Shown: in pieces, positions 1 through 64,000 of the stretch | Layout: each line of letters begins with the position of its first letter | Position numbering within the stretch: the first letter of the stretch is position 1 | NCBI RefSeq assembly: GCF_001625215.2 | Contig: NC_030389.2 | Span: forward strand, 37,499,454 to 37,563,453 | Direction: 5' to 3' | Source of the DNA: Daucus carota subsp. sativus | Taxonomy: Eukaryota; Streptophyta; Magnoliopsida; Apiales; Apiaceae | Length of the DNA: 64,000 nucleotides | Translations under genes and position numbers: made by a program | Notes under the pieces: model-generated | Told to the model about the DNA's origin: nothing | Databases searched by the model: none | Seen by the model: only the letters and a program-made list of their open reading frames with translations

Positions 1-297
1 ATACATTTATGTATAAGATATGTCAAAAATCCACTTCTCTCCCTCTTCTATTCCTTAAAACCTCAATATACACAAGCTAAAGAGTGATGAATCATCGAAC
101 ATTAAGAAGAATAATCAGGAACGAGGAATATTGAACTACAAAAGCACAACAGATAAAAAAGAATCTCTCAATTAGGTGAGAATGTGAGATGTTATCCGTG
201 CCTCCAATGATACAAATGATCAAGTATAGAGACAAGTTTAGTCAAATAACTATGCAGTCATCAGAATAAATGTTACTAAAGGTTTAAATTATGTTAC

Positions 298-639
298 CAT
301 AGAAACTGCATGAACAACTTTTGTGGTATCTACTGTTCCTCCAAAAGTATCAACCAAATCCCCTAATATTAAGGTCATAAGGGGAAAGGATATCCCGCTT
401 CCTACAGCTGTGATTGCGCCAATGAACATCAATGCATAGTCGGTGCTGTCTGCAAACAAGAACAGCTTGTGAAAAGGAACTGAATTAGCAACTTCCTTCT
501 TTTTGCCCTTGGCTAAATCTTGCTTGTCAGAAGACCTTTCTGGAAATTTAAGTGCTTCTTCTGTCACTGGTAAATTGTTCACTGTCGTTGCGGTTTCTCC
601 TGCCTTATTATCTCCGTCCATTCCAATCTCAATGGTCAA
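298..639 (-). CDS. ABCB (MDR/P-glycoprotein) transporter, first exon only
   Basis: This is the first coding exon of a full-size ABC transporter of subfamily B; the rest lies beyond the left edge. The 114 residues hold a charged, Lys-rich cytosolic N-terminus (about 1-50), the family signature VPFHKLFLFADSTDYALMF, and the start of the first transmembrane helix (FIGAITAVGSGISFPLMTLI) followed by GDLVDTFG. Plant ABCB4/11/21-type auxin transporters start the same way. The exon ends at 298 after VVHAVSM, with donor GTAACA at 297-292, which is the usual first-intron position in these genes. ABCB proteins sit in the plasma membrane and move auxin or other organic substrates using ATP. Which substrate applies here cannot be told from this exon. 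The start is the first ATG of the frame at 639; a second Met at residue 7 is possible. The family is clear; the subgroup is an inference. Confidence 0.88.
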
Positions 640-1960
640 TGAAGTACCAAATAATATTTGGTATAGGGAACTGAGGCCAATTTATCAACCAGATAAAGAC
701 TGGTGCTGTAGAATTTATAATAATGGTGCATTGAATAGACAAAATATTTAATAACACACACAGCTTAAATTACAGTTATAATGCCTATCACAGTTGCAAA
801 GTTACCAGGATTTTACAATCAGAAACCAGCAGTTAGTCAAACAGCTAAACTCTTTTTACATAGCATAAATAAGTATAGACTTGAAGTCATTATGCTCTTA
901 AACTGAAGGTCGTACTTGGCATGATGATCACTCTCCGGAGTTCCTAAAAGCTAGTCCATGCTTGAAACAACTTCTTAAAAATAATAACGAGAAGGTTGCA
1001 TATATCAAAACCTTCCATACCCTAGTGTCACGGGAGTCTTGTACATTAGGTAAGATCTTTACACCGCTCTTCAAGCATCATCTAATTGTTACAAATCAGG
1101 GTGAGTTGACCTATACATTTGTAAATCATAGCTACAATAATGACAGATATGGACCACAAGTCAAATGCATCATACAGATTGATGGATACACAACTCTAGT
1201 TTAAGGAGGTCATCTAAACTATTTGTCTGATTCATTGGACAAGCTAATCATTCCCATCCAAAAACTATTTGATTATTTCATCTCTAGTCTCTAATCATTT
1301 GCCATCATCCTCTTAACTTTCATACATACTACAGTAGAACCTCTGTATTTGATAGATAAATAAGCACTGTCACATGAATATTTTTTTTCCGATTTTAATC
1401 ATCTGCAGAGCATTCGTCTATGTCCAAATTCAAGATATTTTGTATTTGTTTCATTTGTGAGTGTGTACAATCTGATAAATAGTACCAAATAAATGTGTTG
1501 CTATCACTTTGTATGAAGCATCTGCATAACTGGATATCCATTATCTAAGCATATCCAACTACATGAGAACAAAAAGCACTTATAAAATTTGAAAGAAGCT
1601 TCTGAAGAAGTTGTAAATTTTGTTTACAGGAAATAAAAAGTACTTTAAATTGACAAAAGATATAATTATATGTTTTTAACAGTATTCCAAATATATTTCA
1701 TAACATATATATAAATGAAATATTCCGATTTTATTACAAGAAACTTACAAGTGTTCATGCTTCCATGCATCTTGGACACCTTATTTTCTTCTCCCAACAA
1801 ATCTTCCCTTCAACTGCATGCAATTACCCAGATTCTCAAATTTTATCTAATATACGCATAAATACCAAACAAAATTTTTGAATTGTTTGCTTTGTACATA
1901 AGCCTGTGATTAATCAATAATTAAGACAAATAAATACATGCATTTACATGTTTAAATGCA
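640..1960. other. Divergent intergenic region between ABCB and LEA genes
   Basis: No coding signal was found on either strand. The region must hold the promoters and 5' UTRs of the leftward ABCB gene and the rightward LEA gene. It is AT-rich; the short ORFs in it lack codon structure and resemble nothing I recognise. Confidence 0.6.
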
Positions 1961-3552
1961 ATGGGTTTGGATAAATCTGTTGGGTTTATGGTGATTATGG
2001 TGTTGGTGGCATTTTTTGTTAGCTCATGCAGTGGCGCCACCGCGGGAGAAATATGGGGATATCACAAGAACAATGCCAAGGAGAAGTATGCTGATGCAAA
2101 GGAGGCTGCAAAGGAGGCTGCAGAGTCATGGACTGGATGGGTCACGGACAATGTCTCTCAGAAATTGGCCCTTTTCACCAGATATCAATCCACTGGTTCC
2201 GCGAAAAGTACCAAAGATACCATCACTGATTCTGCTTCTGGTTAGTCTGGTTCTCTTCATAATTTTTCTTGAAATGGATATTTGAATTTGAAATCTCCTT
2301 TCAAATTTCAGTCAATTTTTTTTAATACAGATTGTATATATGCTATTAGAGAAGTCTGTAGGTCAGGTTAACAGAGTATATCTTGTAGGTTTATTGGTGT
2401 AGTTTAATTGAGTTTCTTGAAACTTAGGAGTATTACTTATTAATGATTGTGTCTTTTTTGGGTGAATAAACAGAAGCAGGACAATACGGGTATGATAAAG
2501 CCGGGGAGATAAAGGATTCAGTTGCAGAGAAGGCCTCACAAGGGACGGATAAGGCATCAGACATGGTGGATGAGGCTAAGAAAATAGCGGGAGAGAAAGC
2601 TGATGAAGTTGGCCGTTCCACCGGAAATGCCAAGGAGAAGGCATCTGAGACAGCTGAACAGGGAAAACAGAAGGTAGCAGAGAAAGGAAATGAGGCTTAT
2701 GACATGACACAGAAGGCAAAAGACAAGGCCTATGAGGCTAGTGAGATTGTGAAAAATAAGGCGACGGGGAAAGGAAATGAGGCCTATGACATAACACAGA
2801 AGGGGAAAGACTTGGCATCTGATAGTGCAGAGTATGCAAAGAAGATGGCAGGAGAAAAGGGAGATGTGGCTTATGAGATGGTAGGACGAGCAAAAGAGGT
2901 GGCTTATGACACTGCAGGGGCTGCAAAAAAAGCAGTTGAGAAAGGAAATGAGGCCTATAATGTGACAGGGCGAGCAAAAGACGTGTCCTCCAGTACAGCC
3001 GAGAGTGCAAAAAAGATGGCAACAGGGAAAGGGAAGGAGGCCGATAACATGACTGGACGAGCAAAAGAGGTGGCCTCTGATGCAGCTGAGGGTGCAAAAC
3101 AGATTGCAGCTGAGAAAGGAAAGGAGGCCAATGAGAAAATTGAGGCTGTGAAACAGAAGGCAACAGAGAAAGGAAATGAGGCATATGAAATGGCAGGGAG
3201 AGCGAAAGAGAAGGCCTACGACTTGGCGGATGCTGCAAACCAAAAAACAGTAGACAAAGGAGATGAGTCCTATGACATGACACTGAAGTCGAAAGACAAG
3301 GTGTGGGAGTGCGTGTGTACAGAACGTGCAAATGACAAGGTGACAGACACGATGAACGAGGCCTATCAAAAGGCTGGTGAGATGGCAGGACAAACAAAGG
3401 AGGCAGCAGATAAGAACTTAGACTGGGCTAAAGAAAAGGCTAAGGATGGGTATGAAGCTGCAAAGGGAAAAGCTGGGGAAACTATAGATTCAGCTAAAGA
3501 GACCATCTCATCAAATATGGAAGCTGCTAACAAGAAGTCCCAGAAAAAGTGA
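1961..3552 (+). CDS. LEA group 3-type protein with signal peptide (two exons)
   Basis: Exons 1961..2240 and 2474..3552 join in phase 1 (donor GTTAGT, acceptor AACAG) into 452 residues. Residues 1-28 form a hydrophobic signal peptide (MGLDKSVGFMVIMVLVAFFV, then SSCSGATAG), so the protein enters the secretory pathway rather than staying in the cytosol like most group 3 LEA proteins. The rest is almost entirely Lys/Glu/Ala-rich, amphipathic and predicted helical, with AKEKA/AKEVA-type hendecad motifs typical of LEA_4 proteins. It resembles the ER/secreted subset of plant LEA proteins, such as the Arabidopsis At2g18340/At4g36600 type. Such proteins are disordered when hydrated, fold on drying and protect membranes and proteins, usually in seeds. 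The central part is built from a 29-residue repeat listed separately. Segment 3301-3335 is unusual in carrying two Cys and a Trp (VWECVCTER). The start is the first ATG in frame with the signal peptide. Confidence 0.9.
2683..3342 (+). repeat. In-frame tandem repeat of 87 bp (29 residues) in the LEA gene
   Basis: Eight units each begin with K-G-(N/D/K)-E-(A/S)-Y-like residues. They start at 2683, 2770, 2857, 2941, 3028, 3115, 3169 and 3256. Unit lengths are 29, 29, 28, 29, 29, 18 and 29 residues, and the last is divergent. A typical unit reads KGNEAYDMTGRAKEVAYDTA followed by about nine more residues ending in AKKMA. Every length change keeps the reading frame. Confidence 0.9.
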
Positions 3553-4326
3553 AAGACAGACATGCAGTCCAGCATGGAGAAGAATCTTGAGTTGTATTAT
3601 TCATTAACATTCTTTAGGCTAGATTACTTTAACCTCTCCTCTTATGAGCTGCAGTGTTGTAAGTTGTAATGAGTGCTTGCTTATATCTACTCTATGTTGT
3701 ATATTACTAAATATTATGTGTGATACTCATGGCATTGATGATTCTGAGTGCTATACTGTGGTATGCGTCGGTTTAAATTTTATATGACTGTGCAAAGGCC
3801 AAAGGGGATTCAAGTAATGTTCCATATGACATTAGTTGTTATTGATCTTGATCATAACTATAACAAGATTGCGAAAATGTTACTCACAGCTAAACAGAGT
3901 CTCAAGAGTTGTCCCATATCCGTTGTGAGAGGCACAGATAACTAGAATATAAGTAGTCATATATAACTCCAATAGTGTGAGAATTTTGGGAGATGTCCAG
4001 AACCAAACCCGTGCGAATTTGAGCCTAGGTGGTGCTAGATAGCCTGATGAACTTCCAGTATGAGTTTAGGTCTCAGAGGATGCCCCGGGAAGTAGAACAA
4101 TTATAAAATGATTCTTGAACAAAAAAATTATTTTCAAATATTCTTAACTTAACTTCACTTGATAAAAAATCAATAAATTTATCACTTCAATTATTTATTA
4201 CACACAAAAAATGAACTCCAAGGAAATTCTCATTTCTCCTTCTAAAACCCTCCACTGCTCCCGTGAAAACACACTAACATATGAAAAATACAACAAAATC
4301 CCAAATCTATAATTACAACTTACAAG
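3553..4326. other. LEA 3' UTR and intergenic DNA
   Basis: The first 200 or so bases are presumably the LEA 3' UTR. The remainder holds no recognisable gene or repeat. Confidence 0.5.
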
Positions 4327-4701
4327 TTACAAATATAGACACAACTTCTTGAGTTGCTCAACAATGTCAGCAGCATCAAGAGGCCTAATTTCAGGCTTAA
4401 AACATCTCTCACTCTCTCAAAAACCAACCTCGTCTTCACCAACAACAATATAGGCATAGACCCATGTGAGATCACCGTGTTCAAGCTCTCTGATTGATGA
4501 AGCCCAAGAAAGACCAAGTGGGATTGAAGCTAAACCAGGGATTATGAAACCCAATTCAAGAAGAACAGGCTTGATTGCTGTGAAGTGTGGAATGAGTGCT
4601 CTTTGGGATAAATGTGAAAAATGTTTAGGTGTATAAAATAGAACCAGCAAGGAACTTGATTTTATGTGAGAGGCCAAGTATGATGCTCCTTTTTTCTCCA
4701 T
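4327..4701 (-). pseudogene. Unassigned protein-like frame, probably a gene remnant
   Basis: Read leftward from 4701, one frame runs 125 codons to a stop at 4327 and looks protein-like: [20 protein letters not shown], then [20 protein letters not shown] and [17 protein letters not shown], then PEIRPLDAADIVEQLKKL. One in-frame TGA, just after the sequence VGEDEVGF, divides it. Composition (balanced hydrophobics, Trp, Pro, a charged C-terminal helix) is unlike the flanking AT-rich DNA, which suggests a decayed copy or orphaned last exon of a host gene. I do not recognise the family. It could also be a chance open frame. No splice partner upstream was convincing. Confidence 0.3.
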
Positions 4702-5567
4702 GCATGCAAATTTTTCTAAATGACTCTGATTTTGATAGATTTTTGGTTCATTTATATGACTGGCAGGGTCCTTTTTTTTTTAATATCTTCTAGTGATTTT
4801 GAAAATTGTTTATGTTTTTGGCCTAAACTAAGTGTCCGAGTCCAAGTGTCCATGTCTGAGTGTCAAGTGTTCGACATGGGTACTTCAACACAAAATGCAG
4901 AATCCGAGTAACATAGTTAGCAATGACCAGTTGTTATGCCAGTGATAATAGTTTAAGTATCTCTTGCGGAAGAAAGACATTTCCGCCACCGCCCTGAATT
5001 TGTCCAGGGAGTAGTAATAGAGCTGATCCTCACTATTATAATAAGAAATTTTCCGTTTGTTATTTTGTCATGTATTCCATTTTTAAAGGTCAAACATGCT
5101 TGCATTGTTTTTGGAGCTAATAAATTGTGTTGAAAATAAATGTATAAAAAGGCTGATCTTGGACAAGTAGCTGAGAAGATGTATTATCAAGAAGTGTTTT
5201 TAAGGTAATATAGTTAATTACTCGAAATGCTATATACATTCCTCTCTCAAAATCTAATTTGCGATGCTTTGATTTCATGTATGTATGTTGTTATCTGATG
5301 AAAGTCTTTACATTTGCAGAGGATTTTCACCCTCTGACAAAACTTTACATAGTATATCATGAAGAACCGGGGAAGAATGAGAAATGCTCAATAATATTTC
5401 TTTCTGTTTTGTGCAAATGTACACTAATCCTTTCTCGATATGAAGTCATCTGACACAGAATTATATACAAAAAGACAACACACATTGGTGTCACAAAGCA
5501 ATCTTCTCCTAAGAAGTAATCTATCAATCTGCTCCTAAATTTGTAATTTGAGTATATACTGAATGTC
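4702..5567. other. Intergenic DNA and 3' flank of the pectinesterase
   Basis: No gene was found. The last 100-200 bases before 5568 should be the 3' UTR of the leftward pectinesterase. A 63-codon open frame at 5259..5453 has no supporting features. Confidence 0.5.
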
Positions 5568-7351
5568 TCAGCTTTTCAAGCCGAGGATGAATGGTGCTCC
5601 AGTTCCTTTAAGCCACTGGTCTCCTTGTATAAATGGTCCAGCAGTATAAGGTAAAGCCTCATTCCTGTTGGTAATAACTTTATAGCCTCCCCATCTGACC
5701 CTCTGAGCAGTATTTGCTCCTGGCCCATGATTTGCATACTCTCTGTAAAACAGTGTATCAAGTGCAAAGGTTCCTTGCCATGGCATCCATCCGGCTGGCT
5801 GGACGAAGTCAGCCAGTTGTGATTCCATAATCACTGTCATGGAGTATTCTTTCCAAGGCCTTCCCAGGAAAGTTTGGACTTGGAATCTTTGTGGGAAGAG
5901 TTTTTGCTCAGGGACAATGCGGCAATTTTGGATGACTATACCAGTAGGTTCGCGTTTGTCTGATCTCCCCTGTGCAGTTACTGTATTTTTCTGACCTGGA
6001 CCTGGCATTCTCACAATGATCAAACTGTTCTGAATGATGACTGCTCCATCACCAAATATAAAATCAACCGTGCCTGAGATGACACAGTTGCGATAGAATT
6101 GCCTATGGGTTTGTGTATATAAGCTGTCTTGATATCCATCAATTCTGCAGTTATAAAATGCAGACATGTCTGATTGGACTCTTAGAGCCACTGCCTGGTG
6201 TCCTTCAGGACCTGCTGTGTTCTGGAATCCCATTCCTTTGGCCACGAACCCGGCACCAACAGCAGCTGCAATGATCATCTAGTTAGTATACTCAACTTTT
6301 ATTTTCCATATGATGATTATTTGTGCATATAGAAAAACATATATATAGACTTGCCAAAGGATGCACTCTGCATTGTTGTAATTCCTTTGGCATTGGATTT
6401 ACTACCGGTGACCATTGTCTTGCGTGGTCCATCTCCATACATAAAGACATTTACTTGATCCTTGGTAACAGTTATGTACTCATCATAAACCCCTGCTTTT
6501 ACATATATGGTATATCTTCCTTTGTTACCCTTTGGATATGCAGCAAGAGCAGCACCAATGGTTTTGTATTGTCCACTTCCATCTTGTGCAACAACAGCAT
6601 TCGGTGTCACCCCAGCATTATTGCTGGCTAGCAACTTCCTATCTACAGACGAAAGCCACCTGGGGTAACCATGCTTATCATCGTAAGCTACATCAAGAAG
6701 GCGTCTGTGATTGGCAGTTATGTTTACAGGAATTTTGAACTTCTTAAATATATCGGACATTGTGGAAACAATAGCTAATGCATTGCTTGTCAGCTGTGTT
6801 GCATTCAATAGTCCATTTGACATTGTGGCATTTAAGTCATCATGTTCAGAACATCCATCAATACAACTTTGCTGATACGAAATAACTGCACTCAACCAGT
6901 TCCTCAACTCGGCCTCTCTGTCTGTCATGCTATGCAAATCGCTATCTCCAACAGATGACATTGAGGCTTCCAGCTCATCAACAGCAAATTGTAACAAGTC
7001 TTGGCAATCATCAACAGCCATTTTTTCTTTTGGTTGATTAACAGCTTTTGAAATTGTTCCTGATTTGTCTAATGCTGCTTTTACTTCCTTTTGTGCGTAT
7101 TCTATAGCAGCTTGAATGAATTCTTTCGGAGTTGCAGATTGATTATTAGCCAAACCGCTCATGCTATTAACACAAGACTCCTTGTAATCAGTTGAAGAGC
7201 AAACCGAGGCCACCGGCTTTGAAGTCGTGGCCAGAGGATCTTTTCCTTCACCGGATGTTTTCTTGTGCATAACATCAGTGCTGATAAGGCCTATAACTGC
7301 ACCTACAACTGCAACACCTGCAACTGCAAAGAGTATTAACTTTCCTCCCAT
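5568..7351 (-). CDS. Type I pectin methylesterase with PMEI pro-region, pollen-type clade
   Basis: Exons complement(6355..7351) and complement(5568..6265) give 564 residues. The enzyme removes methyl esters from cell-wall homogalacturonan. Order: an N-terminal membrane anchor/signal (MGGKLILFAVAGVAVVGAVI), a PME-inhibitor pro-domain to about residue 210 with its conserved Cys residues, processing sites RRLL and RKLL, then the catalytic beta-helix. All catalytic landmarks are visible: GHQAVALR, GYQDSLYTQTHRQFY, GTVDFIFG and LGRPWKEYS. The layout (YRNCVISGTVDFIFG, NTVTAQGR) matches the VANGUARD-like pollen clade of Arabidopsis, so expression in pollen is an inference. The start was placed at 7351 (MGGKLIL) because upstream codons in the frame (from 7450) are not signal-like. 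The intron (6266..6354) has a GC donor, GCAAGT, a TACTAAC branch site and acceptor TTGCAG; only this choice keeps the conserved junction FAAVGAGF in frame. Confidence 0.93.
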
Positions 7352-8440
7352 CTTGTTTCTCTGTTTATCTATGTAACTATTGACTATTTCAAGATTTATG
7401 CTTTCGGATTTTGATGTAATAAAAATGAAGAGGATCAATGTTCTCTGCAAACATGTTTATGATTCATAAAGATTGTTTATTATGAGGGAAAGAGAAAGAA
7501 AAAAAATGACTTTGATGAAATGCCTAGATTATAGCCATGCATGCATGCATGCAAATGCAATGTTTATGTATTATATATTCTGAATTGAGTGTACGTCCTT
7601 TAAACAAGGTTTAAGCTAGGGTGATGATTAATTTTTAGCAGTGTTTTGAGGAGATTAGCCACTAAAACAAAGTGAGGTTACTATTTAATCATTTTTTATT
7701 AATTAAGTTTTGAGGTTTAAATGCACAGCTGGCTCTATTCCCTTCTGGTTTACTTCTTTTGCTTTCTTGAATAGCATATTTTACTAGTGATCTGCCATAA
7801 AAAAGTGTGTGTGTTTTGGAAAATGTTATAGAAGATAAATTATATATATAAAAAATATTCCTTGTGCTTTTTTTTTTTACATCTTTAAATTATTAATTAC
7901 TCAGAACTTGTTACCTAATTTATCATTTATTGTTTTGTATGCTTTTTTGTCAGTAATATGATGGATTGAATATGAAAATATTTAGGTTAGTCTCTCTGCT
8001 GTGTTGATAATAACATATTGGAAAATCTGAGTAATCTGAATTTTTGATTTATCAACATATGAGTACAAGAACAGACAACTATAGCTTTGCAAAATTTACA
8101 CATGTAACAGAGCACTATCCACTCAAGCTAGTAGCTACATTATCAAGCAAAAGTCTGATTTTAAGGACTGTTGTTCCTTACCAGTAAAAAAAACCAGTTC
8201 CTTGTACAATCAGAGGAGTACCAGAGTCTTTAACAGCTTCCGAAAGCTCGTTATTACTCTTAAAAAGTTGTTTAAACCCGAGGAACAAGCTCAACAAGTG
8301 CCCTTGTTGAGCAAATAGCCCCCCTCGGTGAGGTTCTTAAAGTTTTCTGTTTCATGTTCTTCCCCACTTAAAGATCCTAAGGAAGAGTTATCGACAAGGG
8401 TCTCTCCCTCGCCATACGCTAAGTTTCTTCATCAAGAGGA
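7352..8440. other. Pectinesterase upstream region
   Basis: This must contain the promoter and 5' UTR of the leftward pectinesterase. A run of GCATGCAT units lies near 7540. From 8090 on, the sequence is unassigned and shows no convincing frame. Confidence 0.5.
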
Positions 8441-8677
8441 TTAGTCACCATTCTCCACTTCATCTGAACTACCAAAATTATTCCTGCTAGCATCCCCAGT
8501 TTCTTCATCCATGCATGATTCTCTTTCATTGTCTGCATGAAGGTGTTCATGGTTTTTGTACTTGCTAACTTTAGTTGTGCTCACATTTTCAGCTTCCAAC
8601 TTGACGTTTATATCCTTAAGAATCCCTATAGACTTGGCAAGCTTGTGCGACAACTTAGACTCATACTTTTGCAACAT
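8441..8677 (-). other. Short coiled-coil-like open frame, unassigned
   Basis: A 78-codon frame reads MLQKYESKLSHKLAKSIGIL, then KDINVKLEAENVSTTK, and ends in an acidic, Ser/Asn-rich tail (EETGDAS, SSDEVENGD). The first 35 residues have heptad spacing of a short coiled coil. No splice partners, promoter or family could be recognised. It may be the last exon of a decayed gene or a chance ORF. Confidence 0.2.
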
Positions 8678-9700
8678 ATCACATGGCAGAACCAGGAATT
8701 AGACTTAGGAGGCTCAAACAGTGTTGTTCACGGGTCATTCGAGTACGAGGTACGGGATCGGATACGTAAACACTAGCTCTTATGAATCCGTGACCCGCGA
8801 ATTTGGTTCACGGTTCGATATCTTGATCCCTTTCGGTGATTTTTCACTAAACAATATATAGTTTACCCGAAAATAGTGAAGTAAGTTAAGCAGAAAATGA
8901 ATTTTAAGGTTATTTAATAAATGAACGTGATCCCTAGATCCAGGTCAAAGAGGAATCGTGTTCCAGAACATTTCAGATCGACATTTTTTATCTAGAATGC
9001 AGGAGCATTTCTTAAGATTATACAAGCTGCTAGAAGAGATGCATACACATTTTAATATATCAGAAGAGTAATGTAATTATGTGTAAAGTTTTTTGAAAAC
9101 AAGTAAGTGACCATCATAATTCACAAAAACAAATGTAAAATTATGTTCATCAAACAGCGGAACCCCACATTATGTTCATCAAACGGCTGTTCATCAAATT
9201 ATATACCACTCAATTGTTTAAAGTTCAAACTTTAATTCTTGAGAAATTTGGAAAGCAAGTCTCTCTATATGATATTTATAATCCAACGGGGGTTAAAAAA
9301 ATTATATTGACATCTCAATAATTGAGCGGGGGCTGGAAAAAAATATATAATGTTTTTTCGGATTCAGAGGGGTTCTAGCATTCACTAGCCTCCGCAAGAA
9401 TTAAGGACCTCATGTGGCACAAGATGCCTCTACAGCCTACAGCTATTTGAACTTCGAAGCATATAGCTAGAGATATCAATAAAAAATTTACGATATCCAA
9501 AATATATGTATGAAACTTAGATAATCTAAATATATCATATTTCAAATTTATTATTACAAATATTTTTTCTGACAAATATGCACATATAATTTGCATATTT
9601 TAAATTATAATATTAAAAAAAATGTTTTTAGTGAGTTTTAATTGTGAAATATGTCAGCTTTTCATAAAAGCAAAACTAAAAATAGTTTTTTAATAAATAT

Positions 9701-9830
9701 GGGGGCATGTTTTTACTAAAAATATTTTTTCAACTAAAAATTGTTGTTCAGAAAATTTTTTGAATTCACGAAATATTTTCACCATTTTTCGAGAAAAATG
9801 TTGTTGACGCTGTTTGACCAAACATGACCT
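9701..9830. repeat. Short MITE-like inverted-repeat element
   Basis: The ends GGGGGCATGTTT and AAACATGACCTT are inverted copies, with a further AT-rich self-complementary centre (many AAAATATTTT blocks). Size and ends fit a small hAT-like MITE. No clear target-site duplication was seen. Confidence 0.3.
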
Positions 9831-9911
9831 TACTAGATTTGTTTCGAATTATATTTCCTTACGCATTTAAAAAATAAAAAAGTTTCTATTTCAACGTTAC
9901 AAATGCTATTT

Positions 9912-10044
9912 TGGGCCGGACATATGTAACTCCAAAGTTTTGTTGGGGCTTCTAATTCATAATTGGGCTTTTACTCTTTACATATAAACTCACATACTGC
10001 CTGATGGGTAATTTACCGGGTTTCGGATCGTTCAAAACCCTAAA
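9912..10044 (+). promoter_or_regulatory. Site II motifs and telo-box upstream of FCF2
   Basis: TGGGCC (9912) and TGGGCT (9964) are site II elements, and AAACCCTAAA (10035..10044) is a telo-box. This pair is the known signature of plant promoters for ribosomal-protein and ribosome-biogenesis genes, which fits the downstream FCF2 gene. A 5' UTR intron probably spans 10092..10194 (GTAAGC to TTTCAG), ending one base before the start codon. Confidence 0.6.
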
Positions 10045-10195
10045 CCCCTTCTCGCGATTTGACAATTCAACACATTCAAAGCTAAATCTATGTAAGCTTC
10101 TCACTCTTAATAAATCAATTATATTCATATATGTTTATGTTTTGTCAATTTTTATATTGACAGTGTGTTTGATTGTGCTGTAATTTGATTTCAGA

Positions 10196-12959
10196 ATGGT
10201 TGAAAACAAGCCAAAGATTGGATTATCATGGGAACCAAAGCTACCCACTTCGTTTTTACCCGGAAATAAATCCGGGTCGGGTGTGAAAACCCAATCTTTG
10301 GATGAAAAATGTGTTGTGTATAAGCCTAAAAGTGAGCTTGTTGATGGGCTTTATGTGCCAACTAATAATCCCAAGAAGTTGAATAAGTTGTTGAAGAAAC
10401 AAATTAAAGATACGTCTGGAAAGAATTGGTATGGTTTTGGTTTTGGTTTCGGTTTCGGGTTTAGTGGTTATTAGGGTGTGTGTTGATGTGTGAGGTTATT
10501 GTTTATGTTGCTGTGTAGGTTTGATATGCCTGCGCCTACGATGACGCCTGAATTGAAGAAAGATCTTCAGTTGCTCAAGGTTAGGTCTTTTTGGTTAGCG
10601 TATATTATTGTTTTAAGTTTGGTGATATATGATGTTTGTGTGAATATTTTTGTATTGCTTTGGTGATTGTGACTTGCTTGAGTAATTGAGGTTTGTATAT
10701 GTTCTGTTAAAATATGTATCAAAATTGATTAGAACGAGTGGGATGAGGTTGGAATGCAATCAAAATTTGTGAACAAAGTTTAGAGTGAAAGAAAGAATGC
10801 AAGATTGAAGAATTAAAGGATTATCATGCATATCATTCATGGTGTGCTTCTTGAAACAAGCAAGTAGTAGGAATGAGGCATTCATCTTCAAATTTGTGGG
10901 ATTGGGGTCTGGTTTAGATTTGAATATGCATAAAATGGAGGAATGTATGAAATTTGTGACTCACACCCATTGTTATCAAGTCGTCGACCAGTCTTTCTAT
11001 AGAAAAAGTCGAGTAGCGACTTATGAGCTTTACCCGACCCGATTCAGTACCTTGTCTGTCCAGAAACTTCTGAAGTAGGGTTTTTTGACAAAATCTTATG
11101 TAATTATGATACGAAAAGAAAGATAAGGCTTTGGGCGGCTATATCAGGTCCGACTAATCGACTTGTCCTAGGTGTGTAGGCCCTGATTACCTGTTGGCTA
11201 TGTAATCTTTGTATCATTTTTAACATATCAGTATATCCCTAATCTTTGTATCATTTCAACTTCACATTATTATTTCCTTCCTGTCACTACTTTCTGGCTT
11301 CACTTTAGATGTGAACTAACAATTTGCTACATTTTGTACATCTGATTGTTGCTTATTCTCTGTCACTTTTGATTCAAACTATAAACTGATTTCTGTTCAA
11401 CTATATTATATTTATTAAATTCAGTAAAAATATGTATATGAATAACTTGTCGACATTGTACGACTAGTCGGGCGACTTGTCGACTAGTCGATTCCAAGGT
11501 ACCCGGGTGCCGAGGCTCGACTTGGCGCCGTGATAAACTTGCTCACTCCCACAAAAATGTACAAGCGTGCATTATATTTCAACTATGAACATTCCCTTCA
11601 ACTGAATGTAGCATTAATATTGTAGCACAAAAAAATAGTGGAAAGACACTTTGAGCTACTTAAGTTATATCATTATGGAGCTTTATTGTGTTTGCCATGT
11701 TTTTCATATGTGCACAGTTTTTTACTTCAATCTATTCAATAGTAACTACCAACCAATTAAGTAGGAAATAGTTAAAGCTAATCCTATATTGTATCAAGCA
11801 TCCTACAAGACTCTTGGTCTTGTAACTTCTCTTTCACACTATACAGAGTATTCTTGAAGTATAAGATCAAGATACCAGTGCCCATTTTCTTGGTTGTAGA
11901 GACGAAGCGTAGTACAGTTTTATTTAACCCACGCCTACCAGTCTAGGATGGAATTTGAAATTTAACATTTTAAAAGTAACATTGGCCGTGTGACTTGGAT
12001 CGCTGCTTATTATATTATTAGTAATGACATTTGTACCCAGCTGGTTCTCTGAGGTTGATAGCTGCGACGCACCTGGATGTTACCTTAATGTTAGTTTGAT
12101 GAAATCTTCTTGATAAGTCCTTTTCTTAATATAGAACTTGCATTTGTGATCTTTTTGGTGGTAACAGTTGAGGACTGTCATGGATCCAAAGAGGCATTAC
12201 AAAAAGGGTGATTCGAAATCAGTTCCCAAATACTTCCAGGCAAGTCACTGTCCAGTACTTTGACACTCATGCACACATTATCATGCAAATATTCGAGGGC
12301 CAGATGTTAGCTTTTGTTTGTATATTTATACATATATAATAAGTTTTAGTAGCTTATTATCTGCTGCTAATTGTTGGGTATACTTGTTTTTATATGAATT
12401 TATCAGGTTGGAACTGTTATAGAGTCAGCAACAGATTTTTACACAGGTAGACTTACTAAAAAGGAGAGAAAGGCATCCCTTGCAGATGAGCTACTTGGTG
12501 ACCATTCTCTAGGAAGTTACAGGTAACGCAGACTAAAGAGCCTATGTCTTGTATATTTGTTATGTGCCTCATTACAGCCTGTCCCCAAGTGTATATATAT
12601 TTGTTCTTCTATTTCAATCTTGAGACTTGGCAAGTATAAAGGTTTAGTTGCATGCTATACTCTTCTAATAAACAATGCTGAATCGCAAACATACTCTTTC
12701 TTTTGTTCCATGTTTTTAGAATGACCATTGATGACACCTTAAATAACCTGCTTATTGAGAGTAGTAATGGAGAAGATGATGTTTGTTTCCTTCTCTTTTT
12801 TTTTCTTCGCTCTGTTCTGATGTCATCTTATATGACCTTTTTTTCTGTAGAAAACGGAAGGTCCAAGAGATAGAAGCGAAAAACCAACCAGGTGGGGTGG
12901 ATAAATGGAAGATAAAGGGTAAAGAGTCCTGGAAACGTGCCAAGCAAAGAAGGCACTGA
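10196..12959 (+). CDS. FCF2: rRNA-processing protein FCF2 (DNTTIP2/TdIF2 family)
   Basis: Exons 10196..10428, 10519..10579, 12168..12239, 12407..12522 and 12851..12959 give 196 residues. The Fcf2 domain fills the C-terminal two-thirds: WFDMPAPTMTPELKKDLQLL, LRTVMDPKRHYKKGDSKSVP, KYFQVGTVIES, and DFYTGRLTKKERKASLADEL. The basic tail ends in KESWKRAKQRRH. In yeast, Fcf2 is a nucleolar factor needed for early 18S rRNA cleavages in the small-subunit processome; animal DNTTIP2 carries the same domain. The N-terminal 70 residues are variable. All junctions are in phase. The third intron uses a GC donor (CAG then GCAAGT at 12240); the nearby GT would shift the frame. Intron 2 is 1.6 kb and holds a MITE-like insertion. 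The telo-box promoter agrees with a ribosome-biogenesis role. Confidence 0.92.
10968..11541. mobile_element. Candidate non-autonomous hAT element in FCF2 intron 2
   Basis: The ends, read inward, are CATTGTTATCAAGTCG and CAAGTTTATCACGGCGCCAA, which share C-A-n3-TTATCA. They are flanked by CTCACACC (10960..10967) and CTCACTCC (11542..11549), a near-perfect 8-bp target duplication. The interior is rich in GTCGAC and GACTAGTCG blocks in both orientations, unlike the surrounding intron. There is no transposase. The assignment rests on end shape and duplication length only. Confidence 0.4.
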
Positions 12960-13727
12960 TGACTGATGCAGGGATATTGGCCCTGCCTTGCTTAATATCT
13001 TGTTTATTTATGGATTTTTCCTGCCGTGAGGATTACTCAAATTAGAATTAGTGGCCTCAAAGCTGAGGCAGAATTAGAATTAGTGAGACCTCAGGGCCCT
13101 CACTGTTGTAATAGTTGTGGAGACTACTAAATTTTTGTCATCTGTATGGAGTTTGAATGTATAATTAGAAGTTTTGTGATATGGATGATGGCATTCCGTT
13201 ACTGCAGAATATAGAGATTCTCTCATTACCTGCTATTCCATTGTAACAAATAATTTGCAGATCCTCGTCGTCAGGAATACAATCCTCTGCTGGAAGCATG
13301 TAAATATACCAGCTATTATAGTTAGCAATCATGAACCAACAAAAAATTTGAAAATTGGGTGAATGAAAATGTAGGGAATGACATGAAATTTGAACTATAA
13401 TCTAGTTGAATATTTTGTAAGTATCATATATCTAACTCTTGTTTCTCTTGCATCTCGTTATTTGCATGAGATAATATTTTTTTATAAAAAGACTAAAGTT
13501 GCATTTGGTTGAATTCAATTATACGATATATTCGCAATAGTAAAATTGCAAAAATTCTTAAAAAAAGCAGTATATTTGCTAAATTCCCAAAAAAATATGC
13601 ACATCAGTAATATATATACCAAGACAAATAAACATTATGATTTGGTAGGTTTTCAGTTATGATGAATTATCCGGATTTAAGTTTTCTAATTATACAATAT
13701 TTTCTTGAAAAAAAATTAGACAACATT
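12960..13727. other. Convergent 3' flanks of FCF2 and the TNL gene
   Basis: This is FCF2 3' UTR on the left and TNL 3' UTR on the right. It is AT-rich with no gene or repeat recognised. Confidence 0.5.
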
Positions 13728-16700
13728 TTATTTGACTATGCTAGAAGGCTGTTTTATTATGTGAGCCCCGCACATATTCACTTCTATTTCTGCTTGAGGA
13801 AAAGAAATCATAATTTTGTCTCCGTTCTTGATTGAGATGTCCTCTGCCCTTATGCAATGTATACTTGATTGTACCTCATCCTTTATATCATAATTAAAAC
13901 CAATAGTAATCGGGGCAGCTATCGTATCCTCTGTTTTATTTGTGATAACAGCTTCAACTCTTGACCATCGGTCGGGGGAGCATTTATAAACGACCCATAA
14001 GGCGACACCCACAAAGTTATCTCCCAAGTTTGGGGGAACATGAAAAGATAGTGTGCACCCTTCCCTGTTTTTATAGTCGAACCACTCTGCAATTTCCCTG
14101 TTTTGTAGAGTAGCTCTAAATGCTTTGTTATACCCTCTTCCTAGCTGTAAGATAAAAAGAGAAATGGAGAGGGATTTAATATGTACAAAGAGTATTATTG
14201 GAAGAGAAAGACCACGAACGACAAACCTGAAGGTGATTCTCCTCTAAACTGACTTTTAAATTGCTGCCGTTGCGATAAACATCCAGTTGTTCTAAATCTC
14301 TCAACATTGACAGATCTGGAAATTCTTGTAGGCTTGTACAATCTTTAACTGTAAGGGATTCAAGATGAGGTGGAAGTTTGTGGAGAGATTGAAGGCTGCA
14401 GCATCTGGTGATGGACAATTTAAACAAGTGTTTGAGGTAGGACAATTCAGGTACTTGTTCTAGTGAAGCGTGGTTTTCTACCTGCAAGCTTCTTAAATTG
14501 AGTGGTAGTTCGGGAAAGGAGGAACCATGAGTTGTACTGTTAGTCAACTGAAGATATTTAAGGTTGAAAAGCTGAAAGAAACTAAAGGGTTTGGTTGGGG
14601 AGGGACTCCCGCACTCATCATAGAGTATTAAAAATGTCAGAGAAGTAACACTTACAATGATAGGCAACCAAACTCTTATATTACAACTCAGATGCAGGGT
14701 CTCCAACTTTATATCAGTTACGGCCTCGATCAACTCAATTTTTATTATGTCCTCACCAACAAGAAGTAAACTTCTAAGTGATTTAAGATTGCCGATGCTA
14801 TTTGGAACACATGAAAGCTTCTCGCATTTATTGAAATCCAACTCTTTTATCATAGGCAGTGATCCAATAGAATCCGGTAATTCTTCAATTGCTGAAGAAG
14901 ATGCATCTAGCCTTTCTAGACACTGCATCTTCCCCACCTGCTCAGGCAATCTCTTCAGCTCTGAACAGTATCTCAGATTCAGAGATCTCAATTTAAGCAG
15001 GTTTGAAAACGAGTCTGGCAGTTGTTCGATTCCACTTGCTTCTGCATCAAATGTCTCCAAGGCTTCCATGTTCCCAAATTGCTCAGGTAAGTTTCTAAGC
15101 TTCGTGCAGCAGCTCAAATCCAAATAAACTAACTTCTTCAAGTGAGCAATTGAATCTGGCAGTTGCTCAATTGCTGTAAAACTTACATCAAGCATCTTTA
15201 AGCATTTCAAATCACCCAACTGCTCCGGCAATAGTTTCAGATTGCTGCATTTCCTCATATTCAAACTGCTCAGAGTAGTCAATTGTGTGATGGGGTTGGG
15301 AAGTCGTTTTAGACTCACACAATCATTCAGATTCAAATGGGATAGAGCAGTCAAGCGTCCAATTGAGTGGGGCAATTCTTTCAAGTTTTTGCATCCTTTC
15401 AAATTCAAGTGACGCAAAGATGGCAACTGTACAGTCAATACACCCATAAATCAACTCATAATCAGAAAAAAAAGGCTAGTTTTTAAGCTTTTTCAGTTTG
15501 TATTGCACAGGAGTAGATGAGAAAGTTTTTACCAGCACTAGTAGCATTGAGGTTTAAATTAATATGTATTTATATATTTTTATTAATATTTATTTATTTG
15601 TTTATATAACATAATATTAATTTATTTTTTTATGTTACATGTAGTAATTTGTTATTATTTTCTTAATTTTTTGACTGTTGAGTTTTGACTCCCATTGTTA
15701 CTCTACACGATCACTTAATTTTTTTTATATATTATTACGTCTTGCGTTGTTGTTCATAAATTTATCTTTTATATCTCATTTAAATACCAAAGCGGTAATT
15801 TTTTTTTAATAACGTGATTAACTTAGTAAATATATAATAGTAAAGCAACAAATAATCATGCAAGGAATAAAATAATTAGCTAAATTCGAAAGGTAAAGAC
15901 TATTTTTAGAGAAAAGGGATTTAAAAAGGGTAATTAACAAATATTAAATAAATAGTGGCTTGGATTCTTAAATAGGAAATCTAGAGCCTATAATGATGAA
16001 AAGTATAGTTGGACCAAGTAGAGTCTAATTTCTTAAAAAGAAAGTATTAAGTTGATTTATTTCTGTTTAGAAGAATCCTTCTGTATTAGTGAGAAAGCAT
16101 AACTGTTACTGTATATCATATCAGAGACAACCAAACAAATTCACTCTCATATTTATCTTGATGTGACAATCTATGTGTTTGATTAAACTGTGGAATGTGA
16201 TTTCATTTGATATTTAGTTCTCATTTATAACTCCGACACTGAAGCTGCATATTATTTACAAAGATTTACTTTGAGATTGATACCTTACGACATTGCTTTG
16301 AGGAAAGAAATTATAAATTATGCTAAAGTTGACCAATGGTTTTGAAACACAGTTATTTTAATTAGATTTTGACACAACTCTATATTTGCTACATTGTATC
16401 ACAATCTCGTTGAGCCTTATTATATATAAAATTGATTCATTTGTGTTTACTCGAAATTGATAACAACTCATTAAAATATCTTTACCTGATAAATTGATTT
16501 ATTTCTCTGAAGAGCTTTTGTACTTTTGTGATAGTAACATATTGATTCCTTTTACTATAAACTTCAACTCACTTTACATTCTAAGATAGCCATGGTTCTT
16601 ATTCCATGTTTATACTTCTATTTTAATACTCGCTCACACTATTCGATTCGAGCGTCAAACTTTTTTATTCTTAAATGAATGGTGGCATTGCACATATGTA

Positions 16701-19700
16701 GGGAAGAGTACATAATTGTTCAAAAAGAGGATTTCTTGTACTGAAGGAAATTCCTGTGGACCGGTCAACATGAATAGTTTTTATTCATGAAAGAGAAGAG
16801 AATTATTTACTGTCTATGAAATGAGACAGTTTAAGAGTTGAAAGTAATAAGCTTATGCTAGCAAAAGAGTTGTAGGTGGTGCCTTTAGTGGTTGTGAGCA
16901 GACTGCGAGGGTGTCACATGAGAACAACATTCACAAAATGGTAGTGATCGAGTCATATAGTGATACCGCCAGGAAGATGGAAGACCATAAAATTCCTTAA
17001 TAATAACTTCTTGTTGAATGTTTCTAATTACAGCTCTTCTTTTGAATATGCTTTAATTGATATTCTGTCAAATTTATTCTGTGATATATACTGTGTTAAT
17101 TTCAAATGATCTAGTGGACTTATTGAGCATTCGATTGCTCATTCTTGTATCAATTTACATCTGTGAATACAGTAAAGAGTGAACATGACACGTATCTGAA
17201 AGACGATCCGAAGCGAGTGACAACAAGGGTAAAGAGAAGGCGTAATAAGAAGCTAAGATGAGGGTTAGTTGGAATGTTCCTGTGGTGTGTGTGAATCTTT
17301 GTAATATAAAATTATGAATTATATATTATAATAATAATATGTAAGTTAGATTTGTATGAGAAAATCAATCCCGGGGGCGACTGTTAATATGATAATACAA
17401 GTATGTCAGAGTTGGTGTGGTGGCATAGATCCACGGGATGTGGGTCTGACGCGTCACAATAATCTCTATTTTTTATAGTATGTATTAATAACATTTAGCT
17501 AAAGATTTTACAGTAATGAAGATGCTCGTGCTCCAAATGTAACTATTTACGATATTGTAACTTACTATCGTAATAAAATCCTAAGTGTTGGTGAAAAAGG
17601 GTTTTAAATTAAACTCTTTATAACTTTAAGCAAAACTTTTCGTTAAAATGGGGAAAGAGGATGGTAGCCATACTTGAAAATGATTTTGCTCTTTGAACCT
17701 TTTTGCTCTGTTAAGTATTTTGATTTATGGGCATTGTTACTGCCTCTATTTCTGATTTTTTACATAATTTTATGTGACTTTATTATCATGAATTTAAGAT
17801 GTACTTTTATTATCGGCGGAACATGTTTGACATAATTTCCAATCCATTTTCTTCATTTTATTTTCAATGCCATTTATGTTTTGATCTTTCTCTATAATTC
17901 ATATGATAAAATATTATATTAATTACAATTCCATTATTATTTAAGTGCATAAATAATAATTCTATCGAAATCACAAGTAGCTATTAACTATTATTATCCT
18001 CTATAACTCTAATAGCCTACTTGTTAACTATTACCATCCTATATAATAATAATAGCAATAGATACATTGTATAACTTATCTTTTTTTTTTATGACTAATG
18101 TTGTTGACTTGAATGAAGTCGGAAACACATTATAATCTACAAAATCGGCAAACAAGAGAATAAAAATGATCATCTAATTAGATTTTGGATAACTAACTCT
18201 TTGTTCATGCATAGCATATACTTCAGCAAACTTGATTTGTAACCAATCCGTGCATTCAAGTAGTATGGAATTTATAGAAATTGGAAAAACAAATTTGGAA
18301 CAATACTCCATCATGCTTCGTTTTGTGTTTCATAGGTCGGTTCAGATATTTACAGACTTAGCTCAATGTTAGGAAATTTGGATTATTCATTAGTATACTT
18401 TTTAAGTTTTCTACAAGTGATTAGCAGTGAACTATAATCTGATAAATTGTGATGCCGATTATCGTCCATGAAACGTAATGTATGACACGGTGTAGAACAT
18501 ACGTTGCTTGGTTAATTAATTTATTAAGTTAGTTGTTTTAGAGAATTTATCATATAAAAAAAATTTAACGTGCGAAGTACTGGCATATAAAGCTAGTATA
18601 TATAACACATGAGTGGGAGAGAGAAATAGTTAAGATATTTAATTTCATACCTTAGCAATCTTCCACAATGTTTCAAGTTTGCTAAATGGCATGTCCAAGA
18701 AAACAAGCTTTTGCATGTGAACACTATAAGGTAAATGCGTCCAAGAACAACCATGCCAACTTATGAACCTCAACTCATGAAATGAAGTTTTGAAATTTCC
18801 TTTGATATCATAGACATCAACTAATTTTAATAATCTCAGGTTTGGCAACCTTTCAAATAGCTCAGCATGGCAGTATTTGTTGATAGACATTGTACAATCT
18901 ACAAGGAGGGCTTCAATTTTATCCATGTCCTAAATGTTCAATTACATGCAGATAGTAGCAAAAGTGAGAAGTTGTACTCAGAATCACATTTTGCATAAGG
19001 TTAAAAACATATAAATTAAATATTAGTTAAGAGTAATTTTTCCGAATAGAAATTTAATAATTCAGTCAAATAATTATATTTTAAGAAAAAGCATGCATGT
19101 TATCTCATAGAGAAGAATAAGATATTTAGCATTTTGTTTACCTGATTTGGCAAAGCCTGTGATGCTTCTTCCAAGTACAAGTGCCGGCACTCCCCATGTT
19201 TGGATTCTTCGTGAATAATGTTCCTCCCCATATCTTGTATAAGATTATGCATTTGAAGCCTATTATCATAATCAATAATTAGTAGACATCTCTCAACTAG
19301 AACTGGTATCCCACACTCCGGAAAAAATTCACATGATCTGAATACATCATTAGCCTCATCTATCTTCTTTCCCAGGAAGAATAACACAATATCAAGGAAA
19401 ATAGTCTTTTGTGTGTCATCTTCTAACTCATCGTAACTCAGTTGAAGGATGCTTTGGATATTTTCCATTGGAATTTTTTGAACTTTTTTCAATTTAACTT
19501 TCCAGAATGACACATCTGTTCTACCGCACAAAGATGAACCCAACACCTTTAGAGCTAGTGGAAGGCCTCCCGCATAAGTAACAAAACTTTTAGACAGAGC
19601 TAAGTATTTTCCGGGAGGCTTTGATTGTTTAAAGGCATGATAGCTAAAGAGCTCTAGTGAATTGATTTTATTCAGATGCTTCACCCTATATGTATCTACT

Positions 19701-21075
19701 TTTGACATTGACATTTTTACTTTCAGTTGATTTGGGAGGTTTAGATCTCTTGACGTAATTATCATTCTGCCACCATCTGAAATCAGCTCGCAAATCCTTG
19801 CTAGCAAGTCTGAGTAGCTTGAATGGTCCATGTCTAAATCATCGAAAACAACGAGAGCTTTCTTATAACTAAGAATTTCTCCCAATTTTCTTAGTGCACT
19901 TTTAACATCTCGGACCTCAAAATCCTTGGCTCTGAGAAGCTCTTTCAAGAGTTTTTGAAGTAAAGAAAGTAGAGGACTAGCTCCTTGTGAATTCTGTTTT
20001 ATATTTTCCAAAAAACAACTCGCATCAAATTCGTGGGCGTACTTATTGTAGAAAGCCTTGGCTATCGTTGTTTTCCCAATTCCACCCATCCCACATATTC
20101 CAAGAGCGCGAACATCATTTGACTCCATGCTTAGTCGTTGATATATATCTTCGACAGCAGAATCTATCCCAAATAGACCTCTTTCAAGGTGTACGACCTT
20201 TGTCGATGCTTGTGACAATACATTGTCAACAATATTTTGGATTGTATCTGCTTCACTCCTGTTATTTTGAGTACAATATACACAGTTGTCATCCTTTGCT
20301 TATAATGTGTTGTGTCGCCAGTAATCATGTCATGTGTTTATAGAAAGTATACTGAACATTAACAGAAACACAGATGGTATAATTAGATAAAGAATTCATT
20401 GTAAAGGACTTACTTTTTTGCCTCTTCCAAATGGTATCCTGATAGAGCTGCGATTTCAGTAAGCGCAGACTTCCACTTGTCAATCTTATCAACAGAGTGA
20501 CGCTTCTTATGCTTCTTAAGAGCCACACCAAAACTCCCCGTGTGGCGTCGTAGATCTGATGGATTAACATAGTAAAACACCGGAATAACCTGATTCTTTG
20601 TTCTCTTGCAACTCAGGATCTGTACAAGCTCATCAAGGCACCACGACGAATCAGCATAGTTCTCTGAGATAACAACTACAAACATCTTAGAATTTCTGAT
20701 TGCTTGACGCAGTCCTGTTGAAATTTCTTCACCCTTTGGAAGTGCAGGATCGTCTCTGAAGGTAACAATTCCGGCCTGATCCAAAGCATGGTAAAGATGT
20801 GCACTGAACTTTGTGCGAGTGTCTTCTCCACGAAAACTCAAAAAGACATCCCATGGAGGGGATGAAGTGACAGCAGCTAATTGAGTAGTTGTAACTTCAT
20901 TCTTGTCTTCCACCACTGAGACTTGCTGGTGTGGCCGAGCAGAGGGCCCAAACATCACCCAAATAGCATAGAACAAGGCAAGTCCCAAAGCTACAAATAT
21001 AACCAAAGTCACAGGTGAGAGATCTGCGTATGCTGAGATTGATTCTTTCAAAGTTTCCCATAACACAAAAGCCAT
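13728..21075 (-). CDS. TIR-NBS-LRR immune receptor with N-terminal membrane anchor and C-JID domain
   Basis: Exons complement(20414..21075, 19142..20258, 18651..18929, 14227..15426, 13728..14144) give 1,224 residues, all in phase. Residues 1-70 form a leader with a transmembrane helix (about 20-41) that resembles the start of membrane steroid-binding proteins (MAFVLWETLKESISAYADLS). The TIR domain follows (75-215, VFLSFRGEDTRTKF) with its catalytic Glu at about 149 in SSWCLDEL. The NB-ARC has the P-loop GMGGIGKTT (277-285), kinase-2 LVVFDDLD, RNBS-B GGRMIITSRD and GLPLALKVLG. The MHD motif reads MHN (557-559). About 17 LRRs follow, then a post-LRR C-JID domain (EWFDYKNREGCTLSFHVPPN), which in known TNLs helps recognise effectors. 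TIR domains of this kind cleave NAD+ after oligomerisation. The protein looks intact, so a functional receptor is likely. Start ATG 21075 has context TCAATGG; upstream codons in the frame are not conserved-looking. Confidence 0.93.
15427..18650. other. Large intron 3 of the TNL gene
   Basis: This 3.2-kb intron has donor GTATGA next to 18651 and acceptor TGTACAG next to 15426. It is AT-rich and no coding frame was found in it. Around 17365-17460 a G-rich stretch followed by TGTTAATATG could be the edge of an old LTR, but no partner repeat was found. Confidence 0.7.
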
Positions 21076-22675
21076 TGATACAAAATGAAGCAGAAGAAAA
21101 CTATACCCCGGACGGTGTTTATGTTTGCAGGTGATAATAATGCACTGGCTTTGTAATGTTTTTTTCACTTCCCTATCTCTCTAAATGTGTGGTCTGTATT
21201 TATGTCTTCTTTTTCCACTACTTCTGCCTTTTTGGGCACTCTTGAGTAAGACTCTTCTGAGTCTTGAGCCCTTTCCTTGCTTTTAATTTTCTTTATAATT
21301 TGAATATATGTAAAAGTTTATAAAATCTCAATTAAATATTCTTATTATTTTTGCCAAAGTGTGTATGTCATTCTGATTTTTAATCAAATAATTCAGCTGG
21401 AAACAACTCCACAAAACAATTAATGTCGGTGACGTCATGAATTTTCTTAATTATAATTAAATTATGCTCTGAAAAATGATCCAACTTTATACTATATATG
21501 CTGCGATATATGATCAAACTTGAAGGAATTAATTATAAAGATAGTTAAATAAATTCGAAGAGTTTTGTTATAATTTAATAAGAAAAAATTGTAACATGGA
21601 AAGCTAAAAACTTGACTCAAAATTTCATTCTCGTCTGGAAACTTCAATTACGTGCTTGACAGCTTCACAGAAAGTGTCCAAGTTCATATGACTACTTTTT
21701 GACAATAATAGAGCTGGAAGCTTCAATCACTTTGTTTGGCAACTTCACTGAAATTGCCCGAGCCGGCCAGTTCGTACTACTTTTTTTTTTGCCCAGTTCA
21801 TACTAGTACTTTTTTTGACAAGAGCGACTACAATACAACTAGGATGAACAGGGAGACTGGTAAATTTAGTGGATATTACAAGAACGGTGTGTACTGGAGC
21901 ACATGATTTTTGTATCCGGTACTTGTGTATATTATAAGACTGGTGCTTACTCATGGGACTGTGGAGGCCCATGAGTGAAAGGTACCAGTGACTCGCCTCT
22001 ACTTGCTTGTATTTGTAACATTGTGTTGAGGGTTAAAATGATGAATCCACAATCTGTACCTTGGATTTATGCATATACTATAAATTATAAGACATATAAA
22101 CTATCATGTCATAATAAATCATAATATTTAAGATATATAAAAAGAACACTTAATAGTATCAAATTAATATTTAACAAAAATGTAAAAAGCGTTCAGGTAT
22201 ATTTACAAAAACTAATCAGATTAGGTCCAATGTTAGCATTGGACCGAGCAACCAACCACAACTCCCATTGTATGCACCCGAAAAGAAACACCAAAATACA
22301 CCATGATAAACTTCTTTACCAATCACAAATATCGTTATGATTGAATAAAAATAAATGAAATTCGAATGAATACAAACACTGTATCCCTCTTTTAGTAGTA
22401 AATGTTAAAATCACATCCAGACAAGGCAAATAACAAAAAAAGAAAAAAAAAAGAGAAAATGCTATTGAAGAACCCAAGCATAACTTTGGTCTTGAGCAAG
22501 CCAGCTGCCGGATGAATAGATGCTACATTGAATTTTGCTCAGAATTTACATATCCCCTACAAAAAATGGATATTTACTGGTGACTATAGAATACATGCAT
22601 CACTTCTCAGCAGCTTGTCTTTGACTTTAAAGAGTAAAGGGTTCTCTATGTAAATCATTATTTGCACTCTCGCAA
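21076..22675. other. TNL promoter region and 3' flank of the translocator
   Basis: The first kilobase right of 21075 should hold the TNL promoter; the last 250 bases (about 22430-22675) should be 3' UTR of the translocator. A repeated motif with runs of T after GTTCGTACTAC occurs near 21770. No gene was seen. Confidence 0.5.
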
Positions 22676-25600
22676 CTATGCATCCCGGTTGCTTAGCTGA
22701 GAGCGTCCAATATGAGAGATCCTAGATGAAGGAACTAGAGGTGCCTCTTCATCTACATTTAGATCAGAAGCAGAACTAACAATCCTACCATTATTTCCAT
22801 CATCTTCAGTATCAGGTGTGAATATATCAGATGATTTTTTCTCCAACTTCCATTCCTGTTGACCAGAATTCCAAAACCAAGATTATGACACAACATCCCT
22901 TAAAATGCTTGCCCGTTTGCTAAAACTGTACTGTGTTCATTCTTTTGAGCTACAGATTACTGTTAACCCAATGAATTTTTACTTTCATATTGAAGTTCTT
23001 ATACGAACGTGTATACATATTGACTTTGCACCTTTCACATTTAAAAAATTCTTATTTAACTGGAATAAATAATTGTGAATTCACGCTATTATAGTAATTC
23101 CGCGTATATGCTAAATTCCTCAACCACGCAACCTATTCTCAAGATTCATTATGGCCTTCATTCAAGAACAAAAATTAAAGCTTGTAGGCTATGTCATTTA
23201 AATGAAGTAAAATGATAAGTATATTGTCACATGTCTATGATGGCAGAAAAATATGTAAGAAAATATGAAAGAGACTAAATTGATTCCTTCTTCTTCTTCT
23301 TTATTAACTCGGTCTGTTATAACTCTGATGGTCTCGATACTATCTGATTTATCTGAAAAATACATGCAAATGTTTGAAAAAAAAGTCTATGTGAATTGTG
23401 AACTACGTTTTATATTTAAAAAAGGCATTTAAGAAATATTTTTTTTTAAATTTTAAATATCTCGATAGGGACAGATCACAGATCTAAGGCTTAAAGCTCC
23501 TGGCATGCACACACCTTGCATAACTGCATTCAAGGTTCCTGTTGTGATAGACTGGTACTAAATGTTCAGTTAAAAGTTTCGTAGTATCTGATCTCTTCTC
23601 ACTGATAACATGAGCATCTTAATCTATAAAATGTTTCAACCAGAGACAAGTCTTTAAAATCAAAGGAAGGGAAACCATTAATTATCTTGCCAGAAATAAC
23701 AAGAGGTAAATGTAAAAACTGACCTTTGTAATTCTTTCTGGAATACTTTCAACTGGAAGTTGAGATGAACGAACTTCCTTGACTTTTATGTAGTTATAGA
23801 AGACAACACCACAGAGTGCTGAAAAGAAATGTTGTTATTAAGGAATTATGTCAAAATCAGGGAGGGTGGGGATTAGCTTCACAATAAATTTACTAGATAC
23901 CTATTGCGTAGCCAGTAATGTTCAGTCCAGTAATAATGGACTCCGGAAAGATTACAGTTGAAAGAGCAATCAATATCCAATCTTTCAGAACACCAGCAAC
24001 TCGAATGGTCACAGCTCCAGTTCTACCAATTACTAAGAAAATTGAGAAGTTCAATGCTAGAGCACAAACGGCATTGGAGAAAAAGATCCAGAAATTGAAT
24101 TTAATCTGTGAGACTTCCATCCCAGGCTGCTCCAGGAAGTACCAAGGTACAAATAGGAATGCGAAACTGCGAATGAGAAATAAAAGGACACTTTTGTTAT
24201 GGGAGTATATTTACCAAAAATCTGAATTAAGGAACAATACACATGTACTACTTGGGAACAAATAAACATGGTAGCTCAATATATTGAATGATAATTGCTT
24301 TGTAAGTTGTGAGTGGAAAAATAACCACCCAGTCACAGAAAAGCTACAAACCTAGGTATTTCAACAATGCTGGAGCCAGAAAATTACAGGTATTAATTTA
24401 TGTTCATCAAAAACTTTCAAGGACACTTCGTACATGCATAGCAACAAAGGATATTGAAAAAAGCAATAAAGTTAAACCTGCATGGAGCTATGTAATATAA
24501 GCTTGTGATAGGATTGAGAGTCAAGCCTTTCTTTTGCAGCAGAACTTGAGTTAAGACAAGCCTCAAAGCTTCTGCAAATATGCCAGTGACTTGATAAGCT
24601 GTACCAATCACATTAAAATGGATTTCCCCGTATGACGAAACAACCACCCCAACACTGACCAGCAACATATTCAAGAAGACATCCCATCTTAATTTGTCAG
24701 TGCCGCATAAAACAGCCATGAGAAATGTTGCAACTGGCACTGTAATGCAGAATCCGATGTAAGCATATATTCATTGAATATTGCAAAAAAAGTGAATTAA
24801 CTTCGAGTAACGTACTTAGGGCTTTAAGCATCTGAATGAAAGCGACAGATATATGCAAGTAAGCTGTGTTCCCAAACCTGTGTTAATAGAATAAATGGCT
24901 GTTATTCTAAAGACACAGAGAATATAAGTGGACTTAAGATTAAAAATTAAATGGAATTTTGAGCAGAATGCATGCCAATTGTCTGGCTAGAAGCTCACAT
25001 TAGCAGTTAGGACACTCAAAAGAGACACCTTATCACATTACATTAAATAAATCTACTTAAAGACTGAAGCAAACTATGCATAAAAAATTCTCAAAAAGCA
25101 CACAATTGAACAAGCCAACTCAAAGAGCAAAATTAACAGTTTCTCTTGCAAATAAACCATAACTATAGAGTTGCATATTTATTTGTTACTGAGGAATTCT
25201 TTTGTAACATTGTATAATGGGTACTTATCCAAAGAGAACTAATGTTTTTTTAAAAAAATATAGATACAGAGACGGAGATTTTAATTTGGTCTATTCTGAC
25301 TTCTGAAGCTCACTTGACGCAGGTGGTCATTACGGGCCAGAGCCAAGTTGGAGGGCATCCCAATATATTAAGGGGCCGTTTGGCTCGACTCGGGGAAACG
25401 GAATGGAATTCTGAAAAATTATATGATTATTTCTATATCTAATTTTCAAATATCACATGACTTAAAAAAAGAGTTAATAATATTTATGTTTATAATGATA
25501 TATTTATTTTTATAAATTAGTATAATTTATTATTTAAAAATATTATTATTTTTTAAATGACTTGACTCATAAATTATATCAAAATTATTTTTAATTTATA

Positions 25601-27789
25601 AAAGTTAAATTAAAATTTAATTTTGATTTTCAAAAAAGCATTCACATATCACTTTTTTTTTTAATGATTTGTGAAATAAATTATAAATGAAAATGAAAAA
25701 AAGAATGAAGAAAGGGAAATCAAATACCTAGTGAGGGGTGGGGAATGGATAAGGAAGAAAGTTGGGTAAACCTACAACAAATAAAGGAGAAAGGTGAAAG
25801 GGAATGACAAATTTGTTTTATAAACACCAACAAAGGGAATGGAGTTAGTTGTTTCCCTTTCCCTTTGTCAGTTACCCCAAAACAAACGGCCCCTAAACTT
25901 GTTCATGCAAAAGTATAATAATTAATAATATATTATTTAATGTGTGATTAGTTATTATATTGAAAACTTAAAAAGAATTTGTTACAAGGGTTACTAGAAA
26001 TATGGGAGGTCATTAAAAAATAATAAACATCAGTGTCACTCTTTGCAACTGACATTGTTGTTATCCTTACAAATGACACTGGCAGAAAAATTTTCAATTA
26101 ATAAATAAAATCATATTTAAAGCGATTATGAAAATGGTAACCGATCCTCGGTGTGGTTTAAAAACAAGCATATGAACCAACTACCACATATAAGTAACTT
26201 CCACATGATAGGATGTGCATTTAAAGAGGAACCAAGAATCAAATACACAAAGCTATATGATTTATGAACTGCAGCCAGCAGAGTTCGCATTTAAAAACAT
26301 TGCAAAAGTAAAGGAGATAGAACCAAATAGAACAATAATCCCACAAGAAACAGCAATGCATTTAATATTACTGTCTAAAGGTATCCTTATATAATCACCA
26401 CTTAATTTTGGGTGGTGATATATGCACACCCTAAATTGATTCATGCACACTAATAGAGTCACCTACAATGGCCTTTAGTGCTTACCAGAGACTTGAAGCA
26501 AAGAAGGCACTTATTGGTATCACACATGTTGCATATCTGCATAAACAATTGAAAAAACAAAAGTAAAAAATAATGCTGAAATTAAGAAGCATTTTAGTAA
26601 AACCATATATTGTAGAAGGAAAAGTGGAACCTCATTATTCAATCATTGTGTCTAAAGTAATTTCAATCTTTTTCACACTAAATTCCATTACTTACATTTC
26701 AAATGTCATTTTAACAGGCGCAACAACCTGCACAACAAATCAGAGAAAATGTTAGAATAAAGTCTCTCCTCTCGCCAGACCAGGTTTTATTTCGAATACC
26801 AAGGATTCAAGGAAAAACAATACAAACAGTTGAAAATATCAATGGTCACTTTTAACATGACATAAAAATATACAAGCAATAAGGAGTACAGTCCTATAGA
26901 CCATGCTCAATATAGTTTTAGATACCCATTGTGTGCCTGGAATATCCATGTTTGAGCAAAGCATGAGAAACAGTAATTAATTATATAAAAAAAAAAAAAA
27001 GGAAAGAGGAAAGCTCTGAGAATTAGTAAATAGCAATTAGAAAATCCGTACCTTCAAAACACGAATGAGAAAAAATGCTACTGCTCCAGAAAATCCCATA
27101 TGAATCATTGTAAGAGTTATAGGGAACGGAAAATTGAAGTACTTTGGAGATAGAACCCACTGCAATCAAATTACTCGGTTAATATGAAAGGAAGTTAAAC
27201 ATTAATGGAAGGAAGATACGCAATAAAGTATCCTAGGTCAGAAGACAAAACAGTTTAAGCATAGAAATACTAAATCGCAGAACCAGTGATGTGCCTATAT
27301 ATAGATACACGCATATAGAGATAGTAGAAGAAAGGACACATTAAACTACGGCTCCAGCGCCATTTGCGCTGATGGCAGGTTTAAGTATTTACTGGAAAGA
27401 ACCTCATGGTTAAATGAAAACATACAATTAAAATATGGGACAAAGATGTTGATGAAGGCAATAGTTTTGCAACTAAAAACTCCCTCCCTCCCTCCCTTTA
27501 TATATACACAATCAGACTTTTAGCTTCCATTTAACCAGATCTAGTGTACAGTAAATCTATAAGATACATCATTTGTTCATGTATACTTGAGTCAAGCAAA
27601 AGAGAAATCCAGAGCAGAAAGATTTATAGATTAAACCTGATAAACAAAATAACAATGTATATTACTTTGTAGTCTAGACCAATGATCAGAACGAAATCGA
27701 CTTACCTTGTTGTACAATATAACTCCAGAGGAGAGCAAAATGTAGACAAGTAGGTACAAGTATGTCAAAAAGAGTGACTTGTTCATCAT
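22676..27789 (-). CDS. Sugar-phosphate/phosphate translocator (TPT family, At1g48230/At3g17430 type)
   Basis: Nine exons, complement(27706..27789, 27052..27159, 26696..26727, 26486..26536, 24816..24877, 24478..24739, 23901..24166, 23724..23818, 22676..22855), join into 379 residues with consistent phases. The protein is a multi-pass drug/metabolite-transporter fold: MMNKSLFLTYLYLLVYILLS, LYNKWVLSPKYFNFPFPITL, AFIQMLKALMPVATFLMAV, YGEIHFNVIGTAYQVTGIFA, LNPITSLYYIAPC, TGAVTIRVAGVLKDWILIAL. The hydrophilic tail ends in VDEEAPLVPSSRISHIGRS. Family members sit mostly in Golgi or other endomembranes and exchange phosphorylated or nucleotide sugars; the substrate of this clade is not known to me. 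The start is the first of two adjacent ATGs (27789). Upstream lies a 5' UTR intron. Intron 4 (24878..26485) carries a MITE. Confidence 0.93.
25372..25893. mobile_element. PIF/Harbinger-like MITE in translocator intron 4
   Basis: The terminal inverted repeats GGGGCCGTTTGG and CAAACGGCCCC are flanked by TAA on both sides (25369..25371 and 25894..25896), the 3-bp TWA target duplication of PIF/Harbinger elements. The 522-bp interior is AT-rich and non-coding, so the element depends on a transposase elsewhere. Confidence 0.75.
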
Positions 27790-29700
27790 TTTTCCTCAAT
27801 GATGTCTTTCACAAGATTGCCCTTACGTATTACAGTCTATGAACTTTTAACCCATTGCATCAAAGGCCAGCTACAGTATGGCTCCTAGTCTGTATAACCA
27901 GGAATCATGCAGCTACCTGAAACCAAGGCGAAGCTTTATATCAATGCGAGAAAAAGAAATTGTGCCAAAATGATTCATAAAATTGCTATCTTCGTATGCA
28001 TGCACAAAAATGGGGAAGAACAGTGAAAGAAATAAGAATTGACACATATATTACAGCTGCGCTGCATATATTTTGAACGTAAAATGTCAGGTTTGCGATC
28101 AATCTTCACAAATTATTGGGAGCACACAAAAAATTAATGAAAAGACTGACAAATGGTAAAATTAAAATCACACTATGCCACTGAGCTCAACTCACTATCT
28201 ACAAAATAAGTACCAAATGCCAACAAATATGTTCTGCGTGAGATAAGAAATCAAATATATAGATCCCATTTAACATTCTCCTCACTCACACGGTCACACC
28301 TAATAATATCCCATTTCACCTACAAGCATATAATTATCAAGAAATTTTGAAATCAAGCTTTGTGAGGCCATTTTCTAATTGTTCAAGAGTAAACGAACTT
28401 TGACTCTCCTAATGGCAGTGGCTTCTACTAGGAGTTTCGGGAACCAGTAAATGTATCATGTTAAACTATCCTTGTGTTTTTCAATGCTGCACTTTATTAA
28501 TATTTTGTTAACTACGATAGCCGAAAGATAATCTGGCTTCCCTATATACTCGTAAAATAATTCAGATAAAAAATTAAGGCAGGTTGTGAGAACACGCAGT
28601 TAAATCTTATGATGTTTATCCAAACCATCATATAGTCTCAGGACTCTAAACATCTCTGTTGACATTACAAATACTCTAACATTATTTGGCTAGTTAAAAA
28701 AGAAAGGGATGGGAACAAGCTATTATGTCTACGTTTATCAGCATAAACTTAATTCCTGACCTCATTTAATTGCACAAACAAATTAAGTTAGATTCGATAT
28801 ATCAATTTTACATCAGCTTAAGTCATTCCATCCTCCAACTGATATCGTTGACAAAATTTCATCTCCTTCACCTCTAATCTAACTCTATTGTCCTTTCCTC
28901 ACACCTGAAATTTACACCACGTTCCGTCTCAACCAACAAGACAAAACAAGCACTAGATCTCAGTAAGCAACGATCACCAGCCCAAACTTTACAACTTAAA
29001 TCATAGCTTTTAGTAATCTAGCAAAACCTAGCTTTTACTACTGTACAAACTAACATCAATACAACAAAAAATTGTGCATCATCAAAATTTAAACCAACTT
29101 CGGCATTGATACAAGCATATACAATATCACACTGAAAAACACAAACTACAAGTCACACAGAGTGATCAAATCAAGTAGAATCAACAATTCATCAACAACT
29201 AACTTTCAAAACAGTACGAAACAACTCCAATCACGAAATGCACTTTCCAATCAATATCAGTCACCCGTAATCATTGAAAAACCAAGTCAACAACCTCCAT
29301 ACGGATACAAACATAAAAAATCATAACCGAAACACGAATCACAAGTAAATCAAGCAAAATTAACAGTCTAACAAAATTGTAATTTCAACACATTACTCAA
29401 CAATTCAAATCTGCAAAATGCACTTACAAATTAACGGTACAATCACAAAATCTCTCCCTCTCCCTCTCTCTCTCTCTGCAACAGATAAACAAGTGATCTA
29501 AAATCACAGCAATTTAAACAACATGAGCTAATCAATTACAGCAAAATAAAACAATCTCAAGAGTGTGTAAAAGATATAGATACAGATGCGTGTAAGTATT
29601 TGTGGACTTACAAAGAAGCGAGAATCTAGAGCGAGCAGCAGCTTTGTCTTTACTTCACCGATTAGCTAGGAGAGTAATTTAAGTAAAAAATAAAAAGAAT
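27790..29700 (-). other. 5' UTR with long leader intron of the translocator
   Basis: A leader intron fits 27917..29611: donor TTTGTAAGT next to 29612 and acceptor TTTCAG next to 27916, leaving about 127 bases of leader before the start at 27789. Near 29450-29480 a CT-rich microsatellite (TCTCCC/TC units) lies inside this intron. The transcription start is probably at 29640-29700. No other gene was seen in the interval. Confidence 0.6.
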
Positions 29701-30027
29701 AAAATGAAAGTAACGTGTTGAGAAAATAGATATCACTACTGCATTTGAACAAGACGCGTCCTCATATTTATTACCATGGACCATCTCTTGTGATGTAATT
29801 TTCTTTCTGTTTATAATTTTTTCATATTTTTTGTAAATTTGGCTTATTGTTGTCCTGTTTTTTCTATTTTAGCTAAATTTATGTTGCACTTTTCATTTTC
29901 TCAGATATATTGTGTAATATCAAGAAATATTATGTTAAATATTTGTCATTTTAACTTAAATCTGAAAATATTGATCACCCAAATCTCATACTCATTTTAG
30001 TTCAATCATGAATGTAATACATATATA

Positions 30028-30271
30028 GGGGCCGTTTTGGTGAGCTTAAAATAAGTGCTTCTTGCTTAAAATAAATAAGTGGAGTAGAAGTTAGAAGTAA
30101 GATAAAACTTATAAGTGATTAAAGTGTTTGGAAAATAAGTAGATCTCCTGAAACAAAATCTAGCATTCCTAACTTTTTTTAAGTGCTTCTTAACTTCTTA
30201 CACAAACGGTACGAATAAGTGTTTTTAACTTATAAGTCGAGAAGTCCAGCTTAAAAGGGGGCCAAACACCC
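30028..30271. mobile_element. hAT-like MITE in intergenic DNA
   Basis: The left end GGGGCCGTTTTGGTGAGCTT faces a right end that reads, inverted, GGGTGTTTGGCCCCCTTTTA then AGCTGG. The inside has TTATAAGT and AATAAGTG blocks in both orientations, a common plant hAT-MITE pattern. Flanks ACATATAT and ACATAAAC are an imperfect 8-bp duplication (6 of 8). Confidence 0.45.
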
Positions 30272-31140
30272 ACATAAACAAAACAATAAACGGGATTCGT
30301 TTCTCATATATATGATTTATTTTCCGGAATTAATAAGTCTAAATATTTTTGCATAAGAATATATGATCACTTTTGCAGTACGTGGAATAAAATACAAGAA
30401 GAAAAGTCAAATAGAAATAAACTTCATACTACTATCCAACAATAAGAAGACATTTTCTGCGCACTATGAGATTGAACATGATCAGGAATTTGACTTTTAG
30501 TTAAGTATTCACAAATTGCGTTTCATGATTGGAGAGGAGAGACTTGAAGAGTTGAGTCAAGGAGCTTTGCACTTCACTTGAGCAGTAAAGGAAAAAAGTA
30601 CATACACGGGAGCTATTTTATCTTTTTACAAATATCATGTATTTGATTAAACAAATTGTACTCACGTCAAAACACTAGCCCTGCTCGGTCCGGAACAAAT
30701 TCTTTAGTTGACAAATACAACCTGGTTAACATTATTTACAGACAGGTATGGGATTCAGATTTTGAAATGGTATCGAACAAATTTTTGAAAAATATATGTA
30801 TATTTTTAAATTTTGTGCCACATTTTTATAATTTTAGGATGGTGAAAATAATATGAAATAAAAAAAATTAGGGGGATATGTGTGCCCGTGCGTCTCCTAG
30901 ATCCGCCCCTGCTTATATATAAGTATAAAGAAAATAATTTGGTCGCATGATCGTATTCCTACAAAAAATTTATTGGATCATATACATGACAAATAAGTAC
31001 AATTTGATCCGGGGAAAAAAAATCAATTAACTTGATACACAAAAGTGTAAAATAAGAATGAATTGATCCCCCTGAAATTGCCTACGTCTATTTCTTATGG
31101 ACCTGTGTACCTGGAGCAGATGATTGGTAATATATATTGT
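30272..31140. other. Intergenic DNA with repeat remnant
   Basis: No gene was found. Near 30880-30915 the phrase GTGCGTCTCCTAGATCCGCC occurs, which I have the impression of as a common tail of degraded plant transposons; I could not delimit an element. Confidence 0.4.
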
Positions 31141-31189
31141 TGGGCCTTTAAATTCATATCCTTGGATTGGGTATTCTATTGACTGGGCC
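31141..31189 (+). promoter_or_regulatory. Paired site II motifs upstream of TRAPPC2L
   Basis: TGGGCC occurs at 31141 and again at 31184, roughly 90-130 bases before the start codon. Such TGGGCY pairs are common in promoters of constitutively and proliferation-expressed plant housekeeping genes, which fits a trafficking subunit. Confidence 0.45.
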
Positions 31190-31274
31190 TGGATAAAAAA
31201 CCAAAAAAAACACTCCTCACGGGGGAGTAATAATTTTCATTCACACACAGATACATTAATCGTTGCCGGAGAAG

Positions 31275-32965
31275 ATGAGCGTCTGCGTCGCCGTCGTCGG
31301 CCACCAGGTCTCCGATCAACTCATTTTACATCACATACACATACTGAAGCACACACTTTGATTTTCTGTCCAATTGAATATTCATTTCCGTGCTTAATTG
31401 CAATTTAATTTTGATCAGAACAATCCACTCTACATTCAAAGCTTCACAGGTGCAGATGATGCCTTGAAGCTTCATCACATTGTTCATTGCTCTCTCGATG
31501 TTATCGACGAACGAGGTAGCTGTTTGATCTTTCATATCTGTTTGCTAAAATCTCGATATCATCGTTTAATGCTTTTGTGTTGTGTAAAATTTGTGTGCGT
31601 GTGTTTTGATTTATAATTAGAGCTTGTGGATGTGATCTTGATTGTAAGTTGATCGTAAATAGGTTAGATATCGATGTTGAGGTTTGGTGTGAGTGATGTA
31701 AATTGGAGTTGGATACTTCGTTTATTCGTCTGGTATGTGTGTAATTTAAAAATTGTGATGGATGATGTTGGATGACTTACTAGTCGAGCGGTTGGAGGAA
31801 TGTGGTATGTGCATGAGGTATCTATGGAATGGAATATTATAGGTTGTACTAATTCAGCTTGGTCATTAATACAAAAACATGCCGGTTTTGTCATCAACGT
31901 GTTAGTTAATTCACTGATTTGAAGTGGTCGATAAATACAATACATTGTTGTTGAAGTTTTTGGAGCCAACAGCAGCGACAAATTTGTAAATTTTTTCCTT
32001 GTGTATTGTACAGTAAATAATCCGAAAAAAGCTGGACCGCTGCTGAATGAGACTTTTCTTGGTTTACTTTACCCAGCCGATAATTACAAAGTGTAAGTGA
32101 GATTCTGCTTTGCATTGCCAATGAATCTAAACATCACAGAAACCCAATATATGGTAATGTTGTACCTTTCGTCTTTGGCATCGAGGTATCAATGTGAATT
32201 CCTGCCGTTCTACTGAACCCATTATGTATGTATTGCTGGTGCAGATATGGGTATCTGACCAATACAAAGGTGAAATTTATATTGGTGACGACAGATCTCG
32301 ATGTCAGGGATGCAAGCGTAAGAAATGTGAGTTTTTTCACGATCGTATAATCATTTTCTGCACTTGCTTGTAGCTAGTCCAATGCAATGCCAAAAGTGGT
32401 GCCTTTGCCATAATTTGGAACCAAATGCAAAAAAACCAACTTCAAAGGGATTTAAATTTGGATGCAAATATGCATATATACATACTTGGTGCGAAATTTG
32501 TATCCAAGGATGCATTTATGCATCTTTACCGCCTCACCATTTAACTAGAATTGGAGGGAAACAATTAATGCATCTAGCAATGAAGTGGAAGTTAAAAATT
32601 TAGCTAAAAGTTAAAAAGGTTGTTAAATTTGGAACTAGTTTATGCATCTAGCATTAGAGTGCAAGTTTTATTTTGGCACCAAAAAGAACTTTTTGATTTC
32701 ATATTATAGCAATGACTATAATTGTGAATTATAGTTGTTATTATTTGTCAAAACTATTCCCAATCATGTCTTGAAGCATGCCCAAGTAGCTTCTTTCTTA
32801 TGTTTAATTTTTACTTCACAGTTTTTTAGAAGGTTCCACTCTGCATATGTTGATGCAGTCTCAAATCCATTTCACGTTCCTGGTAAAAAGATAACCTCCA
32901 AGACCTTCGCTGGAAGAGTCAGTGCCATTGTCAACTCATTTGGGTCAAGCACAGCTACTGAGTAG
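31275..32965 (+). CDS. TRAPPC2L: Trafficking protein particle complex subunit 2-like (TRAPPC2L)
   Basis: Exons 31275..31307, 31419..31515, 32014..32092, 32245..32326 and 32822..32965 give 144 residues in one frame. The protein is a small longin/SNARE-like fold of the sedlin family: MSVCVAVVGHQ, NNPLYIQSFTGADDALKLHH, FLGLLYPADNYKVYGYLTNT, KVKFILVTTDLDVRDASVRN, FFRRFHSAYVDAVSNPFHVP and KITSKTFAGRVSAIVNSF. It is a core subunit of TRAPP complexes, which activate Rab GTPases in ER-Golgi and trans-Golgi traffic. Length matches the family (about 140). The start lies in the context GAAGATGAGC and the first exon is only 11 codons. Nothing is odd about the gene. Confidence 0.94.
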
Positions 32966-35194
32966 CACCAGCCAGCCATTGACTTTCTGGCATCCACGAA
33001 GAATGCAGGGGTGTAGCTGTTTAATCGTATTTGAATTGGTAGAATTTTCCTAATTAAATTGAGTGGCGTTAGTTGTGCTCTTGTGCCGGGCAAGGTAAGA
33101 CCTTGTGGTAATGTCTGTCCAAGACATAGTATCCTTCTTCAATCAAACACACAGTATCTTTTAAGAAGTATAAATTTAAAAATCTTATACTCCAGTTGCC
33201 ATTAAAGGAAGAAAACAAGTGTACTTTTGTTTATTGTACGAATCAAAGACATTATACATGCTTATCACATTTTTCTGCAACTCACACAGGATCTACAATT
33301 TCATTTTGCATAAGAGTGTAGCTAATACAGTTAGCTTTTGTCATACTGTGCATTTGTGCGCCCTGGGCAGTTAGAATGGGTGATTGCGTGATTGGTGGTT
33401 TGTTCTGGTGATATGAGTACTTCTGGTGGAAAGCAATGACTCAAGCGAACATTTCAAGCTTTTCTCTTGAATCTATCGTTAAACCAAAACCCGTCCTTGG
33501 TCCTATTGTAAGCCTATGCGAAATTTTGATATGTGAGATAAACTGCCACTCAATTACAAGAGAATTGTGTTAGATGGAACCAAACAAGCACTGCAATCAA
33601 CGGATTATATATTCCTTTAGTTGCGGAAATGGGCTCCAAGTTTAAACACAAAATCCTCATTGATCTTTTAAAATCGTAAACATTATCCATCTAAGCACAA
33701 TAGCACACATTACCCGATTGTTTTTATTCCATTTTTATTCGTGACTTCCATTAAAAAAAATTAAAAACACTAACACAGGGACACACAAATCTAACGTGTC
33801 ACACACTGTGTGTGACACACATACAGAACGAACCAATTGTTTGTGTGATCATATGTCATTGTGTAAGTTGTGTTTATGCATATTTATTTGAGTCGGTCTA
33901 AGTTGATTTATACTAGCTTAAGTTTCAGTTTTGCTGGCTGCTTTTCACATCACCACCAGCTAGCTGGAGCAAGGAAAGAACTGAAGCAAAAATTTGGAGT
34001 TCCAATTTCAGCATGACAAGTTTGTGCCTGTAATTGCGGGGTATGTCCTGTACGTGGCCCAAATTTTGTCTCAATTTTTTTCCCAAATAAAATAATAAAT
34101 GAATGAGTGATTTTAATAGGGTGATTTATGCGTATATACGAGATTTTGTTATTATTAATGTGGAACTAATCAAACATCGATAACTATGATGCGGGGAAAA
34201 AAAAAATCCAAAATAACTTTTGGATACCAAACATTTTTCTTAAATTAATGTCCCCATTTTATCATTATATAATTACGTCACCCCAACTCATAAATCCATC
34301 CATGCATGCCTGCACATAATATATTTATTTATATACCATAATCCCTCACATCTCTCTATTTCACGTGCCTTGCAATTTTCCTCGAGTAGTGGAACCTAAG
34401 TTTCTCATTCTTTAAGCTGACTTGATCTTTTTCACTTGTGCTACATTGATTTTGCTCAATATAAAAATACCCTTAACTTACTTTTTACAGAGCTACTTGA
34501 TACTTGGTAATACTTATACAATGGAGTTGAAAGTTTCAAGCTTTAATGGTTTCACTGCAACTTAAAATGCATACCTCATTATATACCTATCTTTGGTGTA
34601 AGAGTTTGGCTGATTGTTAGTTGAGACTGAAAAGGGTTGTTAAGAAACATAATATCCTGCCACCTTGACGTTTTAGGAGAACTCGTAACTTAACGAGACT
34701 GAACTTTTAATCATCATTAGTTATCGCCTATGCGACATAGTATTCTGTTACTTGCATCTTATGTTTCTCTGTAACATATAATTTAAGCTATAGGTAAAAA
34801 CTAAAGATTGTTTTTTTATATATAATTTATTATTGTCTTTCCAGGTAATCCTGCTTTTTGACTTGCATTTTATATGTTTGCATCTCCATTGGTAATGTGT
34901 ATCTTAGTGATCTTTACCACTCTCCAATAATTTTGTGCTAAGCTGGAGGCAGAAGTAAACAATAAGCAATAAGACATGTTGCAATGATGCATTCTTTTTC
35001 TAATAAGAAAACTGTAGTGTGTTCTTTTATCCTGTCTTGAGAATGTTAGACAAAATTACAAGTTTTCGATATGATCATATCATCTGCATTGTGTGAAGTT
35101 TAGCTGTAGATACCATAAAATTCATTCTTATTGAAAGAGTTTCGTTTGAAATTGTGCTTATTCTAGTCTGCAGAATTGCTTGTGGTGACAAGCA
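32966..35194. other. Intergenic DNA, TRAPPC2L 3' flank and RLK upstream region
   Basis: No gene was recognised over 2.2 kb. A perfect-looking dyad, GTGTCACACACTGTGTGTGACAC, lies at 33796..33818. A 3' splice-like site (TCTGCAG) at about 35173, just before the kinase start, suggests a leader intron whose donor I could not place. Confidence 0.45.
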
Positions 35195-38100
35195 ATGGGT
35201 CTCAGCAATGACCTGACAAAGAAAACTCCGATCTTTCATCTTCCAGTGTGGGCTTTAGTTGTGATTTTTGTGGTAGTTCCAGTGGTTCTTTTGGTGCTTC
35301 CGATGTGTATTTCAAGAAGGAGATCGAAGAAGGCTACTGAGAAGCTTCCGATTAGCCAGAACCAAATTGTGTCAAGTGAGTTCAAGGAGATCAGAATGGA
35401 TCAAAATTCAGCAAAGAATTTTGTTGCCTATGGTGGGGAGTTCTCCACCTCTGAGGATAAGTACAATGGCAAAGATTCGGATAAGCTGTTGGAGCATTTA
35501 AGAGATGATCAGATCAAGAATCCTAATATTAATAGCCGATCCGGATCTTTTAACAAGTTAGAGGATACAACATTTCAGAATGTTTCTTCCCCTCTTTCTG
35601 GACTGCCCGAGTTCTCACACCTTGGTTGGGGCCATTGGTTTACGCTAAGGGATCTGGAAGTCGCCACAAATCGGTTTTCAAAAGATAATGTTATTGGTGA
35701 AGGTGGATATGGTGTTGTTTATCAGGGTTATCTCCCAAATGGATCAATAATAGCTGTTAAAAAGATCTTCAACAACCTGTAAGTCAGTTAGGCTTCTTTC
35801 CAGTGACATGTGATTTATTCCTATAATTTTTGCTAGATTATATGTAACTCTAGCTGATGGTATGATATAAAATATGTCGTGCAGAGGACAAGCAGAGAAG
35901 GATTTCAAAATTGAAGTCGAGGCCATTGGCCATGTCCGGCATAAAAACCTAGTTAGACTTCTGGGATACTGCATTGAAGGGACCCAAAGGTACCACATTT
36001 ATGATCTGCTCTCGTCTCTCTAGGCATCTGTCAAAATCTAAAGAGTTTTAGCGTAGATGAAAAATATACTGACGAATGGATTATCATATTAAACGAAACA
36101 TGTGTAGAGAATTCTGAATGTCTAAGTTTAGGATTTTTTAATATTTTGACTGATTTCAAACAAAGCTTGCATCAAATTTGGAGGAGACGAATTCAATCAA
36201 AAAAACAGAGAATGTGGTCTTTTCTTTTTTGTACTTCATCAAGTCTACCCTACCGTTGCTCTTCATTTAGATAGGGATTTTAAGAAGTATTAACGGCTTG
36301 TCGACTTCTAATCTAATCCAGGATGTTGGTCTATGAGTATGTCAACAACGGCAATTTGGAACAGTGGCTTCATGGAGCTATGAGTCAACATGGATGCCTT
36401 ACTTGGGCGGCTCGAATGAAGGTTATACTAGGCACTGCAAAGGCGTAAGTCGATCTGTATATATCTTTATCATAGGTTCGATCTGTTGGGGGTAATTTTA
36501 TTAAACACACTCACCTCTTGCAGGCTTGCATACTTGCACGAGGCCATAGAACCGAAAGTGGTGCATCGAGACATTAAGTCAAGCAATATCCTATTAGATG
36601 ATGAATTCAATGCTAAGATTTCTGATTTTGGTCTGGCCAAGTTGTTAGGTGCTGGTGAAAGTCACATTACAACCAGAGTTATGGGTACTTTTGGGTAAGC
36701 ATATTCTCTGAAGCTGTCTTTGTACTCAATTGCACTTCTCAGTTTTCAACTTCTCATAAATGCTTCAATTCAGATATGTAGCACCAGAATATGCCAATAG
36801 CGGCCTTCTGAATGAGAAAAGCGATGTTTATAGTTTTGGGGTCGTGCTTTTGGAGGCAATTACGGGAAGAGATCCCGTGGATTATGGCCGTCCAGCAGAT
36901 GAGGTATCTACTATCTACACTTTGCAGCTCAATTTCTTTTAATGCCACCAATACGTTGTTATGATTCTTTGTTGAATTATAGAATGTAATCTTGTCGAAG
37001 AACACGGTGAATATACAAAGTATACTGGAATCTGGACTTTTAACACTTATCTGTTTGTTTCTTGATAACGCCAATCTCCGATCCCGGTCCTTCCTCCGCC
37101 GTGGATGACGGTTCTGCGGTGTAGCTGCTGGATGGGAGCCTACAAAACAACACCGGAGGGGGGTTTTGACCCCGCGGCGCCTCCGGCGTGAGGGTAAGCG
37201 TAGGTTTCGGAAGGATAAAGATTAGAGAAAGTGTTTTATCTATATGTGGTGGGTGAAGGTGTATGTGTGGTGGTTGCTGGTGGTTGGTGGCTGAGAGTGT
37301 TTGAATATATGCTGAGTGTAAGTGTGTGTAAAATGAGTGTAAAGAGAGAGTGAAGTTAACCCCCAGACTCTTGATCCTTGGTCCATTTATAGGCCAAGGA
37401 TTAGGGTTCGGGGGTGCGTACCTGGATCCTGGTCCTACACGTGTAGGGGTTTGATCTCCTACACGTGTCCAGGTGTCGGCGTATGAGTAGTATTTTGGAA
37501 TGTTCCCTGGCTTGTCTCTATCGCCAGTAGTTGACCGTTATGTTTGTCTTTATCGTGTCAGTCTGCGCCTCGTGCAGCAAGTGTCGGCTGGTACATATGC
37601 GCCCGGGCAAGTAGTAGGTTTTGCTGTATCCGGGTGAGGGATCTTGTCCGGGTTGTGTAACCTGACAAGACTAGGGGGCGTCCTGCGGTGTTGGCGGCTA
37701 CCCGGGGTGGAGGCTCCTCTAAAGGACCCGGGTGTTGCTTCTGAAGGGCCCGGGTGTTGCTTAACCGGGTTATACCCTATCATTTGCCCCCCACTCCCTT
37801 ATATAGATTTTCTATGTGAGGGAGTAGAGTGTAGTTTTTGTTTTTTGCTTCCCCGGCCGAGTGGATCCGAGTACTTGGTGGAAGTTCGTGATTGCCCTCT
37901 GCCCGGGTAGACCCGGGTAAGGTTTTGTGCTTTGCTCTGGATCCGGGTAGGAGTTGCAGCCAATTGTCTTTGCGTTGTTTGTCGAATGGACCCGGGTGAA
38001 ATAGACAGTGTCCGGGTTCGTAGGAGATGAATCGATGATTCTGCCGAGGGAATTCCGAGAGGTTTTTACTCACAGCTGTTTCTTTGTTTCGAAACTTGAA

Positions 38101-41100
38101 CGGGCGCGCCTTTTGAGGAAGTGTAATGATGAAACGGCTGTAATAACTGCCGTACGACCAATAGGGAGTGGCCACGTGGCCTAGTGATGTGGCTATAAGT
38201 ACAGCCCTCCCTTTCAGTTTCCATTTTTCACTTTTGCCTTTGTTTTCGAAATTGTCTTTTCGCCGGAGTTTTCTTCCAAAGTCGCTAGGTTTTCAAGTGC
38301 TCTTTGAGGATTCTTGCCGCCGTTGCTTGCGTGCTCCGTCTTTCTTTTCGGTCTTTTCTCCAGTAAGTTCCCCCTTCTTTCTTTCTTTGTATTTTCGTCT
38401 TTCCATGTATGAAGTCATTTGCATGAAGTTTATTTTTCCGAAATGCTTATTTTCGGTGGTTGTCACGCTCCGTATTCGTGTCTTTTCGCCGTCGTTCTTT
38501 GTTATGCGAAGCTTAGTTTCAGTTTTGTTTGCTTGTGTTTTGTGTTTTCGATTTTGGGGTGTGTTTGGGGCTTTGGGTTCCGTGGTGATTTCTGGGTTTT
38601 GATTAACGAAGAACACCAGTTATGTTCTTGAATGTATATGTGTGTATATGTGTATAGTTTAGAGGGTTTATGTTTTGATCTTGGATTGGATTTGAAAATG
38701 TGTTAGAAACTGTTTACGGCTCTTGGGCTTCTCAGGTTTTGAACTGAACCCGGGTAGGGTGTTTGTGCCCGGGTTGGGTAGCTTTAGGACACAGCCGTTT
38801 TAGGTGTTTGTAGGTTGTGTTCGTACTTTGCGAAGGGAAGGGTTTCCGACCCGGGTATATATGTTAGGTCCGGGTAGGGCTTTTGGGCGTTTTGTCTTGT
38901 CCTTGGGAAAACTTTTTGTGAAAACTTTTTGTGCTGTAGTATGTACATAGGATCCGGGTATCTTTTTAGTATACCATACTCTTCTCCCACGTAAATTTGA
39001 AGAAAGAGAGGGCCCGGGTAGGCTTTGCAGGATATGGTGTATGTGTCTTAATGGTGAGCCCGGGTAGATGTGCTGGTATTCTTGTAGCTTCCCGACTTGT
39101 GAGGATTTTCACGTCGCTGTAGCATATATTGGACCCGGTCGCGTTTTTAATATATAGCCCCGGGTCGGTTTGTAAGATGTTTGTAGTGTAAGATGGACCC
39201 GGGTAGATCTTTTAGCTCATGGCGTGCTTGTTTTTTGTTTTCTCTTTGGTATGTTCTTCACATAGAATTAGGATGGGATCCGGACCTAAATAAAACTTGT
39301 CACAATGTGTGAATTCTAAAAACTGACCCGGATTGCTTCTCTGTTTAGGTCCATGGTCCGGATCCCTAGGCGGCAAAGACGAGAAATTGTTGCGTATTCT
39401 GCTGTACCCGGGGAGTTTTCCAGTGACATAGAGTGTGACGAAGTCCATACTCTTGCTCACCGTGCTCAGGTGAAGATGGCTGAAAGAGAAGTTTCTTCTT
39501 CCGGGGTGGTGTCCGCGTTTCAGAAGGTTACCAAGACGATTGGAAGGCAGGTAATCATGTCCCCAGAAGGCGTCTGGTGTGACTCGAAGTCGTATTTTAT
39601 TACCAAGGCCCCCCTTGTCGAGGAGAAGGGTTTTTATACGAATATGGCCGGGTTCTATAGGCGTAAGCATCCTGACGGCCCCTTAGCTCCCTATAACAAG
39701 GAGGAGTTCGATGAGAGGTTTCGCGAATTTCCTGGGATCCGGGCTCCGTTCCCGGTGAGGAGCCATATTAAAGAGATGTCTCCGGATATGGCTGACCGGA
39801 TGATTCGGGCAGCTTTTCAACTTCCCCCTGAGATCGAGTGGAGGTGGCCCGAGCCTGGGGAGAAAATATATCATCGACCCGCAGACGGTTTTGTCCCGGT
39901 ATGGATGGAACATCTTCGGTCCGGGTGGAACCCCCGGTGGACGATCAACCGTCCACCCCACATATAGCTTCACACATTGTGACAAGTTTTATTTAGGTCC
40001 GGATCCCATCCTAATTCTATGTGAAGAACATACCAAAGAGAAAACAAAAAACAAGCACGCCATGAGCTAAAAGATCTACCCGGGTCCATCTTACACTACA
40101 AACATCTTACAAACCGACCCGGGGCTATATATTAAAAACGCGACCGGGTCCAATATATGCTACAGCGACGTGAAAATCCTCACAAGTCGGGAAGCTACAA
40201 GAATACCAGCACATCTACCCGGGCTCACCATTAAGACACATACACCATATCCTGCAAAGCCTACCCGGGCCCTCTCTTTCTTCAAATTTACGTGGGAGAA
40301 GAGTATGGTATACTAAAAAGATACCCGGTTCCTATGTACATACTACAGCACAAAAAGTTTTCACAAAAAGTTTTCCCAAGGACAAGACAAAACGCCCAAA
40401 AGCCCTACCCGGACCTAACATATATACCCGGGTCGGAAACCCTTCCCTTCGCAAAGTACGAACACAACCTACAAACACCTAAAACGGCTGTGTCCTAAAG
40501 CTACCCAACCTGGGCACAAACACCCTACCCGGGTTCAGTTCAAAACCTGAGAAGCCCAAGAGCCGTAAACAGTTTCTAACACATTTTCAAATCCAATCCA
40601 AGATCAAAACATAAACCCTCTAAACTATACACATATACACACATATACATTCAAGAACATAACTGGTGTTCTTCGTTAATCAAAACCCAGAAATCACCAC
40701 GGAACCCAAAGCCCCAAACACACCCCAAAATCGAAAACACAAAACACAAGCAAACAAAACTGAAACTAAGCTTCGCATAACAAAGAATGACGGCGAAAAG
40801 ACACGAATACGGAGCGTGACAACCACCGAAAATAAGCATTTCGGAAAAATAAACTTCATGCAAATGACTTCATACATGGAAAGACGAAAATACAAAGAAA
40901 GAAAGAGAGGGCCCGGGTAGGCTTTGCAGGATATGGTGTATGTGTCTTAATGGAGAGCCCGGGTAGATGTGTTGGTATTCTTGTAGCTTCCCGACTTGTG
41001 AGGATTTTCACGTCGCTGTAGCATATATTGGACCCGGTCGGTTTGTAAGATGGACCCGGGTAGATCTTTTAGCTCATGGCGTGCTTGTTTTTTGTTTTCT

Positions 41101-42942
41101 CTTTGGTATGTTCTTCACATAGAATTAGGATGGGATCCGGACCTAAATAAAACTTGTCACAATGTGTGAATTCTAAAAACTGACCCGGATTGCTTCTCTG
41201 TTTAGGTCCATGGTCCGGATCCCTAGGCGGCCTTGGCCTATAAATGGACCAAGGATCAAGAGTCTGGGGGTTAACTTCACTCTCTCTTTACACTCATTTT
41301 ACACACACTTACACTCAGCATATATTCAAACACTCTCAGCCACCAACCACCAGCAACCACCACACATACACCTTCACCCACCACATATAGATAACACACT
41401 TTCTCTAATCTTTATCCTTCCGAAACCTACGCTTACCCTCACGCCGGAGGCGCCGCGGGGTCAAAACCCCCCTCCGGTGTTGTTTTGTAGGCTCCCATCC
41501 AGCAACTACACCGCAGAACCGTCATCCAACTTACTGGAGAAAAGACCGAAAAGAAAGACGGAGCACGCAAGCAACGGCGGCAAGAATCCTCAAAGAGCAC
41601 TTGAAAACCTAGCGACTTTGGAAGAAAACTCCGGCGAAAAGACAATTTCGAAACTTGAACGGGCGCGCCTTTTGAGGAAGTGTAATGATGAAACGGCTGT
41701 AATAACTGCCGTACGACCAATAGGGAGTGGCCACGTGGCCTAGTGCTGTGGCTATAAGTACAGCCCTCCCTTTCAGGTTCCACCCGGTTAAGCAACACCC
41801 GGGCCCTTCAGAAGCAACACCCGGGTCCTTTAGAGGAGCCTCCACCCCGGGTAGCCGCCAACACCGCAGGACGCCCCCTAGTCTTGTCAGGTTACACAAC
41901 CCGGACAAGATCCCTCACCCGGATACAGCAAAACCTACTACTTGCCCGGGCGCATATGTACCAGCCGACACTTGCTGCACGAGGCGCAGACTGACACGAT
42001 AAAGACAAACATAACGGTCAACTACTGGCGATAGAGACAAGCCAGGGAACATTCCAAAATACTACTCATACGCCGACACCTGGACACGTGTAGGGGATCA
42101 AACCCCTACACGTGTAGGACCAGGATCCAGGTACGCACCCCCGAACCCTAATCCTTGGCCTATAAATGGACCAAGGATCAAGAGTCTGGGGGTTAACTTC
42201 ACTCTCTCTTTACACTCATTTTACACACACTTACACTCAGCATATATTCAAACACTCTCAGCCACCAACCACCAGCAACCACCACACATACACCTTCACC
42301 CACCACATATAGATAACACACTTTCTCTAATCTTTATCCTTCCGAAACCTACGCTTACCCTCACGCCGGAGGCGCCGCGGGGTCAAAACCCCCCTCCGGT
42401 GTTGTTTTGTAGGCTCCCATCCAGCAGCTACACCGCAGAACCGTCATCCACGGCGGAGGAAGGACCGGGATCGGAGATTGGCGTTATCATTTCTTGAACT
42501 ATTAAAATCCATGATGCATGCAGGTAAATATGGTGGATTGGCTTAAACTGATGGTTGGGAGCAAGCGGTCAGAAGAAGTGATCGACCCGTCTCTGGAGCC
42601 CAAGCCATCTAGAACTGCTCTTAAACGAGCACTGTTGACTGCATTGAGGTGTGTTGATCCAGATTCCCAGAAAAGACTCACAATGAGTGAAGTTGTCCGG
42701 ATGCTGGAATCAGAGGACTACCCTTTGTCGCGGGAGGTATGCTTATAGCTTCTTGAACCAACACTGCACAATGTTATTGATTATGTACATTTCAATAACA
42801 TGACATTCACGAGAAGGATAGCTGAAACTATAACGAATCACATTCTTTGCATATTCAGGGTCGAAGACGTCAGAGAAATCAAGGCGGAGCCACGGAAGCA
42901 GAGTCTGCAGGGAGCAAGGTCACTGAGATACATAAATTATAA
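35195..42942 (+). CDS. Membrane receptor-like kinase, RLCK-V type (At5g18500/At2g42960-like)
   Basis: Exons 35195..35778, 35885..35989, 36322..36444, 36524..36694, 36774..36903, 42524..42736 and 42859..42942 give 469 residues in phase. Only about 15 residues precede a transmembrane helix ([19 protein letters not shown]), then a basic stop-transfer (SRRRSKK), a Ser/Asn-rich juxtamembrane stretch and a Ser/Thr kinase domain. It keeps the glycine loop [11 protein letters not shown], the lysine in [23 protein letters not shown] and GTFGYVAPEY, so it should be active. Without an ectodomain it cannot bind a ligand itself and probably acts in a larger receptor complex. The C-terminal tail is basic then acidic ([16 protein letters not shown]). 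Intron 5 (36904..42523) has grown to 5.6 kb by a 5.4-kb LTR-derived insertion; both splice sites are intact and the exons on either side match family order, so splicing may be preserved. Confidence 0.93.
37063..37782 (-). repeat. Left LTR-like arm, minus orientation
   Basis: Read on the minus strand, this 720-bp arm runs TGATAGGGTATAACCCGG to GGCGTTATCA, the TG...CA form of an LTR. It contains a TATA-like CCTATAAATGG about 300 bases before its end. Immediately before it on the minus strand (37783..37805) is a purine-rich tract, GGGAGTGGGGGGCAAA, matching a polypurine tract. This arm therefore looks like a 3' LTR of an element running leftward. Confidence 0.75.
38377..40905. repeat. Internal hairpin: 937-bp inverted arms around the ORF
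   Basis: Segments 38377..39313 and 39969..40905 are inverted copies of equal length, separated by a 655-base loop that holds the element's ORF. A further direct copy of part of the left arm follows at about 40905..41232. On transcription the two arms would fold into a long double-stranded stem. Confidence 0.8.
39353..39967 (+). other. Element-borne ORF with similarity to 'gypsy-type transposase' (PF04195-like) proteins
   Basis: This 204-codon frame starts [20 protein letters not shown] and includes [20 protein letters not shown] and [18 protein letters not shown], the flavour of the plant 'putative gypsy type transposon' domain. It runs opposite to the left LTR-like arm. Antisense accessory ORFs next to the 3' LTR are known in the Tat lineage (Ogre/Retand/RIRE2), so this may be such an ORF carried by a fossil or non-autonomous element. 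A TATA-like GGCTATAAGTAC at about 38190 could be its own promoter. The family call is by eye and uncertain. Confidence 0.5.
41782..42489 (+). repeat. Right LTR-like arm, plus orientation (inverted copy of the left arm)
   Basis: This 708-bp arm is the reverse complement of 37063..37775 with very few differences seen. Its TATA-like box is at about 42160. A second partial copy of the final part of the same arm lies upstream at about 41230..41528. Confidence 0.8.
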
Positions 42943-43408
42943 ATCAAGACTTGAAATCAGGTTAAAGTCATAAGTCATAAGTCATAAAATCAGCCAAACA
43001 AGCTCCTCGGTCTAGCTCTCAAGTTAATATGGATGTGCTCAGTTAACAAAACTGGTTTGCACAAGGAGCAAGTGGTTTTTCAAGCAAGATGTTCCCTTGG
43101 AGTTGTATAATTTGTGCATAATTTATGTAGCATATGTAGCATACACTGGAATTGGTGTGTACAGGTCAGGTTTCGGTATCATATTTGAGAATTAAATTTC
43201 AGTTGCGTTCTCTGTTAAAAATATACGAGCTTTCTTTGATTTTATTATTTTTCGCGAAGAAAATCAATTTTGGATTTTGTACTTTGCTTATGAAAAATGA
43301 CTGACGTCTCTAGTACAAAGATGTAGCATTCTTTGATCCCCATCTCTGAATATGTATAAATGGAATTTAATTTAGCATTGCCTTCTTTTACAGAGGATTA
43401 ACTTGTTA
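42943..43408. other. 3' flank of the RLCK-V gene
   Basis: Presumed 3' UTR and flank. A short tandem of CATAAGT units (42968-42990) is present; nothing else was recognised. Confidence 0.5.
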
Positions 43409-43948
43409 GAGCATCTCCAACCATGAGAAGTTCTTAACTAAAAATTTAGTTGGTATTGTCAAAAATAAAAATTATAGTCAACGTCTTCAAAAAACGATAC
43501 TCAAACCATACTCACCTCTTGTCTATGATTTTCAACCATGAGAATTCCAACCATGAGAAGTTCTTAGCTAAAAGTTTAGTTGGCATTGCCAAAAATAAAA
43601 ATTATAGCCAACGTCTTCAAAAAACGATACTCTAACCATACCCACCCCTTATCTATGATTATAGTCAACCTCCTATAGATAGCTATATTTGTCGATCCTA
43701 TATTTGTCGATGCACTACAAATCTATAAAAAATCTGTAATAATATTACACGTCATTTATTATCATATTAAAGTGATAGATTCTATTTATAACAATCTAAA
43801 ATATTAATAACATACTATTATTAAATTATAACCAACCAATATAACCAATATCATCGAAGCAAAATGTCTTACAGGTTGAATTTTTTTTACATAATGTCCT
43901 ACAAGTCCAATTTAGCCAACCATTATAGCAACTCCGTTGGAGATGCTC
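43409..43948. mobile_element. MITE with GAGCATCTCCAACC ends and internal duplication
   Basis: The ends GAGCATCTCCAACC and GTTGGAGATGCTC are inverted copies, preceded by TTA and followed by GTA, which fits a PIF/Harbinger-like element with a decayed 3-bp duplication. Inside, a segment of 130 bases beginning CCAACCATGAGAAGTTCTTA at 43417 is repeated at 43547. It lies between the convergent kinase genes and may provide part of the 3' flank of either. Confidence 0.6.
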
Positions 43949-44386
43949 GTAGGGCACCTTTTCTTCTTCATTTCCTAGCAGCGTCGAGGCCTTTGAGGCC
44001 TTCATTGGTGAAAAGATGAACTAGACAAGCCTAACCATTAACACCCCTAACTATAGGGGTAGTGTGCACAAAGCTCCTGCATCAGCACAACCTGAGTAGA
44101 TCTAACGTATAATGGGTACAATATAAATCTAATATTTGGAGATTGAACCAAAGCTTAGAACTGGAAATTAAGGCAGTTCCCTGTAGTCCTAAAAAAGAAA
44201 GTCAACAACATTGACAGTTTCTTGCTTCATGATTTCAAGCTTAAGTGCATTACAACAAACAAGTGCAAAATAATCTAATTATATTCAATTGCTAAAGGAA
44301 TTGAACCAGTGTAGAATTTAGCCAAGAATAACGTATTACAGAACATATTAAAACTGCAAGTACAGAATTGCACGGGAAGTGATCCA
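43949..44386. other. 3' flank of the PTI1-like gene
   Basis: Presumed 3' UTR of the leftward PTI1-like gene and intergenic DNA. No gene or repeat was recognised. Confidence 0.45.
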
Positions 44387-47300
44387 CTAGTGATGTGATT
44401 GACTTGGAGTTACAGGCCGAGCATTCAACAAAGGCTGGAGAGCCTTTACCACGATACTCATATTTGGACGAAAATCAGCTTCATATTGCAAACACAAGGC
44501 GGCAACTGCAGCCATCTTTTTCCAGCAAGATATGCATTGCAGGTAGAAAAACAAACAAAAATTACACTAATGCATCAAATTGAAGTCATCTAAATTGCAG
44601 ATTTGCTCAGTTGGATAGTATAGAATGACGAACAATGGGAATGTACAGAAATTAATAATATTTTGTTAAAGATCGGGCACGGTATTCACTCACTAGTTTT
44701 ATCATTCCACTTCTTATATTAAAAAGCTAACTCTCATATCTCTAATTTTTTTAATTTAAAATGAATTACTAATCTTTTCTACTACTACTATCTTTTACAA
44801 ATCTTATTATAGAAAGTTTACACTATCCTTTTTAATAATCTAACCTGTTTCATTCTTCTCACCCAACTCTATGCTTCTTAACATTTCTTCATTTTAGTCC
44901 CCCACCACAACTTCATAACCAGCCAATGCAGCATAACGTTCTCAATCATTTTCATATATGTTCTGATGCGGTTTTTCAGTTTTTTTTTGTGATTTAAATG
45001 TTAAGTTACAGACTTTACCCTAAAAGTGTTGTATTGTATTTAATTCAAATATACATTCTAGAGTACCTTGGCAACTGCCTTGGGTGGGTATTCTCCGCCA
45101 AGTCTAGTGTCAACACATTGTTTCACTTTATCTTCGCTGAGTTTTGGAGTTGCCTAATACAAAGCCACAAATAATTAAAAAAAAATCCACCTCAGTGCCA
45201 AATAATGAAAAACAAGTCATGAAACTGCAGTGAATATAAGTGAGTACCCATGTCACTAGACTCTGCTGTCCTCGAGGCAGTGTGTGATCAACAGGTTTAC
45301 GCCCTGTTAAGAGTTCTAACAGGACAACCCCGAAGCTGTAAACGTCGCTCTTTGAGCTAAGTTGTCCAGTCATTGCATATCTGCCACCAGATATCAGAAT
45401 AATTAGGCCATATTACAGCTCAAGGAGCTAAAGACATGCTTTTCAGTTTAAAACGTCAAGCCGACTGAGAGCAAATGTTTACACTCCAGAAAATTGTACT
45501 GTAGGTGGTTATTCCAGTTCCAGTGGGATCATGTCAGAACGTGTTATTTTACTCTTATTATAATCATATATCATAAGGAAGTGCATAAAGGTGTTAAACA
45601 GAGATATCCTATATTCAAGGTTTCCAGGAGGCTTCTATAGTATGTTTTCTTACAAAGTTCTATATATTTTCATATTATAATACGTGTTTACAGGTCACAT
45701 TGTTTTTTATATATGTTTTTATTAAATAGTTGATGATGAAAACAGAAAGTTGTATAAAGGAACACTACATGCTGGGGCAACTACCTGCGTTTGAAGTCAG
45801 AAGTAGGTACACTAACAGGCTACATTCTTCTCTTTAATCATCCACTTAGATACTTGTATCTAAGGTTTTCAAAGTTCACATATATAAATAGCCTAATAAC
45901 AGTAACAGCTAAAGCAGACCTGACTCTCTACAGATGCCCATGTGCGATGTGCACTTCAAACCAAAAATTTCCTGTGATTAGCTTAGGTGTAACTTGGAAG
46001 CAATCTGATATACATTCAAGTCTACCTGCTAGTTGCTACAGGAACCTGATTTACCAAAATCCTAGATTTAGCTTCCGACACAGATTGAGCTCTCTTAGCA
46101 AAACCATCAGGCATAGGTAAAGTATTACCTTGTCTCGAACTATGTTGAATCCAAGTTCTAAAATGTTATTCTTTTTATTTAATTAAATATGCGACAACTA
46201 TGTTGGGTAATGAAGATATTTAAGTTGGTCGCCAAATCCTGCAATGTCAATTTGACTAGAATACGGGATATTAAAAAGAAAAAGCAAATGGAAGAAGAAT
46301 GATTTCCATAAAGAGCTTACTCAGGCGCATGATAACCAAAAGTTCCAAGAACACGAGTTGAATGAAGGCGTGCTGCCTGGTCAGGTGCTTGATTTGACAG
46401 GTCAAAATCAGCAATTTTAGCTACATCAGCATCAAAAAGTAAAACATTGCTGGACTTGATATCCCGATGGATAATATGAGGCTGCGTCTTTTCGTGGAGA
46501 TACTCAAGTCCCTTTGCTGCTCCCACAGCAATCTTCACTCGTTGGGGCCATGATAAAACTGGACCTCGTTCTGCACCCTTAACACCTTTTCTTCCTACAT
46601 CAACCATGCACAATTAACCTTATTACCAACAACACGAATAGTTACTAATTGCAAAGCACAATTAACCTTATTACCAACAACACGAATAGGTAATGAAAAG
46701 CACAGTTGAAAAGGTTAAAGGCCCACTACATTTCGTTAAGACATTGCACACTCACTCTGCATATGTATAAATAGATAATTATGAGAGATGACAAATACAG
46801 ATCAAACAAATATACCTAAACAAATAATGTACATTGTGCTTTAATAGGATGAAGGCAATTCCCTGTACAATTGTCTCACAGATCCGCAAATGCTAAAAGA
46901 TACGGTCTATCTTAATGAGCTTTGACTAATTAGTATCCTGAATTCCAAAATAATCCTTGATAATTGTGTTTGGTACAAAGTTCCTACTCCAAGCAATAAT
47001 TGTGTTTGGTTCAAAGTCCTTAATAATCGTGTGTGGTACAGCTCATGATGCATCCATCCACATTCAGAGACCATTTAAAGTTTAAATACTTTTATGAATA
47101 CATGACACCACAGAACTACATATAAACAGTCAAGATAGTAAATTTCAGACACTTTCAAAAAAAGAATCCAACACTACATACCATGCAGAATGTCATGAAG
47201 AGATCCATTTGAGGCATACTCATAGGCAAGGACACAAATACCACCATCCACACAATAACCAAGTAGCTCAACAACATTATCATGTTTAAGCCGGGATGCA

Positions 47301-47997
47301 ATAGAAACCTGTATTTGACATGCAAAAAGGCATCGAAATTGTACAAAATCAGTTGATCTGATGTGTCAAGTGTTTGCATAGTACATTCTGATAGGACCAA
47401 CCTGCGCTAGAAACTCTTGGTCTGGTTGCTTACTGGAGTCTAATTTTTTAATCGCTGCAGCCTGCCCACTTCTCAAGACACCATGATATACTCTTCCATA
47501 GGCCCCCTCACCAATTAAAGCTTTTGTACCAAAGTTATCTGTAATATCTTTCAATTCATCCACTGAGAGCTCAGGGATAGTAATAGGCTGAATGTTAGTA
47601 GCTATCGTGTCCCTTGGTGCTGTCATGGTAGCACGATGACCACCGACATTTCCTACACAAAGCCTCAAATTAGGTATTATTTCGATAAAGCAAAGGTCAA
47701 AGAATAGCAAAGGCAAATGCCAAAAATAAGACAGGGTACTGGAAATAAACTATATGCAGAGGTTGCAGCAAGAATTACATGTAACCAAATGAGCCTATAA
47801 TGACAGTTCTTTTTTTTGAATAAATGATTTTAGAATGCATGGAACTTTTGTTAGAACTATGTATAACGAAATTTATATTTATCCTTATAAGCCATAGTCC
47901 AACATAAAAAACCACCTGTCGACTGACTAGCCTTATATGGTCCACTAGCAGCAGCCTTTGGTACATTATCTTGCGCACAACATCCAAAGCAACTCAT
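44387..47997 (-). CDS. PTI1-like protein kinase
   Basis: Exons complement(47916..47997, 47402..47652, 47182..47308, 46321..46594, 45248..45380, 45067..45153, 44387..44515) give 360 residues with all phases matching. The N-terminus MSCFGCC is a cysteine cluster of the kind that is S-acylated to hold PTI1 kinases at the plasma membrane. The kinase domain has [12 protein letters not shown], the lysine in [20 protein letters not shown], then DFDLSNQ and [19 protein letters not shown] in place of DFG is normal for this family, so it is not a defect. PTI1 kinases are substrates of Pto in tomato and of OXI1/AGC kinases in Arabidopsis and act in immune and oxidative signalling. A leader intron probably lies upstream. 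It is convergent with the RLCK-V gene. The first exon is short (27 codons), as usual for the family. Confidence 0.94.
46609..46690. repeat. Short direct duplication in PTI1-like intron 3
   Basis: The phrase CAATTAACCTTATTACCAAC and its continuation (ACACGAATAG) occurs at 46611 and again at 46659, a 48-base period, right next to exon 4 of the PTI1-like gene. Confidence 0.7.
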
Positions 47998-49330
47998 TAC
48001 GTGTTCCCCCTTGCCGCAGACTGGAAATGAACTAAGAAATGCCTTAATTCCTAAAACTTCAAAAATGATCATAATCAGAAGCATGCCACACACATTTGTG
48101 TGAATTACATTTATAGCCCAGAAATTCCATACCGCCTTACAAATTTCTACCGAAGCTAATTACAAATTTTCTGAAAACCACACATATAAACTTCCACACA
48201 TTTAAGTCAAAATGGCAAAAGGAAGGAAAGCAATAGTAGACAAGTAAATATATGTAAAGGATTGTCGTGCCTGTTCCTGTGCTAGTAAAAAATGGTTGCA
48301 CTAAAACAGAAAATCAGCATATATTTTATGCGAGCATAGATGTAACACAATTTTTATATATGCTATTATTTTACGCATGTTATGCCAATACATATGGTAG
48401 AAACACTCCAAATCATGGTAAAAAAGCTTAGCATGTATGCTACTCTATAAAAGCCAATCAATCACTGATATTAATGCATTTGGTCAAAATATAACTATTG
48501 TAGTACCAAGATAATAAGATATATCCAAAATCAGTTGACATAGTTGGAAAACAAAAGAACAAACCAAAAAAATGCAGTCCGCATTGGCATGAACGAAATC
48601 ATATTCAGATATAAAATATCCATTCACATAATCTAGAAATCAAGTTTTAAGCTACCATCTACAATCATCCACGGATCATTAGAAATACACAGCATTCCTA
48701 AAAAAGGTGTATTCTCTTTCGCAAAAGCCCACATCACAGCCAATTACATTCACTACCCAAGAAATTCAGAAAAATCAAAGTCTGTTTTTTTAACAAACAC
48801 TAAAACTTTAATTATTGAAAGAAAGCATAGATAATTTCAGTAATTTGGTAAAGTACCCCTCACAGCTTATCACAACATAAACATCACTTTACAAAATTAA
48901 TAATCAATAAGGCCACAATTCAATTGCCAAGTTCTCAATATTCAAGAACATCAAATCAACCTATAATTCAAGATATCATACATCAAGGTGAATAAGTGAT
49001 ACATCAGAATTCTCCAGTTCATATAAACTATTATTACACAGACACCATATAAAGTGAAATTCAGAAAGACCCATGATTATCAACAGTTGAATTTCCCCAA
49101 AAAATCATAAAGATAAAAAAGAATTCAAAGGGTTCCAAGAAAAATAAAGAAGGTTGGCAAAAAACCAAAAAAAAATAAAACCTTTATTACAATAAAGTAC
49201 TATGTTATAAATGAGTGTTGATCAGCTTACAAAGATAGTACCTCTGGAGTGTTGATTAATGTTGCAAAGTGTTTCGCAGGTTGTAAAGCAACATGCAGAT
49301 GAATGGAAGGAAGACAAGAGAGATACAAGT
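47998..49330 (-). other. 5' UTR and leader intron of the PTI1-like gene
   Basis: A leader intron fits 48021..49241: donor AGAGGTACTA next to 49242 and acceptor ATTTCCAG next to 48020, leaving 23 bases of leader before the start codon. The first exon would be about 49242..49330. No other gene was seen. Confidence 0.6.
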
Positions 49331-49903
49331 GTGTGTTATGTCCTGACGGCAATAATGTCTGATTGTATGTATTGTTTGATTCTTGACCTTTGACTTGGTA
49401 AGAACTTTGTCACTTGGAATAATCTAAACACACAAATATATTTTCTTTCTTTGTTTAACAACATTTGTCATTAGGAAAGGTATGCTCAATTATAGAAAAC
49501 GATGGTGGTGGAGATTGGATTAAAGAGCAACAACATGATATATTTAATGTTATAATATTTATTATTTACTATATAAATTTATAGGAATTTATCAAATATA
49601 CTACTTTTTAGGATCTTATTTGCAAAAATACCATCTTCCTAAATTAATTGCATATTTACTAAACTAAATTCCTAAATTGCAAAAATACTACCCATCCCCC
49701 TGCAACTAAATGCAACCTCATATGCAACTGAATGCCTGATCTCAAGTTCCAGTCTCCAAATGTCATTTTCGACCAGATTTTCGGAACTAAATACTAGAGA
49801 CAATTATGAAAATCCTCGAAGTGATTTTATAGTAAAAAGTTAAACAGTTAATTTTTGATAAATGATTAAGTAAAGATATATGAATATTGATGTGGATAAA
49901 ATG
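49331..49903. other. PTI1-like promoter region
   Basis: Presumed promoter of the leftward PTI1-like gene. AT-rich; no gene or clear element was found. Confidence 0.4.
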
Positions 49904-50606
49904 ATATATATATATATATATAGTCTTACTCCAATAGAAACCTCCTTATCCTAGAAACTAAAAACCAAGCTGAAATATCACTAAATCCTAAAACAAATAC
50001 CACTAAATTCTTAAACAACCTCATCTCCACCTCCATCTTCACCAAACCCGCCTCCATCTTCACCAACCCCACCTCCACTGCCACCACCTTCGTCGTCGCC
50101 TCCTTCATAACCACCACCACCTCTATGCCGCCCGCCCCCTCCATAACCACCACCTCCATCTCCACCTCCACCTCTTTTATTTCTCTAACAACACAACCTC
50201 CACCTCCATCTTCACCAGCCCCATCTTAATCGCTGTTTCAACCTCCTTCAACCCCGTTCATACTTCTTTCTCCACCTCGACTCAACTTCAAACGCAAAGC
50301 CACCACTATTCCGGCAACGCTCCAACCCCCTACTTCAAGCCGCCCAAACCTTCGCTACAATCATCTTTCCTCCATCTCCACCTTCACCTCCACCATCTCC
50401 ACCACTATCACCACCATCTGAATCAAAAACGTGAACAGATCTGGATATTCTAAGCTGGAACATATCTGGAGATTAAGTTTTTACTAATTTCTGCAACACA
50501 GATCACTAAATCCTAAAGAGAATATCACTAAATTGTACTGAGAATATCACTAACTTGTATTGGTTTCTAGTTTTTATTTTAAGATTGGTTTCTATTTGAT
50601 CATGTG

Positions 50607-50649
<43 letters not shown>
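49904..50649. mobile_element. Inverted-repeat element embedded in TA microsatellite, with a glycine-rich frame
   Basis: (TA)n tracts lie on both sides (49904..49922 and 50609..50649). Just inside, TAGTCTTACTCCAATAGAAA faces an inverted right end reading TATAGGCACATGATCAAATA then GAAACC; both arms continue with AAACTA-AAACC-type sequence. The interior is a CCACC/CCTCC-rich strand. Read leftward (about 50183 to 50010) it encodes a Gly-rich run (GGGGYGGGGRHRGGGGYEGG) with DEGGG and GEDGGG blocks but no start Met. The element class is not certain; it resembles TIR elements that settle in TA repeats. Confidence 0.45.
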
Positions 50650-50652
<3 letters not shown>

Positions 50653-50863
50653 CTTAAATGAGTCACCGATGAGATGAGTGGGTCAATTGAGATATTTTGA
50701 CGTAACCGGTGGCCAGTTTGATATATAACCCCTAATTAATCTTCACTAATTAATGCTCTAAAAAATCTTAACCGAATATATTTCACTAATTAATGGGACA
50801 TAATCTTTGGATTCTTGTGAGTTGTGAGATTGTCTTTTTTGTTGCATATGTCATTTTCTATTC

Positions 50864-50870
50864 TATATAA
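50864..50870 (+). promoter_or_regulatory. TATA box of ESF1-like gene A
   Basis: TATATAA lies 72 bases before the start codon in a block (about 50790-50940) that is strongly conserved upstream of the second copy, including TCATTTTCTATTCTATATAA. Confidence 0.7.
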
Positions 50871-50941
50871 ACACATGTTCAAAACATTTTTCACCCAATT
50901 TTGTTAAATACCAGCTTCATAACCTCTAACAAAATAAATCC

Positions 50942-51502
50942 ATGGCTGTCTTGAAGCTAAAGCTCTCAGTGTTATTTTGCATGATTCTTCTTTGTCATTT
51001 CGTTATGAATCAATGTATGTATATCATTTTAAATAAATTAAAAAAAATTATAATTAATTATAATTAACATCATCTTTTTTATACCAACTTTTCTAAGATC
51101 ATAAATATGCACTCAATTAATTTCAGTTATACAATTATTGGTGTTTTCTTTTAAAGGAGGAATGTAATATTTACTAAAAAACAGTTTCTTCTCCATCAAT
51201 GACTAATTAAATGAAAATTATTTAATTAATGATAAAGTATATTTTTATCGAAATTGATTATATTTATTAGACATGTGCACTAAATTATTATCATTTTTTT
51301 AGGTATGATGGTCGATTCTGAACAAAAAATAGAGAATGCTGGTCAGTACAACATTGCAAACAAGATTTCCAGTCTCCAAGGAGGGGGGAATGATCATCCA
51401 CTCTGCATCCGTGAATCCTGTGATATTGGATTTTGTTGGTGCTGTGTTATTAATAAACTTTGTGTAGAAAAATATGCAGATTGTATCCGAATTTGTCATT
51501 GA
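50942..51502 (+). CDS. Small secreted cysteine-rich peptide, ESF1-like, copy A
   Basis: Exons 50942..51014 and 51303..51502 join in phase 1 (T plus GT, forming Cys) to give 90 residues. Residues 1-24 are a clear signal peptide (MAVLKLKLSVLFCMILLCHF). The mature part ends in eight cysteines with spacing LC-x4-C-x4-CWCC-x5-C-x6-C-x3-C. This fits the EMBRYO SURROUNDING FACTOR 1 family of secreted plant peptides. In Arabidopsis, ESF1 peptides from the central cell pattern the suspensor; whether this gene is seed-expressed is unknown. Gene B, 2.5 kb to the right, is a tandem duplicate with the same intron position. The family name is inferred from Cys pattern; a defensin-like class is the alternative. 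The ORF structure itself is convincing. Confidence 0.85.
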
Positions 51503-52120
51503 TAAAAAAGTATATGAATAATTTATTTCCGATTTTTAAACCAGTCATCCACTCGATCTCTTACAATGATTGGTTCTTTTGACAGTTATATCAAATTATA
51601 TAAAATCTGAAAAAATAAATGTTTTCTTTATATCTTTGAAATATTTGAATAAAAAAATTATTTTAATCTATATATTTACTTTGTCATGAATCATGATGAC
51701 TTCTCTGGAGTCCCATAAAATTGTTCATTTAATTGTACTTTAACTCAAATTTTGCTAGTACTTTATGCCTCAAATTAAGAAATGCAGTGAAGAAAAATTT
51801 GAAGATAATCTGTAAATCCTTTTTATGTGGGGAAATAATATGCCCCTTAACTTAATTCTTTAGAATTTTATGAAGTATTTTCTTATGAAATTGAGATGTA
51901 TTATGAGAAAAACTCTAACAACCTGACACGTGACACGCGAATACGAAACGAAACCAAATGACAAGAAAAAAATGGATATGAGTTTTGATTTTGCTACACG
52001 AAATATGAAAATACGTGAACACGAGACACGATAGATTTTGTGTCAGACATGAATTTCATTTTGAGTACATAACAAAGAAGTACAGTATCCGAAATATTTG
52101 TACATAATTCTTATTATATA
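51503..52120. other. Spacer after ESF1-like gene A
   Basis: 3' UTR then AT-rich DNA. A stretch of ACACG/CACGA repeats near 51925-52035 could be an old repeat; nothing was delimited. Confidence 0.4.
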
Positions 52121-52363
52121 CTCCCTCTGTCCCCCATTAGTTTACCTTAGCAAACGAGAGTTTGTCACGCATTCTAATGCTCCTAGAAAACATAGTTTCA
52201 TAACTTATTTTTTAATTTTTATACTTTGAATAAAAATTTGATGTTTGAAATGTTATATAAAAAAAATCTCAAAAATAAGTTACAGAACTATGTTTTATAA
52301 GAGTCATAAAATGCGTGTCGAGCAGTTGAAAAAAACTGTAAAGAAATGAGAGGAACAGAGGGG
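52121..52363. mobile_element. Stowaway-like MITE
   Basis: Left end CTCCCTCTGTCCCCCATTAG and right end reading GAGGAACAGAGGGG are inverted copies flanked by TA (52119..52120 and 52364..52365), the Tc1/mariner-type duplication of Stowaway elements. It is 243 bp and non-coding. Confidence 0.75.
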
Positions 52364-52539
52364 TATATGTTATAGTAATATACTAAACTGATTTTTTAAC
52401 ATGTACCCATACACTACACCCACCACAACTTTTTAGGTATGTGGTAGATTTTTATTAACTCCAATTTCATTAATAATGATGGCTTATTGCAAGTATAATA
52501 ATTCTCACCGATCAAAATCTCCTACCTAAGTAAAAAGTA

Positions 52540-52797
52540 CTCCCTCCGTCCCACAATACAAATTTTTTTTTGAAAAAATTACGCATATTAAGGAAACATT
52601 AATTAGATAATATTTTCTCACTTGTACCCCTAAATGCATGAATGCGGACTCTTATTCAACCCTCATTAATTGTTATACAACTTTCAAGAAGGGTAATATT
52701 GGAATAATTTCAATATATTTGCATTGAAAATAAAAAATGGACAAGTATTATGAGAATTTTTTTTCCAAAAAAGACTTATATAATGTGACGGAAAGAG
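52540..52797. mobile_element. Second Stowaway-like MITE, older right end
   Basis: The left end CTCCCTCCGTCCCACAATAC is canonical and preceded by TA. The right end (AATGTGACGGAAAGAG) matches it only partly, so the element is older than its neighbour 180 bases to the left. Confidence 0.6.
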
Positions 52798-53408
52798 CAA
52801 TGGGAAGTGTGTGTCCATGAAACACAAGAAACAAAAGTATATTAACGAAACATTATCAGCTCTAAAAAACTCTAACATATATGTTTTTTGTGTTACTTTT
52901 AACTTGGGAGCATGTAAAATTATATCTACTCAATAACTTTTTTTTATAGTTATTACCGTAAAAAATCTAGATTCATAATATTCATTTAGAATATTCAATT
53001 ATAATAAATGTAATACTTGTCATATTAGTTGACATTCATTATGATTTTTATGGCATATTTATTTTTCGCCATATCAAACAACTCGACCCGAACTTATAAA
53101 TAGTATATGTGTACGACAAATATTAATAAATCTACCATTTCATAAAATTCGAAATAATTGATTAATGATAATACCATCAAAATTTTTAATATACTTTAAA
53201 ATCTATATTGAATATTGTTAAACTTGTATGAATAATTTAAAATTCTATCCGAATGTATGAAAGTTGTTATATAATTTTTAATTTTTATATATATATAATT
53301 TAATAATATTAAAAAATATAAATAAGATATATCCCACTAATTAATGCGACACAATCTTTTAAATCCCTGTGAGATTGTTTTTTTTGCTCCATACGTCATT
53401 TTCTATTC
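52798..53408. other. AT-rich spacer and promoter of ESF1-like gene B
   Basis: No gene was found. From about 53335 the sequence is similar to the promoter of copy A, marking the left extent of the tandem duplication. Confidence 0.5.
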
Positions 53409-53415
53409 TATATAA
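53409..53415 (+). promoter_or_regulatory. TATA box of ESF1-like gene B
   Basis: TATATAA lies in the same conserved context as in copy A, 77 bases before the next start codon. Confidence 0.7.
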
Positions 53416-53491
53416 ACACATGTTCAATACATCTTTCACCCAATTTTATTAGATACTAGCTTCAAAAGTCCTCACAAAACAAATTCAATCC

Positions 53492-54019
53492 ATGGCCACC
53501 TTCAAGCTAAAGCTCTCGTCCTTATTTTATACGATCATTCTTTGTCAATTCGTTATATATCAATGTAAGTATATCATTTTGAATAAACTAAAAATAACAA
53601 TAGTTAATTATAATTAACATCATCCTTTTCGTACCAACTTTCATAAGATCATCGATATATACATACATACATACATACCTATAAACTCTAAATTCGCTAT
53701 GGTTTCCTTTCTTTTGTACGTATTTTATTAATCTGGATAAATTGTTGTCTATAGAAATAAATTGATATCAATTGATTATATTTCTTAGTCCTATGCACTA
53801 AACTATTATCATGTTATAGGTACGATGGTTGATTCTGCAGGGAAAATAGAGAATATTGATTTGTCAAATATTTCAAATAAAATGACCAGCATACAAGGAG
53901 GGGGAGATTCTTCTTCAATCTGCATCCCTCTTTCCTGTGATACTGGATTTTGTTGGTGTTGTGTTATCAATAAACTTTGTGTCAAAAAGTATGCAAATTG
54001 TCTTAAAATTTGCCATTGA
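53492..54019 (+). CDS. Small secreted cysteine-rich peptide, ESF1-like, copy B
   Basis: Exons 53492..53564 and 53820..54019 join in phase 1 to give 90 residues, the same exon lengths as copy A. The signal peptide is MATFKLKLSSLFYTIILCQF. The C-terminal core CDTGFCWCCVINKLCVKKYA is almost the same as in copy A, while the segment between signal peptide and first core cysteine (VDSAGKIENIDLSNISNKMT) has diverged. All eight core cysteines are kept. Conservation of the core and drift of the linker suggest that both copies make working peptides. The intron is about 30 bases shorter than in copy A and contains an ATAC microsatellite near 53660. Confidence 0.85.
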
Positions 54020-55633
54020 TAATACAAGTCTAAACATAATTTGTTCCATTTATTTATTTATTTTATCAGAAATTTTGGTAGTGCTTTATGTCTCAAGCTA
54101 AAAAATATAGTGAACAAAAAGCCGAAAAAATGAAAAATCTCTTTTCACACATGAAAAAATATGCAACATAATTAATATATTTAAATTTTTATGAAATATG
54201 TGCTTTTAATTTTGAGATGACAGTAAAACAAAAAAACTCTGACATATCTTTTTTTTGTATTACTTTTGATTTTGGAGCATGTAAGATAATGTTTAGTCAA
54301 TATTATTATGAAGTTATTGCTATATAAAAAAAACTTGATTTGAAATTTTCGCTTGTAATAAATATATTAAGTAAGATGGCTTTAATTAGTGATTATTAGT
54401 ATATACTGATTTTCGTCATGTTTGATCAAGTACTAAAAGGGTGTATTCAATTGAGATTTCAAAGAGATGAAATTCGGAGATATTTAATTAAGATTTTAAA
54501 AAATGTATCAGGATCTTGATGTAGTTAATTAAGATTCTAAATTATATTACAAAATCTGGTGATAATCAATCAAAATTTTAAGTTATGTTTAAAAATTCGA
54601 TAGTATTCAATTGTGATTATATAAATTATGATTGTATTCATATGTTGATGGATTCTTGTGACTTCGCATACAGATTTTGTGAGATTATTCCGTGCATTTT
54701 AAGATATTTGAAATCCCAACAAAATTTATGAGATCTTGAAGCATCGTGCATAAATCTGAAGGACGCTACCTTAGTTTATCAAGATTTCACACAAAATCAA
54801 AATCATATACAATTTATAGATGATATAAAATCCACTAAGATATGTGTTAATCTCCTTAGTTGATGCGAAGGAAAACCCCCACAAGTCGATCTGAGCAAAG
54901 AGTAACGTTAATGACAATATTGGCGATGTATTAGTTCTATTTGTAAGTTGCTTGGACATCAAAATAGTTTTGCAAACAAGTTAAATGTAATTTATTAAAA
55001 AAAAATTTCATGTGTTGCATTTGCATATAAGTAATGTCTTTGTAATTATAAGTCAAACTCGAATTCATGCTGATTTTTAGTATTTATTTATGCTTGTTTT
55101 GCGTATAGAATTCCTAAACATATGTGTTATAGCCTTTATAATCAAGTGAGAGACATACGAGTCTCGAGTCTTCTTAACTATAATATCTTCTACCCCAATT
55201 CAAACGGTAAGTCATAAGATAAATGATATTCTTTTTATTATTAATGAATAAATAAAAAATAAAATTTTTTAATTTTTAATTAGTTAAAAAATAGATAAAT
55301 ATTAAAATTACCATCAGTAACATGTATTAATATTAAAAAATATTTATAAATAAAATATAAAATATATATTATTTGTACCATCCATTTATGATATATAAAA
55401 AAGATATTGTAAAGAGAATTGATTAAATTTTTATATAAAAAGTTTTAAAGTATGAATTCTAATTAGCACATCATCTAAGCCGCCTCCAATTTCGAGATGG
55501 ATTCGAATTAGTGTTTCCTCCTTTCACTAGGATTAACAATAAACACCCATTGATCTTTATATATATCCATCTCATTAATCATTCAGCCTCATAATCTTTC
55601 ACTACGTAGAATATATCTTGTGATCAGATAATA
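54020..55633. other. AT-rich intergenic DNA and Agenet-gene promoter
   Basis: No gene was recognised over 1.6 kb. Between 54430 and 54740, AAGATTTTAAAT/GAGATTTCAAAG-like phrases recur, which may be an old MITE. A TATA-rich run, CTTTATATATATCC at about 55556, is about 70 bases before the Agenet start and is its probable TATA box. Confidence 0.45.
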
Positions 55634-56050
55634 ATGTTATTTAATAGCGGTGACAGAGTTGAAGTCTTGAGCAAACAAGATGGCTTCTTGGGTTCCTACT
55701 ACGAAGGAATCGTGATCAAAGAAGTTGCAGACAGAGAGTACCAAGTAATGTACAAGAATCTTGTCGACGAGGTCTCGAAAATGCCACTGTTGGAGGCTGT
55801 CAAGGAGGAGGATCTTCGGCCCGCGCCACCTAAGGTTCATGCAATGCAGTTTGGCCTAGGAGAGCTGGTTGATGCATTCGACAGAGATGGATGGTGGGTT
55901 GGTGTGGTGGTTTCGGAGAAGTCTCCAGGCACTTATGGCGTGTTCTTCGACTTGTATCCTGAGTACAAGTGTGTGTATCCAGCAAGCAGTTTGAGAGTTC
56001 ATCAAGATTGGGTTAACAACAAGCAGTGGCTTTCATCTTTGCAGTACTAG
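55634..56050 (+). CDS. Small two-module Agenet (plant Tudor-like) domain protein
   Basis: A single-exon gene of 138 residues. Residues 3-65 form one Agenet/Tudor-like module (FNSGDRVEVLSKQDGFLGSY, YEGIVIKEVADREYQVMYKN). Residues 70-130 form the second (FGLGELVDAFDRDGWWVGVV, GTYGVFFDLYPEYKCVYPAS). This is the usual Agenet pair in which the second module docks on the first. Larger Agenet proteins such as the DUF724 group bind RNA or histone tails, but this one has nothing else attached, so it could be a reader module working with a partner. It starts at the first ATG (AATAATGTT), without introns. It lies tail to tail with the SAM synthetase gene. Function is inferred from fold only. Confidence 0.87.
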   Translation: MLFNSGDRVEVLSKQDGFLGSYYEGIVIKEVADREYQVMYKNLVDEVSKMPLLEAVKEEDLRPAPPKVHAMQFGLGELVDAFDRDGWWVGVVVSEKSPGTYGVFFDLYPEYKCVYPASSLRVHQDWVNNKQWLSSLQY

Positions 56051-56588
56051 TAGTTGTGTCCTGATTGAAGAACGTGTAGATGGAGATCGAGATGATTGAT
56101 CGATTGTGTAATTGTTAATGGTATGAATATTGTGTTGCTTGTTTGAGTTCTTGTTTCAAGATTTCTTTCTTGATTGATATTGGTTTGTGTATGTGTGTGT
56201 TTTTCTACAAGGATTTGAAATTAATTGCTATGTTTTTCTCATGTGTGCAAATCAGAATAGAATCTGAGCAGTTTGAGAAATAATAAACCTGGTGTAATGA
56301 GTTGAGTTGTGACAATGGCAGATACTTAAAGTAAGGTAGTTCTGATCTTGTAAGCAAAGTATCTAAACATACTAATAGAATTTCTACGACACCAGAGGAA
56401 TTCAATTGACGAAGAAGATATTTTATTGCAAGTGAATTTTTTCAATTGATACAATGGTAAACAACAGACAATTCAGAAAAAAAAAAAAAAACAATGACAA
56501 TTAGCAAAAATTTGAAAAAGAAAATGAAAGTTTCAGGTAGTAGTAGAAGATGAAGCTCACATTCGGTTTCTTGAAATTAAACTCTGTT
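56051..56588. other. Convergent 3' flanks of Agenet and SAM synthetase genes
   Basis: 3' UTRs of both genes with an A-rich run near 56480. No other feature was seen. Confidence 0.55.
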
Positions 56589-57764
56589 TTAGGCTTTCTC
56601 CCACTTTAGTGGCTTTACTACTTCCCACGTGAAGTCAGGGTCATCTCTTCCAAAGTGGCCATAGGCAGCTGTTTTTAAGAACCTAGCATTACCGCCCCTC
56701 TTGAGATCAAGGTTGATAGAGATCATGCCTGGTCTGAAGTCGAATGTCTCCTTGACAATCTTAAGAATCTCCCTGTCAGGGATCTTTCCAGTTCCATAGG
56801 AGTCGACAAACACAGACAAGGGCTCAGGAACACCTATGGCATATGAAACTTGCACGATGCATCTACGTGCAAGCCCGTTTGCCACGATACTCTTTGCAGC
56901 TTGCCTAACAATGTAGGCACCACTCCTATCCACTTTAGTTGGGTCTTTGCCTGAGAAGGCACCACCACCATGTGCACCCCATCCTCCGTAAGTGTCAATA
57001 ATGATCTTGCGACCAGTTAGACCAGCATCACCGTGTGGTCCACCAATGACAAAGCGGCCTGATGGGTTCAAGTGGAAGATGGTCTTTTCATCCAGATAAT
57101 TTTCGGGAACAACAGGCTTGATGACATGCTCCTTAAGATCAGCAGCAATTTCATCATTTGTGACAGTCTCGTCATGTTGAGTCGAGATTAGAATAGTGTG
57201 CACACGGATGGGGACCATAGCACCATTGTCGTTCTGGTACTCAACAGTCACTTGAGTTTTTCCATCAGGCCTCAACCATGCACAAGTTCCATTCTTGCGA
57301 ACTTCAGTTAGGCGAGCACCAAGCTTGGTTGCAAGAACATGGCTGAGGGGCATCAGCTCAGGGGTCTCGTCAGTGGCATAACCAAACATATGACCCTGAT
57401 CTCCAGCGCCAATCTCCTCAGGCTTTTTGGTCAGATGACCATGAACCCCTTGGGCAATATCAGGACTCTGCTGCTCAATGTTAACAAGGACCTTGCAGTT
57501 GTCAGCATCCAACCCCACATCATCCGATACAAATCCAATTTCACGGCACGTATCACGCACAATCTTCTCATAATCCACATTGGCCTTGGTGGTGATCTCC
57601 CCAAATACCATGACCATGTTGGTCTTGGTACAAGTCTCGCAGGCAACCTTGCTGTCAGGGTCCTGTGCTAGGCAGGCATCAAGGACTGCATCCGAGATCT
57701 GGTCGCAAAGCTTGTCAGGATGTCCCTCGTTAACAGACTCAGATGTGAACAAAAAGGTCTCCAT
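56589..57764 (-). CDS. SAMS: S-adenosylmethionine synthetase
   Basis: An uninterrupted coding exon of 391 residues, the normal plant length. The enzyme makes S-adenosylmethionine from methionine and ATP in the cytosol, feeding methylation, ethylene, polyamine and lignin synthesis. Signatures are all present: [20 protein letters not shown] at the start, the ATP-binding [12 protein letters not shown], the P-loop-like [19 protein letters not shown], and the C-terminus [20 protein letters not shown]. As in other plant SAMS genes, the coding exon is intronless but the leader is split: acceptor TTTTCAG ends two bases before the start codon. Codon use is GC-richer than the surroundings, consistent with high expression. 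No defects were seen. Confidence 0.97.
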
Positions 57765-58860
57765 TTCTGAAAAGTAGCAATAACAATATCACCCTAAGTT
57801 ATCATAATTCAACAGCCAAAGATGAATGCGCTCTTCCTACTTATCAGCTACAGTATCACAAACACATCTAAACTCCGAACATCCACATTTAATTTTTACA
57901 TAGGAAGATCGTACTTCCATTTTCAGGTAGACATATTATTGCAAAATCCAAATAACACAATCATCGGTTTCCAATTTTAAGTATTCTCTGACCCTAGATC
58001 CATTTACCGGAGATCAAGGGTTCAACTTCACGCCTTGTGAAAGACAAGGTGTGTCATGTGTGAATGTTAATCATCAAGAGAATTAATTTCATCTTTTGTA
58101 AACAGAGTCCTTATACAACACTTTATGTTTAATTGTTTATAGGCATTCATTCAAACACAGATTACAAACTACAAAACTGATTTGTATTTCTGTACTAAAA
58201 GACCTCTTTGTACTTCTGTGTAGAGTTTGTTAACAACTTATAAGTAGCTTACAAGTAAATGCACGTTATTGTAAAGAAACGATGCTCGATTAACATATAC
58301 CGACAAAACATAACTTACAAATGTACAAGTTGTGCTAATCAAGTTAAACATACATGATACAACAGATCAGTATGTAACATTATTACAAAACTAAAAAGGA
58401 ACTGAAGATAACAGTTTAAATCCAATGATTCAACTTTAGTAATCTAAGAAAATACCAGTATTTCAAATGAACAGCACTATATTAATTAATCGAATACACA
58501 GGATTTATTATTAATTGAATCTATATTAATGCACACAAGTGTAGTAAGTCTAAGATCTATGAACAAAGTACATATGTAGATACAGGACGGATGCACAAGT
58601 AAACGAATACTCCCTCCGTCTCAAAAAACTTTCCTCGTTTGATATGTCGGAACTGTTCATAACATGAGACAAATTACTGATTTAATTTTAATCTACAAGA
58701 CTAAATATAATCATAAATAAAAGCAAACATGAAAAGTATTTTGAGGACGGAAAGAGTATAGATTTAGGACATGGAGTACCTTGTAGAGAGAGAAAGTGCC
58801 AACAGACAAATGTATTAGAGAGAGATTGATCAAGTAGTTGGAGATGAGTCAGGCTCAGCG
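57765..58860 (-). other. SAMS 5' UTR and leader intron
   Basis: The leader intron spans 57767..58779 (donor CTACAAG then GTACTCC, acceptor TTTTCAG). The first untranslated exon is about 58780..58860. A Stowaway-like MITE sits inside the intron next to the donor side. Confidence 0.75.
58610..58756. mobile_element. Stowaway-like MITE in the SAMS leader intron
   Basis: CTCCCTCCGTCTCAAAAAAC and an inverted right end (TATTTTGAGGACGGAAAGAG) are flanked by TA on both sides (58608..58609, 58757..58758). The 147-bp element ends only 23 bases from the leader-intron donor. Confidence 0.75.
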
Positions 58861-58890
58861 TGGGCAAGCTTGCAAGGAAGTGAGGAGATG

Positions 58891-58900
58891 CTATTTATAG
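58891..58900 (-). promoter_or_regulatory. SAMS TATA box
   Basis: CTATAAATAG on the minus strand lies about 30 bases before the likely transcription start at 58860 and 110 bases before the leader donor. Confidence 0.75.
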
Positions 58901-59064
58901 GCCCTGCGCTTCACCAACCATAAATATCTCTATTGATTTACTTTTTTCTTTTTCTTTTTTTGGACAAGATTTACTTTTTTTCTTTTAAATTGATATTTAT
59001 TTAAAATTATCATATTTCAATTTTATATAAATAAATAAATAATATAAAAAAATCATCAATATAC

Positions 59065-59940
59065 TTATATAAAGGAGAAGCGAGGGGCGTGTAGGTGGCG
59101 CCTCTCACATCGCTCCGTTTTATTTTTCTAATTTTCTGGAATTTTTGAATGAAAAATATCAAAAATTAAAATTACCTTTTTTAGTTTCGGGTATATTGGA
59201 AGCAAGTTTCAGAATCTGATTTTGTTTCAGATTATTTATGGAATATAGTAGCTTGAAAATTTTAATCTGATTTTGTTTCAGATTATTATATAAAGGAGAA
59301 GCGAGGGGCGTGTAGGTGGCGCCTCTCACATCGCTCCGTTTTATTTTTCTAATTTTCTGGAATTTTTGAATGAAAAATATCAAAAATTAAAACTACCTTT
59401 TTTAGTTTCGGGTATATTGGAAGCAAGTTTTAGAATCTGATTTTGTTTCAGATTATTTATGGAATATAGTAGCTTGAAAATTTTAATCTGATTTTGTTTC
59501 AGATTATTTAATTATGAGAATGAGTAGCACACAAGTCTCTCTGCACATATAAATACCTCTATAGATGATAGGTTTTTGGATCATCTAAACACAAACTCTT
59601 CTCTTTCAATACCACAACCGTACCTCTCTCTGGGTGTGTAGGTGGCGCCTCTCACATCACTCCGTTCTATTTTCTAATTTTCTGGAATTTTTGGATGAAA
59701 AATATCAAAAATTAGAACTACCTTTTTTAGTTTCGGGTATATTAGAAGCAAGTTTCAGAATCTGATTTTGTTTCAGTTTATTTATGGAATATAGTAGCTT
59801 GAAAGTTTTAATCTGATTTTGTTTCAGATTATTTAATTATGGGAAAGAGTAGCACACAAGTCTCTCTGCACCTATAAATACCCCTATAGATTGTAGGGTT
59901 TTGGATATCTAAACACAACCTCCTCTTTTTCAATACTACA
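59065..59940 (+). repeat. Tandem repeats in the Helitron 5' region
   Basis: A unit starting TTATATAAAGGAGAAGCGAG begins at 59065 and again at 59286 (221-base period). A third copy, lacking its first 20 or so bases, aligns from 59636 and is 326 bases from the second because copies 2 and 3 also carry an extra block with TATAAATACC. Unit features are GTGTAGGTGGCGCCTCTCAC and repeated TCTGATTTTGTTTCAGATTA. Confidence 0.85.
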
Positions 59941-60011
59941 ACCCTACCTCTCTGTGGTAATAGTTCTCTTGCTCGATTTCTAACTCGGTTGTGCCGTTCT
60001 TCGATAAGTGA

Positions 60012-60083
60012 AGGCTGTTTATACAGTATTAAAAATTCGATAAGTGAAGGCTGTTTATACAGTAAAGGTTGTTGCAAGCAAAG
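60012..60083 (+). repeat. Short tandem duplication in the Helitron
   Basis: CGATAAGTGAAGGCTGTTTA plus TACAGTA is repeated in tandem at about 60002 and 60038, and a weaker copy recurs near 60325, followed each time by TAGTTATAGACCGCTA. Confidence 0.7.
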
Positions 60084-60774
60084 GTAGTTATAGACCGCTA
60101 CGTGGGAGTCGACAAATCCAAACATGGGAAAAGAATATAGTCTTGACATGATATTGATAGATGATATCAATAAATTAACTATTAGTGATGTATTTTTGTT
60201 CGCTATTATTTTATAATAATATTTGTTTTGTTCATCGGACATGTTTATTGTTGTTAATTTTTATATGATTTACTTTGTATATAGGACAAAATTATTCATG
60301 TATAATCTGTTTGCTCCGTTCAAGAGTGAAGACTGTTTATACAGTATTAAAAAATAAAGATTGTTACAAGTAAGAGTAGTTATAGACCGCTATCTCACGG
60401 ATTTAAGTTAGATGTTTTTGTGCACAATCAATCAAAAAAATTGGAGGAAGGTGACAATGTAACAACATGATTACTTTTAAAAAACACACAGATAAAATTA
60501 AGATTCGTCGTGTTTTAAATTGTTAATTACGTGCATAAATTTCTTTTTATTTTTTCACCATGAATTATTGTCCAATTTTGCAATTTTATATATTAGTATT
60601 GGCATTACATCAAGATTTTCATAAAAGAAAATTTATTTTATCCTACAAATATTAATTTTGAAACATTAATATACATTTTATAGACAGTCACAAAATTATT
60701 TTATATACAAATATTAATATTGAATCATTAATATAATTTTTATAGGCCGCCGCAACGCGCGGTTTTTCAACTAG

Positions 60775-62633
60775 TTATATCTAAAAATGAAAAGAAAATT
60801 TTGACCAAACAGTCCCGATATATGCATAGAAATTCTAGAGTACATGTGTGGTGGGTGAGTGGGGTACACCGGGAAGTTGGTGCGTGGTGCCATCAGAGGC
60901 GCATCTCAATCACATGCAAAAGGAAAGTCCAACTATATTCGTGTTTACTGTTTAGAACTTTAAATGGAAAATGTCTTTTCGTATTAAAAATTAAAAATCG
61001 GTTTAAAATAAAAAGAAATCTGAAACTAATTTCAAAACACAATAAATTTTGGATATCCTTTTAAGTGATTTAATTTTTTAAAATTTTTTGATAATAATTA
61101 TCTATAAATTATAATTTATTCATAAATCATTTTATTTTTATTATTATATTTTTAATAAAACACTAGTTTATAACTCGAGTAATGCATGAGCGGTTATAAT
61201 ATTTGTTATTTTAAATTTATATATTTTAAATTTAACTAATTTAATTGTGAAAATAAAATTATGATAAAATAGTGTGGTTAAATAAATTTTTTATTTAACA
61301 ACTGAATAAGTTCTTAATAGTTAGGTTTGTCAAATAACTAATTAAAAATTACCTCGAACATATATATTTTAATGATAATGTTAAAATATATTTTTTCACA
61401 TGTTATAATTTAAAGGAAACCTATAAATCACATATAAACCAACCAATCAGTCTTTTAATATTTCTTTATTAATAATTAAAAATATTGTAAAAAAACATAT
61501 TGTAAGTTAAAGAGACGCGTAAATCAAAATACCGAATCATAATACTAACCTAATTTTTAATATTTTGGTTTAATAGATAATAAAAAAAATATTATAATTT
61601 GTTATAAATTAAAGAGGTATGTGAGTCGAATAACAACTAGCTCACAAAACTGGATTGACTGTCCATCAACTCAATTTTTCATGTTTGGGCTTTAATGTAT
61701 AGTATAATAACATATAGTGTAATATACATTTATAATATTACTTTTAATGTGAGACAATTGGATTATTTAAAAATAATATTAACATATTTTGGTTGAAAAT
61801 GATCACCGTTATTTATTAATGATTATATATATGTCGCGTAGATATTCATTTCTTAATTATTATTTTTTTTCACGTGGGCTCCATACCCACTTTACACCTT
61901 TTTTCCTAAACAAGAACTTACCTGAGAGACGGCTCATATTATTACAGTCTAGCTAGTGCTTTTGCTTACCATTAATATCACTTAATATCTTTTAATTTTC
62001 ACCTATATCTTAATGCATATATTTTAAACTTTTATAATTTAGTTTTAAAATAGGTACACCTAAAAAGTCATTAAGATACACTTAATTATCATGCATGTTA
62101 ACTGATTGTGCATGCAAATTGAAATTTTTAAGCATCAAGTAATTAACATTATGAGCAAACAACATTAGTAATATTAGATGAGCTAAAGAGTATGAAGTAT
62201 GAACAGAGGGTCACCAGAAAGTTACTTGTATGCCATACAATAGTTGCCTGATTTTAGATTATTTTCTTTAAATAAGAAGATGCTGCATACTTGGAATCTT
62301 AACTGTGATGTACGGTGATCAGTTTGTTACATGAACTATTTAGTTGAGAATTTGAGCAGTCAATCTAATTAAGAAAAAGATTTTGTCGAAACAAGCGACA
62401 GAATTGGAGAAGAATGTTAGCATGGCTTCTGCACAAGTATGATAAGCACAAATCGAGAAATTGTCCAGATTTTTATAAGAAAAAAAACTTATATTAAAAA
62501 TAACAAGGTAAAGAGGTCCTTTTGTGTTTGCACTGATCTTTTGGGCGTATGAAGCGATGAAGAACTTTGATTAAGTTACAATGTTACATTCTCCTCACAT
62601 TCATATCAATGTGATAAGCAGAACGAGTTGCAA
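60775..62633. other. AT-rich intergenic DNA
   Basis: No gene, TIR pair or clear repeat was seen over 1.9 kb. From about 62500 it should be the 3' UTR of the MATH gene. Confidence 0.5.
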
Positions 62634-64000
62634 TCATGCAACATCAGCCACTCCATGAATTGTAATTTCCGCCTCTATGGAACAACTGCCTTTCACGAGA
62701 AGACCATTTTTTGGCAGATAGAAGTAATCAAGTGATATATATCTTGTCCATCCGGATTCAGGATTTGAAGCATAGAACCAACGAGTGGCTGCAATCCAAC
62801 ATGTTTATACCATTCAGTTCAAGCAACATTTTGATGTATAAAACAGAAACAGCTTTGATATTATGCCTGCATCTCGATAGTAATGGTTCTTACCTTTTCC
62901 GGAGATATGCCCACCATACATCAGGTCCAACATGCGTATTGTGAATTCTACATATATTTTAGAACCAGGGGAAAGTGATGCAGGCTCAGCCAAAGCTAAA
63001 AATAGAGATAGATGAGTCCCCGTTCCATTTCCTTTTCCATTAGGATACATAAGTATCTTCCTGCACATATAAATCAACCAAAGACGGAGTGGCAAGTTAG
63101 TTTTACATTTTCTGTAAATGCAAGAATTTTTTTTCTGACAGGAATGTAAACCAAATATATAATGCACATGAAATAATCACGAGTCCTTGTACCATTTGTA
63201 ATTTCCGCCATTGAATGCCTTTGACTCGTGAGATAATTGATCTAGTTTCCAGAAGTCTTCAATTTTCCAAGTGTGCTTATAAGTTATGGCTTCTTTTATC
63301 ATGCTTAAACACTCTGCTTTTCCCTTGATTGTTTCTTTACAGATGAAAACCTCAGCTCCAAACACACATGAGTCTTCTACAAGATATCCATTAACAGCGT
63401 CGCTAAATGCTTTATTATGGATAAATTGATCAAATCCCCATTCTAGCTTCATTCCGTGAAAACGTCTCCCCTTCCCTGAAGAATCTGGTCAAGAGGCCTA
63501 ATTAGTACTCATGTGTGAATGCAAATAACTCTTAATCTGTCATGCCCCAAATTAACTTCAATAAACGTAAAAACAGTAGGCAGTTCAAGATTAATATTTC
63601 AGCAAAAATTTGTCATATAACAAAGATTACCTCCAACTGTCAGATAATTGTCCCTGTTCTGATCAAGCAGAAACAGTGTGAAAGTTGCAACGACTTCCCA
63701 ACCAGGACGAAGTGAAGGTGTTTCTACCATGGCCAAGTATACCGATAAATATTCCTTAGCATTCTTGCCATTGGGGCTAATCACTAATTTCCTGCAGGCA
63801 CAAAATAATTCAACAATCAACAACTCAACAAGGGGGGCATTGCATTTAGACATAGAGTTAAGTAATTATACCATTTGTATCCTCCGGCTTCAAATTCACC
63901 TGAATAATATTTGTCAATATTATTCTTAGTTAGCAATGAGAATGATTTAATTTTGACCGTGTAATGAGTTGGTGGTAAGTCTGAGATGAATCTCAAAACT
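62634..64000 (-). CDS. Tandem MATH (TRAF-like) domain protein, 5' part beyond the window
   Basis: Visible exons are complement(63872..>64000, 63631..63791, 63193..63484, 62894..63060, 62634..62788); phases agree throughout. Two MATH domains follow each other. The first has [55 protein letters not shown] and [16 protein letters not shown]. The second has [59 protein letters not shown] and the final [20 protein letters not shown]. The protein ends right after the second domain, without a BTB or protease part, so it belongs to the plant MATH-only/TRAF-like group (which includes RTM3-type proteins). MATH domains bind short peptide motifs and often form oligomers or adapt substrates to ubiquitin machinery. 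The N-terminus is off the right edge, so further MATH copies cannot be excluded. Confidence 0.9.

Follow-up and report, generated by a model that had tools for sequence, protein, structure and literature searches.

A TNL receptor clade of Daucus carota with an N-terminal leader homologous to membrane steroid-binding proteins, a probable captured signal anchor

The window, a stretch of 64,000 nucleotides of the Daucus carota subsp. sativus genome (C9:37499454-37563453), contains on its minus strand a predicted gene in which TIR, NB-ARC and LRR domains are combined, indicating a putative TNL receptor. Exon 1 (21075-20414) begins with an ATG at 21075-21073 and its translation reads MAFVLWETLKESISAYADLS PVTLVIFVALGLALFYAIWV MFGPSARPHQQVSVVEDKNEVTTTQLAAVTSSPP WDVFLSF..., with leader, linker and TIR domain in a single exon. 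The TIR part (20414..20853), identified by Pfam, contains the motif SSWCLDEL and is bounded by the splice donor AAAAAA/GTAAGT; a Glu of this motif region is presumably the catalytic residue. Exon 2 (19142..20258) encodes the NB-ARC domain and winged helix, with the P-loop GMGGIGKT and with MHN replacing MHD, and exon 3 (18651..18929) encodes the start of the LRR region according to Pfam. Exons 1, 2 and 3 are joined in frame at GT/AG sites. A further LRR exon (14227..15432, both ends approximate) was placed by its open frame and Pfam LRR matches, and a C-terminal exon (13728..14144, start approximate) is C-JID-like, its Pfam match (E 1.6e-4) scoring 22.4 bits, below the cut-off of 24.1. The protein of the predicted splice model matched the Pfam families TIR (1.3e-46), NB-ARC (4.6e-27) and LRR_14 (3e-38) and also WHD_ROQ1, the Roq1-type winged helix; the motif GLPLAL is present as well. 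MHN was found where MHD is usual in 5/8 copies of the gene (window, L002, L004, L005, L007), and the other three were not matched by the pattern used. The search of the window against Rfam gave nothing at the gathering threshold. Elsewhere in the window, positions 37063-42489 hold nested near-perfect inverted repeats plus direct copies, with 708-nt arms at 37063-37770 and 41782-42489 and 943-nt arms at 38371-39313 and 39969-40911; this region resembles a nested or fold-back mobile element.

The leader comprises codons 1-46 of exon 1 (20938..21075) and was delimited by alignment to an MSBP gene and by genome searches in both directions. Codons 1-20 (21016..21075) form a pre-transmembrane segment, defined by identity to that gene, shuffles and a structure model, and codons 21-43 (20947..21015) a transmembrane segment, defined by the hydropathy maximum and the model. 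Met41 (20953..20955), seen in the translation and in the leader comparison as the second in-frame ATG, lies close to where the hydrophobic stretch ends, and the linker occupies codons 47-74 (20854..20937). The earlier note had described one transmembrane helix and a TIR domain that follows after about 30 residues in the same exon. Both points agree with our results: there is a single hydrophobic stretch, whose best 19 residues are 24-42 (mean Kyte-Doolittle hydropathy 2.63), and the linker has about 32 residues because the TIR domain begins at residue 75 of the protein (Pfam). A single-sequence AlphaFold model predicted helices at residues 2-15 and 21-42 with block pLDDT of 74-87 (74-75 in residues 1-20, 86-87 in residues 21-40). 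Only these leader helices were moderately confident, the model being poor elsewhere, TIR included (mean pLDDT 52.3; residues 44-78 under 50). A single hydrophobic helix is thereby predicted N-terminal of the TIR domain, the arrangement of a signal-anchored TNL. The charge difference across the helix was small and variable, and topology by charge was not clear-cut. The leader had no Pfam match and no significant match in the PDB, where the best E was 1.3 and the four matches at E≤10 included no TNL.

The leader (73-aa query) was searched against the genome of 441,086,747 bases in 11 contigs. Scoring of 28 candidates gave 27 matches at E≤10. Of these, 24 lay on C9 and one on C4; the other two lay in membrane steroid-binding protein (MSBP) genes, MSBP_C3 (C3:6638709, 54%, E 6.8e-11) and MSBP_C6 (C6:37194877, 52%, E 4.5e-10). 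In both MSBP genes exon 1 runs into GEITEEEL-type MAPR sequence and the second exon reads MFYGPGGPYALFAGKDASRALA. The spliced MSBP_C3 protein contains a Cyt-b5 domain (Pfam, E 3.2e-12) and matches three MAPR-type structures, including PGRMC1. The reverse search with this protein (217 aa) returned 28 matches at E≤10, of which nine were MSBP/MAPR-type places. The other 19 were leaders, 18 of them on C9 and the last on C4, and were matched solely inside MSBP_C3 residues 1-73 (best E 5.3e-10). No gene kind other than these leaders and MSBP/MAPR genes was found in this genome in either direction at E≤10. On C9 the MSBP_C3 query matched leaders alone and no MAPR domain, and the window protein had no Cyt-b5 match in Pfam at E≤0.1.

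The earlier note had likened the leader to the opening of MSBPs, and this likeness is borne out by the genome's own genes. The window leader and MSBP_C3 are identical at 27/46 positions over residues 1-46 with no gap, and at 14/20 of the first, non-hydrophobic residues. In shuffles that kept composition and layout, 0/20,000 reached the whole-leader score against MSBP_C3. The DNA sequences are 71.3% identical over 143 bp without gap (pairwise E 4.7e-16), from ATG-4 to about codon 46. The leader was present in 3/3 MSBPs read (the third is C6:33570170), and a profile-profile comparison of nine TNL leaders with the three MSBP exon-1 sequences, the kind of search that the note had proposed as a test, gave a probability of 98.9 and E 1.5e-17. 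Judged by sequence, the N-terminal leader of the window TNL is homologous to that of MSBP/MAPR proteins. A captured MSBP promoter or 5′ UTR was also considered; in the 1.5 kb upstream in the window, nothing past ATG-4 matched with E below 0.2. This result says nothing on the breakpoint because non-coding sequence at a pS of 0.59, the value for leader and MSBP_C3, would have faded.

The copies on C9 and C4 were surveyed, covering all matches except the two weakest, 35996 and 36890 (E 0.49). Nine leader-TIR exons were intact, that is, uninterrupted from the first Met into the TIR domain: the window copy and those at C9:37263, 37169, 37244, 37286, 35465, 37191, 37209 and 37223 (kb). A tenth, 35883, is intact and diverged and was matched twice with equal scores. 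Damaged leaders have a stop (37308) or a frameshift (37200, 35469, 35863, 35452); 34814 has no start, and 35902 has a decayed TIR. In C9:35469, 35863 and 35452 (L020, L021, L023) the pre-helix segment was lost by frame damage and the helix was kept, preceded by a possible new Met. Among the eight copies whose NB-ARC exon fell within the DNA examined, it lies in one long frame in five (window, 37169, 37244, 37191, 37209) and is apparently interrupted in the other three (37263, 37286, 35465). Two loci, C9:35952664 and C4:44258386, have a leader and no TIR in the flanking DNA examined. They were considered as split-gene intermediates and look like truncated relics: within about 1.5 kb on each side, nothing besides the leader matched TIR, NB-ARC or MSBP with E under 1.7, and a further 2.5 kb downstream of C9:35952664 gave none at E≤0.01. 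The C4 locus shows that a fragment of the leader is also present on a second contig of chromosome size. Between about 35.45 and 36.90 Mb of C9, matches recur with equal scores at spacings of 893,818 and 923,423 bp, which would reflect a large duplication or an assembly duplication inside the TNL cluster and are double-counted in the raw match lists.

A tree built from the DNA of 13 TNL leaders and three MSBPs separated the leaders from the MSBPs by a branch with 100/100 support. Of its inner branches only 2/13 had good support, and the bootstrap had not converged. The tree excluded the damaged copies 37200, 34814, 35902, 35469, 35863 and 35452, the duplicate second copies and both weak matches. 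The TIR tree had 18 rows, and a branch with 99/99 support set apart the 13 rows from C9. The nearest other row was the leaderless C3:1623452 (86/83), and three TNLs with a different leader lay outside. With C6:33570170 as the assumed outgroup, the TNL leaders, MSBP_C3 and MSBP_C6 formed a single unresolved fork. This fork, together with the finding that each of the three MSBPs read has the leader, points to MSBP as the donor, the root being assumed. Both trees are consistent with one capture followed by expansion.

Five TNLs outside C9 were read upstream of the TIR domain, the four best-scoring TIR matches and the lower-scoring C6:4507284, which was chosen as its match reached upstream. Three had a second, unrelated transmembrane leader (MDISKEVVFIWALPVL... 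/ MDISKEVVFIWALPVLTVLVILAIIILIVSVKKHC), at C3 526-658 kb, C2:22987239 and C4:25965928 (L091, L093, L094), and two had no leader. The earlier note held that TNLs mostly begin at the TIR domain itself, which has to be qualified for this genome, where 3/5 of those read have the different leader and 2/5 none. The note had not recorded that the MSBP-type leader belongs to the C9 clade and that near relatives have a second, unrelated anchor. Used as a query, one leader of the second type found eight places at E≤0.077, all adjoining TIR matches, and nothing else in the genome, no non-TNL, below E 2.1.

Between the window leader and MSBP_C3, pS was 0.59 and pN 0.20, and between MSBP_C3 and MSBP_C6 the values were 0.51 and 0.06. 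The capture would thus be roughly as old as the MSBP duplication. The leader protein has changed less than the silent sites (p 5.6e-5, Fisher test on rounded counts), which partly reflects history on the MSBP side. Among the nine intact leaders, dN/dS was 0.82 overall, 0.63 before the helix and 1.25 within it, from pairs that are not independent, and it was 0.69 for the first 88 TIR codons of the same copies. When 35883 was added, the values were 0.94 for the leader and 0.48 for the TIR codons. Selection within the C9 clade therefore appears weak. All 18 TNL leaders tested, broken ones included (37200 left out), retain 19 residues in a row whose mean hydropathy is at least 1.73. Compared with a neutral simulation, the window copy (P 0.00) and 35883 (P 0.04) were more hydrophobic than expected, and the other 8/10 copies were inside the neutral range (P 0.10-0.54). 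The kept hydropathy is little evidence of function, because it is also found in broken copies and is within the neutral range in most others. When neutral evolution was simulated with MSBP_C3 as the start and 41 changes, the observed identity was reached in 91/5,000 runs and a stop was gained in 69% of runs. These sequence comparisons make constraint since the capture likely, and do not show it strongly within the clade.

We favor, with a probability of about 0.8, a single capture of an MSBP leader in the stem of the TNL clade, followed by expansion on C9, with the leader working as a signal anchor that is not cleaved. In this reading ~46 codons, perhaps as many as ~60, from the start of an MSBP (MAPR) gene related to MSBP_C3/C6 by type would have been fused in frame ahead of a TIR exon, and the fused gene would then have multiplied on contig C9. 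Translated from its first ATG, the leader would form a short helix and one transmembrane helix with the N-terminus in the lumen. With the N-out topology that is predicted for MSBPs, the TIR-NB-LRR part would face the cytosol at the ER or at a membrane downstream of the ER. Effectors and TNL partners are found at the cytosolic face. Although receptors of this class are normally soluble, those of C9 are probably membrane-tethered, and the anchored receptor would signal in the usual TNL manner with a NAD-consuming TIR, to a presumed benefit for resistance. The available text of PMC9478949 gives MSBPs as predicted N-out proteins with a cytosolic C-terminal domain; MSBP1 is tabulated at the cell membrane in that of PMC5712850, and the MSBP location differs between these papers as far as their available text goes. 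That difference weighs against the favored reading, as do the weak selection among the intact leaders, the hydropathy kept in broken copies, the apparent interruption of the NB-ARC exon in 3/8 copies, the small charge difference across the helix and the 91/5,000 neutral runs that attained the observed identity.

Capture from an MSBP had been offered in the earlier note together with convergence as the other option. Any N-terminal anchor of similar hydrophobic layout might resemble MSBP, since transmembrane segments share composition, and the second leader type is indeed hydrophobic; it is nevertheless unrelated in sequence. That leader is more hydrophobic than the window leader (3.22 vs 2.63), and since its search listed nothing outside the TNLs below E 2.1, matches of this kind did not arise from hydrophobicity alone. 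Moreover, when residues 2-20 and 21-43 were shuffled apart, 0/200,000 shuffles reached the score in either part, and as the first 20, non-hydrophobic residues match alone, the similarity is not one of transmembrane composition. A transmembrane likeness would not give the gapless DNA match, the pre-helix identity or the profile match either, and these, with the two-way genome searches, leave convergence very improbable and support the capture. A different question is whether a leader that was truly captured is mostly unused, with starts downstream or at Met41 yielding a soluble receptor, or both forms. Met41 is found in 17/18 of the TNL leaders compared, some of them broken copies; relic 35952 has Leu at this position, as do both close MSBPs. 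A start at Met41 could give a soluble form. The first ATG in the window has T at -3, the MSBP_C3-like context ATCAATGGC is found in 7/9 intact copies, and the dN/dS among close paralogues exceeds 1 within the helix. On the other hand, the nine intact leaders retain the first ATG and the frame, and the leader is conserved at the protein level against MSBP. We regard a largely unused leader as unlikely.

The leader might also act as bait, either as an integrated MSBP decoy or by keeping the receptor beside MSBP partners to sense effectors, a reading that is compatible with the anchor capture favored above and does not exclude it. MSBPs belong to the host, and scaffold roles are reported for them (MSBP1/2 for P450s, MSBP1 with BAK1, in the text available to us); NLRs with integrated host domains are known. 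Against this, the anchor alone was captured and no MAPR domain, since leader matches stop at residue 73 or earlier, and the unrelated anchor of related TNLs suggests that tethering and not MSBP identity matters; this reading is less likely still than an unused leader. It is a speculative extension of the anchor capture, and a doubtful one, that the anchor is an exchangeable module of a TNL superclade, that Met41 yields tethered and soluble forms, and that the TIR domain sits beside MSBP-scaffolded P450/BAK1 complexes and monitors them.

The flax TNLs L6 and M likewise have a hydrophobic N-terminal signal anchor that is not cleaved by signal peptidase (review, PMC3801107). In the available text of that paper, these anchors send the receptors to the Golgi or tonoplast, an anchor swap is a location swap, L6 at the tonoplast is still functional and deletion of the anchor destabilizes L6. 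The window TIR matched flax rust resistance chains in the PDB (7vu8, E 3.4e-37; 3ozi (L6tr), E 2.3e-36). As far as that description goes, no donor gene is named for the flax anchors, whereas on C9 the donor family can be named and the anchor is characteristic of a whole clade. With plant MSBP/MAPR proteins the window protein has the first ~46 residues in common, that is, the pre-helix segment and one transmembrane helix, and it differs in having TIR-NB-LRR and no Cyt-b5/MAPR domain that could be found. The window TIR match in 7crb, which we take to be Arabidopsis RPP1, starts at residue 82, indicating a long N-terminal extension there; the window leader had no significant match to it or to any other TNL in the PDB. 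Cucurbita NLRs are reported to have a cytochrome b5-like domain or TM signatures (PMC8463517, in its available text), which by this description is a domain, in contrast to the anchor alone in the C9 TNLs. For celery, 116 TNLs and no integrated domains are reported in the available text of PMC12148408; a domain scan of this kind would not see an anchor. Signal-anchored TNLs and MSBP are already known. In the open-access literature searched, no NLR was found described with an anchor derived from MSBP, and a TNL anchor with a traceable donor gene was not found described.

It is still debated where TNLs must sit to work. The occurrence of an unrelated anchor in related TNLs suggests that tethering may matter more than the identity of the anchor, and an MSBP anchor in one clade, with another anchor or none in its relatives, makes the part of membrane tethering in TIR signaling testable. 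Since the leader gave no Pfam match, relocation of NLRs by this means would be missed by integrated-domain scans, and the capture of an anchor may be a route by which the location of NLRs evolves.
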